Origin: Halorubrum persicum
GTDB taxonomy: Archaea; Halobacteriota; Halobacteria; Halobacteriales; Haloferacaceae
DNA: 64,000 nt
Assembly (NCBI RefSeq): GCF_002727125.1
Contig: NZ_NHOA01000029.1
Location: 1-64,000, forward strand
Direction of reading: 5' to 3'
A program made the translations under genes and the position numbers. Below, piece after piece: positions 1 to 64,000 of this stretch. Under the pieces are notes generated by a model. That model saw nothing but the letters and a program-made list of their open reading frames with translations. It made no database searches and was not told the DNA's origin. Position 1 is the stretch's first letter, and every line of letters starts with the position of its first letter.

Positions 1-86
1 CTATTCAACACAGCACTCCGGAGAAGGAAGCCAACGATACCCCATCCAAGTCGGAGACGGCCACAGGAAGCCATATCATAGCCCCG

Positions 87-3000
87 ATGTGGGATACTAC
101 TCTCGATACTGACGCCATTGAGAGTGCGACCGATCAGAACGTAACCACAACGGACGAGATCGGAGCGGCGTCCAACCCTCTAGATAAGAAAATCAACAGT
201 TGGAAGGAACAACTCCTAGATCTGACGCGGCGGAGCAATCTCGTTAATTTCTCGGCCACGAAAACGAAGTCACTTCCTTTCCATCGTGCTGACCCACTCA
301 CAGTTGCGAGCACGATCTTCGACCGTGAACCCCTCTATATTCGCCGTTCAGCTCAAGACGAAGAGGGTGGCTCACCCGCAGACCCGGACACGCTAGCTGC
401 GGATGAGGTGGCGTCTATCCGGGCGAACGGCACGACAGAGAATTCACTCAACAACATTCGCCTACGGGAGAAACGCTTCCTCCGCGAACGAGGCGTTGAC
501 TCGCTGTTCATCGCGTTCGGGACACTCCGATGGTACGATGTCGATCATAGCGACTCAGAGCTCCGTACGCCGCTCTTTCTCGTCCAAGTCACGCTCGAAG
601 AAGAGACGAACCGAAACGCCGACCGCCACGACTACGAGATCACAAGCGAGGATGCCGATGTACAAATCAATCCCGCGCTCCGGAAGCTACTGAGCGCGGA
701 ACGCGGCATTCACCTTGCACCGGATGAGACCTTCTCGCTCGACGAGCTCGAAACGGCGTTCGCGTACATTGATGATATCATCAGTGGCTTTGATCGCTGG
801 CGTATCGCGCCCGAAGTGATACTGGGTATCTTCGATTTCTCGAAGTTCGGTCTCTACGCTGACCTCGAAGAAAATCGGGAGGCGATCAAAGACGACCCAT
901 TAGTCGAAGCGATTAACGGTAATCCCGACGCGTTGCCCGAGCCTGCCGCCACACCGAGTGCGGAGGAACTCGATGAACAGGTGTCCCCTACCGATACGTA
1001 TCAGGTTCTGGACGCCGATTCGAGCCAGCAAGAGGCTATCGAAGCAGCCAAGCGCGGCGTGAGTTTCGTCCTTCAGGGTCCACCGGGGACAGGCAAGAGT
1101 CAGACAATTTCGAATATCATCGCGGAGAAGATGGCGGCCGACGAGACGGTCCTGTTCGTCAGCGAGAAACAGGCCGCACTCGACGTCGTCAAAGATCGCT
1201 TAGACGATAATGATCTCGGGCGTTTCTGTTTGGAGGCCCACGGAGAGAAAGCGAGCAAGAAACAGGTTCTCGAAGACCTCGGTCGCGAGCTCAATGCCGA
1301 TCCACTCCAACACCCGCGTGAGCGGGATAGCGTCGTCAACAAATTGGAAACAACGAGACGAACGCTCAATCAGTATAAGGACAAGCTGTTCTACCAACCT
1401 GAGGGACAAGACATAACACCGTATGAAGCATTCGGGATCGTCTCCAAACGCGATGACTGCCCGCGCATCGATGCCTTGTTTGGGCAGCCAACTGGGTACA
1501 GTCCATCGGACATCCAGGCGATTGAAGAGCAACTCGCATCGCTTGCATCCTACGAAGACGAGTTCAACCGTGATGGGAACCATCCTTGGCAGCACGCCGC
1601 TATCTCACGCTGGCAGATTGACACCGCCGACTCAGTTGAGGCGACGATCTCGGAAGCTATTACGACGCTTACGGACCTGAAACGCACACGGGAGGCCGCT
1701 GAATCGTTTCTCGACACGTCGCTGTCCTCAATAGCGGACCTGCGTGCGGCTGATGATCTCGTTACGTTACTTGGAGACAGGCCGGACGTGTCCCTGACGC
1801 CAGAACATCTTGAACGAGATTTCTACGCGCGTGACGATCGTCTTCAGTCCCTCGCGACGAAGAGCCGTGAACTCACCGAGAAGAGAAGTGACCTCTCTGA
1901 ACATTACGAGGAATCGATCTTTAGTACGGATGCCACCGAACTCCACGGCGAGTTGAGTGGTTATGGTATACTCCGATACGTGAGTCCCTCGTATCGTCGG
2001 CTCAAAAAGCGCATTCTCTCTCACGCAGTTGATGGCTACCAACCAGGTATCGAGGGACTTCGTTCGGACACGAAGGCGTTGATGCGCATCGATACCCTTG
2101 AAGACGAACTTGAGGAGTACGATGCGATGATGGCCCAACTTGGTCATCTCTACGATGGGCCGACAACGGATTGGGAGACAGTACTAGATACCCAAACGTG
2201 GATGGCTGCCGTCGCAGCCAACGATCTTGTAGATACGGACATCCTAGGCGAGTTAGTCCTCGAACGCGATGCCGACGAGACAGCGGCGCTTGCGACGCGC
2301 CTCAATGGGGTTCTTGCTGACTGGGAGACAGCGAGAAACGACCTCGCGGATATCTTCGATCTCGACGCGGTTTCGATTAACGAAGCCGATATCGAAACGG
2401 CAGTCATGGATGCGGTCGAATCCTGGCTTACCACTCGATACGATGCTATCGAAGAACTACAGTCGTGGATTCAATATCAAGACACACGAGACGACATTCT
2501 GGAGAGTTCAGCGGGAGGGTTCCTCGAGCGGTACCTCGCGGAAGGTCACGCGGCCGAGACGCTCATCGACACCTTCAAGCGAAACTTCTACACGGAGTGG
2601 CTCAACGAGGTGTACTCTGACACCGGCTTCGACTCGTTCAGTGCGACAGAGTACAACGATTTACTCGAGGAGTTCCGGCATCTCGACCAACAGCAGCGCG
2701 AGTACGCAAAAGCCGAGATTCAACATCGCGTCACGAATCGACGCCCGCAAACGGAACTCAAGCATGCGAGTAGCTCCGAACAGGTAACCCTGCGTCGCGA
2801 AGTCCAGAAGAGCCGTAAGCACATGCCGCTACGCGAACTCTTCGATGAGGTGTCGACGCTCATTACGACACTCAAGCCCTGTTTCATGATGAGCCCCCTC
2901 TCGGTTGCCCAGTACGTGCGACATGGCTCGATAGAGTTCGATACGGTCATCTTCGACGAGGCGTCTCAAATCATGCCCCAGGACGCCATTAGCAGTATTA

Positions 3001-4829
3001 TCCGCGGTGAGCAGGTTATCATCGCGGGCGACAGCAAACAGCTTCCTCCGACATCATTCTTCCAAGCGGATGTCGAAACCGCCGAAGGCGTACGCGAGGA
3101 CCTCGAGAGCATTTTGGATGAGGCCTCAACGGTTCTTCCCGAGAAGCGGTTGCTCTGGCACTACCGCAGCAGGACGAACGAGCTTATCGAATTCTCCAAC
3201 GCAAAATACTACAACGGCGCACTTCGGACGTTCCCGGATAACAACGCCGACGACGCGATGGGCGTTGATTTCGTCTACGTCGAGGATGGCCTCTACGATC
3301 GAGGTGGGTCAAGTACGAACCAACCAGAGGCGGACCGCGTCCTCGAATTAGTGCGCGAGCACCTGCAAGAACGGCCCAATAAGAGCCTTGGTGTCGTTGC
3401 GTTCAGTTCCGCACAAGCGCAGGCCATTCGAGATACTATCGAGGAAGCGCGTGGCCAAGATCCCGAGTTGGATGCATTCGTCTCGGAGGATGACGCCCTC
3501 GAGGGCTTCTTCGTGAAACCACTAGAGAACGTCCAGGGAGACGAGCGGGATGCGCTCATCTTCAGCGTTGGCTACGGGCCGGATGAGGCCGGTAAAATCT
3601 CGATGAACTTCGGTCCACTCAATCAGACGGGCGGCGCACGACGACTGAACGTAGCCGTGACGCGTGCCAAAGAGCATATCCAAGTGGTCTCCTCGCTTCA
3701 GCCGGGCGATATCGATCTCCAGCGCACGGACAAGGGCGGTGTTGAGGACTTCAAACACTATCTCGAGTACGCAAAGCACGGCGAAGACGCATTGACTCGC
3801 TCGGACTCAGAGGCACAGTTCCTCCAGTTCGACTCCGAGTTCGAGGAGGCCGTCTACACAGCACTGGAGAATCGCGGCTTAGATGTCTCGACACAGGTCC
3901 AAAGCTCCGGATACAGCATTGACCTCGCAATCAGGCATCCGGACAAACCGGGCAAGTACGTTCTCGGAATCGAGTGTGATGGCGCCGCCTACCATTCCTC
4001 GAAAACTGCCCGTGACAGAGACCGGACGCGCCAGGCCGTGCTAGAGGATCTCGGATGGACGATTCACCGCATCTGGTCGCCTGATTGGGCCTCGAACAAG
4101 GGCCGCGAAATCGAAGCCATCGAATCGAAGGTCGAGAAACTTATTGCGGATAGTCCCGTCGCTGATGGTGGCGTCTCGACGGAAGTAACGGAGATCACTG
4201 TCGACGCCATCCCCGAAGACGAACGAAGTGGTATACAAGAATACACTACTGACTGGCAGGAACCACAGGTTACGACGCGCCGTGACAAGTCCTTCGACGA
4301 GGTGTCGACGCGTCGCGTTGCGTCGACGCTTGTGAACGTCGTCGACGAATTCGGGCCTGAAAAACGAGATATCATATTCCGAACCGCCATTAGTCGGTGG
4401 AATATCACCCGTCTCGGGAAGAATATCCGCCAGTCACTCAACAAGACAGCGCGCAAGCAAAATCGACGGGATGCGGTGTGTCTTCACGACGGCTTTATGT
4501 GGCCCGGTGAGCGCCCCGACACGATTACACTCCGAACTAACACGGGGACTGCGAGTCGGTCTGCTGATGAGATTCCTCTCGAAGAGCTCGCACGGGCAGG
4601 CCATCTGATACTCGAAGCAGGTACCCGGATGACACGTGAGGATCTCGTACTCGAAATCGCCCGTCTCTACGGCTATCAGCGTACCGGCTCCAAGATTAGG
4701 GCACACATCAACGATGCCATCGACATTCTGGTCTCCGAGAATTGTGCGAAACTCAGTGCGTCCGGCGAGACAATCGAATGTATCGATGTTAACGCGGACC
4801 CTATTCTGCTCAACCGAATTTACGGGTAA
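87..4829 (+). CDS. DUF4011-helicase-nuclease giant protein (Hhe-like antiphage candidate)
   Basis: This 1,580-residue protein has the layout of single-gene DUF4011-helicase-Vsr (Hhe) defence proteins. A DUF4011-type N-terminus (about 35-250) is followed by a superfamily 1 helicase split by a long helical insertion. Visible motifs are Walker A GPPGTGKSQ (331-339), Walker B/motif II DEASQ (957-961), motif III GDSKQLPP (981-988) and motif VI NVAVTRAK (from 1188). A Vsr/DUF559-like nuclease core with the IECDG motif follows at 1295-1299, then a DUF3320-like tail (about 1440-1540). It is expected to act on foreign DNA in the cytoplasm. The reading frame has no stop between base 3 and the ATG at 87, so the true start may lie upstream of the window. 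Codon use is less GC-rich than in the core genes to the right. The family call is strong and the defence role is inferred from the family. Confidence 0.8.
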   Translation: MWDTTLDTDAIESATDQNVTTTDEIGAASNPLDKKINSWKEQLLDLTRRSNLVNFSATKTKSLPFHRADPLTVASTIFDREPLYIRRSAQDEEGGSPADPDTLAADEVASIRANGTTENSLNNIRLREKRFLRERGVDSLFIAFGTLRWYDVDHSDSELRTPLFLVQVTLEEETNRNADRHDYEITSEDADVQINPALRKLLSAERGIHLAPDETFSLDELETAFAYIDDIISGFDRWRIAPEVILGIFDFSKFGLYADLEENREAIKDDPLVEAINGNPDALPEPAATPSAEELDEQVSPTDTYQVLDADSSQQEAIEAAKRGVSFVLQGPPGTGKSQTISNIIAEKMAADETVLFVSEKQAALDVVKDRLDDNDLGRFCLEAHGEKASKKQVLEDLGRELNADPLQHPRERDSVVNKLETTRRTLNQYKDKLFYQPEGQDITPYEAFGIVSKRDDCPRIDALFGQPTGYSPSDIQAIEEQLASLASYEDEFNRDGNHPWQHAAISRWQIDTADSVEATISEAITTLTDLKRTREAAESFLDTSLSSIADLRAADDLVTLLGDRPDVSLTPEHLERDFYARDDRLQSLATKSRELTEKRSDLSEHYEESIFSTDATELHGELSGYGILRYVSPSYRRLKKRILSHAVDGYQPGIEGLRSDTKALMRIDTLEDELEEYDAMMAQLGHLYDGPTTDWETVLDTQTWMAAVAANDLVDTDILGELVLERDADETAALATRLNGVLADWETARNDLADIFDLDAVSINEADIETAVMDAVESWLTTRYDAIEELQSWIQYQDTRDDILESSAGGFLERYLAEGHAAETLIDTFKRNFYTEWLNEVYSDTGFDSFSATEYNDLLEEFRHLDQQQREYAKAEIQHRVTNRRPQTELKHASSSEQVTLRREVQKSRKHMPLRELFDEVSTLITTLKPCFMMSPLSVAQYVRHGSIEFDTVIFDEASQIMPQDAISSIIRGEQVIIAGDSKQLPPTSFFQADVETAEGVREDLESILDEASTVLPEKRLLWHYRSRTNELIEFSNAKYYNGALRTFPDNNADDAMGVDFVYVEDGLYDRGGSSTNQPEADRVLELVREHLQERPNKSLGVVAFSSAQAQAIRDTIEEARGQDPELDAFVSEDDALEGFFVKPLENVQGDERDALIFSVGYGPDEAGKISMNFGPLNQTGGARRLNVAVTRAKEHIQVVSSLQPGDIDLQRTDKGGVEDFKHYLEYAKHGEDALTRSDSEAQFLQFDSEFEEAVYTALENRGLDVSTQVQSSGYSIDLAIRHPDKPGKYVLGIECDGAAYHSSKTARDRDRTRQAVLEDLGWTIHRIWSPDWASNKGREIEAIESKVEKLIADSPVADGGVSTEVTEITVDAIPEDERSGIQEYTTDWQEPQVTTRRDKSFDEVSTRRVASTLVNVVDEFGPEKRDIIFRTAISRWNITRLGKNIRQSLNKTARKQNRRDAVCLHDGFMWPGERPDTITLRTNTGTASRSADEIPLEELARAGHLILEAGTRMTREDLVLEIARLYGYQRTGSKIRAHINDAIDILVSENCAKLSASGETIECIDVNADPILLNRIYG

Positions 4830-4879
4830 GTTTGTACCGGCATTGTTTCGCTAATCCAAGATCTCGTTTATAACCAAGA

Positions 4880-4896
4880 GACTCTGTTGAACTCCT
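4880..4896. repeat. Degenerate IS6-type terminal repeat
   Basis: The 17-mer GACTCTGTTGAACTCCT matches 15 of 17 bases of the terminal repeat of the element at 15669-17983. No partner end or target duplication was found nearby, so it is probably the scar of an older related insertion, or chance. Confidence 0.4.
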
Positions 4897-4984
4897 ACAA
4901 CTCCCCATCGTATATGGAGTTTGATATCATCCAGAATTAACCATTCGTTGTCATATTTCCTCAAATGAGGCAAACTTTTTATAA

Positions 4985-5092
4985 ACCGTTTCGGGATTTG
5001 AGACGAAAGGTATTATTTCTGATGACTTTCCAACGTATCTGTTTGTTCTCGGAGCTATTCTAATTTTCTTTGGTTGGATCCTCAATAGATGA
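4985..5092 (+). pseudogene. Possible remnant: open frame for a single membrane helix
   Basis: Between an in-frame TAA (4982-4984) and TGA (5090-5092) the frame encodes 35 residues, ending in a clear hydrophobic helix (YLFVLGAILIFFGWILNR). There is no ATG, GTG or TTG in frame. A TATA-like box lies just upstream, yet the missing start suggests the 3' end of a decayed membrane-protein gene. Confidence 0.25.
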
Positions 5093-5109
5093 TATCTCTA
5101 TATATTCCA

Positions 5110-5154
5110 GAATATGATTATTCGGAATATGATTATTCAGAATATTTTTATTCG
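5110..5154. promoter_or_regulatory. Three tandem palindromic operators over the ATPase promoter
   Basis: Three 15-bp units lie head to tail at 5110-5124, 5125-5139 and 5140-5154. Each is a perfect GAATA-N4-TATTC palindrome plus one base. A further half-site TATTC sits at 5103-5107. The third unit covers the likely TATA position (TTTTTAT, 5144-5150), 25-31 nt before the ATG at 5175. This is the layout expected of a repressor site. Confidence 0.65.
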
Positions 5155-5174
5155 ACACTCACTAATTCAGCGCC

Positions 5175-6566
5175 ATGACAGACTTCGTGAACCGCTCGGA
5201 GGAGTTAGATCGGCTTCACGGCCTTTTCGACTCGGAGAACGCGGATCTCGCCGTCGTATACGGACGGCGACGACTGGGAAAGACGAGACTCGTCAAGAAG
5301 GCACTTGAGGGACGAGAGAACGCGGTCTTCTACCAAGCACGACAGAAGACACGAGAGCTCCAGCTGGAACAGTTTGTCGAAGCTGCGGCTGACACGTTCC
5401 CTGGTATCGAAGACATTCGTCCCGATTGGGAGCGGCTGTTCAGATATCTGGCCGACCAGCATGCGATCGTCGTCCTCGACGAGTTTCCGTACCTGATCGA
5501 GCAGGACGAGAGTCTTCCGTCGGTCTTACAGGCGTTGTTCGACCACGAGTTCGATGAGTCGGAGACGACGTTCGTTCTCGTCGGGTCGTCGATCAGCATG
5601 ATGGAGGAAGCGACGCTGTTCGGAGACAGCCCGCTATACGGGCGAACCTCCCTCACGCTCGACATCCGTGAACTCTCGTTCGACGCCGCGACGGAGTTTC
5701 TCCCGGACGATGCGACGGCGGACGAGGCCGTACGGGCGTTGAGTGTGTTCGGTGGCGTTCCCTACTACCTCGAGGAACTCGACGCCGATCGGTCGCTCGG
5801 CGAGAACATCCAGCAAACGGTGCTGACTCGTCACGGCTCGCTCCGCAACGAGCCGGAGCACGTCCTCCGGATGGAACTGACGGAGCCGACGCGCTACTTC
5901 TCGATCCTCGAAGCGATCGCCGGCGGGGCGACCGGCCGCAACGAGATCGCCGGCGTGACCGGTATCGATTACAACCAGCTATCGACGTATTTGGACCGGC
6001 TCTCGCGGCTCCGGCTCATCGAACGACACGTGCCGGTGACTGAGAAGCCCGAACGATCTAAACGAAGCCAGTATCGGCTTCGTGACCCGCTCTTCCGGTT
6101 CTGGTTCCGATTCCTGTACGGGAGCTCGGATCGCTATGACCAGTTCGGAGACGAGGCCTACGAACGACTCGTCGAACCGGAGATGGCCGACTTCGTCGCC
6201 CCCGCCTTCGAGCAACTGTGTTGTGAGGCCCTGTGGACGCTGTACGATGAGACGCCGATCGTCGATGTCGGACAGTGGTGGTATCAGGACCACGAGATTG
6301 ACGTCGTCGGACTCACCGACGAGGACACGCTCGTCGTCGGCGAGTGTAAGTATCAGGAATCGCCTCTCGACTACGGCGCGCTGGCGTCACTGGAGACGCA
6401 CGTCGAGGAACTCCGCTGGCAGCCGTCGGGCGGCGGCACGCGGACCGTCGAATACGCGCTGTTCTCCCGGAGCGGGTTTACGGATAGCGTCCACGAAGCC
6501 GCTGTCGAGCGTGACGATGTACGCCTTTATACGATCGACGACACCGTCGCCGCACTTAGAAAATGA
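5175..6566 (+). CDS. Archaeal ATPase (Arch_ATPase) with C-terminal DUF234 nuclease-like domain
   Basis: This 463-residue P-loop ATPase belongs to the archaeal family that ends in DUF234. Walker A is GRRRLGKT (30-37) and Walker B ends in LDEF (101-104). A winged-helix-like segment follows (about 235-300). The C-terminal DUF234 region carries EID at 374-376 and ECK at 390-392, a PD-(D/E)XK-like arrangement. The substrate of this family is unknown, and members are often found near mobile DNA. The start at 5175 follows a TATA-like box by about 27 nt, so the gene is probably leaderless and controlled by the tandem palindromes just upstream. Confidence 0.8.
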   Translation: MTDFVNRSEELDRLHGLFDSENADLAVVYGRRRLGKTRLVKKALEGRENAVFYQARQKTRELQLEQFVEAAADTFPGIEDIRPDWERLFRYLADQHAIVVLDEFPYLIEQDESLPSVLQALFDHEFDESETTFVLVGSSISMMEEATLFGDSPLYGRTSLTLDIRELSFDAATEFLPDDATADEAVRALSVFGGVPYYLEELDADRSLGENIQQTVLTRHGSLRNEPEHVLRMELTEPTRYFSILEAIAGGATGRNEIAGVTGIDYNQLSTYLDRLSRLRLIERHVPVTEKPERSKRSQYRLRDPLFRFWFRFLYGSSDRYDQFGDEAYERLVEPEMADFVAPAFEQLCCEALWTLYDETPIVDVGQWWYQDHEIDVVGLTDEDTLVVGECKYQESPLDYGALASLETHVEELRWQPSGGGTRTVEYALFSRSGFTDSVHEAAVERDDVRLYTIDDTVAALRK

Positions 6567-6602
6567 ACGACTGAACCGTGGGTAACGCGAGATAGTGGAG
6601 AA

Positions 6603-7388
6603 TTATTCTCGCCGCTCAGTGAGCGTTTCCTCCAACTCCGTCGCTGCGCGCTCGAAGTGCTCGGCGAGAAACGACGTTCCGGATGCAGCCCGGTCTTCGA
6701 GGAACGCGACGGCGTCGGCGATCTCGTCAGCGTCGATATCCCCTGCCGCCACGCAGTCGACGTACCCGTCGAGTGCTCGCGTGAACCCCTGCGAGAAGTG
6801 GTCGTACGCCCCATCAACGCGCTCCATATTCTCGTCGAGCGATTCGACGAGGGCACGATACACTGCCGCTGCCGACGCGTACCGTCCCTGATCGCGATAC
6901 TCGCTCGCGAGGTCGAACCATTCCGAGAAGTCGATGGGTTCGAAGACGACGAAGTAGTCGAGATTCGTCTCCTCGAACTGCCGGTCGATCGCAGCGCGCA
7001 GGTCGGCGACCGACCGCGTCGACGACTCACCGAAACGGGCGAAGAAGCGTTCGCGGGCGGAAGCGTCAGTCGCCAGCGTCTCACGGAGGAACTCCCGGAG
7101 GTCGTCGGCGTCGGCCGCCTCGAGTGCGGCGTCGAGTTGATCGCCCTCGTCCGGAGGACAGTCGTCGATACACCGAAGCAACACGGCGACGATGTGCTTA
7201 CACGCCTCCGGTCCGTCGTACGGGCAGTTACACAACGGATCGAACCCCTCGCCTGAGAGGTCAACACGCACCTCCGATCTTTGCCTCGTCTCCGAAATTG
7301 CTATCCCGGCGACGCATGGAGGTATCATCAACGGGGTAGTGTTCTCGATACGTGGATCTCCCAATTGACCCGACGCAAAACGATGCAT
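6603..7388 (-). CDS. SWIM zinc-finger protein, N-terminus uncertain
   Basis: A SWIM zinc finger is visible as CNC-x7-CKH (C53, C55, C63, H65 counting from the ATG at 7388). The remainder is an acidic helical region with no enzyme motif. SWIM domains usually bind DNA or protein. The start is unclear. The ATG at 7388 would overlap the divergent gene at 7352 by 37 bp, whereas the ATG at 7328 would remove residues before the finger. The segment ahead of the finger is shorter and less regular than in typical haloarchaeal members, so the N-terminus may have eroded. The 3' end faces the ATPase gene end, 36 bp away. Confidence 0.6.
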   Translation of the reverse strand: MHRFASGQLGDPRIENTTPLMIPPCVAGIAISETRQRSEVRVDLSGEGFDPLCNCPYDGPEACKHIVAVLLRCIDDCPPDEGDQLDAALEAADADDLREFLRETLATDASARERFFARFGESSTRSVADLRAAIDRQFEETNLDYFVVFEPIDFSEWFDLASEYRDQGRYASAAAVYRALVESLDENMERVDGAYDHFSQGFTRALDGYVDCVAAGDIDADEIADAVAFLEDRAASGTSFLAEHFERAATELEETLTERRE

Positions 7389-8269
7389 CGCCGACGGATC
7401 TCGTCCGCGGTCTCTCCTCACAAGCCGCCCGCCGTCGCGTCCTCCAGGCAGCTGACCTCTCTGTCGACGTCGACGACCGGAGCTTTCCCGAAACGCTCGA
7501 CGAACTCTCACGGATCGAACTCCGTCGGGTGGCCTCACAGCTCCGGTTTGCGGGCGCCCGGACGCTCCACTACTTCCACGTCGATGGACTTCAGCAAGTG
7601 TCACCTGACGGTGCGACTGGCCGGGCTGGAGATGTCAGTTCCTCGGGCGCGTATGGCCCCGAGATACAGACGGCGGTCAGAGACCACGACCGCGTCTACG
7701 TCGTTTGCGACGTCCCCGATACCGGGACACAGACGCAGCTGACGATCTCCGACGAGGACCGGACGACGACAGTGGCCACGTTCGAGCCACGGACACCAGT
7801 CCTTGCGGTACGTGCACCCGATAACGAAACTGCAGACGCGACTCTGCGAGCAGTGGTGGACTTCCTTGGACTGGACGCCGCGAGCCGGCTCTCATTTCTC
7901 GACGGCGGCTTTCGCGGCCGATTCGAGGACGCCTGTGTGGTTGGCTACTCGTCGGTTCGACTTCTGACCACGGGGAGTCGTGTTTCCTCATCGGAAATCG
8001 AGATCCGACCAGAGGAATCCGGACGTGGGAGTCACACTGATGTCCGGACCGACACGGTCGTGAGTGACTTACTCCAACGGAACGACACGGAACTCGACGA
8101 GGCGACTGGGATCGTGGCTATCTCCGGCGATGTCCGACCGCCGTCATCTGGCGAACGTTTTCGTCCGCGAGTCACGATCGGGTTCCCCGATGGTCGCGTG
8201 CGCTTCGAGCAGTTCGTTCCCGAGCAGGTGCTGCTAGAACTCGACGATATCGTACGCGATTCACTCTGA
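7352..8269 (+). CDS. Unrecognised haloarchaeal protein
   Basis: This 305-residue acidic protein starts at GTG 7352, the first possible start after an in-frame TAG at 7337. I see no signal peptide, membrane helix or catalytic motif. The N-terminal 60 residues look helical, and the rest alternates short beta-like strands with acidic loops. It is divergent from the SWIM gene, with overlapping or nearly touching starts, so the two may share control. It converges on the nuclease-like gene that ends at 8351. The codon pattern supports it as a real gene. Its function is unknown. Confidence 0.6.
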   Translation: MDLPIDPTQNDASPTDLVRGLSSQAARRRVLQAADLSVDVDDRSFPETLDELSRIELRRVASQLRFAGARTLHYFHVDGLQQVSPDGATGRAGDVSSSGAYGPEIQTAVRDHDRVYVVCDVPDTGTQTQLTISDEDRTTTVATFEPRTPVLAVRAPDNETADATLRAVVDFLGLDAASRLSFLDGGFRGRFEDACVVGYSSVRLLTTGSRVSSSEIEIRPEESGRGSHTDVRTDTVVSDLLQRNDTELDEATGIVAISGDVRPPSSGERFRPRVTIGFPDGRVRFEQFVPEQVLLELDDIVRDSL

Positions 8270-8350
8270 ATAACCTGGACGATCTACAGAACCACTACTG
8301 GGCCGACAGTCAGTGACGAAATCGGACGTGACTGTTGATGGTATAGCTAC

Positions 8351-9391
8351 CTAATCCGCCATACGGAACTCGAGTTCCGAGTGTCCGTACGTGTAGCGCT
8401 TGATCCCGTTCTCCTCACAGTGCGTCGCAAGCTCTCCCGGCGATACGTCCTCCTCCTCGAAATCACCCAAGAACGCGACTGTCACGTTTTCATCGCCACG
8501 CTCCTCAGAGTCTTCCACCACGACGGCCGTGTTCGGATCGTTATGGCTGGTCTTGGTTACCTGATCCCCCGACACATACGGGTTCTCCGCGAACGCGAGA
8601 TTCTCGTGTTTGTACGTCCAGAGCTTGATGTCCTGGTCGTCACAGTACGACGCGAGGATCGCGGGGTGGTGGTCGCGCCACGCACCGGGCCCCTCGTCGA
8701 GCGAACTCGGGAAAGCAACCCGCACGGCTTCCCCGTCCATTTCGTGTCCGAACGCTCCGGTGTTCTGCTCCGGCGGCAATACCTCGACGACGATCCCCAC
8801 CGACGGCTCCGAGTCACTGGATTTCACCACCCGATCTCCCGGTGAGAACGGATTCTCCGGCTTCTGGTTCATGTGAGCGGTATTGGGTCCGAGGTCGATC
8901 AGTTCGTTCATCGGTCGAGCCGCGAGGTGGTCGAGTTTCTCCGGAGAGTCCCCGGAGAACTCTTTCTCCGTTTTGACCTTCGATTTCAGGGTCTCGAGGC
9001 GCTCCCAGCCGAGTAACATCAGGCTATCCTCGTTGTCCCGGTGCCAGACCATCACCACGATGTCGTCGTCGGGGTCCCGTTCGACCAGCGACTCGGGAAG
9101 AAATGCGGAGACGTCTCGTGAGGATTTCACGTCAACCGTGTAGCCGAAGACCTCGAAGTCGTGTCCGGAGAAGCTCTCGGAGTTACACCGCCGGATCGCC
9201 TCCTCGTTTTCCCACTCCCACATCTCGACGGGGAGGTACTCGCGACAGAACTGCTCGAACGCGAGTTCGCCGAGGTTTCCGATCCGCTTGACATCCAAGT
9301 CGTCGGCTCCCTGAATGACCGCTTGGTGGTGGGCTCGCTCGTGATCGATTTCGTCCGGGGTGAACCGATACATTAGTTGATTATCAGACAC
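8351..9391 (-). CDS. Predicted PD-(D/E)XK nuclease with duplicated C-terminal module
   Basis: The N-terminal half of this 346-residue protein has a restriction-nuclease pattern: GELAFE (41-46), GHDFEVFGYTVDVKSS (76-91) with D78 and D87-V-K89, then a hydrophobic strand. The C-terminal half contains two related modules, about 179-267 and 269-342. Each opens with NP(F/Y)-x-x-GD-x-V-x-K and closes with IK-x-(W/Y)TY-x-H-x-x-L. The modules resemble small beta-barrel (KOW/SH3-like) folds and may bind nucleic acid. The upstream region is AT-rich and suits a promoter. I do not know a named family. Nuclease function is inferred from motifs only. Confidence 0.6.
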   Translation of the reverse strand: MSDNQLMYRFTPDEIDHERAHHQAVIQGADDLDVKRIGNLGELAFEQFCREYLPVEMWEWENEEAIRRCNSESFSGHDFEVFGYTVDVKSSRDVSAFLPESLVERDPDDDIVVMVWHRDNEDSLMLLGWERLETLKSKVKTEKEFSGDSPEKLDHLAARPMNELIDLGPNTAHMNQKPENPFSPGDRVVKSSDSEPSVGIVVEVLPPEQNTGAFGHEMDGEAVRVAFPSSLDEGPGAWRDHHPAILASYCDDQDIKLWTYKHENLAFAENPYVSGDQVTKTSHNDPNTAVVVEDSEERGDENVTVAFLGDFEEEDVSPGELATHCEENGIKRYTYGHSELEFRMAD

Positions 9392-9808
9392 CAGACAGAT
9401 ATATTTTCAGTATTAAATATCAAATCAAAGAAAGAGAGGGCGAAGGAGCGTCGCGATTCCGGCCCCCGACGAGAGCGGCTGATTAATCGTGAAACCTCGA
9501 GCTAGACTGGCCTAGCACGACGAAACCGCCAACCACCCAAAGGACTTTACCTCGACTCCGTCACGTGTATTTCACGAACCGCACGAAGGCGACGACCCCC
9601 GTCACGCTGCGTGACGAACTCAAACCCGTCACTGGGGGTTCGCCTTATATACACCCGGCCGCCGTCCTGTCAATTTGCCCCGTCAGAAAACGTAACGGGC
9701 GCGACGGGCGCGCGTTCACGCTCGTAACGAATCGTCCTTTCAGTCCTGTGCGGCCTGATTTCGGGTGTTTCAGATCGGGGTCTGATCGTGGTTTGCGCCA
9801 TCAAGAGC
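9392..9808. other. Intergenic region upstream of the recombinase gene
   Basis: These 417 bp hold no convincing gene. The left end is AT-rich and probably holds the promoter of the leftward nuclease-like gene. The middle has repeated CGTCACG motifs and a TATA-like box (9644-9651). A short rightward open frame in the right half lacks haloarchaeal codon character. Confidence 0.5.
9559..9651 (+). promoter_or_regulatory. Repeated CGTCACG motifs and TATA box before the recombinase
   Basis: CGTCACG occurs at 9559-9565 and 9600-9606 and inverted at 9610-9616, so 9600-9616 is a perfect 7-bp palindrome with a 3-bp spacer. A related CCGTCACT lies at 9626-9633. A TATA-like CTTATATA follows at 9644-9651. 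This could be an operator-controlled promoter with a leader of over 100 nt before the recombinase start. Confidence 0.4.
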
Positions 9809-10819
9809 ATGAGCCTCGAACCACTCGACCCGGAAACCGGAGTAGAACTGTATCTCGCCGATCGCGAAACGGAGGTCGCTAAAGCAACGCTGTACTCACA
9901 CAGCTCCCGCCTCGGTCACTTCGTCCGCTGGTGTGATGAGGAGGAGCTGGACAACCTGAACGATCTCACCGGGAGATTGCTTCACGAGTATCGCCTGTGG
10001 CGGCGTCGCGACGGTGACCTCGCACCCGCCACGGAGAAGACCCAGATGGACACACTCCGCGTGTTTGTGAAGTGGGCTGAGTCGATCGATGCCGTCGAGC
10101 GCGACCTCCACACAAAAGTTCGGTCTCCAGTCCTTCGCGACGGACAAAACGTCCGCGACGTAATGCTTGAGTCCAATCGTGCTGAGGAGGTCCTCGACTA
10201 CCTCGCAAAGTACGAGTACGCCTCACGAGCACACATCGCACTCTCCTTAATGTGGCACACGATGATGCGCATCGGCGCCGTCCACTCTCTTGATGTTGAC
10301 GACTACGATCGGAAAAGCAAGTCACTCGCAGTAGTCCACCGACCGGAGACAGGAACCACGATCAAGAACGGCGAGAGCGGCGAACGGCTCGTCGCCCTCT
10401 CGAATGACGTGTGCCAGTTGCTTGACGACTGGATCGCCGACAAGCGGCCCCAAACAACAGATGAGTTCGACCGCCGACCGCTGCTCTCCACTTCGAAGGG
10501 CCGCGCACACCGCACGACACTTCGAGGAGATTGCTACCGAGCAACTCGTCCTTGTATCGTGACGGGTGCATGTCCTCACGAGCGCGATGTCGAGAGCTGT
10601 GAGGCGACAGCGTATACCGCTGCTTTCGACTGTCCCTCAAGTGTGAGCCCTCACGCGCTACGTCGAGGCGGAATCACCCATCACCTCAATCACAATGTCC
10701 CGGTCGATGTGGTTAGTGACCGCGCTAATGTAACGCCAAAAGTGCTTGACCAACACTACGACCGGCGTAGTCAACGTGAGAAGATGGAGCAGCGGCGAAG
10801 GTATCTCGATAACATCTGA
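9809..10819 (+). CDS. Tyrosine recombinase / integrase
   Basis: This 336-residue site-specific recombinase has a SAM-like N-terminal domain and a C-terminal catalytic domain. The arginine of box I is in MMRIGAVHSL (R154), box II reads SPHALRRGG (H282, R285), and the nucleophile is in HYDRR (Y317). A cysteine/histidine-rich insertion (C249, C255, H257, C264, C275) may bind zinc. It catalyses DNA strand exchange at attachment sites. I chose ATG 9809 because the protein then starts MSLEPLDPETG; a GTG at 9788 adds seven residues. It is the only recombinase in the accessory part and may have integrated it, although no attachment repeat was found. Confidence 0.8.
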   Translation: MSLEPLDPETGVELYLADRETEVAKATLYSHSSRLGHFVRWCDEEELDNLNDLTGRLLHEYRLWRRRDGDLAPATEKTQMDTLRVFVKWAESIDAVERDLHTKVRSPVLRDGQNVRDVMLESNRAEEVLDYLAKYEYASRAHIALSLMWHTMMRIGAVHSLDVDDYDRKSKSLAVVHRPETGTTIKNGESGERLVALSNDVCQLLDDWIADKRPQTTDEFDRRPLLSTSKGRAHRTTLRGDCYRATRPCIVTGACPHERDVESCEATAYTAAFDCPSSVSPHALRRGGITHHLNHNVPVDVVSDRANVTPKVLDQHYDRRSQREKMEQRRRYLDNI

Positions 10820-10988
10820 GGCGCACTTGACGATCACCACTCGTCACCACTTGTCCTGACATTTCAGACATGATACCTAAAATATAATCATCCAGAACTT
10901 ATTGTAATAGCATTTAGTAGCGATATTTTTGTTTATATATTAAACGAAAATAAGCAGGAAAGATTGCTCTCGTGCCGTTCAGTTGTTC

Positions 10989-11177
10989 TTACCCACCCTT
11001 TCCGTTGTTGTTCCCCTTGTTGGAGGTCCCTCCATTTCTGGTGTCCCTCTTGTAAGATATCGTAGGAAGCGTCGCGGGCGTCCCAATCTTAATCACTATC
11101 TCTTCATCGTCGGGTTCAATATGCTTGTAGGTGCGGAAGAGCTCCTCGATTCTTTTGATGTTCGGGAATAGTGGCAC
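10989..11177 (-). CDS. Small unrecognised protein (62 residues)
   Basis: A GTG-started frame encodes 62 residues with an acidic centre (YKHIEPDDEEIVIKIG) and a Gly/Asn-rich tail. No family is recognised. It lies between the recombinase and the ABC transporter, next to AT-rich DNA at 10855-10975. A frame on the opposite strand covers the same bases but looks less protein-like. If it is not real, 10820-11223 is an empty 404-bp gap. Confidence 0.4.
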   Translation of the reverse strand: MPLFPNIKRIEELFRTYKHIEPDDEEIVIKIGTPATLPTISYKRDTRNGGTSNKGNNNGKGG

Positions 11178-11223
11178 CGGATGTCACGGTACCACGGCTC
11201 CTGATTTGATTACTACTCTTCAG

Positions 11224-12393
11224 TTACGTGGTGAGTTTGGATGGTGCCTGTTCGTCGGTGGATTGTCGCAACTCAGAGTGATAGAACGCTTCGCCCGTTT
11301 CAGCATCGAAGAGATGGAGACGTGCGGGGTCGTACGTGACCGATACTGTCTCGCCAGCAGTGATCGGCATTCGTGGCTCTGCCTGAATGTTACAAGACGT
11401 GTTGCCAATTGAACAGTGCAGAAGAAGACTGTCTCCAAGTGGCTCCCGTACGTTCACTTCCGCGTCTATTGTCGGTAACTCGTCGTTCGTCTGTGGGTCC
11501 GAGAGGTGGAGATCTTCCGGCCGGATACCAAGGATCGCACGCTGACCGTCGGTGATCTGTGCGTCACCTGCCCCATTCTGATTCGACTTGGGCTGGCCGT
11601 TTCCGGACGGGAGTGGAATGTCAAACGTTTCGTGGATAGCACGTCCGTCTTTGACATCAACGGGGATCATGTTCATTGCTGGGTCACCGATGAACTCTGC
11701 AACGAATCGATTCTCCGGGAAGTCGTACAGGACCTGTGGCTCATCGACCTGCATGATTTGTCCATCATTCATGACGACGACGCGCTCTCCAAGCGTCATC
11801 GCTTCTGTCTGGTCGTGGGTGACGTAGACTGTCGTTGTCTCAAGCGTGGAGTGAAGACGAGCTAGTTCCGCACGCATCTGGATCCGGAGTTTTGCATCGA
11901 GGTTACTGAGCGGTTCGTCCATCAGGAAGGCATCCGGGTCACGGACGATGGCGCGGCCGAGCGCCACGCGTTGCCGTTCACCACCGGACATCGCGTCGGG
12001 CTTTCGGTCGAGAAGATCAGCGATATCGAGGGTATCGGCTGCCTCCGTTACTCGACGGTCGATTTCCTCGTCGGTAAAGTCGCCGCTCGATTTCATTCCG
12101 AAGGTGATGTTTCGTCGCCCGGTCATATGCGGGTACAACGCGTAGTTTTGGAACACCATCGCAACGTTCCGGTCTTTTGGCTCAACGGTGGTAACATCCC
12201 GGCCACCCATCTCTATCCGACCGTCAGTTGTCGATTCAAGACCGGCGAGTAAGCGTAGTGTCGTGCTCTTCCCGCACCCGCTCGGCCCGACGATCACGAG
12301 GAACTCCCCGTGGTTGATTTCGAGATCGATTCCGTTGACGGCGACGACGTCGCCGAACTCCTTGTGCAGGTTCTGTAGTGTTACGGTTGTCAT
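11224..12393 (-). CDS. ugpC: ABC transporter ATP-binding protein, UgpC/MalK-like
   Basis: The nucleotide-binding subunit has Walker A (GPSGCGKST), Q-loop (FQNYALYPHM), signature (MSGGERQRVALGRA), Walker B (DAFLMDEP), D-loop (SNLDAKLR) and H-loop (YVTHDQTEAM), then a C-terminal TOBE/regulatory domain. It powers uptake of the ligand of the neighbouring binding protein. The start at ATG 12393, 2 nt after the end of the permease gene, gives 389 residues beginning MTTVTLQNL; longer frames upstream only mirror the permease gene. It is the last gene of a four-gene leftward operon. The substrate is inferred from the operon, since this ATPase type serves many sugars. Confidence 0.88.
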   Translation of the reverse strand: MTTVTLQNLHKEFGDVVAVNGIDLEINHGEFLVIVGPSGCGKSTTLRLLAGLESTTDGRIEMGGRDVTTVEPKDRNVAMVFQNYALYPHMTGRRNITFGMKSSGDFTDEEIDRRVTEAADTLDIADLLDRKPDAMSGGERQRVALGRAIVRDPDAFLMDEPLSNLDAKLRIQMRAELARLHSTLETTTVYVTHDQTEAMTLGERVVVMNDGQIMQVDEPQVLYDFPENRFVAEFIGDPAMNMIPVDVKDGRAIHETFDIPLPSGNGQPKSNQNGAGDAQITDGQRAILGIRPEDLHLSDPQTNDELPTIDAEVNVREPLGDSLLLHCSIGNTSCNIQAEPRMPITAGETVSVTYDPARLHLFDAETGEAFYHSELRQSTDEQAPSKLTT

Positions 12394-12395
12394 GG

Positions 12396-13280
12396 TTATT
12401 TTTGCTGGATACTGAACGTCTCTAACAGCGGTTTGCGGAACACGATCATCAACAGCAGCGGCGGTAGCAGGGTTAACGTTGAGCCGGCCATTACGAGCGA
12501 CCATGAGAGCTGTCCGCCTTGTACGTCGCCTTGAAGAAGTTGCAGTCCGACCTGTGCGACCTGATTCGCCTCCGAATCGATGATGATCAGCGGCCAGAGG
12601 TACTGGTTCCACGCGTAGACGAACATGATAATCGAGACGCCGACGAGGACGCCTTTCGACATCGGCAACAGCACGAACAGCATGAACCGGAGTGGACCGA
12701 CGCCGTCAAGTTTCGCCGTTTCGACGATCGAGGTTGGGATTGAGAGGAAGTGCTGACGCAAGATGAACACAGTCGTAGCGCTGGCGATGTACGGCACGGT
12801 GATTGCGAGGATGGTGTTACTCCAGCCGAGATCGTTCATCAATTGGAACAGTGGGATGAACCTCACTGGGACCGGCAACAACAGGGTAAACAAAATAAAG
12901 AGGAACACGAGATCCTTGTACGGGACGCGGTAGTAGACGATCGCCATCGCTGCGAACACGGACACGACGAGCTTCCCGACGACGATGACGAGCGACATCG
13001 CTAGTGAGTTCCACATGAAGCGCCCGAACTGATAATCGACCAGCGCCTCGCGGTAATTCTCGACAGCGTAGCTTCCCGGGAGCAGGTCGCCGAGGCTCGT
13101 GACCACACCTGTCTGTTTGGTGCTGACGATCACTGCAACGGCAATCGGGAACACAACTGCGAAGACGAGCAGCCACAGCTGGAGATGCGTCCCCGGTTTC
13201 GCGTCGTACGTGGTTTCAGCCGCGCTATTGCCACGGAGCGCATCGGCGCGCCGTTTCGCGTATTGGAGTAGCTCAACCAT
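12396..13280 (-). CDS. ugpE: ABC transporter permease, UgpE/MalG-like
   Basis: This inner permease has about six membrane helices and the EAA coupling motif near ETAKLDGVGPLRFMLFVLLP. The most probable start is ATG 13280, one base after the stop of the preceding permease; a GTG at 13289 would overlap it. It pairs with the UgpA-like permease to form the membrane channel. The leading 35 residues are cytoplasmic and charged. Confidence 0.85.
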   Translation of the reverse strand: MVELLQYAKRRADALRGNSAAETTYDAKPGTHLQLWLLVFAVVFPIAVAVIVSTKQTGVVTSLGDLLPGSYAVENYREALVDYQFGRFMWNSLAMSLVIVVGKLVVSVFAAMAIVYYRVPYKDLVFLFILFTLLLPVPVRFIPLFQLMNDLGWSNTILAITVPYIASATTVFILRQHFLSIPTSIVETAKLDGVGPLRFMLFVLLPMSKGVLVGVSIIMFVYAWNQYLWPLIIIDSEANQVAQVGLQLLQGDVQGGQLSWSLVMAGSTLTLLPPLLLMIVFRKPLLETFSIQQK

Positions 13281-13281
13281 G

Positions 13282-14166
13282 TTAGGCACCGTAGTAGGAG
13301 TACTCGTCCGTCACTCGGAACTGTACGAACATCAACACGCCAACGAGCAGGAACAACACGACGGACTTGGCGGACGCAACGCCGAAGTTGAAGAAGGAGA
13401 ACCCCTCTTGATACAGGTCGAAGATCAGGATGTTCGTGGCGTTCGAGGGGCCGCCGCTCGTAAGCAGATCGACGAACGCGAACGTGCTGAAGAACGCGTA
13501 GATGGTGTTGATGATCACGAGGAAAAATAACGTCGGCGTCATGATCGGCACGTACACGGAGACGAGCCGACGCAGCCCGGTGACGCCGTCGAGCTCTGCC
13601 GTTTCGGTCAAGGTGTTGGGGACGTTGTTCATCGCTGCGATCATGAAGATCACGTTATATCCGATCTGTTTCCAAATCGCTGCGAGCGCGACGACGACGA
13701 ACGCTTGCGGGCCGTTGTTGAACCAGTCGACGTCGACGCCGAGCGCTTCGATCGGGCCGGTCAGCACGCCGAGGGTCGGATGCACGATGAACAGGAATAC
13801 GAGTGCGCCGACGGCGGGTGGGAGTGCGTACGGCCAGATCACGGAAATCAGATAGAGCCCCTGTCCCGTGTCAACCTCATGGATAAGAAACGTAAGGTAC
13901 AGTGAGACAGCGATGACGCCGACCACCACAACGGCGGCAAACAGTACTGAGAGCAGGAGACTCGAGTGATACCCCGAGTCGGTCAGGAGGGTGACGTAGT
14001 TTTTGAGACCGACAAACTCGTCGCCTTGACCGAAGCTCGAGTCGAAGAAACTCGTGCGAATGGCGAGTGCTGTCGGGTAGTACAGAAAGACGAGCGAGAC
14101 GAGCAGCGTTGGTAACAACAGCAGCCCGGACTCGATCCGGCTGTCAAAAATTTCGCGTGTGGACAT
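13282..14166 (-). CDS. ugpA: ABC transporter permease, UgpA/MalF-like
   Basis: This 294-residue permease has six predicted helices and an EAA motif around ETAELDGVTGLRRLVSVYVP. UgpA-type features are the central LVFLFIVHPTLGVL and the later LTSGGPSNATNILIF. It begins 15 nt after the binding-protein gene and ends 1 nt before the next permease start, so the genes are co-transcribed. Confidence 0.85.
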   Translation of the reverse strand: MSTREIFDSRIESGLLLLPTLLVSLVFLYYPTALAIRTSFFDSSFGQGDEFVGLKNYVTLLTDSGYHSSLLLSVLFAAVVVVGVIAVSLYLTFLIHEVDTGQGLYLISVIWPYALPPAVGALVFLFIVHPTLGVLTGPIEALGVDVDWFNNGPQAFVVVALAAIWKQIGYNVIFMIAAMNNVPNTLTETAELDGVTGLRRLVSVYVPIMTPTLFFLVIINTIYAFFSTFAFVDLLTSGGPSNATNILIFDLYQEGFSFFNFGVASAKSVVLFLLVGVLMFVQFRVTDEYSYYGA

Positions 14167-14181
14167 GCGTGTGCTCCGCAG

Positions 14182-15540
14182 TCAGTTGTAGTACTCGGTC
14201 AACACGTCGTCGACCTCCGTTTTGAGCGCCTCAATCTCAGCCTCGATGTCGTCAGCGTTCAGGATGTCGACCGACTTATTCTGGATGACTGTTTGGACGT
14301 TCCGCGCTGGGCCGAGAAGTGCCCGCTTCGTTGCCGGGTTGCTCGCGTCGCCGTTCTGGAGTTGGTCAAGAGCCACACTGTACATCGGGTTCTCTTCGAA
14401 CCAGCCCTCCTCACGAAGCGCGTCGACCGACGGCTGCGTAATCGGGTAATAGCCCGATCCTTTGTGCCACTCGGTTTGGACCGCTGGCTGAGACATGTAT
14501 TCGAGTAGCTGTCCGATCTCGGTGTATCGCTCCTCGGGGAGCCCGTCAGGAACGTAGAAGGAGGCACCGCCGATCACGGGACCGACCCGAGTGTCGCTAA
14601 TGCTCGGATACGGTGCGGCGTCGACGGTGAAATCTTCAGAGTCAGCAATGAGCCCAGAGACCGAGGCAGTGCTTGTCAGCACCATCGCGGCCTCCTGTTC
14701 GATGAACAGCGAGGTTGCTTCACCCCACGCCTCGATTCCCGGGTTCGTGTAAAGATCGTCGTCGGCCATGCCTTTCCACCACTCGTAGAGGTCGTAGGTC
14801 GCGTCTGGAGTCCGGAACTCCGACGGTGCCCCGGCGTGGCCGTTCTCGGCGTCTGTCAGTAGCTCACCTTCGAACCCGTACCACGTCTCGACGAACCACA
14901 CGTGGTTCGGCCAAGTGATCCCGTACTGTGTCACGTCTTGGTCGACGAGCTGTTCCGATGCGCTGCGAACCTCAGCCAGCGTCCGTGGCGGATCATCCGG
15001 GTTGAGCCCCGCTTCCTCGAAGGCGTCCCGGTTGATGTACATGATCGCGTTCGAGTTGTTGAACGGAAGCGAAGCGAGCTCGCCGTCAACGGTAAAAAAC
15101 TCGGCGACGTTATCGAGGAAGATGTCGGCATCGAAGTCGTCTGGAAGAATTTCTTCGACGGGCCGTACCTGATCTGTGTCGAACACTTGTTGCGCGAACA
15201 GTGAGTCTACTTGCAGCATATCCGAGACGTTCCCAGAGTCGAACGCGGAGAGGGTGTTCGTCAGGACGTTCTCATAGGAGTCCTGAAACTCCATGTTCAC
15301 GCCAATCCCTGACTGCTCTTCGAAGTTTGCCGCGATCTGATCAAGGGTCTCCCCGTTCGTTCCACCCATCGCATGCCAAACGGTGAGATCCTCTGCGATA
15401 GGCGAGAACTGTGCGCTGCTCCCGTCGTCGTTTCCACCTAAACAGCCCGCGAGACCGGTTGCCGCAGCAAGCGCGGCCCCGGTCGTCGTGAGCGTGTTTC
15501 GACGTGAGATCCCGGTCGACTCATCGGCATTTGGCGCCAT
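14182..15540 (-). CDS. ugpB: ABC substrate-binding lipoprotein, UgpB-like (glycerol-3-phosphate type)
   Basis: This 452-residue family 1 extracellular binding protein has a Tat signal (SRRNTL) followed by a lipobox (GLAGC), so it should be exported folded and lipid-anchored outside the cell. UgpB-like segments include LTVWHAMGG near the N-terminus, LPFNNSNAIMYINRDAF, and KGSGYYPITQ. These point to glycerol-3-phosphate or glycerophosphodiesters rather than maltose, although this is inferred from similarity. It opens the ugpBAEC operon. A transposon-like element has landed 121 bp upstream of its start and separates it from the phosphodiesterase gene on the same strand. Confidence 0.85.
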   Translation of the reverse strand: MAPNADESTGISRRNTLTTTGAALAAATGLAGCLGGNDDGSSAQFSPIAEDLTVWHAMGGTNGETLDQIAANFEEQSGIGVNMEFQDSYENVLTNTLSAFDSGNVSDMLQVDSLFAQQVFDTDQVRPVEEILPDDFDADIFLDNVAEFFTVDGELASLPFNNSNAIMYINRDAFEEAGLNPDDPPRTLAEVRSASEQLVDQDVTQYGITWPNHVWFVETWYGFEGELLTDAENGHAGAPSEFRTPDATYDLYEWWKGMADDDLYTNPGIEAWGEATSLFIEQEAAMVLTSTASVSGLIADSEDFTVDAAPYPSISDTRVGPVIGGASFYVPDGLPEERYTEIGQLLEYMSQPAVQTEWHKGSGYYPITQPSVDALREEGWFEENPMYSVALDQLQNGDASNPATKRALLGPARNVQTVIQNKSVDILNADDIEAEIEALKTEVDDVLTEYYN

Positions 15541-15660
15541 ACATACCTGTGTATCCTAACATCGGGCATAACCGCTGCTAATAGTACTATACGCTCGTAC
15601 AGGTCGCTTGAGTGAGATATATATCGCTCCGCAGCACTCGGTGGTATCAACGAGCAATAC

Positions 15661-15668
15661 AAATCATC
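15661..15668. repeat. Target-site duplication, left copy
   Basis: AAATCATC directly precedes the left terminal repeat and is repeated exactly at 17984-17991 after the right one. Confidence 0.85.
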
Positions 15669-15685
15669 GGCTCTGTTGAAATCCT
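15669..15685 (+). repeat. Left terminal inverted repeat
   Basis: GGCTCTGTTGAAATCCT is identical to the reverse complement of 17967-17983. Identity stops after base 17. Confidence 0.85.
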
Positions 15686-15897
15686 TCGGAAATGATACAT
15701 TCTGACCGGCCGTGGTCAGGACAGGGAACTCACGCACGGTCAATCACGCTGACTTACGCGCTACCTGTCAGTAGCGCCGTGCGAGATACAGAGGATGTAT
15801 CTAGCGGTCTCACTCGTACCGAGGCAATCCTCAGTGAAGAGGCATGCCGGTGACCTATCACAGGTTGAGCAACGAGAGAGCCACTGAGCCGGACGGT

Positions 15898-17772
15898 TTA
15901 ATTCACGCTCTTGGAGAGTTCGGCTCCAGCTTTGAACTTCACGTCGTCTGAGGCATTTATGTCCGTAAAGTGGAGAAGTCGCCCTTGTGCAGACATAGTC
16001 ACAGGCACATCAGCGGCAGCCGCCTCCTCTTGCTGGTCAGCATCTCTTCCCGGCTTCTTCCGAAGGATGATGTCTTCTCCTTCTGCTTCTGAGAGGACCC
16101 CTTCGGCAACCGCATCCGAAACTGTCCCATCGAACAGTCTCGCCCCTCGTCGCTCTCGGTCATCCGACAGGCGACGAGGCATCATGTCACTGTACCCATC
16201 TCCATCTAAATCACCAGCGCCAACACCGATGACTGCTGTTGGTTCTCGCACCGCCACGAGCGTGAGTGAATCCTCGTAGAGGCTGCCGTCATCGATGACC
16301 CAGCCACCTGTGTAGATGTACTGGTCGGCGTTCTTACAGCGGCTCACGTACAACAGCGCGGGGAACGGCAACGGGCACTCTGGGGGCGCGACCATAATCG
16401 GGCACACCAGCGTCGAGGTGGTCGAACCCTCCCCGAGCTCAGACCCCCAGTCGTCGAAGTCTGCGGGAGCGGACGAGGAACCGTCTGCGCTGACCGCAAG
16501 CGAGGTCTTCTTATCTGTGGCCGTCGGTGGGTCATTCACCGGATTGACCGTGACTCGTCCGTCAACGACGTGTGATTCGAGGTGAACTCCCGTGTCGACT
16601 GGGCTAGAGACCGCGGAGACGAACGGGCCCGAGTTGTACAGCGAAGTGTCGTCAGACATGAGCCCGGAAAGGCCGTTTTCACCGCCGACCGCACCGGTCT
16701 CGTAAATCGGACCGCTGCTTCCAGCTGTGGCGAAGTCGTCCTCAGAAGCCCCCCATGTGTAGACCTTCCCGCCAGTGTCACCACGTCCTGTTACGTACTC
16801 GATGATGCGGCGCGGGGTGAGCTCGTCTTTGAGTGTTGCGTCACTTCCCGGGAGGCTGGCATCAGGCACGGTAATTGTGAATTGCTCTTTGATGACTGGC
16901 GCTTCAGCGAGGTACTCGTAGAGTGCGTCGATATCGACCCCCTTGTTGTCGCCCGGCATCACCATGTCCCGGTCTTCCCCGAGGATGATTTCTCCGTCTG
17001 TATCCTTCAAGGATGATTCGAGTAGTTCGATGTCCCCTTCGACGATTCCTTGTATTTCTCGGAGAGTCTCGGTAGCGTGGTCCCACTCTCCGTTCTCGAC
17101 GTGGGCCGCCGCCTGCTGGGTCAGTTTGTCCCGTTCGTCGGCGTGTTCCCGTACAGTCACGCACACGTCGTCAGAGCAGCGTTCCAACGCGTTTTGAATG
17201 TCTCGGATGGTGTCGCCCATGTCTACGATACCCTCTCGGCCTTTGCGCGCGGAGCGCTTGCTGATGGAGTCTGCTGCGGCCTTTGTCTGAGAGAGAAGCG
17301 TATTCTCCAAGTCTAACGCAACCCAAAGAGCGTCATTGAAATCACGGTCACCTAATCCGCCGCCATCCGACCGAATCTTCGACTTATTGCTCCGACTGTT
17401 GTTGTAGTTGGCTCGGTCGGGATGAACCGTGCTCTCGTTGTAGTCGAAGCAGCAGGTGGCTGCGATAGATTGAGATGTGACCCATGCTTCGAGTTCGACT
17501 TCTCCGGAGAGTGGTCCCGATTCAGCGGTTACAGTTGGGGTTAGTTTGTACACGGTGGCTCTATTCGTCGGTGAGGGGCCAGTGTATGCGCCGATGCCTG
17601 CGAACGGTGCTGCTGGCGATGCTCCCGTGTTCGTCACGGACGATGCCACTCGATTCAGACACCCACTCAGACCACCAACCGCAACGATACCGCTCGCTGC
17701 CAGTAGCTTTCGACGGCTAATGATAGCACGTGACACAGGGTCTGCGTGACTGTCTCGTCCTCGTGAATTCAT
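15898..17772 (-). CDS. Cargo gene: large Tat lipoprotein of unknown function
   Basis: From ATG 17772 the protein has 624 residues. It starts with a Tat motif (SRRKLLAASG) and a lipobox (GLSGC), so it should be exported and anchored on the outer face of the membrane. A helical, charged stretch follows (about 150-260). Near the C-terminus GAGDLDGDGYSDMM resembles a calcium-binding FG-GAP/dockerin-type loop. I do not recognise the family. The frame is open to 17922, but the start at 17772 places the signal at the N-terminus. It is the only gene of the transposon-like element and is transcribed leftward, with AT-rich promoter-like DNA at 17795-17835. Confidence 0.75.
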   Translation of the reverse strand: MNSRGRDSHADPVSRAIISRRKLLAASGIVAVGGLSGCLNRVASSVTNTGASPAAPFAGIGAYTGPSPTNRATVYKLTPTVTAESGPLSGEVELEAWVTSQSIAATCCFDYNESTVHPDRANYNNSRSNKSKIRSDGGGLGDRDFNDALWVALDLENTLLSQTKAAADSISKRSARKGREGIVDMGDTIRDIQNALERCSDDVCVTVREHADERDKLTQQAAAHVENGEWDHATETLREIQGIVEGDIELLESSLKDTDGEIILGEDRDMVMPGDNKGVDIDALYEYLAEAPVIKEQFTITVPDASLPGSDATLKDELTPRRIIEYVTGRGDTGGKVYTWGASEDDFATAGSSGPIYETGAVGGENGLSGLMSDDTSLYNSGPFVSAVSSPVDTGVHLESHVVDGRVTVNPVNDPPTATDKKTSLAVSADGSSSAPADFDDWGSELGEGSTTSTLVCPIMVAPPECPLPFPALLYVSRCKNADQYIYTGGWVIDDGSLYEDSLTLVAVREPTAVIGVGAGDLDGDGYSDMMPRRLSDDRERRGARLFDGTVSDAVAEGVLSEAEGEDIILRKKPGRDADQQEEAAAADVPVTMSAQGRLLHFTDINASDDVKFKAGAELSKSVN

Positions 17773-17940
17773 ACTCGGATGATGGAGGAGAGGCACTATG
17801 ATAAGTATTCGTATAATTGTAAAGAGAAAAATACCGGCGGCTGGCCGACTAGCGCACTGTATCTCGCACGGGTAACTGAACCCCTCTATGGATTGGCAGA
17901 ATTCTCGACGCTCAATACGCACTCTTCAGCGACCGGCTGT

Positions 17941-17962
17941 TTCAGACAACAATATGTCTGAA
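17941..17962. repeat. Subterminal palindrome at the right end of the element
   Basis: TTCAGACA (17941-17948) and TGTCTGAA (17955-17962) form a perfect 8-bp inverted repeat with a 6-base loop, 4 bp inside the right terminal repeat. Confidence 0.6.
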
Positions 17963-17966
17963 AGAG

Positions 17967-17983
17967 AGGATTTCAACAGAGCC
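17967..17983 (-). repeat. Right terminal inverted repeat
   Basis: AGGATTTCAACAGAGCC is the exact complement of the left end at 15669-15685. Confidence 0.85.
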
Positions 17984-17991
17984 AAATCATC
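17984..17991. repeat. Target-site duplication, right copy
   Basis: AAATCATC is identical to 15661-15668. It begins right after the right terminal repeat and 13 bp before the phosphodiesterase stop codon. Confidence 0.85.
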
Positions 17992-18004
17992 ATGAACGAG
18001 CCGC

Positions 18005-19114
18005 TTACTCAGGCAGAAGGGTAGAGTAGTCGGCGATGAGCCCGTCTACGCCGGCTTCAATGAGACGATCCGCCTGATACCACGACTCGACGGTCCAGAC
18101 GTTGACCGCCCGGTCGTTGTTCCGTGCCCTTCGCACGAGATCAGTATCACCGAACCGTGAGTCGTCGAAGAACGGGGTCCCGCGAATCATCGCCACCGGC
18201 GGGTGGATTGCGTCGGCGTCGTATGCCTCAGCAATTGCAAGTCCGTCGTCGATCGACTCCCACAAGATGGGCGCGACTGACGCCATCGACTGTTCGGACA
18301 CGACGGCGAGTGCCGCCTCGTAGAACGACGAAAAGAGGACCTCGTGATCGTACCTTTCGACAATGTCGACAACGCGGGTGACAAACGGACGCCAGATCAC
18401 CTGTTGGGTTTCGAGTGCGTTGCCAGTCAGTTTTTCACCGAATCGGAGTGCGGTGCTCCCCGGGTTTTTCAGTTCGATATTGACGGCAACATCGTTTGGG
18501 ATCGATTCCAGTACGTCTCCGAGTTTCGGCACCGTTTCCTCAGTTCGGAGTACCGTCGCGCTCGTGACCATTTCCGTACTCGTCTCCCAGACGAGGCCCG
18601 AGGTGTCGGTGAGACCCATGCCCGTCCCGTCACGACCGGCAAGGTTGTCGTCGTGAAACACCACGACGTCGCTGTCAGCCGTTGGCACGACATCGAGTTC
18701 GATCATATCGGCGCGCCGCCCGGGTCCATCTGTACGGGTCGCCGCTTGTGCAGCTGCTCGCGTATTTTCGGGATTCTCTCCCGCAAAGCCTCGATGGGCG
18801 ATTAATGTCGGGTTTGCCGTCGGTTCAGGAGATTGTCGATCGGCACCCGTGTTGCTCCCACCGTCAGTTCGCGGTGGCGCAACAGATGTGATCCCGACGG
18901 CTCCCGCTGCTACCGTCGCCGCTCCTAGCAGGACGTTGCGCCGCCGAGAGCCAAGGATCGCAAGCAACCCTCTGTTGCGGCCTCGATCGGTACGTGGTGA
19001 TGAAGCCGCTGTCACGAGATCTCGTTCCGTTCGGATATCGCTGGTAGCTCTCGTACTCTGATCCGAAATCAAGACTTTCCGTTTCAGATACGGTAAACGA
19101 GGGACGGTAGCCAT
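18005..19114 (-). CDS. Glycerophosphodiester phosphodiesterase, Tat-exported
   Basis: This 369-residue protein hydrolyses glycerophosphodiesters to glycerol-3-phosphate and an alcohol. The GDPD fold is marked by HRGFAGENPENT, ELDVVPTADSDVVVFHDD and IELK, which carry the catalytic histidines and metal-binding acidic residues. GSRRRNVLLGAATVAAGAVG is a Tat-type signal about 57 residues in, so the start at ATG 19114 leaves a long N-terminal extension. It lies on the same strand as the ugp-like transporter, and the two fit one pathway of making and importing glycerol-3-phosphate. The transposon-like element now separates them. Confidence 0.85.
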   Translation of the reverse strand: MATVPRLPYLKRKVLISDQSTRATSDIRTERDLVTAASSPRTDRGRNRGLLAILGSRRRNVLLGAATVAAGAVGITSVAPPRTDGGSNTGADRQSPEPTANPTLIAHRGFAGENPENTRAAAQAATRTDGPGRRADMIELDVVPTADSDVVVFHDDNLAGRDGTGMGLTDTSGLVWETSTEMVTSATVLRTEETVPKLGDVLESIPNDVAVNIELKNPGSTALRFGEKLTGNALETQQVIWRPFVTRVVDIVERYDHEVLFSSFYEAALAVVSEQSMASVAPILWESIDDGLAIAEAYDADAIHPPVAMIRGTPFFDDSRFGDTDLVRRARNNDRAVNVWTVESWYQADRLIEAGVDGLIADYSTLLPE

Positions 19115-19199
19115 AGCACCGTCGGAGTGTCCCACGCAGATAGCTGCTGGTATGAGAACTATTGAGCGGTATGTACAAGGAACTGCCGTCGTTTCATAC

Positions 19200-19365
19200 C
19201 TACCGAGAGACCACCTCGGCTTCGTCCGTTCCGGCAGAGACGTCCGAATCGGCGTCGGCCGAACCATCCGAGTCGGCGTCGACCGGGGCATCGGAATCGA
19301 TGCGGGCCGGCAGCGTCGGCCCCCTCGACCGTCTCGCCCGCCGCGGTCGTGGTGCATCCGGGCAG
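19200..19365 (-). pseudogene. Possible decayed acidic reading frame
   Basis: On the minus strand a frame ending at TAG (19202-19200) reads as an acidic Ser/Asp-rich tail (DADSDGSADADSD). Just upstream, another frame carries the GC3-rich coding signal (TTAAGETVEGADAAGP) and the two join only by a frameshift near 19310. This looks like a broken gene end, not a working gene. Confidence 0.25.
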
Positions 19366-19584
19366 TTATCGGAAGCATTCGGGCTTGACGACGGTGTCGA
19401 CGTCCACCGTCACCCACGCCGACAGCCGCTCGTCGCCGGTCGCATCAACCGGGAACACCGTGACCCGGTCGGGACCCGACGACCGCCTGTCGACCTGATG
19501 TACCAGACCGGTGCACGCGGGAGTCGCCGATTTCCGTCCGGTCGCCTCGTCGTTCCTCGGTCTCCGGTTGGTGTCCGTTGTCAT
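19366..19584 (-). CDS. Small DUF7511-like haloarchaeal protein
   Basis: This is a 72-residue protein. Its C-terminal half, from SGPDRVTVFPVDATGDERL on, follows the pattern of short haloarchaeal DUF7511-type proteins, which have no known function. The ATG at 19584 lies downstream of a TATA-like TTATAAGC (complement of 19627-19634). It has no membrane segment or metal site. The family call is from memory of the pattern and is tentative. Confidence 0.5.
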   Translation of the reverse strand: MTTDTNRRPRNDEATGRKSATPACTGLVHQVDRRSSGPDRVTVFPVDATGDERLSAWVTVDVDTVVKPECFR

Positions 19585-19941
19585 CTGTTACTCGTTCGGG
19601 CCATTCGGTGGCCTGCGCTTGAACGCTTATAATAGGTGAAAGGACGCGTCAGAAGCCGACCGGTGGGATATATACTCGTCGTGACCGGTCCGTTTTACCC
19701 GTTCTCGCTCCGCGAAGACGAGTCCTCTCCGATATTTAAATTGCAGTTTCAAGATTAAAATAATCCGGATATGGCGCGGCCCCGGACGGGACTTCGGAGG
19801 TGGGCGAGTGTGTCAAATCTGTTTGATACAAATTCGATTCTCTCCTGATCAGAGAACGCCCGTTCGGCCGTTGATCTCGTACGGAGCGATATATATCACT
19901 CATAGCAACGAAAACCGTACCTCGGTGAAATCTCCGACTGT
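19585..19941. other. Intergenic region between the small protein gene and a histidine kinase
   Basis: No gene is seen. The region is AT-rich in patches, with TATA-like boxes near 19627-19634 (leftward gene), 19664-19672 and 19889-19898 (GATATATATC, probably for the rightward kinase). Confidence 0.5.
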
Positions 19942-21000
19942 ATGTCTTCGCCCGAATACGGGACGCTGTCGCCGGTGCTCGATACGCTCCACACCGGTGT
20001 GGCGATCTACGACGCCGTCTCCGGGGCCGTTATCGACGCGAACGCGCGACTGGAGGAAATCCTCGGTTACAGTTCGGACCAACTGCGTGAGCTCTCCGTG
20101 GCCCAATATACGGCGAACACGTACCCGCACACCGAGTCGGAGTTCCACGATCGACTCTCTGCGGCCGCCAACGGAAGCCCGCAGCAGTTCGTGTGGCGGG
20201 CCAAACGAGCGGACGGCGAACTCATCTGGATTCAGATGTTCATCTCACGACAGCGCCCGACGGTGGACCGCCGTGTCCACGTCGAGGTACGGGACATCAC
20301 GCGTCACTACGACACCCATCATCGGGCGGAGCTGTTCTGGCGCGTCCTCCGGCACAACCTCCGGAACGAGGCCGCGATCATCACCGGATGCGCGGAGCAG
20401 GCGATGGACGGCCCCGAGAGCGAACCGTCCGAGGAGGTCATCTCGACCATTCGGTCTAGAGGCGAGAATCTCGGTAACATCGCGACGTCCGTGAAACAGA
20501 TCGAACACGCGGTGACCGACTCGCAGGCGAGCGTCGTCCGGGTTTCCGCCGCGAGCGCCGTGCGGGACGTCGCGAACCGGATCGACGCCGAACACCCCGA
20601 CGCGGACGTCCGGGTCAACGAACGGAAACGGATGTGGATCGACGTCAACGACGCGTTCGAGTACGCGCTCGCACACGCCGTCGAGAACGCGATCGTTCAC
20701 AGCGACGACGAGGCGCCGGTCGTCGAGATAACGGTCGGCCCGTCGCCCAACACCGGTCGCACGGAGATCCGCATCGAAGACGCGAATCCGCCGATCCCGC
20801 CCGAGGAGATCGCCGCGCTGTTTTCGCCGACCGTCACCACGAGCACGTCCCACGGCTCCGGGATCGGCCTGTTCGTGATGAAGTGGTGCGTCGAGTCGCT
20901 CGGCGGGGAGGTGTCGTTCGAATCGCGGGATTCCGGAGGGAACGCCGTCTGCTTACTGCTTCCGCCTAAGCAGCTCCCGAATCCGGCGACAACCGACTGA
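19942..21000 (+). CDS. PAS-domain sensor histidine kinase
   Basis: The 352-residue soluble kinase has one PAS domain (about 8-120) with the usual GYSSDQL segment, then a histidine kinase core. The phosphoacceptor is H138 in LRHNLRN, the H-box typical of haloarchaeal kinases. The N-box reads HAVENAIVHS and the G2 box GSGIGLFVMKW. The position of the usual DxGxG loop reads EDANPPIP, so the glycines of the first ATP-lid motif are missing. No response regulator is next to it. It probably senses a cytoplasmic signal; the ligand is unknown. Confidence 0.85.
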   Translation: MSSPEYGTLSPVLDTLHTGVAIYDAVSGAVIDANARLEEILGYSSDQLRELSVAQYTANTYPHTESEFHDRLSAAANGSPQQFVWRAKRADGELIWIQMFISRQRPTVDRRVHVEVRDITRHYDTHHRAELFWRVLRHNLRNEAAIITGCAEQAMDGPESEPSEEVISTIRSRGENLGNIATSVKQIEHAVTDSQASVVRVSAASAVRDVANRIDAEHPDADVRVNERKRMWIDVNDAFEYALAHAVENAIVHSDDEAPVVEITVGPSPNTGRTEIRIEDANPPIPPEEIAALFSPTVTTSTSHGSGIGLFVMKWCVESLGGEVSFESRDSGGNAVCLLLPPKQLPNPATTD

Positions 21001-21747
21001 GTTCGTCGTTCGCGACGGCGTGTACGTCTCGGCAGGAGTTGTCCCACGAAGCTCAGTCAGCACGAATACCTCCCTAATTCACTCCATTGGATATCGAGCC
21101 GAGCGCTGTCGGCGGCGCCGTGTCCGAAGACGAAATGGAGGGGTTCACGAAAACAACCGGGGCGACCGCACCTGCAAATCGCCTCGATAATCGCAAGCCC
21201 ACACGCAGACATACGGAGCGGAACAAATGTCTATTGAGCCGAAAGTGATGTGTTTCTCTTGGAGATCTCACCCGTCAGCAGTTCCGCCTTCGAATCCGTC
21301 TCTGAGATGCGATTCGAGTTCGCAGCGGGAGGCCAAGTGGGCGGTGCGACCTCCCGATCCGAACGAGCCGAGAATCTCTCGAGGCCCGCGAAAAGGTTGC
21401 GACACAGTAGACGCTCACTGTTTCTGTCGGACTGCTCGTTCACGCTGAGCGGCCCTGTTCGGCGTAGCGTTCCCAGCGGAGTCAAGCAGCGTCACGGGTG
21501 TGCAGACGCATATCCCCTTTGTCAGGTCGTATAGCCGGTTACCGTGGACGAACTGGCTCATGCCGACAACCTCCGTTCCACGTCTCGCCGGCGTTGCGGA
21601 CGGGGTTCATTTACCGGTCCGGCGTGTGGACATCTATTGAATCTGATTTCAGGATCGGGTTCGAAAGGAATAGATTTGTCTCTTTTTGTGGTTTAACAAG
21701 CCTCTACGGAAGAATTAGAATTAATTGTGGAACGGCACATGAAGAGG
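21001..21747. other. Low-coding region between the kinase and tRNA-Arg
   Basis: These 747 bp contain no gene I can support. A TTG-started frame at 21087-21248 gives 53 residues with some haloarchaeal character (DIEPSAVGGAVSEDEMEGF), and several leftward frames lack acidic bias. The right end is T-rich then A-rich (21675-21725). Lying next to the 3' end of a tRNA, this may be the decayed edge of an integrated island. Confidence 0.5.
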
Positions 21748-21820
21748 CGGGCACGACGGGATTTGAACCCGCGGCATCTTGGTCCGGAACCAAGTGCTCT
21801 GTCCGCTGAGCTACGCGCCC
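21748..21820 (-). tRNA. tRNA-Arg (anticodon CCG)
   Basis: The minus strand folds as a full cloverleaf. The acceptor is GGGCGCG (21820-21814) with CGTGCCC (21755-21749). The anticodon stem is CTTGG/CCAAG with loop TTCCGGA, giving anticodon CCG. The T-arm is GCGGG-TTCAAAT-CCCGT. There is no intron and no encoded CCA. A TATA-like CGTTAAAC lies upstream (complement of 21846-21853). Its 3' end points at the accessory region. Confidence 0.93.
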
Positions 21821-22025
21821 TCACGACCGGATATCCGCGGCGAGCGTTTAACGCTTCTGACTGCGGTCGTCCGAGTGGGCCGATGGCGGGGGATCACCGC
21901 GGAAGATGCGCCGATCGATGGAGAACGATCGCCCGCAACCGTCGGGTATCGGCCCCGATTATCCCCGGTGATATTTTCGGGGCGCAACTTTATCCGATCG
22001 CGTTCGAAGGGGAAATCGAATCAGC

Positions 22026-23657
22026 GTGACTCTCCGCCCAACCGATCGCCCGTTGGCCGCCCGTCGCGACGCTCCCGCCGGCGATCGCCGGGAGTTGACC
22101 GACGGATGCGACGACCGATCCGATCGGGACTCGGCGGGAAAGAGGAGCCAATCGGGGGCGGGCGGTGGTGTCGACCCCGTCGAGGACGCCGCGCCGACCG
22201 ACCCGTCCGTGCCGGGTGCCGACCGGTTCGTCGCGGCCGTCGCGGTCGACGGCGAAGTGTTGTTCGCCGGGCCGTCGGTGCCCGCGGTGCTCGGAGTCGA
22301 GCGGGCGTCCCTCGTCGGCGAGGACCTGTTGGAGCACGTTCACCCGAACGACCGCGACCCCGTCGCCGACGCGCTCTCCGCGGTCGCGACCGACCGCGTC
22401 GTCACACACCGACTCCGCCACGCGAACGGCGGATTCGTCTGGGTCGAATCCGTCGTCGACGACGAGCTGGCCCCCGAGTTCGGGGGGCGCGTCGTCACCG
22501 CACGCCGCGTCGACTCGGAGGCGGCCTTCCCGGAGCGGTTCCGGGAGTTCCTGGAGTACGGGTCGGATCTCGTCACCGTCGTCGACGCCGACGGTCGGGT
22601 CCGGTACGAGAGCCCGTCCGTCGAGGAGGTGCTCGGCTACGAGCAGGGGTCGACCGTGGGGCGCTCGCCGCTCGGCTACGTCCACCCCGACGACCGCGAG
22701 CGCGTGACGGAGCGGTTCTACCGCGCCCTCAACGACCCCGACGAGACGCCCACGATGGAGTACCGCTACCGCACCGCCGAGGGCGACTGGGTCTGGCTGG
22801 AGTCCCGGACCCGGTCGCTGCCCGCCGACGCCGCGGTCGGGCGCCTGCTCATCAACTCGCGGGACGTGAGCGAGCGGAAGGCGCGCGAGCGCCGGCTCAC
22901 CGACCGCAACGCGCGGCTCGACCGCTTCGCCAGCATCGTCTCGCACGACCTCCGAAACCCGCTGTCCGTGATCCGGGGGTCGATAGAGATGGCGAAGCTG
23001 AAAGACGACACCGAACCCCTGGAGCGCGGGGAGCGCGCCGCCGACCGGATCGACCAGCTGGTCTCGGAGCTGCTGACGCTGGCGCGACAGGGCACCGGGA
23101 TCGACGAGCCGACCGAGTTCGCGCTCGGGGACGTCGCCCGCGAGGCGTGGGACACCGCCGGACATGCGGACGCGAGGCTCGTCGTCGGCGCGGACGCGCA
23201 GGTGCGCGGCGACCGCGGCCGCCTGCGACAGGCGTTCGAGAACCTGTTCCGGAACGCGACGGAACACGCCGTACCGGACGGGGAGAAGGGCATTCGGCCG
23301 GGCGACGGCTCCGGCGACCCCCGGCTGACCGACGGCGGCGAGGACGCCGTCCTCACCGTCGTCGTGACCGCGACCGACGAGGGGTTTCTCGTCGCCGACG
23401 ACGGGCCGGGAATCCCCTCGACGCACCGCGAGGAGGTGTTCGCCCCCGGCTTCACGACCCGCGAGGACGGGACGGGGTACGGGCTCGACATCGTCCGCGA
23501 GGTCGTCGAGTCGCACGGCTGGACGATCGGTCTCCGGGGCGAGAGCGCGGCGCCGCCGTGTCCCGAGGAGGTGCCGGTCCCTGACGGGGCCTGCTTCGTG
23601 GTCCGAGGGCCCGACCCCGACGCGGCCGAAACGGGCGAGCCGTGGATCGATCGGTAA
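22026..23657 (+). CDS. Double-PAS sensor histidine kinase
   Basis: This 543-residue soluble kinase has two PAS domains (about 55-150 and 165-285), both containing the H(P/V)(N/D)DR-type segment. The kinase core has phosphoacceptor H307 in SHDLRNPLSVIRG, an N-box around NLFRNATEH, an intact ATP-lid motif DDGPGIP and GTGYGLDIV. The GTG start follows ACTTTATC (21987-21994), a reasonable TATA box. The first 50 residues are poorly conserved in character, so the exact start is uncertain. It is an orphan kinase with no response regulator nearby. Confidence 0.85.
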   Translation: MTLRPTDRPLAARRDAPAGDRRELTDGCDDRSDRDSAGKRSQSGAGGGVDPVEDAAPTDPSVPGADRFVAAVAVDGEVLFAGPSVPAVLGVERASLVGEDLLEHVHPNDRDPVADALSAVATDRVVTHRLRHANGGFVWVESVVDDELAPEFGGRVVTARRVDSEAAFPERFREFLEYGSDLVTVVDADGRVRYESPSVEEVLGYEQGSTVGRSPLGYVHPDDRERVTERFYRALNDPDETPTMEYRYRTAEGDWVWLESRTRSLPADAAVGRLLINSRDVSERKARERRLTDRNARLDRFASIVSHDLRNPLSVIRGSIEMAKLKDDTEPLERGERAADRIDQLVSELLTLARQGTGIDEPTEFALGDVAREAWDTAGHADARLVVGADAQVRGDRGRLRQAFENLFRNATEHAVPDGEKGIRPGDGSGDPRLTDGGEDAVLTVVVTATDEGFLVADDGPGIPSTHREEVFAPGFTTREDGTGYGLDIVREVVESHGWTIGLRGESAAPPCPEEVPVPDGACFVVRGPDPDAAETGEPWIDR

Positions 23658-23705
23658 CCGGCGTCGGCGCATCGTGTCGCTTCGGCGCGTTGTGTCGTCC
23701 CGTCG

Positions 23706-23714
23706 CGTTTATTC
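23706..23714 (+). promoter_or_regulatory. TATA-like box of the rimI gene
   Basis: CGTTTATTC is centred 27 nt before GTG 23737 and decides that start over the upstream in-frame GTG at 23674. Confidence 0.5.
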
Positions 23715-23736
23715 CTCCCGCGCGCCAATCCGACCC

Positions 23737-24210
23737 GTGCCCCCCGTGGACGTGACCGTCCGGCCGGTCGAGCGCGCCGACCTACTCGCCGTGGTGCGGA
23801 TCGAGCGCGAGTGCTTCTCGGACCCGTGGCCGTACGACGCCTTCGAGCGGCTGCTCGACGAGCCCGCGTTCCTCGTCGCGGAGCGGGAGGGGGCGGTCGT
23901 CGGCTACGTCGTCGCGGACGCCACCCCGAACCACGGGCGCGACATCGGCCACGTGAAGGACCTCGCGGTCCACCCCGAGGCGCGCGAGCGAGGGATCGGC
24001 CGGACCCTGCTCAGGTCCGCGCTCGCGCGGCTCCGCGCGGTCGGCGTCGCGGTCGTGCGGCTCGAAGTGCGCGAGAGCAACGCGGCCGCCCGGTCGCTGT
24101 ACGCGGACGAGGGGTTCGACCCGATCCGCCGCGTCTCGAACTACTACCGGGACGGGGAGGACGCGCTCGTGCTCGTCATCGACCTCGCGGAGTGGACGGC
24201 GGGGGAGTGA
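23737..24210 (+). CDS. rimI: GNAT N-acetyltransferase, RimI-type
   Basis: From GTG 23737 the protein has 157 residues, the normal size of RimI. It shows the GNAT fold with VKDLAVHPEARERGIGRTLL (motif A, acetyl-CoA pyrophosphate loop), LEVRESNAAARSLYADEGF (motif B) and a terminal NYYRDGEDALVLVIDL. It is expected to acetylate protein N-termini, as the archaeal Ard1/RimI enzyme does. The gene is leaderless, with its TATA box 27 nt upstream. Confidence 0.85.
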   Translation: MPPVDVTVRPVERADLLAVVRIERECFSDPWPYDAFERLLDEPAFLVAEREGAVVGYVVADATPNHGRDIGHVKDLAVHPEARERGIGRTLLRSALARLRAVGVAVVRLEVRESNAAARSLYADEGFDPIRRVSNYYRDGEDALVLVIDLAEWTAGE

Positions 24211-24247
24211 CGCACTGCGCCGCCCACGCGGGCGCCCTCGGTTGACA

Positions 24248-24257
24248 AGCCTTAGTG
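24248..24257 (+). promoter_or_regulatory. TATA-like box of pepF
   Basis: AGCCTTAGTG lies 23-32 nt before the ATG at 24280, matching the leaderless promoter pattern seen across this window. Confidence 0.45.
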
Positions 24258-24279
24258 CCCCGGAGGCCAACCCCGTGGT

Positions 24280-26079
24280 ATGAGTTCGGTTCCCGAGCGG
24301 GCGGATATCGACGAGGCGTACAAGTGGGACCTCCAGAGCATCTACGCCGACGACGAGGAGTGGGAGACCGCCTACGAGGCGGTGTCGGAGCGGATCGAGG
24401 AGCTGACGGCGTACGAGGGACGGGTCGCCGACGACGCCGCGACCCTCCTCGAACTGCTGGAACTGCGCGAGGAGATCTTCCGCGATCTCCAGCAGGTGAC
24501 GACGTACGCCCGGCTCCGCAGCGCCGAGGACACCCGGAACCAGGAGTATCAGGCGATGTCGGCGAAGGCGTCCTCGCTCGGCTCCGAGGCGTCGAGCGCG
24601 GTCTCCTATCTCGAGCCGGAGCTCCAGTCGCTCACCGAGGCGGAGGTGGAGTCCTTTATCGACGCCGAGCCCGCGCTCGCGGAGTACGAGCACTACCTCG
24701 ACGACGTGTTGCGGATGAAAGAACACACGCGCTCCGCCGAGGTGGAGGAGGTGCTCGCGGACCTCTCCGAGGTCACCGACGCGCCGAGCGAGATCTACTC
24801 GATGCTGACGAACGCGGACATGAGCTACGGCGTCGTCGACGACCCCGACGGCGAGGAGGTCGAGATCACGCAGGCGAACTTCACGAAGCTCCAGAAGAAC
24901 CCGGACCGCGCGTTCCGCGAGCGCGTCCACGAGACGTTCTACGACGAGTGGGCGAGCGTGCGCAACACGGTGGGCACGTCCTTGGAGAAGGCCGTCCGAG
25001 AGCACGCGACGAGCGCCGAGATCCGCGGCTACGACTCGGCGCGGCAGGCCGCGCTCGACGGCTCGAACGTCCCGGTCGAGGTGTACGACACGCTCGTCGA
25101 CAGCGTCGACGACAACCTCGACGTGCTCCACCGCCACGCCGGCCTGAAGGCCGAGGCGCTCGGCGTCGACCGGCTGGAGAGCCACGACCTGTACATGTCG
25201 CTGACCGGCGATCAGGGGCCCGACGTGGAGTACGAACAGGCCCGCGAATGGGTGATCGAGGCGGTCGCGCCGCTGGGCGAGGCGTACCAGGAGCGGATGG
25301 CCGAGGGGCTCGACTCGCGGTGGGTCGACGTGTACGAGAACCGCGGGAAGCGCTCCGGCGCGTTCTCCTCGGGGACGTACGACACCCAGCCGTTCATCCT
25401 GATGAACTACCAGGACGACATCGCCTCGATGTTCACGCTGGCGCACGAGCTCGGCCACTCGATGCACTCGGAGCTGGCCGGCGACGCCCAGCCGTGGCAC
25501 GACGCGAGCTACGAGATCTTCGTCGCCGAGATCGCCTCCACCGTCAACGAGACCCTGCTCACCCACCACCTGCTCGACACGGTCGAGGACGACGAGCTGC
25601 GCACCCACGTGCTCGACGAGTACCTCGAGCGGTTCCGCTCGACCCTCTTCCGGCAGACGATGTTCGCGGCGTTCGAACAGCGGATCCACGAGCGCGTCGA
25701 GGCCGGCGAGGCGCTCACCCCCGACGCGTTCGACGAGATATACGCCGACCTCAAGGGCGACTACTACGCTCCCGCCGAGCTGACCGGCGGCATCGAACGC
25801 GAGTGGGAGCGGATTCCGCACTTCTACTACAACTTCTACGTCTATCAGTACGCGACCGGCATCTCCGCGGCGGCCGCGATCGTCGAACGCGTCCTGAAGG
25901 AGGGGGAGGACGCCGCCGCCGACTACCGCGAGATGCTCGCCGCGGGCGGCTCCGACTACCCCCTCGACGTCGTCGAGCTCGCCGGGATCGACATGGCCTC
26001 GCCGGACCCGATCGAGTCCGCGGTCGGGATCTACGACGACTACCTCGACGAGGTCGCGGCGCTGCTCGATCTGGAGTAG
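24280..26079 (+). CDS. pepF: Oligoendopeptidase F (M3 family)
   Basis: This 599-residue cytoplasmic zinc metallopeptidase cleaves medium-length peptides. The zinc site HELGHSMHSE is at 389-398 (H389, E390, H393), with a third ligand in the EIAST-NE region shortly after. The length and the C-terminal YNFYVYQYATGISAAAAI segment match the family. The first ATG after a TATA-like box was taken as the start. It is transcribed alone. Confidence 0.92.
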   Translation: MSSVPERADIDEAYKWDLQSIYADDEEWETAYEAVSERIEELTAYEGRVADDAATLLELLELREEIFRDLQQVTTYARLRSAEDTRNQEYQAMSAKASSLGSEASSAVSYLEPELQSLTEAEVESFIDAEPALAEYEHYLDDVLRMKEHTRSAEVEEVLADLSEVTDAPSEIYSMLTNADMSYGVVDDPDGEEVEITQANFTKLQKNPDRAFRERVHETFYDEWASVRNTVGTSLEKAVREHATSAEIRGYDSARQAALDGSNVPVEVYDTLVDSVDDNLDVLHRHAGLKAEALGVDRLESHDLYMSLTGDQGPDVEYEQAREWVIEAVAPLGEAYQERMAEGLDSRWVDVYENRGKRSGAFSSGTYDTQPFILMNYQDDIASMFTLAHELGHSMHSELAGDAQPWHDASYEIFVAEIASTVNETLLTHHLLDTVEDDELRTHVLDEYLERFRSTLFRQTMFAAFEQRIHERVEAGEALTPDAFDEIYADLKGDYYAPAELTGGIEREWERIPHFYYNFYVYQYATGISAAAAIVERVLKEGEDAAADYREMLAAGGSDYPLDVVELAGIDMASPDPIESAVGIYDDYLDEVAALLDLE

Positions 26080-26166
26080 TCGGGGAGCGCCCCGGACGAC
26101 GCCCGCCGTTAACTCGTCGCCGCCGCGCGCGCGACGGCGGACGGAAAATCGACCGCAGCGAGGGGT

Positions 26167-26177
26167 GATATAAGTAT
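26167..26177 (+). promoter_or_regulatory. TATA-like box of the PAS-PAS-GAF kinase
   Basis: GATATAAGTAT is centred about 24 nt before ATG 26195 and 30 nt before the alternative ATG 26201. Confidence 0.5.
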
Positions 26178-26194
26178 CCACCGGGGCGTTTACG

Positions 26195-28117
26195 ATGGTA
26201 ATGAATGACAGTCAGGAGGAGGCGGTCGGAGTCCTCCTCGATGCGCTTCCGGATCTCTTCTTCGCGGTCGGCGAAGACGGGACCATGGAGCTGTGGAACG
26301 ACGCCGTTCCGGAGGTCACCGGCTACGACGAGGCCGCGTTACGGCGGATGACGCCGGCGGAGTTCGTCCCCACCGCGGACGACGATCGAGTAACCGAAAC
26401 GATCGCGGAGGCGCTCGAGGCCGGAGCGGGAACCATCGAAGCGGAGCTCACGACGGCGACCGGAGAGCGCATCCCCTACCAGTTCAGCCTCCGCCCGGCG
26501 CCCGACGAGAGCGCGCTCGCATTCGTCGGCATCGGACGTGACATCGCGGTTCGAAAACGCGCCGAGAGAGACCGGGACGGGATCCTCAACCGGATGCGTG
26601 ACGGCTTCTTCGCGGTCGACGACGAATGGCGGATCACCTACGCCAACGAGAAGGGCGAACAGCTCCTCTCCCGAGCGATGAACCGCCCCCGCGAGACGAC
26701 GCTCGAGGGGTTACACCTGTGGGAGGAGATCCCGGACGCCGTCGAGACGACGTTCTATCGGGAGTACAACCGCGCGATGGAGACCGGGGAGCCGGTCTCG
26801 TTCGAGGAGTACTTCCCGCCGCTCGAGGACTGGTTCGAGGTCCGGGCGTTCCCGGACGACACCGGGCTCTCGATCTACTTCCGCGAGATAACCGAGGAGC
26901 AACGGTACCGCGACCGGCTCGAACACCGCGAACAGGTGTTAAAGGAGCTTCACGACATCACCGCCGACCGCGACGCCAGCTTCGCCGAGCAGGTGCAGCG
27001 GCTGCTCGTGCTCGGGCGCGCCGAGTTCGGCACCGAGTTCGGCTCGCTCTCGGAGATCGTCGGCGACAAGTACCAGTTCGAGGTCGTCGACGCGGACGAC
27101 GACACCATCCAGGCGGGCGATGTCGTCCCGCTGGAAGCGACGAACTGCGAACGGGTGGCGAGCCGGAGAGAGACCATCGCCTGGGGGGACGTTGCACGGG
27201 ACGCGCCCGAGGAGACCGACCGCGCCGGCTACACCGACTGGGGGATCTCCTGTTATCTCGGGGGGCCGGTGTACGACAACGACGGGGTTTACGGCACGTT
27301 CTGCTTCTACGGGACCGACACGCGCGCCGATCGGTTCTCCGAGTGGGAGGTGACGCTCGTCGATCTGATGAGCCGGTGGGTGAGCTACGAGCTGCAGCGC
27401 GAACAGATCACCGAGAAGCTCCAGCGACAGAACGATCGCCTCGAGCAGTTCGCGAGCATCGTCAGCCACGACCTCCGCGGTCCACTGAACGTGCTGCGGG
27501 GACGGCTCGAACTCGCCGAGGAAACCGGTGACCCGTCGGATCTGGCGGGGTGTTTCGACGCGGTGGAGCGGATGGAAGCGCTCATCGACGACGTGCTGTC
27601 GCTGTCGAAGGCGGGGGACGCGATCGACGACATCGAGCTGATCGGCCTCAGAGAGTGCGCGACGCTGGCGTGGGACGCCGCCCCGACCGAAACGGCGAGC
27701 CTCGAGCTCGCGGCCGACGCGACGGTGCCGGCGGACGCCTCGCGGCTGCAACAGCTGTTGGAGAACCTCTTCCGGAACAGCGTGGAACACGGTTCCACGG
27801 GCAACCGGACCTCGTCCGGTGACAGCGTGGAACACGGCGGCGAGGACGTGACGGTGACCGTCGGACGGCTCGAAGACGGCTTCTACGTCGAGGACGACGG
27901 CCCCGGTATCCCCGAGTCGGAGCGGGGCGACGTGTTCGACAGCGGGTACACCACGACGGCCGACGGAACGGGGTTCGGGCTCGCGATCGTCGCCGACATC
28001 GCCGACGCGCACGGGTGGACGCTCCGGGTCGCGGAGGCGGAGTCCGGCGGCGCGCGGTTCGAACTCACGAACGTCGGGGTGCGAGACGGAGCCGCGGACG
28101 GTCAGCGAGCCGAGTGA
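26195..28117 (+). CDS. PAS-PAS-GAF sensor histidine kinase
   Basis: The 640-residue soluble kinase has PAS 1 (about 8-115), PAS 2 (about 125-235), a GAF-like domain (about 250-405) and a kinase core. The phosphoacceptor is H425 in SHDLRGPLNVLRG. The N-box is ENLFRNSVEHGS and the ATP-binding motifs DDGPGIP and GTGFGLAIV are intact. The GAF part contains the YLGGPVYDNDGVYGTFCFY stretch seen in many haloarchaeal multi-sensor kinases, whose ligand may be a redox or light-related cofactor. It is an orphan kinase. The alternative start at 26201 would remove two residues. Confidence 0.85.
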   Translation: MVMNDSQEEAVGVLLDALPDLFFAVGEDGTMELWNDAVPEVTGYDEAALRRMTPAEFVPTADDDRVTETIAEALEAGAGTIEAELTTATGERIPYQFSLRPAPDESALAFVGIGRDIAVRKRAERDRDGILNRMRDGFFAVDDEWRITYANEKGEQLLSRAMNRPRETTLEGLHLWEEIPDAVETTFYREYNRAMETGEPVSFEEYFPPLEDWFEVRAFPDDTGLSIYFREITEEQRYRDRLEHREQVLKELHDITADRDASFAEQVQRLLVLGRAEFGTEFGSLSEIVGDKYQFEVVDADDDTIQAGDVVPLEATNCERVASRRETIAWGDVARDAPEETDRAGYTDWGISCYLGGPVYDNDGVYGTFCFYGTDTRADRFSEWEVTLVDLMSRWVSYELQREQITEKLQRQNDRLEQFASIVSHDLRGPLNVLRGRLELAEETGDPSDLAGCFDAVERMEALIDDVLSLSKAGDAIDDIELIGLRECATLAWDAAPTETASLELAADATVPADASRLQQLLENLFRNSVEHGSTGNRTSSGDSVEHGGEDVTVTVGRLEDGFYVEDDGPGIPESERGDVFDSGYTTTADGTGFGLAIVADIADAHGWTLRVAEAESGGARFELTNVGVRDGAADGQRAE

Positions 28118-28223
28118 GTCGGCGGAGTCGCGGTCGCTGGACGGGAGTACCGGAGTGACGAGCCGTCGCCTCCGCGACCCTCCGACGCAACCCTTACGCC
28201 TCGTGACCGTCAAAACCGGGTAT

Positions 28224-29117
28224 ATGACCGACGAACGCGACGGCGACCGCCACGAGTTCTCCGCCGGGCAGGGCGTCGACGCCGACTACGAGGAGTTCAC
28301 CCTCGACCCCGAAGAGATCGACGCCGACCCGAACACGGTCGACCCCGTCGACTCGCGCGTCCTCACCGACATCATGGACAAGCGCAACGTCGAGAGCGAC
28401 GCGATCGACGTGGAGCGGCTGATCGACGTGGGGCTGTCGTACATGGGGATCAACCGCTTCGAGGAGGCGACTGAGACGTTCGAGCGCGCCGCCAGCTTCG
28501 CCGAGGAGGACTCGCTGGAAGCACAGGAGGCGTGGGTGAACAAGGGCGCGGCCCACGCCGAGTTGGAGGAGTACGACCGAGCGATCGGCGCCTACGAGGA
28601 GGCGCTGCGGATCGACGACGACTCCGAGCACGCCGCGACCGCCGAGACCAACCTCGCGTACGCGCTCTGGGAGTCGGGCCGCGGCGAGCAGGCCCTCGAA
28701 CACGCGGAGCGCGCCGTCGAGACCGACCCGCGCTTCGCGGAAGCGTGGTACAACCGCGGGTTCCTGCTGGTCGAGCGCGGGCTCGCCGAGGACGCCGTCA
28801 CCTGTTTCGACAACGCGGTCCGGCTCGGCTACCGGAGCGCGGGCGTGTTAGAGGAGAAGGCCCGCGCGTTGGAGGAGGCCGGCGAGCACGAGCAGGCCGA
28901 AGAGGTTGCCGACCGCGCCGAGGAGATCCGCCGCGAGGCGGAAGAGCAGATGGTCGAAGAGCAGACCGGACAGGCGCCCGGTCCCGGCGGACAGGCCGGC
29001 GGTCGGCCCGGCGCAGGCGGACAGCCCGGTGGACAGCCCGGCGGGCGAGGCGGTCGCGGCGGCGGACGCGAGGAGCCGGAGCGAGAGCTCCAGGGCGAGG
29101 GGCCAGAGGGGTTCTAG
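28224..29117 (+). CDS. TPR-repeat protein with Gly/Pro/Gln-rich tail
   Basis: From ATG 28224 the protein has 297 residues. At least four tetratricopeptide repeats are visible in the middle (for example AWVNKGAAHAELEEYDRAI and AWYNRGFLLVERGLAED), a scaffold for protein-protein contacts. The last 45 residues are low-complexity Gly/Gln/Pro/Arg and then acidic. CCCTTACG (28191-28198) serves as the TATA box and supports this start. Its stop codon touches the ATG of the DUF424 gene, so the two are co-transcribed and may work together. Confidence 0.8.
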   Translation: MTDERDGDRHEFSAGQGVDADYEEFTLDPEEIDADPNTVDPVDSRVLTDIMDKRNVESDAIDVERLIDVGLSYMGINRFEEATETFERAASFAEEDSLEAQEAWVNKGAAHAELEEYDRAIGAYEEALRIDDDSEHAATAETNLAYALWESGRGEQALEHAERAVETDPRFAEAWYNRGFLLVERGLAEDAVTCFDNAVRLGYRSAGVLEEKARALEEAGEHEQAEEVADRAEEIRREAEEQMVEEQTGQAPGPGGQAGGRPGAGGQPGGQPGGRGGRGGGREEPERELQGEGPEGF

Positions 29118-29417
29118 ATGCTCCTCCGCGAGCGTGAGACCGCCGAGGGGCGGCTCGTCTCCGTCTGCGACGCCGACTGCCTCGGCGAGACGTACGACAA
29201 CGGGCGCGCGACGATCACCGTCACCGAGGAGTTCTACGGCGGCGACGACGCGGTCGAAGCGACCGCGGAGGAGGTCGTCGCGGGGCTCCAGCGCGCGCAG
29301 GTGGCGAACATCGTCGGCACGGAGGCCGTCGGCGTCGCCGTCGATGCGGGGCTCGTCGACGAGGAGACCGTACTGGAGTTCGGCGAGACCCGACACGCAC
29401 AATTACTTTGGCTCTGA
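29118..29417 (+). CDS. DUF424 family protein
   Basis: This 99-residue protein matches the archaeal DUF424 family across its length, with the opening LLRERETAEGRLVSVCDADCLGETY replaced only at variable positions relative to the usual pattern. The segment NIVGTEAVGVAVDAGL is typical. The function is unknown; the wide archaeal distribution suggests a housekeeping role. It starts on the base after the TPR gene stop. Confidence 0.8.
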   Translation: MLLRERETAEGRLVSVCDADCLGETYDNGRATITVTEEFYGGDDAVEATAEEVVAGLQRAQVANIVGTEAVGVAVDAGLVDEETVLEFGETRHAQLLWL

Positions 29418-29426
29418 CCTGCGGGT

Positions 29427-29765
29427 ATGAAGCGACTCACGCGATCGGAACTGACGGCGGTGTTGGGTCCGCATCCGCCGTCGGACGCGTTCTGGAACCG
29501 CGCGATCGACGCCGAACGCGCCGTCATCGGCGTCTCCGCTGAGGTCGTGGAAGGCGAGGCGGACGGTGAGAACGCGGAGCAAGCGCGTCGGAACCGCCGG
29601 CGACGCGGGGGGAGAGGGCCGGACGGACCGCTCTCGACGGGCGACATCGTCGACGTGGGAGCCCACGCGTTCGTCGTGGTCGGCGTCGAGGAAACCCGAT
29701 CCGGCGGACGGCGGTACCCGATCGAGCTGGTCGAGCCGCGCCGAGACGACCGACGAAGCGGGTGA
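29427..29765 (+). CDS. Conserved-looking protein, unknown function
   Basis: The protein has 112 residues: an N-terminal helical acidic part, an Arg-rich linker (about 52-66), then a small beta-rich part (TGDIVDVGAHAFVVVGVEE) that could be an SH3-like barrel. ATTACTTT (29403-29410), inside the end of the DUF424 gene, may be its own TATA box. The 3' end meets the aminotransferase gene on the other strand 9 bp away. No family is recognised. Confidence 0.6.
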   Translation: MKRLTRSELTAVLGPHPPSDAFWNRAIDAERAVIGVSAEVVEGEADGENAEQARRNRRRRGGRGPDGPLSTGDIVDVGAHAFVVVGVEETRSGGRRYPIELVEPRRDDRRSG

Positions 29766-29774
29766 CCGGGCGCG

Positions 29775-30887
29775 CTACAGGTCGGCGACGTCTTCGATCG
29801 CGTCGGTGAGCGCTTTGACGCTCTCGACGGTGTGCTCGCCCATGTGGCCGATGCGGAACGTCTCCTCGCCGAGCTGCGAACCGTAGCCGTTCGAGAACGC
29901 CATGTCGTACTCCTCGCTCACGCCCTCGATCGTCGCGGCGACGTCGATCCCCTGCGTGTTCTCGATGCAGGCGACCGTCTGCGACTCGTACCCCTCCTCG
30001 GGGAACATCGCGAAGTGCTCGTCCGCCCAGTCGTGGACGTACGCCATCATCTCGCGGTGGCGCTCGTCGCGGGCGCGGTGCCCCTCCTCGAGCATGTGTT
30101 TCATCTGCTTGCGGTACGCCAACATGATCGGGATGGCGGGCGTCGAGTGCGTCTGGCCCTTCCGGTCGTAGTAGTCGATGGTGCGCCGGAAGCCGCCGTA
30201 CCACGAGGAGGTCCCCTTCTCGACCTCGCGGTCGTAGGCGTCGTCGCTGACGACGCAGACGGCGAGTCCGGGCGGCATCGCGAACGCCTTCTGGGTGGAC
30301 GCGAAGATCACGTCGATGTCGTGTTCGTCGATGTCGACGTAGTCGCCGCCGAGCGCGGAGACGGCGTCGACGACGAAGTACGTGTCCGGGTAGTCGGCGA
30401 TCACGTCGCCGATCTCCTCGATGGGGTTGCGGACGCCGGTCGACGACTCGTTCATCACGGTCGCGACCACGTCGTAGTGTTTGTCCGTCGATTCGAGGTG
30501 GTCGCGGATGTCCTCGGGTTTGACGGCCTCGCCCCACTCGTACTCCAGCCGATCGACGTCTTTGCCGAGCCGCTCGGCGACGTTGGCGTGGCGCTCGCTG
30601 AAGCTCCCACAGGTCGGCACGAGGATGTTCTCGTCGACGAGGTTGAGCGTCGACGCCTCCCAGAACTCGGTGCCGGAGGCGGTGAGGACGATCACGTCGT
30701 TGTCGGTGCCGAGGAACGTCTTCGTATCCTCGACGATGGTCGTGTACAGGTCGGTCATCCGGTCCATCCGGTGGCCGAACGTCGACTCCGTCATCGCCTC
30801 GATCACGTCGTCGCGGACCTCGGTCGGGCCGGGGATGTACAGCGTCTTGTCGTCGTAGTCGTCGCGGTATTCGCGTTTCTTCGTCAC
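29775..30887 (-). CDS. Class V aminotransferase (alanine-glyoxylate / serine-pyruvate type)
   Basis: This pyridoxal-phosphate enzyme moves an amino group between an amino acid and a keto acid. The Schiff-base lysine lies in FASTQKAFAMPPGL and the PLP-facing aspartate in YFVVDAVSALGGD. LYIPGPTEVRDDVIEAM at the N-terminus and GHMGEHT near the C-terminus are typical of the alanine-glyoxylate branch. I prefer GTG 30887 (MTKKREY) as the start; GTG 30896 would add three residues. The exact substrate cannot be read from the sequence. Confidence 0.85.
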   Translation of the reverse strand: MTKKREYRDDYDDKTLYIPGPTEVRDDVIEAMTESTFGHRMDRMTDLYTTIVEDTKTFLGTDNDVIVLTASGTEFWEASTLNLVDENILVPTCGSFSERHANVAERLGKDVDRLEYEWGEAVKPEDIRDHLESTDKHYDVVATVMNESSTGVRNPIEEIGDVIADYPDTYFVVDAVSALGGDYVDIDEHDIDVIFASTQKAFAMPPGLAVCVVSDDAYDREVEKGTSSWYGGFRRTIDYYDRKGQTHSTPAIPIMLAYRKQMKHMLEEGHRARDERHREMMAYVHDWADEHFAMFPEEGYESQTVACIENTQGIDVAATIEGVSEEYDMAFSNGYGSQLGEETFRIGHMGEHTVESVKALTDAIEDVADL

Positions 30888-31003
30888 GGGATCCACCTGA
30901 TGATTGCTACGGGGACGCGTGGGGGTATGTTCCTTGTGATACGCTCAAAACGACGGGGTCGTCCGTCGGGCGGGCCGCGGCGGTGCCGGGGTCGGAGCGC
31001 GCC

Positions 31004-31261
31004 TCACTTCCAGTGCCAGAAGTCGTTCCCGTCGTCCTCGACGGGGTCCGTGCGTTCCCGGAGGGCGGCGACATCCGCCTCGGTGGGCTCGTGATCGTCC
31101 GGGAGCGCCTCCATACACTCGAAACAGAGGAAGAACTCGGAGCCGTCGGTGAGCTCGAGCGTCAGCCCCTGCGTCGACTCGAACGCGAAGTTCCACAGAT
31201 CGCCGATCCCGCCGGCGATCCTGACGGACCGCTCGCAGACGTCACACGACTCCGATGCCAT
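31004..31261 (-). CDS. Small zinc-binding protein
   Basis: The protein has 85 residues with CDVC near the N-terminus and CFEC in the middle, a four-cysteine zinc site, and an acidic tail ending WHWK. It resembles the many small zinc-finger proteins of haloarchaea. A TATA-like GCATTAGC (complement of 31285-31292) precedes the ATG by about 27 nt. Its role is unknown. Confidence 0.65.
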   Translation of the reverse strand: MASESCDVCERSVRIAGGIGDLWNFAFESTQGLTLELTDGSEFFLCFECMEALPDDHEPTEADVAALRERTDPVEDDGNDFWHWK

Positions 31262-31335
31262 GCGCGAGATAGCGGTTCGGGGCGCTAATGCGTGTCGCTG
31301 TCGACCGTGGTCGGCGAGGTGTGTTTCGCCGTCCG

Positions 31336-32475
31336 TCAGCCGTCGTCCGCGGCGATCACGTGCGCGTCCGCGGGGTCAAAGCCGACGACGACCTCGCCGG
31401 AGAGCGGGTCGCGCGTCCGGACCACGAGGTCGCGCCCGCCCCAGTCGAGGGTCACCCGCGTCGTCTCGCCGAGGAACTCGGCGCTGGCGACGGTGGCTCG
31501 GAGTCGGCTCGCTCCGTCGCCGATCCGCAGGTACTCGGGCCGCACGCAGAAGGTGAGGCGGTCTCCCGGTGTGACGCCGTAAGCGGTCGCGTCGTCGATC
31601 GCGACCCGCAGGGTCTCGCCGTCAACGTCGACGGCGGCGATTCGGGTGGTGCCCTCGCGCTCGCCGTCGCGCGCGACAGGCTCGTCAACGTCCACCACCC
31701 GCCCCGCGAACACGTTGTTGTCGCCGACGAACGCCGCGACGAACCGGCTCGACGGCTCCCGGTACACCGTTCGCGGGGGTGCGACCTGCTCGGGGGTCCC
31801 GTCGCGCATCACCGCGACGCGGTCGGAGATCGCCAGCGCCTCCTCCTGGTCGTGGGTGACGTAGACGGTCGTGATACCGAGCTCCGACTGGATCGTCCGG
31901 ACCTGCACCCGGAGGCGCTCGCGGAGCTGCGCGTCGAGCGCGCTCATCGGCTCGTCGAGGAGGAGGAGGTCGGGCCCGGGCGCGAGCGCGCGGGCCATCG
32001 CGACGCGCTGCCGCTGCCCGCCCGAGAGGCTCTCCGGGTCGCGGTCGGCGGCGTCGGGGAGGTCCACCAGTTCGAGCAGCTCCGCGACGCGCTCCTCGCG
32101 GCTCACCCCGTCGGGCGGGTCCGCGAAGTTGAGCCCGTACCCGACGTTCTCGCCGACGGTCATGTGCGGGAACAGCGCGTAGTTCTGGAAGACGACGCCC
32201 ACGTCGCGGTCCTCGGGTGGCACCCCCGCGACCGAGTCGCCGGCGAAGCGAACCGTCCCCGCGGTGGGCTCCTCGAACCCCGCGATCAGCCGGAGCGTCG
32301 TCGTCTTCCCGCAGCCGGAGGGGCCGACGAGCGTGAAGAACTCGCCCTCGCGCACCCGGAGGCTCACGTCGTCGACGGCGGCGGTGTCGCCGTACCGCTT
32401 GGTCACGCCGTCGAGTTCGACGGCCGGGGCGGCGCGAGACGGCTCGGCGTCACGCTCAGAGTCCACGCGTCTCAC
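31336..32475 (-). CDS. ABC transporter ATP-binding protein (thiamine/iron/polyamine class)
   Basis: This 379-residue ATPase has Walker A (GPSGCGKTT), Q-loop (FQNYALFPHM), signature (LSGGQRQRVAMARA), Walker B (LLLLDEP) and H-loop (YVTHDQEEA), with a C-terminal TOBE-like domain (about 240-375). It overlaps the end of the permease gene by 20 bp, a sign of co-transcription. It is the third gene of the thiB-like operon and should power that transporter. A second GTG at 32466 is an alternative start. Confidence 0.85.
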   Translation of the reverse strand: MRRVDSERDAEPSRAAPAVELDGVTKRYGDTAAVDDVSLRVREGEFFTLVGPSGCGKTTTLRLIAGFEEPTAGTVRFAGDSVAGVPPEDRDVGVVFQNYALFPHMTVGENVGYGLNFADPPDGVSREERVAELLELVDLPDAADRDPESLSGGQRQRVAMARALAPGPDLLLLDEPMSALDAQLRERLRVQVRTIQSELGITTVYVTHDQEEALAISDRVAVMRDGTPEQVAPPRTVYREPSSRFVAAFVGDNNVFAGRVVDVDEPVARDGEREGTTRIAAVDVDGETLRVAIDDATAYGVTPGDRLTFCVRPEYLRIGDGASRLRATVASAEFLGETTRVTLDWGGRDLVVRTRDPLSGEVVVGFDPADAHVIAADDG

Positions 32476-34276
32476 CTCCGAGCCGCTCGATGACGACGAA
32501 GCTGAGCCCGGTGACGACGAGGAGGACGACGCCCATTGCGGTCGCCGGTCCGAGCCGACGCCCGATGAACCGTTCGATGGCGACCGGCATCGTGTACGCG
32601 TCGGCGCCGGTGGCGAGCACCACCGTCGCCGTGAACTCGCCGATGGAGATGGCGAACGCGAACGCCGCGCCGGCGACGACGCCGGGCCACACGAGGGGGA
32701 GCTCCACGTCGCGGATCACCCGCGCCCGCGACGCGCCGAGCGCCCGCGCCGACTCGATCAGCGAGCGGTCGAGCCCCTCCAGTCCGGGCGCGACCGTCCG
32801 AACGACGAAGGGGTAGCCGGCGACCGCGTGCGCGACCACGATGGCGACCGCGCCGGTCGCCGCGAACCGCCACCCGGCGACCTCCACGCCGAAGACGAGC
32901 CCGCGGAGGAGCCCGAGCCCGACGATGATCCCGGAGACGGCGAGGGGCGCCATCGCGGCCGTGTCGACCAGCTTCCGCCCCCGGTACCGCCGCGTCGTCA
33001 GCACCGCGACCACGACGCCCATCGGGAGCGCGAGCAGCGTCGCCGCCGACGCGAACGCCAGCGAGTTGCGGATCGCGGGCCACGGGCGCACCTGAAACGC
33101 CGCCCCCGTGCGCTGGCGGTCGAGGAGGAACCGGTAGTGCTCCAGCGTGAGCGCCCCGTCCCCGCCCGTGACGCTCGCGAGGACCATCGAGGCGATGGGC
33201 GCGACGAAGACGAGCCCCGCGACGACGGCGTAGGCGGCGAGGCCGAGCCGGGGGAGCACCTCCCGTGCGGTCGGCGCCGTCGGGACGAGGGGTTTGCGCG
33301 GAAGGGGCCGAACCCCCCGCGAACTGACGCTGTTTCGCGCCTCGTACCGCAGGTACGCGAGCAGGACGCCGAGCGAGATCGCCAGCTCGACGATCGCCAG
33401 CGCCGCCGCCTCGGCGTAGTTCAGGTCGCGGACGAGCCGGTAGACGAACACCTCGACGGTCGCCAGCTCGAACCCGCCGAGCGCGAGGACGATGGGGAAG
33501 GTGCCGAAGGTGAACACGAAGGTGAGCGCCGCGCCCGTCAGCACGGCGGGGTACACCTGCGGCGCGACCACGTCGAAGAAGGCCCGGACCGGCCCCGCGC
33601 CGAGGCTCCGGGCCGTCTCGACCGCGCTCGCGTCGACCGACTCCCACGCCGCGGTCGTCACCCGGGCGACGAGCGGCGCGTTGTAGAACGCGTGGGCGAT
33701 CACGATCGCCTCCAGCGTGAACATGAGGTCGACCGGCGGGAGCCCGGCGGCACCGAGAACCCGGTTGAGCGTCCCGTTGGTGCCGAACGTGGCGACGAAG
33801 CCGACGGCGACCATGATCGACGGGAGGACGAACGGGACGATCGTCAGCGACCGAAGGGTCCGGCGGCCGGGGAACTCGAAGCGCGCGAGGAGGTACGCCG
33901 CGGGGAGCCCCAGGGCGACGCTGGCGACCGTCGACAGCGCGGCCTGGTAGGCGGTGAACCCCACGATCCCGAGCCGGCGGTCCGGCGAGAGGAGCCCGCG
34001 CGCCACCGCGACCGGTGACTCCCCCGCGAACAGCCGGGCGAGTTCGCCGAAGTAGAACGGGTCGCGCAGGAGCTCGCCGAACACGGCGAGCGTGGGGGCG
34101 CCGTCGACGAGCACCGCCTCGATCAGGACGGTGCCGACCGGGTAGTAGAACGCGCCGACGAGCAAGACGCTCGTGACGGCCGCGAGCGCGGTCAACAGGC
34201 GTCCTCGGAGGCGCCCGTTGAGCCGGTCGCGGAGCGTCCGACCGCCGCCGGCGGCGTCGCGGTTGGCGTCTGACAC
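32456..34276 (-). CDS. thiP: ABC transporter permease, ThiP-like fused double domain
   Basis: The 606-residue membrane protein holds two permease domains in one chain, as in ThiP and iron FbpB types, with about twelve helices. Two EAA motifs are visible (ETARSLGAGPVRAFFDVVAP and ESARALGASRARVIRDVELP). I place the start at GTG 34276, 7 nt after the binding-protein stop; the longer frame from GTG 34327 only mirrors the end of that gene. It joins the binding protein and ATPase on either side to form the transporter. Confidence 0.82.
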   Translation of the reverse strand: MSDANRDAAGGGRTLRDRLNGRLRGRLLTALAAVTSVLLVGAFYYPVGTVLIEAVLVDGAPTLAVFGELLRDPFYFGELARLFAGESPVAVARGLLSPDRRLGIVGFTAYQAALSTVASVALGLPAAYLLARFEFPGRRTLRSLTIVPFVLPSIMVAVGFVATFGTNGTLNRVLGAAGLPPVDLMFTLEAIVIAHAFYNAPLVARVTTAAWESVDASAVETARSLGAGPVRAFFDVVAPQVYPAVLTGAALTFVFTFGTFPIVLALGGFELATVEVFVYRLVRDLNYAEAAALAIVELAISLGVLLAYLRYEARNSVSSRGVRPLPRKPLVPTAPTAREVLPRLGLAAYAVVAGLVFVAPIASMVLASVTGGDGALTLEHYRFLLDRQRTGAAFQVRPWPAIRNSLAFASAATLLALPMGVVVAVLTTRRYRGRKLVDTAAMAPLAVSGIIVGLGLLRGLVFGVEVAGWRFAATGAVAIVVAHAVAGYPFVVRTVAPGLEGLDRSLIESARALGASRARVIRDVELPLVWPGVVAGAAFAFAISIGEFTATVVLATGADAYTMPVAIERFIGRRLGPATAMGVVLLVVTGLSFVVIERLGGETRGL

Positions 34277-34283
34277 GCCGCCG

Positions 34284-35501
34284 TCAGTTCCCGGCGAACT
34301 GCCGCTCCCAGTCTTCGACCCACTCACTGACGGAGCCTTGGAGCTCGTCGTACGTGAACGTCACCGGTTCGGAGGGTTCCTGCGCCAGTTCGGCGTAGTC
34401 GTCCGGGAGCTCGGCGGTGTCGGTCGCGGGGAAGGCGACGTTGCGCTCGGCGATCTGCCCCTGCACGTCCGGCTCCAGCATGAACGACATGAACTCACGG
34501 GCGAGCTCGGGCTCGTCGGCGTCGGCGAAGACGGCCATCCCCTCCGGGGTGGCGTACGCCTGATCGTTCAGGAATCGGATCTGGTGTTCCTCGAGGTCCG
34601 CGCCCTCCATGTCCGCGAACACCTGGTCGGTGGAGTAGGAGACGACCATCGGCGCCTCGCCCTCGCTCCAGGCGGAGTAGGCGTCGTCCCACGAGCCGAG
34701 CACGCGCACGTCGTTGTCCTGCAGCTCCGCCCAGTAGTCGAGGTAGTCGTACTCCGGGTCGCCGTCTCCGCCCTCCACCACGCCGTCCGGCCCGTCGCCG
34801 AACCGGTGGACCGTGTGGAGCAGGAACGACCGGCCCGTCGCGGAGGCGCCGGGGTTCTGGGCGATGAGCGCGCCGGCGTGCTCGTCGGCGAGCAGGCCAT
34901 CGAACGTCTCCGGCGCCTCGGTGGCGGTGCCGTCGTACACGAGGCTCACGTAGCCGGTGTCGAAGGGGAGGGCGCGGTCGAACGGGTCGAACAGCAACCC
35001 CTCGCGCACGTCGTCGAACCCGGCGACCTCGCCGCGCTCGGCGAACAGGTCGTCGTCGAGCGTCTCGTCGACGCGCACGAGGTCCTCGGTGGTGAGCCCG
35101 ACGTAGAGGTCGGCGTCGATCGACACTCCCGAGCTGGCGCGCTCGACGTAGTAGTTCAGCTCGTTGTCCGGGGTCGCCCACTCCAGTTCGGCGTCGACGC
35201 GCGACTCGAACTCCTCTTTGAGCCACTCGCCGGGGCTCACCGAGGGGGCGTCGATGAAGCTACTGTAGGTCGCGACCGTCAGGGTGGGCGTCTCCTCGTC
35301 GCCTTCCCCGCCGTCCTCGCCGTCCGTCCCGTCTTCGCCGTCCTCACCGTCTGTCCCGTCCCCGCCGTCGCCGTCAGTCCCGTCGGAGCCATCGGAGCCG
35401 TCCGTCGGCTCGGCGCTGCACCCCGCGAGCGCGATGGCCCCCGCCGCGCCGCCGAGCGCGAGGAACCGACGCCGGGTCTCGGTCGTGTCGTCGTAGCTCA
35501 T
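34284..35501 (-). CDS. thiB: Thiamine-type ABC substrate-binding lipoprotein
   Basis: The 405-residue exported protein has a Tat motif (RRRFLALGG) and lipobox (ALAGC), then an acidic Gly/Asp/Glu linker rich in DG repeats (about 35-75). The mature domain opens TLTVATYSSFIDAPSVSPG, like archaeal ThiB proteins, and SYSTDQVF and QAYATPEGMAVF fit the same family. Thiamine or a phosphorylated form is the likely ligand, inferred from similarity. The ATG at 35501 follows a TATA-like CTTATGT (complement of 35527-35533), so the gene is probably leaderless. Confidence 0.8.
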   Translation of the reverse strand: MSYDDTTETRRRFLALGGAAGAIALAGCSAEPTDGSDGSDGTDGDGGDGTDGEDGEDGTDGEDGGEGDEETPTLTVATYSSFIDAPSVSPGEWLKEEFESRVDAELEWATPDNELNYYVERASSGVSIDADLYVGLTTEDLVRVDETLDDDLFAERGEVAGFDDVREGLLFDPFDRALPFDTGYVSLVYDGTATEAPETFDGLLADEHAGALIAQNPGASATGRSFLLHTVHRFGDGPDGVVEGGDGDPEYDYLDYWAELQDNDVRVLGSWDDAYSAWSEGEAPMVVSYSTDQVFADMEGADLEEHQIRFLNDQAYATPEGMAVFADADEPELAREFMSFMLEPDVQGQIAERNVAFPATDTAELPDDYAELAQEPSEPVTFTYDELQGSVSEWVEDWERQFAGN

Positions 35502-35510
35502 TACCGAGTT

Positions 35511-35533
35511 GTTACACCCGGTGGTTACATAAG
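35511..35533 (-). promoter_or_regulatory. thiB promoter with GTTACA direct repeat
   Basis: GTTACA occurs at 35511-35516 and 35524-35529, 13 bp apart, covering the TATA-like box and the bases between it and the start codon. A regulator binding here would block transcription. The regulator is not identified. Confidence 0.4.
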
Positions 35534-35541
35534 GGATCCGT

Positions 35542-35595
35542 GTCGCCGGCTCCGGATGCGGACCCGCCGGCCCCGGCGATTCCGGAGCCGGCGAC
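35542..35595. repeat. Perfect 15-bp inverted repeat between thiB and a lipoprotein gene
   Basis: GTCGCCGGCTCCGGA (35542-35556) is the exact complement of 35581-35595, with a 24-base spacer. It lies between two divergent promoters, behind the TATA boxes of both genes. Confidence 0.7.
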
Positions 35596-35719
35596 GGGGA
35601 CAGCGGCGGGACCACTCTCGGGGGGGATCGGGGGAGACGCGACACGCGATCGAGCGGGCCGTCTCACCGCCGATAGCGCCGCCGACACCGATTTAGCGCG
35701 TCTCCCCCTTCGATCCCCT

Positions 35720-36562
35720 ATGAGTAAGCGACCGACCGGACGAGAAGCGGCGGCGTCGAGCCGAAGTACCGCCGGGGTCACGCGGCGACGCCTGCTCGCG
35801 GGCGGCGCAGTCGCCGCGGTCGCGGGGCTGTCGGGCTGTCTCGGGGGGCGCGACGGACCGGTACCGAAGCCGGAGGTGACCAGCGACCGAATCGACGACT
35901 GGCGACAGATCGACGAGTCCGAGAGCACCGTCTTCGAGCGGTCGTACGGGCCGATAACGGTCCGCGCGCGGGAGTCGACGCGAATCTACGAGTACGTCGA
36001 CGTCGCCGAGGCGCTCGCGGAGACGGTCGACGCCTCGGGATCGCCCGTCGTCTTCTTCGCGACGCGGATCGACCTCCGCCCGGCGGTCGACCAGCTTCCG
36101 GCCGGCGTCGGCCGCGACCGGCTGATGACAGAGGTGGAGGCGGCGGCGACCGACGCGTTCCGCGCGCGGCTCCGGAACAGCGGCATCGAGAACGTCGAGG
36201 TCGTCGACGAGGGGATCACGACCGTCCGAAGCGGGCACACGGCGACCGCGTGGAAGCTCACCGGCGAGTACGCCGTCGACGGGTCGGTCCCGCTGCCGGA
36301 CGGGTCGACGACAGCGGTCAGCGAGACGGTCGAGATCGAGTCGCGGCTCGGCGTCTGGCACGACGGCACCGACGTGATCGTCGCCGGCGGCGCGTACCCG
36401 ACGGAGCCCCTGATCGAGGTCGTCGACGACGCGCTTCCCGACCCGATCGACGCGGAGACGTCGGTGACCGAGCTCGGCGACGCGGAGAGCGCCGACGCGC
36501 TCGCGACCGACCCCGCCGCGTTCGACGAGGACGTCTCGCAGCTGCTCATCTCGGTGACGTGA
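35720..36562 (+). CDS. Tat lipoprotein, DUF6517-like
   Basis: From ATG 35720 the protein has 280 residues. It starts with a Tat motif (TRRRLLAGG) and a lipobox (GLSGC), so it is exported and lipid-anchored. The mature part, about 230 residues, is a mixed alpha/beta domain with no catalytic motif. It resembles haloarchaeal DUF6517 lipoproteins, a tentative call. ATTTAGC (35691-35697) is a fitting TATA box, which rules out the longer upstream frame. Confidence 0.7.
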   Translation: MSKRPTGREAAASSRSTAGVTRRRLLAGGAVAAVAGLSGCLGGRDGPVPKPEVTSDRIDDWRQIDESESTVFERSYGPITVRARESTRIYEYVDVAEALAETVDASGSPVVFFATRIDLRPAVDQLPAGVGRDRLMTEVEAAATDAFRARLRNSGIENVEVVDEGITTVRSGHTATAWKLTGEYAVDGSVPLPDGSTTAVSETVEIESRLGVWHDGTDVIVAGGAYPTEPLIEVVDDALPDPIDAETSVTELGDAESADALATDPAAFDEDVSQLLISVT

Positions 36563-36592
36563 GCCGACGGGGAGGACGGCCGAACCGACCCG

Positions 36593-36598
36593 TTTAAT
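36593..36598 (+). promoter_or_regulatory. TATA box of hisA
   Basis: TTTAAT lies 25-30 nt before ATG 36623. Confidence 0.5.
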
Positions 36599-36622
36599 CG
36601 GCGGCCGCGGCTGTACCCCGGT

Positions 36623-37366
36623 ATGAGCCACTTCCCTTCCTTCGAGGTGATCCCCGCCGTCGACGTGCAGGACGGCGAGGTCGTCCAGCTGGTCGGCGGC
36701 GAGCGCGGCACGGGCAAGCGGTACGGCGACCCCGTCGAAGCCGCCGAGCGCTGGACCGAGGCGGGCGCCGAGACGCTCCACCTCGTCGACCTCGACGGGG
36801 CGTTCGAGGGCGAGCGCGTCAACGCCGACGCGATCGAGGCGGTCGTCGAGGCGGTCGGCGGGGACGGGGTCGGCCTCCAGCTCGGCGGCGGCATCCGGAC
36901 CGCGGAGGGGGCGAGAGAGCTCCTCGAGCTGGGACTCGACCGCGTCATCCTCGGGACCGCGGCGGTCGAGACGCCCGAGATCGTCGCCGACATCGACGAG
37001 ACTCATCCCGGCAGCGTCGTCGTCAGCCTCGACGCGAAGGACGGCGAGGTCGTCGTGAGCGGCTGGACCGAAGGGACCGGCCTCGACCCCGCCGAGGCCG
37101 CGACGCGCTACGAGGAACTGGGCGCGGGCGCGATCCTCTTCACGAACGTCGACGTGGAGGGGCAGCTCGAGGGGATCGACCGCGACGCGGTCGAGAGCGT
37201 GGTCGCCGCGGTCGACGTTCCGGTGATCGCCTCCGGCGGCGTCGCCAGCGTCGACGACGTGGTCGCGCTGCGAGACGCCGGCGCGGCCGCGGTGGTCGTC
37301 GGCACCGCGCTGTACGAGGGGCAGTTCACGCTGCGGGAGGCGCAGGCGGCCGCGGACGGGAACTGA
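36623..37366 (+). CDS. hisA: HisA, ProFAR isomerase (histidine biosynthesis)
   Basis: This 247-residue TIM-barrel enzyme converts ProFAR to PRFAR, the fourth step of histidine synthesis. The catalytic aspartates are in PAVDVQDGEVVQL (the first) and in the LFTNVDVEGQ region (the second). Phosphate-binding loops LGGGIRT and ASGGVAS are clear. hisB lies 2.5 kb downstream on the same strand but is separated by two leftward genes, so the his genes are scattered here. The promoter looks leaderless. Confidence 0.93.
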   Translation: MSHFPSFEVIPAVDVQDGEVVQLVGGERGTGKRYGDPVEAAERWTEAGAETLHLVDLDGAFEGERVNADAIEAVVEAVGGDGVGLQLGGGIRTAEGARELLELGLDRVILGTAAVETPEIVADIDETHPGSVVVSLDAKDGEVVVSGWTEGTGLDPAEAATRYEELGAGAILFTNVDVEGQLEGIDRDAVESVVAAVDVPVIASGGVASVDDVVALRDAGAAAVVVGTALYEGQFTLREAQAAADGN

Positions 37367-37402
37367 GTCGACCTCGCCGCGCGCTCGATCGCGGCGCTCC
37401 GC

Positions 37403-38203
37403 TCACTCCTCGGGTCGCTGGCGTTGGACGACCAGCACCGGACCGAGGAAGCGCTCGGCCACCTGCTCGGACGGCATCCCGAAAACGAACGTGGTGACCG
37501 ACGGATCGGTCTCGCCCATCACCACCGCGTCGTGGGATTCGGCCCGGCTCGCGATGGCGTCGATCGGGACGTCCTCCGCCTCGATCGTCGTCTCGATCCG
37601 GTCGGGCTCCACCCCGCGCTCGACGAGGTCGGCTTTCACCCCGTTCAGGAACGACTCCCCGTCGGCGGGGGACTCGTCCCCGCCGAGGATGTGGTACAGC
37701 GTCACCGCGACATCCGCGTCGGCGAACAGCCCGGCGACGAGCCGGGTGTTCCGCCCGACGCCGACGGTCCCGCGGAGCGCGACGAGCACCGACTCGACGC
37801 CCTCCGTACTGTTCGGGACCAGCACCGCGAGGCAGTCGTGTTCGTAGCTGAGCCGGTCGATGGTGGTCTCCTCGTCGTGGGTGAACACGAGCCGCGTCTG
37901 GACGTCGGCGCCGGCCGCGACGAGCTGCTCCGCGAACTCGTCGAGCTTCGACATCGCCGTCTCGCCGAACTGCTCGCGCGCCTGCTCGGTTGCCGTCTGG
38001 TCGGGGATCGTGTGGTATCCGAGCAGCACGACGCGGGCGTTCGCGAGCAGTTCGGGCGTGCCGTTGGGGATCGACTCGCCCTCCAACACCTCCAGCGGGA
38101 CCAGCACCGACGGTCGGTCGGCCCGGTCGGCTTCGTCGATCTCGCCCCGACCGTCGTCGATCTCGGGCTGTGCGCCGTCGTCGTCCGTGGGTGTCTCGGT
38201 CAT
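37403..38203 (-). CDS. Universal stress protein-like protein
   Basis: From ATG 38203 the protein has 266 residues. After an acidic N-terminus (about 30 residues) comes a Usp-like domain ending in SEQVAERFLGPVLVVQRQ. The usual ATP-binding loop G-x2-G-x9-G(S/T) is degenerate here (GETDPSVTTFVFGMPSE), so nucleotide binding is doubtful. It begins 1 nt after the amino-acid transporter stop and is co-transcribed with it. Transporter-Usp pairs are common in haloarchaea and suggest control of the transporter. Confidence 0.75.
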   Translation of the reverse strand: MTETPTDDDGAQPEIDDGRGEIDEADRADRPSVLVPLEVLEGESIPNGTPELLANARVVLLGYHTIPDQTATEQAREQFGETAMSKLDEFAEQLVAAGADVQTRLVFTHDEETTIDRLSYEHDCLAVLVPNSTEGVESVLVALRGTVGVGRNTRLVAGLFADADVAVTLYHILGGDESPADGESFLNGVKADLVERGVEPDRIETTIEAEDVPIDAIASRAESHDAVVMGETDPSVTTFVFGMPSEQVAERFLGPVLVVQRQRPEE

Positions 38204-38204
38204 C

Positions 38205-39632
38205 TCAGAAGTCACCTTTGAGTTCGACATCGGTCGCGTAGTATCGGTACCAGCCGTAGGCCGCGACCATGATGGCGGCGCCGATGCCGATCGACGCCGG
38301 CTGCATGAACGCGATGAGGGCGAAGCTGGCGAGCCCGCCGACCGCTGCGACCGTGAACCCGGCCGGACAGCGGAAGGAAGGCGTGTACCAGTCGGGCCGC
38401 TCCCGGCGGAGCTGGATCAGCGCGACGCAGATCAGCCCGTACATCACGAGGTGGAGGAAGGAGGCGACCTCCGCGAGCAGCTCCACCTGCCCCGTCGCGG
38501 CCAACACGACGATCGGGCCGCCGGCGATGCCGAGAGCGACGTGGGGCGTGCCGTACGCGAGGTTGAGCCGGCTCGCGGCCTCGGGGATGATCCCGTCGCG
38601 GCTCACGGCGTACACCGCGCGGGAGGCGCTGAGGATCGAGGCGTTCGCGCTGGAGAACGTCGCCAACAGCCCGGCGACGACGATCGCAAGCGCCCCCGGA
38701 AACCCGATGAACGACCGCGCGACCTCGACCATCGCCGTCTCCCCGAACTGCCCGAGGCGGGCGCTGCCGAACGCGCTCGTCGCGACGAAGATCGTGACGA
38801 CGTAGAAGACGCCGACGAGGATCACGGAGCCGACCATCGCCAGCGGCAGGTTCCGGGACGGCTCTTTGATGTCGCCGGCGACGGTCGCGACCTGTGCGAA
38901 GCCGAGATACGAGGTGAACACGAGCGCGGCGGTCTGTAACACCGGGAGCGCCCCGCCGGGCGGGAAGAAGCGCTCGGGGGTGCTCTCGGCGCCGAACACG
39001 CCGAGGGCGTCGAGGCTCCCGTAGCTTAGAAACAGCGTGAGGATGACGAGCAGCACGATGACGATCGCGTTCTGGAGCGCCGCGGTGTTCTCCGTCCCGA
39101 AGAGGCTGAGCGCCGTGAGCCCGACGCCGAAGGCGACGCCGAGGGGGACCGCGGGGTCGATCGGGAGCGCGATCCCCGCCTCGAGGAACACCTGTCCCGC
39201 GTAGCTGCCGAGCCCGACGAGGTAGAACGCGGAGGCGAACACGAGGCCGAGCCAGAGCCCGAGCCCGACGATCGCGCCCGGACCGGTGCCGAGCCCGCGC
39301 GAGATGAAGAAGTACCCGCCGCCGCTGCGCGGCATCGCGGTCGCGAGCTCCGACGCCGGGAGCGCGACGAGCAGCGCGACGACCGCGCCGATCGCGAAGG
39401 AGAGCGACGCCGCTGGACCCGCGTTCTCAGCCGCCAATCCGGGGAACACGAAGATCCCCGCGCCGATCATCGTCCCGACGCCGATCGCGAGGCCGCCGAC
39501 GAGGCCGATCGTCCGTTCGAGCTCCCCTTCGCCGGTGTCGGCGTCGACGACGTCGGCGAGGGCGTCGGAGGCCTCGAGATCGGGCGGTGCCGGCGCTGAC
39601 TCGCGCGTGTCGGCGGAGTCGGATCCGTCCAT
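38205..39632 (-). CDS. APC-family amino-acid permease
   Basis: From ATG 39632 the protein has 475 residues: an acidic cytoplasmic head (about 40 residues), then about twelve membrane helices. The APC signature [16 protein letters not shown] opens helix 1, and [12 protein letters not shown] is in the helix 3 region. It imports amino acids or cationic compounds; the substrate cannot be read. AAATATCC (complement 39661-39668) may be its TATA box. The Usp-like gene follows 1 nt after its stop. Confidence 0.85.
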
Positions 39633-39803
39633 ACCGTGCGGAGACGATTCGCCGACGTGCCAAATATCCACCGCCGAGGACGGGACACCTGATTCCGGCG
39701 CCGGGGCGGGCGAGAGTCGTCGATCGGTCGGCGGGAATCGTCCCGTCCCCGCCCGATCCACCCATCGCGTCCGGGCTCCGGTCAGGTCAGCACACCCGCA
39801 ACC

Positions 39804-39812
39804 CACTTACGA
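39804..39812 (+). promoter_or_regulatory. TATA-like box of hisB
   Basis: CACTTACGA lies 21-29 nt before ATG 39833. Confidence 0.4.
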
Positions 39813-39832
39813 ATCGCCCGCGACGGGCCGGT

Positions 39833-40429
39833 ATGAGCGACCACGAGCGCGCGGCCGCCGTCTCGCGGGAGACCGGCGAGACGACGATCGACCTCACCCT
39901 CGCGATCGACGGCGACGGCGACAGCGAGATCTCGACGGGGATCGGCTTCTACGACCACATGCTGACGTCGTTCGCCAAGCACGGTCTCTTCGATCTCACC
40001 GTCGACTGCGACGGCGACCTCGAGATCGACGACCACCACACGGTCGAAGACGTGGCGATCTGCCTCGGCGAGGCGTTCGACGAGGCGCTCGGCGACAAGC
40101 GCGGGATCCGGCGGTACGCCGACCGGCGCGTCCCCCTCGACGAGGCGGTCGCGAGCGTCGTCGTCGACGTGGCCGGGCGACCGTACTACGAGTTCTCCGG
40201 GGAGTTCTCCCAGGAGTCGGTCGGGGAGTTCACGAGCGTCATGGCCGACCACTTCGCGCTGTCGCTGGCGCACAACGCCGGCCTGACGCTCCACGCCGCG
40301 GTCGAGACGGGCGACAACGCCCATCACGAGGTCGAGGCGCTGTTCAAGGCTCTGGCGCGGGCCCTCGACGACGCGACGCGGCTCGACGGGCGCCGCAGCG
40401 ACACGCCGAGCACGAAGGGCGAGCTGTAG
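39833..40429 (+). CDS. hisB: HisB, imidazoleglycerol-phosphate dehydratase
   Basis: This 198-residue manganese enzyme removes water from imidazoleglycerol phosphate, the sixth step of histidine synthesis. Metal-binding histidine clusters are visible in [22 protein letters not shown] and [13 protein letters not shown]. It is the stand-alone dehydratase form, without the phosphatase fusion found in some bacteria. ATG 39833 fits the family N-terminus and a TATA-like box just upstream. Confidence 0.92.
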
Positions 40430-40481
40430 GGTCGACGGCGGCCGCACGACCCTCCGAGACACCCACCGCCCCGTTCCGACG

Positions 40482-40489
40482 CTTTAAAT
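40482..40489 (+). promoter_or_regulatory. TATA box of hel308
   Basis: CTTTAAAT lies 25-32 nt before ATG 40514, the clearest leaderless promoter in the window. Confidence 0.55.
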
Positions 40490-40513
40490 CGGGTCGGGAC
40501 CCACCCTCCACCA

Positions 40514-42994
40514 ATGCAACCGAGTTCGCTCTCCGGGCTCCCCGCGGGCGTCGGCGAGGCGCTCGAAGCGGAGGGCGTCGCGGAGCTGTACCCACCGCAG
40601 TCGGCCGCGGTCGAGGCGGGCGTCGCCGACGGCGAGAGCCTCGTCGCCGCGGTGCCGACCGCCTCCGGGAAGACGCTCATCGCCGAGCTCGCCATGCTCT
40701 CCGCGGTCGAGCGCGGCGGGAAGGCGCTGTACATCGTCCCCCTGCGCGCGCTCGCCAGCGAGAAGAAGACCGAGTTCGAGCGCTGGGAGGAGTTCGGCGT
40801 CACCGTCGGCGTCTCCACCGGGAACTACGAGTCCGACGGCGAGTGGCTCGCCACGCGCGACATCATCGTCGCCACCTCGGAGAAGGTCGACTCGCTGATC
40901 CGCAACGGCGCCCCGTGGATCGACGACCTCACCTGCGTCGTGAGCGACGAGGTCCACCTCGTCGACGACCCGAACCGCGGCCCGACCCTCGAAGTGACCC
41001 TCGCGAAGCTCCGGAAGGTGAACCCCGGACTGCAGACGGTCGCGCTCTCGGCGACCGTCGGCAACGCGGACGTGATCGCCGAGTGGCTCGACGCCGAGTT
41101 AGTCGAGTCCGACTGGCGCCCCATCGACCTCCGGATGGGCGTCCACTTCGGCAACGCCGTCGACTTCGTCGACGGGAGCAAACGCGAGGTGCCCGTCGAG
41201 CGCGGCGAGGACCAGACCGCCCGGCTCGTCGCCGACGCCCTCGACACCGAGGAGGACGGACGGGGCGGCTCCTCGCTCGTCTTCGTCAACTCCCGGCGCA
41301 ACGCCGAGTCCTCGGCCCGGAAGCTCACCGACGTGACCGGCTCCCGGCTCAGCGACGACGAGCGCGACCAACTCCGCGAGCTCGCCGACGAGATCCGCTC
41401 CGGCTCCGACACCGACACCGCCGCCGACCTCGCTGACGCGGTCGAGCGGGGGTCCGCCTTCCACCACGCGGGGCTCCGGAGCGAGGACCGCGCCCGCGTC
41501 GAGGACGCGTTCCGCGACCGACTGATCAAGTGCATCTCCGCGACGCCGACGCTCGCCGCCGGCGTCAACACCCCCGCCCGCCGGGTGATCGTCCGCGACT
41601 GGCGCCGGTACGACGGGGAGTTCGGCGGCATGAAACCCCTCGACGTGCTCGAGGTCCACCAGATGTGCGGGCGCGCCGGGCGCCCCGGGCTCGACCCGTA
41701 CGGCGAGGCGGTCCTGCTCGCGAACGACGCCGACACGAAAGAGGAGCTGTTCGAGCGCTACCTCTGGGCCGACCCCGAGCCGGTCCGCTCGAAGCTCGCG
41801 GCCGAACCGGCGCTCCGGACCCACGTGCTCGCCACCGTCGCCTCCGGGTTCGCCTCCACCCGAGAGGGGCTCCTCGCCTTCCTCGACAACACCCTCTACG
41901 CCACCCAGACGGACGACGAAGGCCGGCTCGCGGCGGTCAACGACACCGTCCTCGACTACCTCGCGGTCAACGACTTCGTCGACCGCGACCGCGACGGCGG
42001 GACGGAGAGCCTGACCGCGACCGGCATCGGCCACACGGTCTCGCGGCTCTACCTCGACCCGATGAGCGCCGCGGAGATGATCGACGGGCTCCGGTCGGTC
42101 GCTCGAGACGCCGGCGGGGCGACCGCGGGCGCCGGGGGAGAGACCGGCGAGTTCGTCAGGACCGGCGACGCCGACGGCGACGAGCCGGGGTTCGGCACGT
42201 ACACGCGTCCCGGCGAAGGGGGAGAAGCGGGCGGAGACGGCGAATCGGGCGGAGACGGCGAAGCGAACGAGACGGGCGGGGAGAGGTCGGAGGCGCCCGG
42301 GGTCACTCCCCTCGGCCTCTACCACCTCGTCAGCCGCACCCCCGACATGTACGAGCTCTACCTGAAGTCGGGCGACCGCGAGGAGTACACCGAGCTCTGC
42401 TACGAGCGCGAGGGCGAGTTCCTCGGCGCCGTGCCCTCCGAGTACGAGGACGTGCGCTTCGAGGACTGGCTCGCGTCGCTGAAGACGGCCCGCCTGCTGG
42501 AGGACTGGGCGAACGAGGTGGACGAGGATCGGATCACGGAGCGGTACGGCGTCGGGCCCGGCGACATCCGCGGAAAGGTCGACACCGCCGAGTGGCTCCT
42601 GCGCGCGGCCGAGACCCTCGCGCGCGACGTGGAGGGCGTCGACGGCGACACCGTCGTCGCGGTCCGCGAGGCCCGGAAGCGGATCGAGTACGGCGTCCGC
42701 GAGGAGCTGCTCGACTTGGCGGGCGTCCGCAACGTCGGCCGGAAGCGCGCCCGGCGGCTGTTCGAGGCCGGGATCGAGACCCGCGCCGACCTCCGCGAGG
42801 CCGACAAGGCGGTCGTCCTCGGCGCGCTTCGCGGCCGCGAGCGCACCGCCGAGCGCATCCTCGAACACGCGGGACGCGAGGACCCCTCGATGGACGGCGT
42901 GCGGCCGGACAGGTCGGCATCCGCGGCGGCGACCGCCGGCTCCGCGAGCGACGAGGACGGCGAGGGACAGGCGAGTTTGGGTGATTTCCGATGA
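40514..42994 (+). CDS. hel308: Hel308 DNA repair helicase
   Basis: This 826-residue superfamily 2 helicase acts at stalled forks, moving 3' to 5' on single strands. Walker A is PTASGKT (48-54) and the DEVH box is at 145-148. SATVGN (motif III) and [11 protein letters not shown] (motif VI) are clear. A winged helix and ratchet domain follow, and the chain ends in a helix-hairpin-helix ([20 protein letters not shown]). A Gly/Glu-rich insertion of about 65 residues (530-596) interrupts the start of the ratchet domain, with the sense repeat GGDGE(S/A) seen twice. It overlaps cgi121 by 4 nt. Confidence 0.93.
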
Positions 42995-43593
42995 GCGACG
43001 GTGACGCGGGAGGCGACGGCACGCCCCCCGATCCGTCCACCCCGCCTCACCGGCTGGTGGCGGGGACCGCCGCCATCGACGACCTCGACGCGTTCCTCGC
43101 GGCGCTCGACGAGATCGCGGGCGAGACGGGCGCGGTCGTGCAGGCGTTCGACGCGGATCTGGTCGTCTCCGCCGCGCACCTCCGGGAGGCGACGCGTCTC
43201 GCCGCGCGCTCGATCGCCCGCGGCGAGGCCGTCGCTCGCGATCCGGGCGTCGAAATCATGTTGTACGCGGCCGGGAGCCGCCAGATCGACCGCGCGCTCA
43301 CGCTCGGGGTCGAAGCGGGCGAACAGCGCGCGGTCGTCCTCGTCGCGGAGTTCGGTGCGGGCCCTGGCGCGGGCCGATCCGACGCGGACCTCGACGCGGC
43401 CGCCGCGTCGGTCGCGGCGCTGCTCTCGTCGCCGACGGCGCCCGTCGCCGAGCGAGGGGCGTTCGACTCGTCGTTCGATCCGGAGCGGGTCCGCGAGTTC
43501 TACGACATCGGCGAGCGCGAGATCGCGGCGACCGCCGGGGGGATCCCCGATATCGTCCGCGAGCGCGTCGCGTTGCTCGACGTCGAAAAGTAG
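42991..43593 (+). CDS. cgi121: KEOPS complex subunit Cgi121
   Basis: This 200-residue protein belongs to the Cgi121/TPRKB family. The core from about 20 on contains [19 protein letters not shown] and [12 protein letters not shown], typical of the family. KEOPS makes the t6A base on ANN-decoding tRNAs, and Cgi121 helps bring tRNA to the Bud32 kinase. The ATG overlaps the Hel308 stop (ATGA), so translation is probably coupled. The first 20 residues are acidic and disordered. Confidence 0.85.
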
Positions 43594-43611
43594 GTAACTG
43601 AACCCCCTTTC

Positions 43612-43658
43612 TTCGATTGGAAAACGCAGTACGTGGTGGCGTTTGTGTTCCAGTCGAA
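43612..43658 (+). other. Two-part hairpin after cgi121
   Basis: TTCGATTGGAA (43612-43622) pairs with TTCCAGTCGAA (43648-43658), eleven pairs with one G-T wobble. Inside it ACGC (43624-43627) pairs with GCGT (43639-43642). It begins 18 nt after the cgi121 stop and could shape the 3' end of the transcript. Confidence 0.4.
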
Positions 43659-43774
43659 ACGAGATCCGATGGCGATCGAGCGGCCGCATCGCGGGCCACG
43701 GGGCGTCGGGGACGCGGGACCGACGGCGGGCGCGATGGGAGTCGGTCGGCACGGACCGAAGCGAACCGCGAGAA

Positions 43775-43847
43775 TAGTCCATCCTGGATTCGAACCAGGG
43801 TCGTTGCCCCCAGAAGGCAACAGGATTGGCCACTACCCCAATGGACT
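43775..43847 (-). tRNA. tRNA-Gln (anticodon CTG)
   Basis: The minus strand folds as a cloverleaf. The acceptor is AGTCCAT (43847-43841) with ATGGACT (43782-43776). The anticodon stem is TTGCC/GGCAA with loop TTCTGGG, giving anticodon CTG. The T-arm is built on TTCGAAT. There is no intron and no encoded CCA. GCTTACAAAC (complement 43877-43886) may be the promoter. Confidence 0.93.
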
Positions 43848-44007
43848 GTGCGCACTCACCGATAGCCAGTGGGTGTTTGTAAGCGTTGCGCGTCGGCGGC
43901 CCTCTGTCACGCGTTCACAGACGTTCCGAGCGGAGCGAGATCGATCGGGGAGGGCGGACGCCGCGGCTCCGCAGGAAACCGATCGCCGAACGTGCGTATA
44001 TCGATGC

Positions 44008-44016
44008 GCTTTAGCC
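44008..44016 (+). promoter_or_regulatory. TATA-like box of purO
   Basis: GCTTTAGCC is centred 27 nt before ATG 44039. Confidence 0.45.
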
Positions 44017-44038
44017 GGTCGGATAGCCACGAACCTGT

Positions 44039-44647
44039 ATGTACGTCGGACGATTCGTCGTCGTCGCTCCCGGTATCGGCGCCTACCGCGTTTCCTCGCG
44101 CTCGTTCCCGAACCGCCGCGTGGCCGATCGCGACGGGACGCTCACGGTCGGCCCGACGCCGGACGCGCCCGAGACGGACAACCCGTACGTCTCGTACAAC
44201 TGCGCGCGCGGGGTTCGCACGCCCGCCGACGAGCCGCTGGCCGTCGTCGGCAACGGCTCGCACGTCGACCCGATCGCGGAGAAACTCGAACTGGGCTACC
44301 CCGCCCGCGACGCGCTGGCGACGCCGCTGCTCGCGCTCGACTTCGAGAAGGACGACTACGACACGCCGCGGATCGCCGGCGTCGTCGGCGCCGAGACCGC
44401 GACGATCGGGGTCGTCCGCCGCGACGGGCTCGTCGTCGAGGCGGTCGAGGAGCCGACCATCGTCGCCACCTACGAGACGGACAGCCCCGAGCCGTACGCG
44501 TTCGCGGCCGCGGACGCCGAGACGCCCGACGCCGCAGCGGCCGCGACGGAGGTCCTCGACGCCGACTTCGAACACCCGGTGTGCGCCGCGGGCGCGACCG
44601 TCACCGCCGACGGCGTGAGGCTGGCGTTCGACAACGACGCGGAGTAA
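44039..44647 (+). CDS. purO: IMP cyclohydrolase, archaeal PurO type
   Basis: This 202-residue enzyme closes the purine ring to make IMP, the last step of de novo purine synthesis in archaea that lack bacterial PurH cyclohydrolase. [26 protein letters not shown] at the N-terminus, [12 protein letters not shown] and the TPRIAGVV segment fit PurO. It starts leaderless 191 nt past the tRNA-Gln gene and is transcribed alone. Confidence 0.88.
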
Positions 44648-44695
44648 CGGGCGGTGAAGAACGCGGTGCGACCGACCGACCGCCCGGCTTCAGAC

Positions 44696-44705
44696 GCCTT
44701 TTGAG
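44696..44705 (+). promoter_or_regulatory. TATA-like box of the S9 peptidase gene
   Basis: GCCTTTTGAG lies 22-31 nt before ATG 44727. Confidence 0.4.
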
Positions 44706-44726
44706 CCCGGCGGGCGACACGCGGGC

Positions 44727-46904
44727 ATGGAACGGATCACCGCGGCCGATTACCGCGACATCGCCAAGCCGGGAGACCCGCGACTCTCTCCCGACGGCGA
44801 CCGCGTCGCCTTCCTGCGACGAGAGCCGATCGACGACGAGACCACGGAGTCGACGGTGTACCTCGCCGATGTCGACGGGGACGACCCCCGGCGGCTGACG
44901 CTCGCCGAGGGCTCCGACGCGGAGCCGCGGTGGAGCCCCTCGGGCGACCGGATCGCGTTCACCGCTACGCGGGGGGCCGACGACGACCGCCAACAGCTGT
45001 GGGTGCTCCCGCTCTCCGGCGGCGAGGCCCGACAGGTCACCGACGTGGTCGGCGGCGTCTCCGAGATCGCGTGGTCACCCGACGGCGAGCGGCTCGCCTT
45101 CGTCCAGTCGGTGACCGACGCCGACCGCGAGGCCGACAGGGATCTCGCGGTCCCGGAGGAGTACGAGCCGAACGACCACCCGGACCCGCGCGTCATCGAC
45201 CGCACCGTCTATCGGTCCGGGCAGCGCTACTTCGACGGCCGTCGGTCACACGTCTACGTCGCCGACGCCGACGCGGCGGTCGACGGCGCCACCGGCGGCG
45301 ATCCGGCCGCGGGGATCGAGCGCGTCACCGGCGGCGACGCGGACTTCGGGACGCCCGAGTGGAGCGACGCCGAGACGCTCTACGTCACCGAGCAGGTGGG
45401 CGAGGACCCCGACGACTCGGTCGAGATCGTGATCTGCGCGCACGACTTCGCGAGCGGCGAGACCGAGACCGTTCACGAGACCACGGGGTGGGAGGCGGCG
45501 CTCGCGGTGACCGGAGACGGCCGAATCGCGTTCACGCACGCGGATCCCGAGCGGGTCTCGATGCAGCAGACGGAGCTCCGCGTGCTCGACCGCGAGAGCG
45601 GGGAGGTGACGGAGCTCACGGCGACCCTCGACCGCGGCGTCGGCCGCGCGGTCGCCCCGCAGTGGGGCCCCGACGACGCGACGCTGTACTTCGCGACTCC
45701 GGACGAGGGGAAGACGGCCCTCTGGCACGTTCCCGGTGACGGGAGCGCGGAGCCCGAGCGGCTCTGCCGCCCCGGCGCGGTGTCGGGTGGCACCGTCGGC
45801 GGCGACGCGGGCGCCGGTCCGGACGAGGTGACCGTCGCGTTCGCCGGCAGCGAGTGGGACCACCCGGGCGACGTCTTCGTGTTCGACGCGGGAGCCGGCG
45901 AGACGACGCGGACGACCGGGCTCAACGCCGACTACCTCGCGGAGCGCGCGGTGGCCGAGCCCGAGGAGGTCCGGTTCGAGTCGGCCGGGACGGAGATACA
46001 GGGGTGGCTGTTGCTGCCGCCGGAGACCGGTCCGGACGGCGAGGGGAGCGGGGCGGGCGAAGCCGAGGAGCACCCGCTGGTGGTCGAGATCCACGGCGGC
46101 CCGCACGCGATGTGGTCGACGGCGGGGACGATGTGGCACGAGTTCCAGACGCTGGCGGCACGCGGGTACGCCGTCTTCTGGTCGAACCCGCGCGGCTCGA
46201 CCGGCTACGGCGAGGCGTTTCTGCAGGCGATCGAGCGCGACTGGGGCGCGGTCACCCTCTCGGACGTGATGGCCGGCGTGGAGATGGTGGCGGACCGGCC
46301 GGATGTCGACGAGACGAACGCGTTCGTCACCGGCGGCTCCTTCGGCGGGTTCATGACGGCGTGGGCGGTCGGACAGACCGACTACTTCCGCGCGGCCGTC
46401 TCCCAGCGCGGCGTGTACGATCTGACCGGGCTCTACGGCTCGACCGACGCCGCCTACAAGCTGGTCGAGGGCGATTTCGGCACGGTCCCGTCCGACGAGC
46501 CAGCGTGGCTGTGGGAGCAGTCGCCCACCGGCCACGCCGACGCGGTCGACACCCCGACGCTGCTGCTCCACGCCGAGGACGACACCCGGACGCCGATCTG
46601 CACCGCGGAGCTGTACCATCGAATACTCCGGAAAAACGGCGTCGACACGCGGTTCGTGCGCTATCCGCGCGAGGGACACGAGCTCTCCCGCTCCGGCGAG
46701 CCGGCCCACGTCGTCGACCGCATCGAGCGGATCGCTCGCTGGTTCGACGGCTACTCCGAACACCACGACGCGCCGCGCGCGCTCGACCGTCCCGACGAGG
46801 AGGGGCTAAGCGCCGACACGGAGGAAGCGGACGGTGAGAAAACGGACGGGAATCAGGAAGCGGACGGCGAGGAAACGGACGGCGAAGAATCCGGTTCGGA
46901 GTAA
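44727..46904 (+). CDS. S9-family prolyl oligopeptidase / acylaminoacyl peptidase
   Basis: This 725-residue serine peptidase has an N-terminal WD/TolB-like propeller with repeated LSPDGDRVAFLRR-type blades (about 15-400). An alpha/beta hydrolase domain follows (about 430-680). The nucleophile is in GGSFGGFM, with the acid and histidine expected in the HAEDDTRTP and EGHELS segments. It removes residues or acyl amino acids from short peptides in the cytoplasm. The last 35 residues are an acidic tail with an (E/A)ADGE-TDG repeat, unusual for the family. Confidence 0.88.
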   Translation: MERITAADYRDIAKPGDPRLSPDGDRVAFLRREPIDDETTESTVYLADVDGDDPRRLTLAEGSDAEPRWSPSGDRIAFTATRGADDDRQQLWVLPLSGGEARQVTDVVGGVSEIAWSPDGERLAFVQSVTDADREADRDLAVPEEYEPNDHPDPRVIDRTVYRSGQRYFDGRRSHVYVADADAAVDGATGGDPAAGIERVTGGDADFGTPEWSDAETLYVTEQVGEDPDDSVEIVICAHDFASGETETVHETTGWEAALAVTGDGRIAFTHADPERVSMQQTELRVLDRESGEVTELTATLDRGVGRAVAPQWGPDDATLYFATPDEGKTALWHVPGDGSAEPERLCRPGAVSGGTVGGDAGAGPDEVTVAFAGSEWDHPGDVFVFDAGAGETTRTTGLNADYLAERAVAEPEEVRFESAGTEIQGWLLLPPETGPDGEGSGAGEAEEHPLVVEIHGGPHAMWSTAGTMWHEFQTLAARGYAVFWSNPRGSTGYGEAFLQAIERDWGAVTLSDVMAGVEMVADRPDVDETNAFVTGGSFGGFMTAWAVGQTDYFRAAVSQRGVYDLTGLYGSTDAAYKLVEGDFGTVPSDEPAWLWEQSPTGHADAVDTPTLLLHAEDDTRTPICTAELYHRILRKNGVDTRFVRYPREGHELSRSGEPAHVVDRIERIARWFDGYSEHHDAPRALDRPDEEGLSADTEEADGEKTDGNQEADGEETDGEESGSE

Positions 46905-46924
46905 ACCGGGGACCGAGAGAAGCG

Positions 46925-47302
46925 CTACGCCCGGTCGTTCGGGTCGAATTCGTCGATCGCGGCGTGGACGCCGCCGACCCACTCGTCTAACGCGTCGTGG
47001 AGGCGCTCTTTCGCGTCGGGGACCGGAACCGCCGTGTACTGATAGACGTAGCCGCCCGAGTCGAGCAGGCGGCGGCGGCGCTCGACGAGCCCCTTCTCCC
47101 GCAGCGTCGACAGCGATCGGTTCACGTTCGACCGGTCCCGGTCGAGGGTCTCGGCGAGTTCGGCGACGGTGCTCCCCGGGTGATCGAGCAGCGTCAGATA
47201 CGTGCGGCTCTCGTGGTCCCGGACGCCGAACACGCAGGAGAGCACGTGCTCGAAGGAGGGGGACACGTCGCCGACGAGGTCCTCGATCTCGGGGTCGCTC
47301 AT
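46925..47302 (-). CDS. Winged-helix transcriptional regulator (TrmB/MarR-like)
   Basis: The 125-residue DNA-binding protein has a winged helix (about 25-85) with TVAELAETLDRDRSNVNRSL as helix-turn-helix and a wing rich in arginines (LVERRRRLLDSGGYVYQY). No effector domain follows, so it may dimerise through its helical tail. TATA-like CTTTTAAC (complement 47327-47334) sits about 28 nt before the ATG. Its target is unknown. Confidence 0.8.
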   Translation of the reverse strand: MSDPEIEDLVGDVSPSFEHVLSCVFGVRDHESRTYLTLLDHPGSTVAELAETLDRDRSNVNRSLSTLREKGLVERRRRLLDSGGYVYQYTAVPVPDAKERLHDALDEWVGGVHAAIDEFDPNDRA

Positions 47303-47374
47303 GGGCGCGATTCGGTGGCGGGCGGGTTAAAAGTCGCCATCCGGCCTCCCAACTGGTGCGGTTGCCGCCGGTGC

Positions 47375-47617
47375 TCAGCCGTCGTCAGAGGCGTATCCCA
47401 TCCGCCGGACGCATCCGCGCATCCCCGACTCGTCGCTGTGACGGTGGAGGTTCGTCGGCGTGTCGCAGTGGTAGGTCTCGCCGTCGTACCGGAGCACGAC
47501 CTCGTGATCGCCGCCGGCGACCTCGACGTCGACGAGGATCCGCTGCCCCTCGTTGAGGGCGTCGATGATCTCGTCGGCCGACAGTTCGCCGGCCGCCACC
47601 CGGAGTACCTCGGTCAT
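47375..47617 (-). CDS. Small haloarchaeal protein, unknown function
   Basis: The protein has 80 residues. An N-terminal helix is followed by a small beta-rich part (GQRILVDVEVAGGDHEVVLRY) and a His/Cys-containing tail (YHCDTPTNLHRH and GMRGCVRRMGY). It could bind metal, but the pattern is loose. ACTTAAC (complement 47645-47651) precedes the ATG by about 28 nt. No family name is offered. Confidence 0.6.
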   Translation of the reverse strand: MTEVLRVAAGELSADEIIDALNEGQRILVDVEVAGGDHEVVLRYDGETYHCDTPTNLHRHSDESGMRGCVRRMGYASDDG

Positions 47618-47676
47618 TGATGTCCGTTCGCGGCTCTGCGAGTTAAGTTCGGCGTGTTCGCGTCGGCGGGGCGGAG

Positions 47677-48363
47677 TCAGGTCATCGTCGAGTCCGGACC
47701 GCCCTCCTCCTGTGGCGGCTCGACGCCCTCGGCGGCGGCCACGTCCTCGGTGCGTTTCTCGGCCTCGACGTGCCAGCGGTCGATCTCGGACTCGTACTCG
47801 GCGAGGATGTCGCTCACCTCGGATTTCAGCTCGTCGTCGTTGATGTTCACCTCGAAGACGAACGTCTCGCCGTCCTCGCCGCGCCCCACCTCCTGAATGT
47901 TGGCGCTGACGAGCTCGTTGTCGAAGTAGTAGGGCGCCATCTGGGTCATCACCTTCCGGTAGACGGCGTCCTCGACCTTCCGGAGCGCCTTGCGGCTCGC
48001 GGAGTCGGCCGCGCGGGCGACGTGGCCGATCGACTCGCCCCAGCTCTCCACGGCGCTCTCGGTGTCGTTCTCCTCGACCTTCTCGTAGGACTCGGTGAGC
48101 TTCTCGCCGGCCGTCTGGAGGTCCTCACCGGGTGACTTCCCGGCCTGTTCGCCCTCGCCCTCGTCGACGGACGCCTGCTCGGCGGTCTTCGCCGACACGT
48201 CCTCGTCGATGCGCTCGTGAGACTTGGGACGCCAGTCGTCGAACTCGTGGAACGGGTCGCCGTCGGCGCCCGTCTCCCGGAGCGCCAAGGCGATCCGCTC
48301 GCCGTGCTCGACGACGTCTCCCCAGTCTCCGCGCACTTTGAAGCCGGAGATGCTCTCTTCCAT
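47677..48363 (-). CDS. DUF5828-like acidic protein
   Basis: From ATG 48363 the protein has 228 residues and is strongly acidic. A conserved opening (EESISGFKVRGDWGDVVEHG), a charged linker, and a C-terminal alpha/beta part (MAPYYFDNELVSANIQEV) are seen. I believe it matches the haloarchaeal DUF5828 family, of unknown function. A GTG at 48372 is another possible start. ACTTATAC (complement 48391-48398) is the TATA box. Confidence 0.6.
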   Translation of the reverse strand: MEESISGFKVRGDWGDVVEHGERIALALRETGADGDPFHEFDDWRPKSHERIDEDVSAKTAEQASVDEGEGEQAGKSPGEDLQTAGEKLTESYEKVEENDTESAVESWGESIGHVARAADSASRKALRKVEDAVYRKVMTQMAPYYFDNELVSANIQEVGRGEDGETFVFEVNINDDELKSEVSDILAEYESEIDRWHVEAEKRTEDVAAAEGVEPPQEEGGPDSTMT

Positions 48364-48424
48364 CGCTTGCACCCGCTACGGCGCGAACGCGTATAAGTCC
48401 CTGCGACCTGACGCGAGCCGACGG

Positions 48425-48658
48425 CTATCGTCGGTACGTGATTCGGCGACCGAGCGCGTCGATTCGGTCTTTGAGATCGCTCAGGAACCCCGCGGGCGAG
48501 ACGCGCCGGATCGATGTCTCGTCGACCTCGATGCGCTCGCCGGCGAACGGGTCGCGCTCGGCGCGCTCGTCGCTCGACTGGTCTTCGGACACCGCGCCGA
48601 CGACCGTCGACATCGAACACCGACCACACGCCTCCGTGCGGATCTCTTCGTCAGTCAT
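48425..48658 (-). CDS. Small haloarchaeal protein with one CxxC motif
   Basis: From ATG 48658 the protein has 77 residues: CGRC near the N-terminus, an acidic middle, and a basic helix at the end (DLKDRIDALGRRITYRR). A longer frame needs a TTG start at 48688. A TATA-like ATTTAACC (complement 48694-48701) lies 36-43 nt upstream. Function unknown. Confidence 0.55.
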   Translation of the reverse strand: MTDEEIRTEACGRCSMSTVVGAVSEDQSSDERAERDPFAGERIEVDETSIRRVSPAGFLSDLKDRIDALGRRITYRR

Positions 48659-48804
48659 GTTGCGTCTACCCGTGTGTGAGGTCCGCAACGGGTTAAATTC
48701 CGGTGCCGGTTCGGATCGCCCGCGGTTCGCCTCCGATCGGCTCGTCCGCGCCGACGGCTGCCGCCCCCGACGGGCTTTTCACGCGCTCTGTGGAACGTGC
48801 TCCC

Positions 48805-49185
48805 ATGGGATACCGCCTCGTCGACGTGGACTCGGTCGAACCGGCGTCGGACCGCCCCTGCGAGTGTCGAAAGTTGGCCGGTCCGGGCGGCCTCGACGCC
48901 GCGGCGATCAACCGCTTTCGCGCGGCGCCGGGGGAACAGCTCCCGCTCGCGTACCACTACCACGAGACGCAACAGGAGGCGTTCTACGTCCTCGAGGGGA
49001 GCCTCGCCGTCGAGACGCCGGACCGGACGTACGAGGTCCCGGCGGACGACCTGTTCGTGGTCGACCCCGAGAGCCCGCAGCGCGCGTACAACCCGTCCGA
49101 CGCGGACGGAGCCGTGACGGTGCTGGCGATCGGCGCGCCGCCGGTCGCGGACGACGCGGTCGCGTACGACCCGGACGATGAGTGA
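48805..49185 (+). CDS. Cupin-domain protein
   Basis: The protein has 126 residues with a single cupin barrel. The metal site is HYHETQQEAFYVLEG (cupin motif 1: two histidines and a glutamate) followed by a weaker motif 2 around VVDPESPQRAYNPS, where the last histidine is replaced by arginine/tyrosine. It may be a small isomerase or sugar/metabolite-binding protein. GGCTTTTCAC (48773-48782) is the TATA-like box. The stop overlaps the next gene by 8 nt, so the two are co-transcribed. Confidence 0.75.
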   Translation: MGYRLVDVDSVEPASDRPCECRKLAGPGGLDAAAINRFRAAPGEQLPLAYHYHETQQEAFYVLEGSLAVETPDRTYEVPADDLFVVDPESPQRAYNPSDADGAVTVLAIGAPPVADDAVAYDPDDE

Positions 49186-49828
49186 GCGGGCCGAGCCGGG
49201 CGACGACGCGCCGGCCGCCGCCGGCGACCGCCGCGACGCGGAGGAGCTACCGGCGGAGATCCGCGAGGCCGTCCCCGACTACGACGACGAGTACTTCGAC
49301 CGCGTCTCCGACCGGCTCATGTACAGCTACGACCTCGACCGCGACGTGGTCGTCGACGGCGAGCGGTTCGGCCTGTACGCGGAGATGCGCGTCCGCAACC
49401 AGAAGCAGTTCCTCCACCCCGCGCTGAGCTACGCGGACCACGACATGCGGGAGTTCGTGTTCGCGCGCCGGGTGTCGCGCCCGCGCGTCGACGACCTGGA
49501 ACGGCTCGTCGAGTTCGCGCACGAGGTCGCCGACGAGCGCGTCGACGGCGACGAGGAGCACTACGGCACCGACGTCACCGTCGTGCTCGTCGCCGATCGG
49601 ATCTCGGACGGCGTCGCCGACTTCGTCGACGGCTTCCGCGACCGCACGCTGTTGAAGTTCGGCTACTACGGCCACTACGAGGTGAACCTGATCGTCGTCG
49701 CACCCGACGCGGAGCGGCTCGTCGCCAGCGAGACCGCCGACACCGCCGACGCGTTCCGACTGTGGGAGCGCATCGATCAGCCGGACGAGGGGCTCTTCTC
49801 GCGGGTCGCCAAGCGGTTCTGGCGGTAG
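49178..49828 (+). CDS. Conserved haloarchaeal protein, unknown function
   Basis: The protein has 216 residues. The N-terminal 35 are acidic, then comes a soluble alpha/beta domain with YFDRVSDRLMYSYDLDRD and a strand-rich part (GTDVTVVLVADRISDGVADF). There are no membrane helices, metal motifs or catalytic triads. The start overlaps the cupin stop by 8 nt, indicating coupled translation. I do not recognise the family. Confidence 0.65.
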   Translation: MSERAEPGDDAPAAAGDRRDAEELPAEIREAVPDYDDEYFDRVSDRLMYSYDLDRDVVVDGERFGLYAEMRVRNQKQFLHPALSYADHDMREFVFARRVSRPRVDDLERLVEFAHEVADERVDGDEEHYGTDVTVVLVADRISDGVADFVDGFRDRTLLKFGYYGHYEVNLIVVAPDAERLVASETADTADAFRLWERIDQPDEGLFSRVAKRFWR

Positions 49829-49894
49829 GGACATCGCTCGCGGGGGCGAGAACGGCGGCGGAAAGCGGACCGCGCGGGGAACCGGTCGGCCGGG

Positions 49895-51751
49895 TCAGTC
49901 GTCGCCCGGTTCGGCGGCCGGGCGGTCCCCGCCACGGACGCTCGTGATGTTACCGTAGCCGATGCGCACGAGCGACAGCGCGAGGTAGACGAGGACGACC
50001 GCGAGCAGGATGCGGACGACCATCGAGATCTGATTGCCGATTCCGGTGACGCCGCCCTGGATCAGGTTGACGAACAGCCACTGGTAGCCCGCCAAGAACG
50101 CCAGGGCGATCACGGTGATAACCACCATGATCGCCATCGGGACGCCCGTGCTGACGAGCTGTTTCTTCTCGTCCCAGTTGGCGAGCCAGACCGTCCCGGT
50201 GAGCAGCGCGAGCGCGGCGAGCAGCTGGTTCGCGCTTCCGAACAGCGCCCACAGCGTCGCCCACTCGCCGGAGATGACCAGCGCGTACGCGATCGCGCCC
50301 TGGAGGATCGGGTTCACGTAGCGGCCGCTGAAGAACGAGCCGAGGCCGGCCCCCGATCCGGTCCCGGTCGGGGTCGCCTTCGTGCCGACGATCTCCTCCA
50401 TCATGTACCGACCGAGCCGCGCGGCCGTGTCAGTGGAGGTGAGCAGGAAGCTCACGAGCACGAGCGCCATGAACGGGGCGCCGAACGAGGCGGGGATGCC
50501 CAGGCTGGTGAGCATGATCCCGCCGCCGGTCGCGAAGTTCGGCAGCGCGCCGCCGATCCCGCCGGCCGCGGCGTCGGAGGCGAAGCCGGCGATGGCGAGC
50601 GCGGACAGCGCCGTCGCGGCGAGCAGCCCCTCACCGAGCATCCCGCCGTAGCCGATGAGGCGGGCGTCGCTCTCCTTGTTGAGCTGCTTCGCCGTCGTCC
50701 CCGAGGAGACCAGCGAGTGGAACCCGCTGATCGTCCCGCAGGCGATGGTGACGAACAGCATGGGGAAGAGCGGGTACGGCGCCCGGCTATCGACCCCCAT
50801 GAACCCCGAGAACGGACTGATACTGCTGTCGATGACGAGCGGCTCCGCGGACGTCCCGAAGATCGTCCCGACGACGATCGCCACCAGCGCGCCGCCGACC
50901 CCCGCGTACAGCAGGAACGACGAGAGGTAGTCGCGCGGCTGGAGCAGCGTCCAGACCGGGAGCGCGCTGGCGATTATCGCGTACACGATGATGACGGGGA
51001 CCCACGCGGCGGTGTTCCCGCCGAGCGCGGCCGCGCCGGGCACCCACGAGCCCGTGCTCCCCTCGAAGAGGACGAACGTTCCCGCGGCGTGCGACGCGTC
51101 GCCCGCCAGCTCGAAGAACGCGAACGGGTACTGGATACCGACCCAGACGCCCGCGAACACGGCGGCGACGAACACGACGGTGCCGGGAATGAACGGCCCG
51201 TCAAGCTGGTAGAGGTACACCCCGAACACCACCGCGAGCGCGATGTACACGAAGCTCGCCGTCGCGGCCGACGGGAACGCGTTCAACACGATCCCGACGA
51301 CCAGCGCGAACACCGCGACGACGAGGATGATCGTGAGGAACGCGAACCACAGCAGGAGGTTCTTCCCGCGCTCCCCGACGTACTGACCGACGATGTAGCC
51401 GATCGACCGCCCCTCGTGACGGATCGACCCAGACAGCGAGATGAAGTCGTGGACTGCGCCCATCAGGGGGTTCCCGATGGCCACCCACAGCAGCGCCGGG
51501 ACCCATCCCCAGATGGCCCCGGCCGTGATCGGGCCGACGATCGGCGCGCCGCCCGCGATGCTCGAGAAGTGATGCCCCAGTAGTACCGGTTTCTTCGACG
51601 GTACGTACTCCTGTCCGTCTTCGTACTTGTGTGCCGGCGTCTCCCGCTCGTCATCGAGGTCGACGAACTGTGAGAGATACCGCGAGTACCCCATGTACCC
51701 CACGGAGAACGTGCCGAGCACGGCGACGACGATCCAAATTACACTTGTCAT
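49895..51751 (-). CDS. cstA: Carbon starvation protein CstA, peptide/pyruvate transporter family
   Basis: This 618-residue membrane protein has about sixteen to eighteen helices. The CstA family opening is clear: GHHFSSIAGGAPIVGPI and WGWVPALLWVAIGNPLMGAVHD, and later SSGTTAKQLNKESDA and STDTAARLGRYMMEEI. Family members import pyruvate or peptides with protons or sodium. The C-terminus is short and acidic. GTTTAAGT (complement 51789-51796) about 40 nt upstream suggests a short leader instead of leaderless transcription. Confidence 0.9.
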   Translation of the reverse strand: MTSVIWIVVAVLGTFSVGYMGYSRYLSQFVDLDDERETPAHKYEDGQEYVPSKKPVLLGHHFSSIAGGAPIVGPITAGAIWGWVPALLWVAIGNPLMGAVHDFISLSGSIRHEGRSIGYIVGQYVGERGKNLLLWFAFLTIILVVAVFALVVGIVLNAFPSAATASFVYIALAVVFGVYLYQLDGPFIPGTVVFVAAVFAGVWVGIQYPFAFFELAGDASHAAGTFVLFEGSTGSWVPGAAALGGNTAAWVPVIIVYAIIASALPVWTLLQPRDYLSSFLLYAGVGGALVAIVVGTIFGTSAEPLVIDSSISPFSGFMGVDSRAPYPLFPMLFVTIACGTISGFHSLVSSGTTAKQLNKESDARLIGYGGMLGEGLLAATALSALAIAGFASDAAAGGIGGALPNFATGGGIMLTSLGIPASFGAPFMALVLVSFLLTSTDTAARLGRYMMEEIVGTKATPTGTGSGAGLGSFFSGRYVNPILQGAIAYALVISGEWATLWALFGSANQLLAALALLTGTVWLANWDEKKQLVSTGVPMAIMVVITVIALAFLAGYQWLFVNLIQGGVTGIGNQISMVVRILLAVVLVYLALSLVRIGYGNITSVRGGDRPAAEPGDD

Positions 51752-51991
51752 AGGTTCCCTGCCTCGTGGTATCGATTCACGATCGACTACTTAAACATTA
51801 TCTTCAATAGTGATACAACGGGGAAACTCCTCGCAGAGAAGCGATTTCGATCGGCCGATGTCGGTTTTTTGTGTGCTTCAGCGAGTAAAATACACTACGT
51901 CCGGGTTCGGTCCCTATCGCGCGCGGTCACGAGGTTCGGTGGTCCCAGTACAGCTATCGGCGATCCCGCGGCGGCCGCGGCTCGGCCCGCT

Positions 51992-52993
51992 TCACCGATC
52001 GGCGCGCACGGAGGGATCGTCGGCGGAGTCGCCGTCGCCGTCCGTCTCGATGTCGAGCGCGGCCGCGACCTCCGAGAGCACGTCGCCGCGGACCTCGGTG
52101 GTCCGCGACTCGATCTCGGCGACGAGCGGGGGGTCGAACCGCTCGCGGACCTGTCGCAGGCGGTCCCGCTCGGTCGCCACTTTCTCGCGGAGATAGCGCG
52201 CTCCCCGGCCGGTCTCGTCCTCGTCGGGTTCGGGAGTGAGCTTGTTCGCGACGAGCCCGCGAACGCGCAGGTCGCGCTCGTCGAACCCCTCGATCGCCCG
52301 TTCCGTCTCGTTGACCGAGAGCTGGTCGGGGTTCAACACGAGGAAGAAGGCGGCGTCGTTCCGCATCGCGTCGCCCGCGAACTCGAAGAACTCCTTGCGG
52401 CGCTGGAGCCGCTCGATGACGGGGTCGCCGTCCATCAGCCGTCGCGGTTCCATGTCGCCGATCGCGGCCTTCTCGAACAGGTCGATCGACTGCTTGCGCT
52501 TGTACAGCAGGCGGTCGATCCAGTCGCCGAGGAACTCCGGGAGCCCGAGCAGCCGCAGCGTCGAGCCGGTCGGGGCGGTGTCGAAGACGACTCGCTCGTA
52601 CGCCTCGCCTTCCTCGCGCATCACGCTCACGAACGCGTCGAACAGCGCCGCCTCGTAGGCTCCGGGAGTCCCGTGTGACAGCTCCAGCTGGCGGTTGATC
52701 TCCGAGACCATCGCCGCCGACACCTGCTCGGAGAGCGACTCGCGGATCTCCTGGAGGTGCCGCTGCATCTCGTCTTCGGGGTCGATCTCCATCGCGTCGA
52801 GACCGGGGACCCCGTCGACCGGCTCGGGGTCGTCGCCGAACTGCTGGTCGAACACGTCCGACACCGAGTGAGCAGGGTCCGTCGAGACGACCAGCGTCCG
52901 CACCCCGTCGGTCGCGCAGCGGGACGCGTACGCGCAGGAGACGGTGGTCTTGCCCACCCCGCCCTTGCCGCCGAAGAAGACGAACTGCTCCAT
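51992..52993 (-). CDS. ArsA/Get3-type ATPase
   Basis: The 333-residue soluble ATPase has the deviant P-loop GGKGGVGKTT (8-17), a switch region around STDPAHSVSDVF, and FDTAPTGSTLRLL (switch II). It has one ATPase domain, as in Get3 (guided insertion of tail-anchored proteins), while bacterial ArsA usually carries two. No arsenic genes are nearby and the typical arsenic-binding cysteines are absent, so a Get3-like role is more likely. Its ATG overlaps the stop of the 98-residue gene by 1 nt. Confidence 0.82.
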   Translation of the reverse strand: MEQFVFFGGKGGVGKTTVSCAYASRCATDGVRTLVVSTDPAHSVSDVFDQQFGDDPEPVDGVPGLDAMEIDPEDEMQRHLQEIRESLSEQVSAAMVSEINRQLELSHGTPGAYEAALFDAFVSVMREEGEAYERVVFDTAPTGSTLRLLGLPEFLGDWIDRLLYKRKQSIDLFEKAAIGDMEPRRLMDGDPVIERLQRRKEFFEFAGDAMRNDAAFFLVLNPDQLSVNETERAIEGFDERDLRVRGLVANKLTPEPDEDETGRGARYLREKVATERDRLRQVRERFDPPLVAEIESRTTEVRGDVLSEVAAALDIETDGDGDSADDPSVRADR

Positions 52994-53289
52994 CAGAAGT
53001 GGTACTGCTGCCCCTTCCGCTCTATCAGGCTCTCGCGGTCCCACAGCCGCCGCTCCCACGCCTCGAACTCGTCTTCGAGGTAGGGGAGCAGCTCCGCGGT
53101 GTAGTACGAGACCGGCGAGGGGATCCCGAACGCGTCGGGGAAGCACGCGAGCATGAACTCGTCTTCCGTATCCTCGGCCTCCTTCTCGATCTTCTCGTAC
53201 GCCGGGTGCGTGATCATCCCGTGGTACAGCCCGGCGAGCCACTCCTCGAGAGTGGCCCGAAAGGTGGCGATCCGGTCGGCAACTGTCAT
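52993..53289 (-). CDS. Small helical partner protein of the ArsA/Get3-type ATPase
   Basis: The protein has 98 residues, helical and acidic, with aromatic residues (WLAGLYHGMITHPAYEKI and YYTAELLPYLEDEF). No metal site or membrane helix is seen. It overlaps the ATPase gene by 1 nt (TGATG), so it probably acts with it. CTTTTACC (complement 53309-53316) is the TATA box. The family has no name I can give. Confidence 0.65.
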   Translation of the reverse strand: MTVADRIATFRATLEEWLAGLYHGMITHPAYEKIEKEAEDTEDEFMLACFPDAFGIPSPVSYYTAELLPYLEDEFEAWERRLWDRESLIERKGQQYHF

Positions 53290-53350
53290 GATTCATCGTG
53301 GTACGCGGGTGCGGTAAAAGCTGTCGCGGACCCGCGGACCGTCGCGCCGG

Positions 53351-53557
53351 TCAGGCCGAGTTGCCGTCGGCGGGGAGTTCGTTCTGCGGCTCGTCCGCCT
53401 CGTCGCTCTCGCCGAGTTCCGGCCGATCGCTGTCGTTGGGAGTGGGCGTGTGGACGCTGTTGCCGACCGCGCCCCAGACGAGGTACAGCATCGCGACGAC
53501 CATGAGAACGGTCACGACCGTCGCGGCAATTCCCACCATAGACACGTACTGGAACAT
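53351..53557 (-). CDS. Small single-helix membrane protein
   Basis: The protein has 68 residues: one membrane helix ([21 protein letters not shown], here about residues 8-28) and an acidic Pro/Asp/Glu-rich tail outside or in the cytoplasm. The ATG at 53557 is a fitting start; a longer frame upstream mirrors the CobW gene. It is divergent from the CobW gene. Confidence 0.6.
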
Positions 53558-53674
53558 GGTGCGCGGTCCGCGGGCCCGACGTATCAACGTATCGGCTTTC
53601 GACGGATAGACGGGGTGGATCACCCTGAGAAGGGTCCCCGCCGAATTGAAGGGCGCCGCCGACCGACCGATCCC

Positions 53675-54943
53675 ATGGACGACCGGATCCCGGTGACCGT
53701 GCTCTCGGGGAGCCTCGGCGCCGGCAAGACGACCCTGTTGAACCACCTCCTGCGAAACGCCGGCGACCGCGACATCGCGGTGCTCGTCAACGACATGGGC
53801 GACGTGAACGTCGACGCCGAGCTGATCGCGGAGGAGTCCGAGGTCGACGTGGAGGGCGTCACGGAGCTGTCGAACGGCTGTATCTGCTGTGAGCTGCAAG
53901 ACGACCTCGAAAGCGCCGTGGTGCGGCTCGCGAAGGAGCGCTCCTTCGACGCGCTGATCGTCGAGTCCTCGGGGATCTCCGAGCCCGCGCCGGTCGCGCG
54001 GCTGTTCACGACGGAGTCGCGCGCGGCGGCCCGGTACCGCGTCGACGCGCTGGTGACCGTGATCGACACGCGGCAGTTCCTCGACGCCTTCGCGGGCGAG
54101 GGAACCCCCGAGCGCCGCGTCGATCCCGACGCGGAGACCGGAGACGGGAGCACGGGCGACGACGATCGGCCCCTCTCGGACCTGCTCGTCGAGCAGATCG
54201 AGGTGTCGAACCTCGTGGTGTGTAACAAGGCCGACCTCTGTAGCGACGCGGAGGTCGACGAGGCGGTCGAGCTCGTGGGCGCGCTCCAGCCCGACGCGGA
54301 GACGATCGTCACGGAGTTCGCCGCGGTCGATCCGGAGCGTCTCCTCGGCGTCGGCCTGTTCGAGGAGCGCGAGATCGGCGATCTGCCGGGGTGGAAGCGA
54401 GCGCTGGCCGAGGGGGGCGAAGCGCACGGCGACGATCACGACGGCCGCGAGCACGCCCATCGCCACCCCGACGAGGTGTACGGCGTCACCTCCTTCACCT
54501 ACCGCCGCCGCCGACCGTTCCACCCGGGGCGGCTCGCCGACCTCCTCCGCGATCTCCCGGAGGACGTGGTCCGCTCGAAGGGAACGCTGTGGGTCGCGGG
54601 AACCGACCAGCGCCAACAGGTCGGACAGGCCGGACGGTCGGTCCGAGTCGAGGCGCTCGGCCCGTGGATCGCGAGTCTCCCGGCGGTCGAACGCGACATG
54701 CTCCGCTCGAACCGTCCGAACCTCGACTGGGACGACGAGCACGGGGACCGGCGGACCGAGTTCGTCGTCATCGGCACCGGTATCGACGAGGCGGCGCTCC
54801 GCGAGCGCTTGGACGACGCGCTCGTCACCGACGAGGAGTGGGCGGCCGTCGCGGAAGACGACGGCAAGACGGGCGAGAGCCTCCCCTTCCCGACCGAGCA
54901 GGGCGCGGAGGTGGCGCTCCGAGAGCCCCGAGGAGACGGGTGA
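53675..54943 (+). CDS. CobW/COG0523-family GTPase (metal chaperone)
   Basis: This 422-residue GTP-dependent metallochaperone has a P-loop GSLGAGKTT (12-20), the metal-binding CxCC motif GCICCEL (C69, C71, C72), and NKADL for guanine recognition. A His/Asp-rich stretch ([14 protein letters not shown]) lies between the GTPase and the CobW C-terminal domain and should bind zinc, cobalt or nickel. The C-terminal domain starts [20 protein letters not shown]. The metal and target protein are not known. Confidence 0.88.
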
Positions 54944-54967
54944 GCGGCCGGAGCGCGGACGCCGCCC

Positions 54968-55126
54968 TCAGCAGGCGCACCCCGTCCCGCTCGCGCGCTC
55001 GAACTGCATCGGCTCGCCGCAGTCGTCGCACCAGTACGAGCCCTCGGAGCCGTCGTCGCCGGCGCGTCCCGGGGCGCGCTGGGTCGACCCCTCCATCACG
55101 TCCGCCACCGTCTCGAAGATTCCCAT
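54968..55126 (-). CDS. Small zinc-ribbon protein
   Basis: From ATG 55126 the protein has 52 residues: MGIFETVADVMEGS, an acidic loop, then WCDDCGEPMQFERASGTGCAC, with four or five cysteines for a zinc ribbon. GAATAAGG (complement 55149-55156), about 27 nt upstream, supports this start; the longer frame from 55177 does not have a promoter in place. It converges on the CobW gene. Confidence 0.6.
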   Translation of the reverse strand: MGIFETVADVMEGSTQRAPGRAGDDGSEGSYWCDDCGEPMQFERASGTGCAC

Positions 55127-55355
55127 AACCGATCGTTCGAGTTCTGCCACCTTATTCTCCCGGTGCTGTGTGAACACGACTCACGGGCGCGGGCGTCGAG
55201 CGACGCCGGGCGTCGAGACCCGACCGAGAGCGGGATCACCGTTCCGTTCGTGGTCTTTCGACGCCGAGTCGCGTTCGGCTTCGTCCCACACCGAAGGGCG
55301 CGGTCTTCGCCTTGTTATTTATAATCAGAGCCCGGTGCATTTCGGGTAGGCCATA

Positions 55356-57065
55356 ATGCTGGGGATGCTCGGAGGCGGGATCGTCGTCGCCTCTCTCGGC
55401 GCCAGTTTCGGCGCGCTGTATCTGTTGCAGTATCTGTATCGCCGCCGAGACAGATCGGGCGCGAGCTGGTTCATGGGGAACATCGCGTCCGTCGCCGTGT
55501 TCTGTGCCTCCTACGGGGTCGGGTTGCTCGTCTTCGACCCGGTGCCCCGGATCGCGCTCGGGGCGATCTCGTTCGTCTGTCTCTGTTTCATGGGGCCATT
55601 CTTCCTCGCGTTCGGCCTCGACTACACCGGGCGCGGGGACCTCATCCACACGCCGCTTTTCGGGATCGTCGCCGCCGTCCCGCTCCTGACGATCCCCCTC
55701 ACGGCGACGAACCCTGCGCACCAGCTCGTGTGGAGCGGGTTCCGCCTCGATCCGGTGCTCGGGCTGGCGACGGCCGTGTACACGGTTCAACCGTGGGGCG
55801 TGTTCGCCGTGCTGTTCTCTATCGGAACGGCCGCCGTCGGCTCGCTGCTGTTGATCGGCGCGATACTGAGCTACGGACCGCTGTATCGACGCGAGGCCGT
55901 CGCAGTCATTCTGAGCACCGCCCCGCCGACGGTGGGAGGGTCCGTGTGGCTGTTCGGGCTCGGTCCGGTCCCACAGCTACACCTCACGGCGCCGCTCATG
56001 CTCGTTCACGTCGCGCTCGACGCGTACGCGTTCGTCGGGACGCACATGTTCGCGACGAACCCGGCGACGCAGCGGGTGGCCGAACAGACCGGACTGGACT
56101 CGCTTTCGGTTCCCACCTTCACCCTCGATACGAAAGGGCAGATCGTCCGCGTGAACGACCGCGCCAGGGAGGTGTTCCCGGACGCGCTGTCGAACGCCTT
56201 GCCGATGGGCCACGAGGCGGTGCTCGGCGTCAGCGTGGAGACGCTCCGCGACACCGGCGAGCTCGTGATCGGCACGGGGCGCCGGAGGACGTTCGGCGTG
56301 TCGTACACGCCGTTGACCGATCCGAGCGACAGTCCGGTCGGCAGTATGCTCGTGTTGTACGACGTGACCGAGGACCGGCAGCGCGAGCAGCAGCTGGCGG
56401 TGCTGAATCGCGTGCTCAGGCACAACCTCCGGAACGAGACGACGGTCATCAGCGGATACGCGCAGCTGCTCGGCGCTGACGACGAGGACTCCGAACGCGC
56501 GACGCAGGCGGGGAAGATCGAAGCCGCGAGCGACCGGTTACTCTCTATCGCCGAAAAGGTGCGCAACTTCGAGAAAGTGCAAAACCGGGAGCGGCAGCCG
56601 GCGGCGATCGATGTCGCCGCCGTGCTGGAAGAGGTCGCACAGAGCTGTGCCGCGTCGCACGGCGAGGTGAATATCGAGCGGACGGTCACGCCGTCGGGGT
56701 GCCAGCTTCGCACGGACCGAGTGTTGCTCACGGTGCTCCTCGACAACCTCATCGAGAACGCGATCGTTCACGCGGAGACGGCCGATCAGACGGTGGAGGT
56801 CAGCGTCTTCGAGGCGACGGACGCCGACGGCGACGTGGTCTTCGAGATCCGCGACACCAATGAACGGATTCCGGACCTCGAGATCGACACGCTCCGGGCG
56901 GGGGACGAAACGCCGCTACAGCACGGCCAGGGGATCGGGTTGTGGATCGCGTACTGGTGCGTCCAGAAGCTCCGCGGGCGCATCGAGTTCGAATACGACG
57001 ACGGCAACGCGCTCTCGGTGACGCTCCCGGACCTGAGCGGGGAGGTCAGAGCAGCGGAAGAGTGA
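55356..57065 (+). CDS. 7TM sensor histidine kinase with PAS domain
   Basis: The 569-residue kinase starts with a seven-helix membrane domain of the histidine kinase N-terminal 7TM type (about 1-225). A PAS domain (about 240-345) follows, then a kinase core with H356 in LRHNLRN. The N-box is DNLIENAIVHA and the G2 box GQGIGLWIAYW. At the first ATP-lid motif DTNERIP takes the place of DxGxGIP, as in the kinase at 19942. It probably senses a membrane or external signal. TTATTTATAA (55316-55325) is the promoter. Its last 20 bases overlap a gene on the other strand. Confidence 0.85.
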   Translation: MLGMLGGGIVVASLGASFGALYLLQYLYRRRDRSGASWFMGNIASVAVFCASYGVGLLVFDPVPRIALGAISFVCLCFMGPFFLAFGLDYTGRGDLIHTPLFGIVAAVPLLTIPLTATNPAHQLVWSGFRLDPVLGLATAVYTVQPWGVFAVLFSIGTAAVGSLLLIGAILSYGPLYRREAVAVILSTAPPTVGGSVWLFGLGPVPQLHLTAPLMLVHVALDAYAFVGTHMFATNPATQRVAEQTGLDSLSVPTFTLDTKGQIVRVNDRAREVFPDALSNALPMGHEAVLGVSVETLRDTGELVIGTGRRRTFGVSYTPLTDPSDSPVGSMLVLYDVTEDRQREQQLAVLNRVLRHNLRNETTVISGYAQLLGADDEDSERATQAGKIEAASDRLLSIAEKVRNFEKVQNRERQPAAIDVAAVLEEVAQSCAASHGEVNIERTVTPSGCQLRTDRVLLTVLLDNLIENAIVHAETADQTVEVSVFEATDADGDVVFEIRDTNERIPDLEIDTLRAGDETPLQHGQGIGLWIAYWCVQKLRGRIEFEYDDGNALSVTLPDLSGEVRAAEE

Positions 57066-57372
57066 GCGCGACGAGCAGCACGCCGACCGCCGCCGCGGCG
57101 TAGAAGAGCCGCTCGATCCGCGGCGCGGGGGGAAGCGGGCCGGCGTCGAGCGCCGGAGCGCGGCGGACGAGCTGGTGATAGGCGATCGCGGCCGCGACCG
57201 CGAACGCCAGCGTCGACAGCGCCAGCGACGCCGGAAGGGTGAAGCCGTACGAGAGGCCGTAGATCGGACCGAACGAGAGCGCGAACGTGAACGCGATCCC
57301 GGCGGTGACGAGGAAGGGGACCGGATCGACCCGGTCACCGTGTCGGTTGTGAACAGGGATCTCGGTGCGCAT
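57046..57372 (-). CDS. Small membrane protein, three helices
   Basis: The protein has 108 residues, a short polar head, then three predicted helices (about 18-40, 46-66 and 88-107). No family motif is seen. The end overlaps the kinase gene by 20 nt tail to tail. It is divergent from the next small membrane-protein gene and their promoters share one AT-rich core. Confidence 0.65.
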   Translation of the reverse strand: MRTEIPVHNRHGDRVDPVPFLVTAGIAFTFALSFGPIYGLSYGFTLPASLALSTLAFAVAAAIAYHQLVRRAPALDAGPLPPAPRIERLFYAAAAVGVLLVALTLPLL

Positions 57373-57394
57373 GGGGGCCGTACGGACCGGACGG

Positions 57395-57408
57395 ACAAAG
57401 AGCTAAGT
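57395..57408. promoter_or_regulatory. Shared bidirectional promoter core
   Basis: The starts at 57372 (minus) and 57432 (plus) are 59 bp apart. The only AT-rich stretch between them, ACAAAGAGCTAAGT, is about 27 nt from both starts and so may carry both TATA boxes on opposite strands. Confidence 0.4.
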
Positions 57409-57431
57409 GCCGGTCTCCCACGAGGTTCCCT

Positions 57432-57647
57432 ATGAGCGAGGAGCCGAAGGGGATCCGCGAGGGCGTAGAGGAGTCGAAGGGCGACCCGCGGGTGGTGTTG
57501 ATCCTGAACGCGGCCCTCTCGGGGCTGTTCGCGTGGACCGCGTTCTGGGCGCTACAGCTGCTCGACATCGCCGAGGTCACGGTGACGAACGTCGGGACCC
57601 TCGCGCTGGTCGTCTTCGCGCTGACGTACGTCACCGTGTTGCGGTGA
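57432..57647 (+). CDS. Small membrane protein, two helices
   Basis: The protein has 71 residues with two predicted helices (about 21-43 and 49-69) after a charged head. No family name is offered. Short proteins of this shape are common in haloarchaea. It is followed 138 bp on by upp. Confidence 0.6.
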   Translation: MSEEPKGIREGVEESKGDPRVVLILNAALSGLFAWTAFWALQLLDIAEVTVTNVGTLALVVFALTYVTVLR

Positions 57648-57753
57648 CCGACGCGGTGGGGGTAGCGGCGGCCGCAGCGGCGGATGGGCGCGGTGGGTGT
57701 GCGGACCGGATCGACCTCTCGGGGCGAGCCGACGAACCGGCGAGTTTCGCCAT

Positions 57754-57760
57754 CTTTTAA
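57754..57760 (+). promoter_or_regulatory. TATA box of upp
   Basis: CTTTTAA lies 26-32 nt before ATG 57786 and excludes the longer frame starting at 57684. Confidence 0.5.
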
Positions 57761-57785
57761 CCCGAACGCGGCGCTTCTCCCGACA

Positions 57786-58463
57786 ATGACGATCGAAGAC
57801 CGTGACGACGCGCACCTCATCACGCACGCGCTGGCGAAGGACACTCTCTCGCGGCTCCGCGACGTCGAGACCGAGCAGGTCGCCTTCCGGAAGGGGCTCG
57901 TGAAGCTCGGCCGGATCTGCGGGTACGAGATCATCGACGGCGCGATGGAGACGGAGTACGTCCCGGTGGAGACCCCGTTAGAGGAGACGACCGGCGAGCG
58001 CGTGAAAGGGCTCGACGACGTCGTCATCATCAACGTCCTCCGAGCCGCGACCCCGTTCGTCGAGGGGCTTCTCAAGGCGTTCCCGCGCGCGAAACAGGGC
58101 ATCATCTCGGCGGGGCGCGACGAGGAGGCCGGCATGACCGACGACGGCGAGTTCCCGATTACCATCGACTACGTGAAACTGCCCGAGATCCGGCCCGAGG
58201 ACACCGTGATCGTCGCGGACCCGATGCTCGCCACCGGCTCGACGATGTGCGCCGTCCTCGACCACGTCCTCACCGAGGCCGGCGACTTCGAGGACCTGTT
58301 CGTCCTCTCGGCGGTCTCGGCGCCCGACGGGCTCGTTCGCGTGAGCGAGTCGGTGCCCGAGGCCGACCTGTTGACGGTCTCCATCGACGACCGCCTCGAC
58401 GACGACGGGTTCATCCTCCCCGGGCTCGGCGACGCCGGCGACCGCGCGTTCCGGACGGTCTGA
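57786..58463 (+). CDS. upp: Uracil phosphoribosyltransferase
   Basis: This 225-residue salvage enzyme makes UMP from uracil and PRPP. The PRPP loop is in [12 protein letters not shown], and [20 protein letters not shown] and the C-terminal [16 protein letters not shown] (uracil-binding) are typical. It is leaderless and alone. Confidence 0.93.
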
Positions 58464-58553
58464 GGCGACGACCGGGGCGGCCGGCCGTCGTGACACTCGT
58501 CGCGACCGCCGCCGTGACCGGCCACCGCGGTGATCGCTGCGAACGCCGACGTA

Positions 58554-58560
58554 CTTTTAA
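58554..58560 (+). promoter_or_regulatory. TATA box of the small zinc-finger gene
   Basis: CTTTTAA lies 25-31 nt before ATG 58585. Confidence 0.5.
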
Positions 58561-58584
58561 GAGTCGCCCGCGCGACCGATCCGT

Positions 58585-58803
58585 ATGAGCGACGCGCCGA
58601 CGACCGAGCCCTGCGACGGCTGCGGCGACCCCACCACGGACGCGCTCGCGCGCGTCGTCCGGCTGAGCGTCGACCGGGCGAACATCGACACCCAGCGGCT
58701 CTGCCCCGACTGCTTCGCCGAGTGGATCCAGCGCTATCAGGACCGACTCGGCTCGGGCCCCAGCGACGGCGACAGCGACAGCTCCGAGATCATCGTCGAC
58801 TGA
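58585..58803 (+). CDS. Small zinc-finger protein
   Basis: The protein has 72 residues with CDGC and CPDC pairs (four-cysteine zinc site), an amphipathic helix (FAEWIQRYQDRL) and an acidic tail ending SSEIIVD. It resembles the haloarchaeal zinc-finger mini-proteins, some of which affect swarming or stress in model species. The function here is unknown. Confidence 0.7.
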   Translation: MSDAPTTEPCDGCGDPTTDALARVVRLSVDRANIDTQRLCPDCFAEWIQRYQDRLGSGPSDGDSDSSEIIVD

Positions 58804-58863
58804 CGGGGCCGGCGGCGACGCCCAGACCCGGTGTTCGGACGGCAACGTCCGTCCCGACCGCCC

Positions 58864-58873
58864 GTCTTAAGCC
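58864..58873 (+). promoter_or_regulatory. TATA-like box of thrC
   Basis: GTCTTAAGCC lies 24-33 nt before ATG 58897 and supports this start over the longer frame from 58831. Confidence 0.45.
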
Positions 58874-58896
58874 CCGGCGGCACGCACGCCGACGTA

Positions 58897-60180
58897 ATGG
58901 ATCTCGCCATCGACGCCCCGACTCCGACGGCGCCCGACTGCGCCGACGACGGGGCCTGGCTCGCCTGTATCGCGTGCGACGAGACGTTCGCCCCCTTCGA
59001 GGAGGTGCGCTACACCTGCGACGAGTGCGACAGCCTGCTGGAAGTCCGGTACGCGGACCCGCCGACCTTCGCCGAGTTCGGCGACGGCGCCCCCTCCGAG
59101 GGCCCCGACCGCGGCGTCTGGCGCTACCGCGAGGCGCTTCCGTTCGACCTGGGCGTGACGTTGCCCGAGGGCGACACCCCGCTTCACCGCGTCCCCCGGA
59201 TCGAGGAGTCGGTCGGCGTCGAGGCGCTCCGGATCAAACACGAGGGGATGAACCCCACAGGGTCGTTCAAGGACCGCGGGATGACGATCGGCGTCCGGGT
59301 CGCCAAGGAGCTCGGCGTCGGCGCGCTCGCCTGCGCGTCCACCGGCAACACCTCCGCCGCGCTCGCGGCCTACGGCGGTCGGGGCGGGATGGAGACGCTC
59401 GTGCTCCTCCCCGAGGGGAAGGTGGCCGCGGGGAAGATCGCGCAGGCGAGCCTCCACGGGGCCCGCATCCTCGAAGTCGACGGCAACTTCGACGCCTGCC
59501 TCGACATCGTACAGGAGCTGGCCGCCCGCGGCGAGGCGTACCTGCTCAACTCGCTGAACCCGTTCCGCTTGGAGGGACAGAAGACGATCGGCTTCGAGAT
59601 CTTAGAGGAGTTCCGCGACGACTACGGCGACTTCCCGGACCGGATCGTCCTCCCGGTCGGCAACGCGGGCAACACGTCGGCCCTCTACAAGGGGTTCCGC
59701 GAGCTGGTCCAGTCGGGCGCGCTCGACGTCGACGACGTGCCGAAGCTCACCGGCGTCCAGGCGGCGGGCGCCGCGCCGATGGTCGAGGCGGTCGAGGAGG
59801 GGAACGACGAGATTCGTCGGTGGGAGGAGGTCGAGACGCGCGCGACCGCGATCCGCATCGGCAACCCGGTCAACGCGCCGAAGGCGCTCCCCGGTATCCG
59901 GAACACGGGCGGCACGGCGGTCGCCGTCAGCGACGACGAGATCACCGACGCCCAGCGCGACCTCGCCGAGGAGGGGGTCGGCGTCGAGCCCGCGTCCGCC
60001 GCGAGCCTCGCCGGACTCAGGAAGCTCCGCCGCGAGGGCGTCGTCGAGGACGACGAGCAGGTCGTCTGCCTGACGACGGGACACCTGTTAAAGGACCCCG
60101 ACGCCGCCTACGAGGCCGGCAGCGACCCCGAACCCGTCCCGAACGACGTCGACGCGGTCGTCGAGCACTTACACGAGTGA
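58897..60180 (+). CDS. thrC: Threonine synthase
   Basis: This 427-residue PLP enzyme turns O-phosphohomoserine into threonine. The N-terminus carries a zinc-ribbon-like part (CIACDETF and CDECDSLLEV). The PLP lysine is K125 in PTGSFKDRG, and the phosphate loop is in VGNAGNTSALYKG. It is a plant/archaeal type threonine synthase. It converges on serA, the two stops 53 bp apart. Confidence 0.93.
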   Translation: MDLAIDAPTPTAPDCADDGAWLACIACDETFAPFEEVRYTCDECDSLLEVRYADPPTFAEFGDGAPSEGPDRGVWRYREALPFDLGVTLPEGDTPLHRVPRIEESVGVEALRIKHEGMNPTGSFKDRGMTIGVRVAKELGVGALACASTGNTSAALAAYGGRGGMETLVLLPEGKVAAGKIAQASLHGARILEVDGNFDACLDIVQELAARGEAYLLNSLNPFRLEGQKTIGFEILEEFRDDYGDFPDRIVLPVGNAGNTSALYKGFRELVQSGALDVDDVPKLTGVQAAGAAPMVEAVEEGNDEIRRWEEVETRATAIRIGNPVNAPKALPGIRNTGGTAVAVSDDEITDAQRDLAEEGVGVEPASAASLAGLRKLRREGVVEDDEQVVCLTTGHLLKDPDAAYEAGSDPEPVPNDVDAVVEHLHE

Positions 60181-60233
60181 GTTCCTCCGGGGAGCGAACG
60201 CCCCGGAGCCGCAAAATCAGGTGAGCCGAACCG

Positions 60234-61838
60234 TTACTCCGCCGCCCGCTCCTCGGCCTCATCCAGCGTGATCTCGGTGACCTCGACGACGCGGTCGTCG
60301 GCGAGCAGCGTCTCGATGGCCTCGTCCGGCACGTCCTGGTCGAGGTTGTAGACGGTGAGCGCCTCGCCGCCCTGCGTCTCGCGGGCGTTGTACATCCCGG
60401 CGATGTTCACGTCGTAGTCGCCGAGCACGGTGCCGATGAGCCCGATGACGCCCGGCTCGTCGGTGTTGCGCGCGACCAGCATGTTGCCGTACGGGACCGC
60501 GTCGACGCGGAACCCGTCGATCCGGACGATTCGCGGGTCCTCGCCCGCGAACAGGGTCCCCTCGACCGCGATCGAGTCCTCGCCGTTGTGAACGGTGACG
60601 CGCACCAGGCTCTGGAAGTCGTCGGTCTGTCTGGTCTTCGACTCGGTCACGTCGATGCCGCGCTCCTCGGCGAGCCGGGGCGCGTTCACCGAGTTCACCT
60701 GCCACTCCAGCGGCTCGAAGACGCCCTTCAGCGCGCTCGCGGTGACGAGCTCCACGTCCTCCTCGGCGATGTCGCCCTCGTAGGTCGCCTCCACTTCGGT
60801 GATGCGACCGTCGAGCAGCTGGGCGGCGACCTTCCCGGCGGTCTCCGCCACGGCGATGTACGGCTTGATCCGGGGGAACGCGGTCTCGTCGACGGAGGGG
60901 GCGTTGAGCGCGGTCAGGACGGGCTCGTCGTCGAACGCCGCGAGCACCGCCTCCGCGGTGTCGACCGCGACGTTCTCCTGTGCGGCCTCGGTCGAGGCGC
61001 CGAGGTGCGGGGTCAAGACGATCTCCTCGACATCGAGCAGCGGCGAGTCCTGCGAGAGCGGCTCCTCGGCGAACGAGTCGAGCGCGGCGCCCGCGAGGAC
61101 GCCGTCGTCGACCGCCGCCGCGAGCGCGTCCTCGTCGACGATGCCGCCGCGGGCGCAGTTGATGAGGTAGCCGCCCTCCAGCTGCGCGAGCTCGTCCTCG
61201 CCGATCATCCCCTCGGTCTCGGGGAGGAGCGGGGTGTGGACCGTCGCGAAGTCGCCGCGGGCGAGCGCCTCGTGGAGGTCCTCGACGAGCTCGGCGCCGA
61301 GGCGGTCGGCGCGCTCCTCGGAGATGTACGGGTCGTAGACGACGAGGTCCATGCCGAGCGAGTCGAGGCGCTTGGCGACCTCCTGCCCGACGCGACCGAG
61401 GCCGACGATGGTGAGCGTCTTGTTGTTCACCTCGGTGCCGAGGAACTCGCCTTTCGCCCACTCGCCGCCGAGGAGGCGACCGTGGGCCTGCGGGATCGAA
61501 CGCGCGACGGCGAACGTCATCGCGACCGTGTGCTCGGCGGCGGCCCGGACGTTCCCCTCGGGCGCGTTGGCGACGATGACGCCGTGGTCGGTGGCGGCCT
61601 CGATGTCGATGTTGTCGACGCCGATGCCGGCGCGCCCGACGATGACGAGCTCGGCGGCGGCCTCGAACACCGCCTCGTTCACGTCGGTTCCGGAGCGAAC
61701 GATCAGCGCGTTGGCGTCGCTCACGGCGTCGAGCAGGTCGTCGCCCTCGATCTCGTAGTCCGTTACGACCTCGTGGCCGGCGTCTCGGAGTCGGTCCAAC
61801 CCCGCGTCCGCGATGGGGTCGGTCACGAGTACCTTCAT
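60234..61838 (-). CDS. serA: D-3-phosphoglycerate dehydrogenase
   Basis: This 534-residue enzyme oxidises 3-phosphoglycerate, the first step of serine synthesis. An NAD-binding Rossmann loop (VGLGRVGQEVAKRL), catalytic segments NCARGGIVDE and LTPHLGAST, an intervening ASB domain (about 315-450) and a C-terminal ACT domain (about 455-528) are seen. The long form with ACT domain is expected to be regulated by serine. I chose ATG 61838 because GGTTAACC (complement 61862-61869) is about 27 nt upstream; ATG 61850 would be too close to it. Confidence 0.92.
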   Translation of the reverse strand: MKVLVTDPIADAGLDRLRDAGHEVVTDYEIEGDDLLDAVSDANALIVRSGTDVNEAVFEAAAELVIVGRAGIGVDNIDIEAATDHGVIVANAPEGNVRAAAEHTVAMTFAVARSIPQAHGRLLGGEWAKGEFLGTEVNNKTLTIVGLGRVGQEVAKRLDSLGMDLVVYDPYISEERADRLGAELVEDLHEALARGDFATVHTPLLPETEGMIGEDELAQLEGGYLINCARGGIVDEDALAAAVDDGVLAGAALDSFAEEPLSQDSPLLDVEEIVLTPHLGASTEAAQENVAVDTAEAVLAAFDDEPVLTALNAPSVDETAFPRIKPYIAVAETAGKVAAQLLDGRITEVEATYEGDIAEEDVELVTASALKGVFEPLEWQVNSVNAPRLAEERGIDVTESKTRQTDDFQSLVRVTVHNGEDSIAVEGTLFAGEDPRIVRIDGFRVDAVPYGNMLVARNTDEPGVIGLIGTVLGDYDVNIAGMYNARETQGGEALTVYNLDQDVPDEAIETLLADDRVVEVTEITLDEAEERAAE

Positions 61839-62037
61839 GGGCGTTTGCACCGGCGGCGCGAGGTTAACCCTTTCCTCATCGCTCCGTTTTGCCGGGTGAG
61901 ACGATCCGTGATCGTGGATTATGAACCCCTCTGTTTCGGGTGGAGACCCCTCGTTCGTGGGTACCGATCGCCGAGTCCGAACGCGCCCGTCGGTCCGCGT
62001 TTCTCTCAGTCCGGATCGCGCCGCCGGGCGGTACTCC

Positions 62038-62047
62038 CTTTTATATT
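62038..62047 (+). promoter_or_regulatory. TATA box of the CNNM/CorC-type gene
   Basis: CTTTTATATT lies 19-28 nt before ATG 62066 and excludes the longer frame from 61940. Confidence 0.5.
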
Positions 62048-62065
62048 CGGACGTGTGGTCGGGGT

Positions 62066-63382
62066 ATGGACATCACGATCGCGTTCGCCGGCGTCGGCGC
62101 CATCCTCGTGTTGACGGGGATAAGCGCCTTCTTCTCGAGCTCTGAGCTGGCCGTGTTCTCCGTCCCGTCGCACCGCGTCGACTCGCTGCTCGCCGCCGAC
62201 GCGCCCGGCGCGCGGGCGCTGTCGGCGCTCCGGGGCGACTCGCACCGCTTCCTCGTCACCACCCTCGTGAGCAACAACGTCGCCAACATCGCGGCCGCGT
62301 CGGTGGCGACCGCGGTGTTCGTGCGGTTCGGCTTCTCCGGGGGAGAGGCGGCGACGGGGTCGACGCTCGTCACCTCCGTGTTCGTCATCGTCTTCGGCGA
62401 GATCGCGCCGAAGTCCTACGCGGTGGCGAACGCGGAGCGGCACGCGCTCCGCGTCTCGCGGCCCGTGGTCGCGCTCCAGCGCGTCATGCGTCCCGTGCTG
62501 TACGTGTTCGAGGCGCTCTCCGGGATCGTCAACCGGTTTACCGGCGGTGAGTCCGCCATCGAGTCGTACCTCACGCGCGAGGAGATCGAGACGCTCGTGC
62601 TCTCTGGCGAGGCGGGGGGCGCGCTCGACCCCGAGGAGGGGGCGATGATCCGCGGCGTCCTCGATCTGGAGTCGATCCGCGTGTCGACGGTGATGGTCCC
62701 GCGGACCGACATGGTCGCGCTGCCGGACACCGCCACGCCGGCCGAGGCGGCCTCGACCGCCGCCGCGGAGGGCGTCACGCGGATGCCGGTGTACGGCGAG
62801 AACCGGGACGACGTGGTCGGCATCCTCGACCTGCGCGACGCGGTCGCCGCCGACGAGCGCGGCGAGTCCCTCGCGAGCGCGCTCCGCGAGCCGACCTTCG
62901 TCCCGGAGACCCAACCGGTCGACGAGCTGTTCGCGACGATGCGGGCGAGCGACCTCCGGATGGCCGTCGTCGTCGACGAGTTCGGCGCGGTGGTGGGGAT
63001 CGTGACCCTCGAGGACGTGGTCGAGGAGGTCGTCGGCGAACTGGTCGGGCGGTGGGAGACCGACCACGTCGACGTGGTCGCGCCCGACGCCGCGGTGGCG
63101 CACGGGTGGACCACCGTCGCGCACCTCAACGAGACGCTCGGGCTGGCCCTCCCGATCGACGGCGGCACCGGGACCGTCGCGGGGCTGGTCACACAACAGC
63201 TCGGCCGGGTCCCGACCGAAGGCGACCGCGTCCAGATCGGCGACGTGACGCTCTCGGTCACGGACGCGACCGCGACGCGGGTAACGCGAGTCCGCGTCGA
63301 ACATCCGGGGATCGCAGAGGGAGTCGAGACCGAAGGGGACGGTGAGCCGGGGAGAAGCGCTGCCAGCGACGGCGTCGAGTGA
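62066..63382 (+). CDS. CNNM/CorC-type membrane protein (DUF21-CBS-CorC)
   Basis: This 438-residue protein of the hemolysin-C/CorC family has a DUF21 membrane domain of about four helices (about 1-170), a CBS pair (about 200-320) and a CorC/HlyC-type C-terminal domain (about 330-415). The DUF21 part has FFSSSELAVFSV and the highly typical FGEIAPKSYAVANAER. It is linked to magnesium or cobalt homeostasis; CBS domains sense nucleotides. An acidic tail closes the chain. Its promoter looks leaderless. Confidence 0.88.
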   Translation: MDITIAFAGVGAILVLTGISAFFSSSELAVFSVPSHRVDSLLAADAPGARALSALRGDSHRFLVTTLVSNNVANIAAASVATAVFVRFGFSGGEAATGSTLVTSVFVIVFGEIAPKSYAVANAERHALRVSRPVVALQRVMRPVLYVFEALSGIVNRFTGGESAIESYLTREEIETLVLSGEAGGALDPEEGAMIRGVLDLESIRVSTVMVPRTDMVALPDTATPAEAASTAAAEGVTRMPVYGENRDDVVGILDLRDAVAADERGESLASALREPTFVPETQPVDELFATMRASDLRMAVVVDEFGAVVGIVTLEDVVEEVVGELVGRWETDHVDVVAPDAAVAHGWTTVAHLNETLGLALPIDGGTGTVAGLVTQQLGRVPTEGDRVQIGDVTLSVTDATATRVTRVRVEHPGIAEGVETEGDGEPGRSAASDGVE

Positions 63383-63454
63383 TCCGGCCGCCGGTTTCTC
63401 GTAACACAACATACATATTCGTCCGGAGGAATCTGACGATGTACGTTCACACAC

Positions 63455-64000
63455 ATGATGACTCGATGGGGGTGCGATCGGTGCGGATTCGCCGCGTGGG
63501 CGCCTGACCGGGCGTCGATCCGCGAGGTTACCGGCTCACACCTGCTGGCGCACCACCCCGAGGCCGTCACCCGCTCTGACTTCCGAACGCGGTGGAACTG
63601 TCCGTACTGTGCGACGACGAAGACGGCGTACGACGCCGATGGCGCGGTGGAGGAGTTCAAGACGCACCTGCACGAACACGTCGCCGACCGGATCGAGGAG
63701 GGCGTGCACATCGGCGACCGGGTCTCGTGGGACGGGACGGTCCAAGTGGCCGCGCCGGTCGACAGCGAGGACGCGGACGCGCTCCGCGCCCATTTCCACG
63801 CGGGCGGCGACCTGGTGATCGCGGTGACGACGAACCCGGAGCGCGCCGTTCGCCTGCTCCACGAGGAGCTCCACGGGTGGCCGCGCCGGACCGTCGTCGT
63901 CAGCACGGAAGCGTACCCGTTCGAGAAGGCCCCCGACCTCGACTTCTCCGAGATCCCCATCGAGGTCGTCGAGCTCGACCCCCGCCTCGGGCCGGACGAG
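63455..64000 (+). CDS. Twin zinc-finger protein, cut by the window end
   Basis: From ATG 63455 the frame is open to the last base (182 codons), so the gene is partial. Two zinc fingers of identical geometry are visible: C7, C10, H29, H33 and C49, C52, H71, H75, each C-x2-C-x18-H-x3-H. They are followed by a domain like haloarchaeal DUF7504-type proteins (DLVIAVTTNPERAVRLL and RTVVVSTEAYPF), a tentative link. ATG 63458 is an alternative start. ACATATTC (63413-63420), about 38 nt upstream, may be the TATA box. Confidence 0.65.
   Translation, partial: MMTRWGCDRCGFAAWAPDRASIREVTGSHLLAHHPEAVTRSDFRTRWNCPYCATTKTAYDADGAVEEFKTHLHEHVADRIEEGVHIGDRVSWDGTVQVAAPVDSEDADALRAHFHAGGDLVIAVTTNPERAVRLLHEELHGWPRRTVVVSTEAYPFEKAPDLDFSEIPIEVVELDPRLGPDE

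Follow-up and report, generated by a model that had tools for sequence, protein, structure and literature searches.

The 2,315-bp unit inserted in Halorubrum persicum is very probably a mobile insertion cassette (MIC), one of a haloarchaeal pool of such units that would be moved in trans by an IS5-family transposase. It has inverted ends of an IS family, a passenger gene and no transposase, its 8-bp duplication matches that of the putative donor IS in length, and its site is empty in relatives. We found the unit in the first 64,000 nucleotides of contig NZ_NHOA01000029.1, hereafter the window, in a draft genome of 158 contigs. The features of the unit are given in Table 1.

Table 1. Features of the cassette, in window positions.
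Feature	Position	Strand	Basis or remark
Target duplication AAATCATC, left copy	15661..15668	.	Direct reading
Terminal inverted repeat, left, 17 bp, GGCTCTGTTGAAATCCT	15669..15685	+	Direct reading and end search
Subterminal stretch, left	15686..15730	+	Common to MITEs and cassettes of the same genome; resembles the transposase-start end of the IS; blastn matches (query 8-70) at several other ends, plus end comparison
Inner remnant of another (third) end type, GTGCGAGATACAGAGGATGTATC	15779..15803	.	Start of the core in common with the H. californiense unit
Passenger gene, 624-aa Tat lipoprotein	15898..17772	-	ORFs; without a curated family; dN/dS 0.21-0.43
Inner remnant of another (third) end type, right, reverse complement GTGCGAGATACAGTGCGCTAGTCGGCCA	17842..17869	.	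End of the core in common with the H. californiense unit
Subterminal stretch, right	17913..17966	-	Matches the transposase-distal end of IS5-type elements and MITE right ends; 79-86% over about 70 bp to many ends (blastn), plus end comparison
Terminal inverted repeat, right, 17 bp, AGGATTTCAACAGAGCC	17967..17983	-	Direct reading and end search
Target duplication AAATCATC, right copy	17984..17991	.	Direct reading; empty site in relatives

Direct reading confirmed the perfect 17-bp inverted ends and the exact 8-bp duplication (AAATCATC) reported by an earlier sequence-only reading. That reading had also described a complete, non-autonomous, passenger-carrying unit with one lipoprotein gene, and this description held: neither the ORFs, a domain search nor tblastn with an IS5 transposase revealed a transposase inside the unit. 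Across the whole 64-kb window the unit is the single inverted-repeat pair, whether of 17-mers or even 12-mers, that has an exact 8-bp flanking repeat at 0.3-6 kb spacing. No such flanked pair occurred in 20 mononucleotide shuffles of the window, even with 12-mers. When up to 3 mismatches were allowed, the genome held 53 matches to the end, compared with 1 for a reversed-pattern control. A longer enclosing element, with the ends belonging to a larger unit that has its own transposase, was rejected as no second end pair was found inside the window with up to 4 mismatches. Elsewhere in the window, a lone unpaired copy of the end with 2 mismatches (GACTCTGTTGAACTCCT) lies at 4880-4896 and is possibly a relic. 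Another perfect 17-bp inverted pair (TCCTCGACCACGTCCTC), at 58255-63027, has no flanking repeat and probably reflects chance or coding repeats.

Next to the unit itself, the insertion site is informative. In eight congeners (G397, G290, G302, G398, G320, G236, G364 and G068) the joined flanks align contiguously and the unit is absent, so the empty site sought in close relatives was indeed found. In every case the genes on either side are those that flank the unit, one for an ABC-type sugar-binding protein and one of glycerophosphodiesterase type (names read from ORFs). The intergenic stretch around the site is only moderately conserved, and the closest relative (L206) aligns through it gap-free. 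Eight contiguous empty sites between the same neighbours indicate that the unit came into this lineage by insertion. They also bear on the reading of the segment as a normal, fixed part of the chromosome whose border repeats are coincidental or unrelated and whose gene spread solely by recombination. Lipoprotein homologues lacking detectable ends do exist elsewhere, but perfect ends bounded by an exact 8-bp duplication and empty sites in eight congeners make a fixed region extremely improbable. A paralogous copy of the insertion locus is present in the same genome (G000:C33:66916-68858, or L061:6916-8858), its flanks 88% and 85% identical. At a nearly identical intergenic spot it holds another unit, of 821 bp, which has ends of this kind and a HalOD1-domain ORF and for which no clear duplication was seen.

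A candidate for the mobilising transposase is encoded in the same genome. Contig C52 (78267-79477) carries a complete 1,211-bp IS whose ends are identical to those of the window unit at 17/17 positions and which is flanked by its own duplication, ACTATTTC. Its open transposase gene encodes 273 aa, assigned to the IS5 family by NCBIfam NF033579 (220 bits against a cut-off of 140) and to DDE_Tnp_1 by Pfam. Plasmid annotations of close relatives likewise read IS5 family. The IS may belong to the ISH1 subgroup, with which its 8-bp duplication would fit. Among the units checked in other haloarchaea, ten further transposase-bearing units have the same ends with exact 8-bp duplications, and in nearly all these transposase-bearing units the transposase starts 53 bp inside one end. 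From the identical ends and the equal duplication length we infer that the C52 transposase may act in trans on the window unit.

The ends had previously been attributed to the IS6 family, as those of a non-autonomous IS6/IS26-type element. This misreading is understandable since IS6 ends likewise start with GG, contain the cTGTt motif and give 8-bp repeats (PMC7986276), and IS6-type transposases do occur in the genome. The IS6-type elements there with resolvable inverted ends are, however, about 690 bp long and end in GTGTTCAGATAA(G), whilst the element found with ends identical to those of the window unit carries the IS5-family transposase of C52, not the IS6 transposase that was looked for. 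In three more distant IS5 relatives in the genome the ends read GGCTGTGTTGAATCGC, similar to those of the window unit, and the 8-bp duplications are exact. An IS6 derivative was thus rejected as very unlikely, and the IS5-driven cassette remains the preferred reading. A different possibility is that the unit is a decayed relic, formerly an IS with a passenger, which became immobile when its transposase was deleted. Units with a truncated transposase and an intact passenger exist (L177 and L182), so that path is real, but the window unit has perfect ends, a perfect duplication and no trace of a transposase, and the genome does have an intact transposase gene between identical ends. We consider an immobile relic unlikely; a relic origin is in any case compatible with present mobility in trans.

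The 17-bp end is widespread. With up to 1 mismatch it was found in 296 of 392 sampled haloarchaeal genomes, compared with 0 of 392 for the reversed control. A large but non-exhaustive sample of fetched regions and plasmid records, partly drawn from listings that favour close pairs, yielded 60 distinct units that combine these ends with a 7-8/8 duplication, which is exact in 50. They span plain ISs, passenger-bearing ISs, MITEs and units that lack a transposase, each of the last with a different gene. A less biased census of seven genomes took nearest convergent ends 0.3-4 kb apart, and 22 of the 35 pairs had a 7-8/8 duplication, where about 0.013 would be expected by chance. The units with a duplication comprised 4 with this IS5 transposase, 8 MITEs of at most 0.5 kb and 10 others of 0.5-3.4 kb without this IS5 transposase, although several of these ten contain only ORFs without family matches and may not all hold genes. 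The remaining 13 of 35 pairs showed no duplication, as expected of decayed, recombined or unrelated end pairs. Every transposase found in units with these ends is of the IS5 family, save an unrelated DDE transposase in L252. The proposed search for 17-mer pairs across haloarchaeal genomes returned many units with diverse genes between the ends, and the rarity implied at first reading gives way to a window unit that is one of many with different cargos.

Amongst the exact duplications, the first position was a purine in 40/50 and the last a pyrimidine in 43/50, and the sequences were 63% A+T. These biases hint at a target preference of the transposase. Two 1,471-bp units in one genome, L255 and L256 (G071:C1:805523-806993 and 1209444-1210914), have reciprocal reverse-complement flanks (TATCGAAT/GGTTATAA and ATTCGATA/TTATAACC), the pattern expected if the roughly 400 kb separating them had been inverted by recombination between the two oppositely oriented copies. 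In some draft contigs ends are doubled about 90 bp apart (L195, G320:C39; L196, G219:C57). These doubled ends, which in L195 lie beside N bases, may be an assembly artefact able to fake or hide units.

The cargo of the window unit is a protein of 624 aa (Met counted), with the twin-arginine motif SRRKLLAASG and the lipobox LSGC. It reached no curated family, its Pfam hints to FG-GAP and cadherin-like domains being sub-threshold, and profile search returned no relative in the PDB. AlphaFold2 modelling with six homologues gave a mean pLDDT of 30, too low for the model to be of use. Between four copies of the gene dN/dS was 0.21-0.43, indicating purifying selection. The passenger is thus a predicted secreted lipoprotein gene kept under purifying selection.

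The same cargo was found in a second, independently inserted unit of another haloarchaeon. In Halorubrum californiense (L105, the same as L116/L190) a protein of 80% identity is encoded by a unit of 2,185 bp, which has these ends and an exact duplication of its own, AGATTACT, at a different target from that of the window unit. In halophilic archaeon SHRA6 (L106) a 69%-identical protein lies in a 5.4-kb composite with the duplication TCAATTCC, which also holds a second lipoprotein gene with a copper-binding domain. These two and the window unit, the units with a duplication, hold just a minority of the lipoprotein homologues. Most of the others have no detectable ends; those of G352 and G328 have an end on either side without a duplication and were left out of the unit count.

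Cargos of the wider pool are diverse. Pfam families in transposase-free units with a duplication include M48 peptidase, pyridoxamine-phosphate-oxidase-like (PNPOx-like), glyoxalase, DUF1254/DUF1214, BrkB, luciferase-like monooxygenase, alpha/beta hydrolase, SBF transporter, HVO_A0114 regulator and DUF5789, with a copper-binding family in the SHRA6 composite. Units with both a transposase and a passenger carry RibD-like, redoxin, HTH_10/BAT and small lipoprotein genes, and the 3.4-kb L252 combines an FMN-dependent-dehydrogenase-family gene with its unrelated DDE transposase. Tat lipoproteins recur as cargo (window, SHRA6, L196, L197, L236 and L262). A Na+/H+ exchanger unit, L177, retains a truncated transposase and is apparently an intermediate state between transposase-bearing and transposase-free units.

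Whole-cassette copies may also reside on plasmids, for which there is partial support. An SBF/arsenic-type cassette (L199) recurs on a Haloferax lucentense plasmid with its right end exact and its left end not kept, and searches for whole plasmid copies of the M48 and luciferase-like cassettes gave end matches only. The glyoxalase cassette in Haladaptatus caseinilyticus starts exactly at a diverged end. On the Haloferax lucentense plasmid pSVX82-3 (L225), an annotated arsenic resistance gene with 91% DNA identity to the L199 cassette stops exactly at a perfect 17-bp end and adjoins a mercury(II) reductase gene.

Beyond the 17 bp, comparison by eye distinguished three end types. Two are IS-like, transposase-start and transposase-distal; the third contains an internal GTGCTGAATA...TATTCAGCAC palindrome and is characteristic of units that lack a transposase. 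On its outside the window unit carries both IS-like types, whilst its core is bordered by remnants of the third. Identity between its outer ends and those of the C52 IS stops at 17 bp and is followed by a loose subterminal likeness. The core in common with the H. californiense unit extends from about 15788 to 17871, and the outer 40-46 bp of the latter differ, indicating that this one gene has been carried by two alternative sets of ends. In L200 one IS-type end and one third-type (cassette-type) end enclose a unit with an exact duplication, indicating that both end types work together.

The SHRA6 composite suggests how genes may be captured. A smaller element forms each of its extremities, and in L107 a lipoprotein segment of 98.6% identity is missing the right-hand one, precisely at the point where that element is inserted. 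Gene entry would probably begin when two ends come to flank a gene in inverted orientation and are then mobilised as a pair. Later, the internal ends would be lost along with any transposase, and subterminal parts would be exchangeable. Capture between two inserted ends, joint movement and loss of internal ends is the simplest model, the order of events being presumed from the arrangement of present units. For movement, an IS5-family DDE transposase supplied from another locus would recognise the two IS-type ends and move the entire 2.3-kb segment with its passenger, the new site gaining an 8-bp duplication. Together with ISs (with or without passengers), MITEs and other cassettes, mostly of a single gene, the unit would thereby belong to a large haloarchaeal pool united by the 17-bp end. 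From such comparisons we infer both the capture route and the spread of the unit between species. The broadest version is an evenly balanced proposition: a genus-crossing pool of mostly single-gene cassettes with one 17-bp IS5-type end, captured, subterminally exchanged and moved in trans, would be somewhat integron-like but work via a DDE transposase.

Only some of the vehicles by which haloarchaea exchange genes are known, and the 17-bp end, given its presence in 296/392 genomes, offers a concrete and testable one. It is a candidate vehicle for enzymes, transporters (one with a plasmid-annotated arsenic resistance), regulators and surface lipoproteins. As a practical rule, annotation by transposase only overlooks transposase-free units entirely.

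In the literature searched, mostly open-access, we came across neither an archaeal MIC pool nor any haloarchaeal IS5 element with a passenger. MICs are known from Bacillus (IS231), and an IS5-driven archaeal pool would be the new element here, though an earlier description is possible. Several known systems share parts of its organisation. Transporter IS (tIS) are insertion sequences with passenger genes, and a single passenger-bearing member is listed for the IS6 family (PMC7986276). Sister units with a transposase and a passenger between the same ends (e.g. L163, L168, L181 and L196) resemble tIS, unlike the window unit, which has no transposase. The same lack separates it from haloarchaeal IS5-family ISs, with which it shares the end sequence and 8-bp duplication of its sister IS. 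Haloarchaeal MITEs include MITEHsal2 (PMC10264941) and five families in Haloquadratum, where only an ISH2-type MITE was described with a likely coding ORF (PMC3119063). They are similarly non-autonomous, with inverted ends, a target duplication and assumed movement in trans, and 0.3-0.5-kb MITEs with the ends of the window unit occur in its own genome. Haloarchaeal MITEs are, however, short and mostly non-coding, whilst the window unit carries a 1.9-kb gene; at 2,315 bp with a 624-aa product it was rejected as a member of the MITE class (under about 0.6 kb, non-coding). The nearest likeness in organisation is to the IS231-related mobile insertion cassettes of Bacillus cereus, MIC231 among them, which belong with the IS4 family, as cited in PMC2266710 and PMC6542083. 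As presented there, these also have IS-type inverted ends around passenger genes, no transposase, and movement in trans by a related IS, the last being presumed for the window unit. Unlike MIC231 as described there, the units here are archaeal and occur across haloarchaea, have ends of the IS5 family rather than the IS4 family (IS231), make an 8-bp duplication and carry many unrelated single genes.
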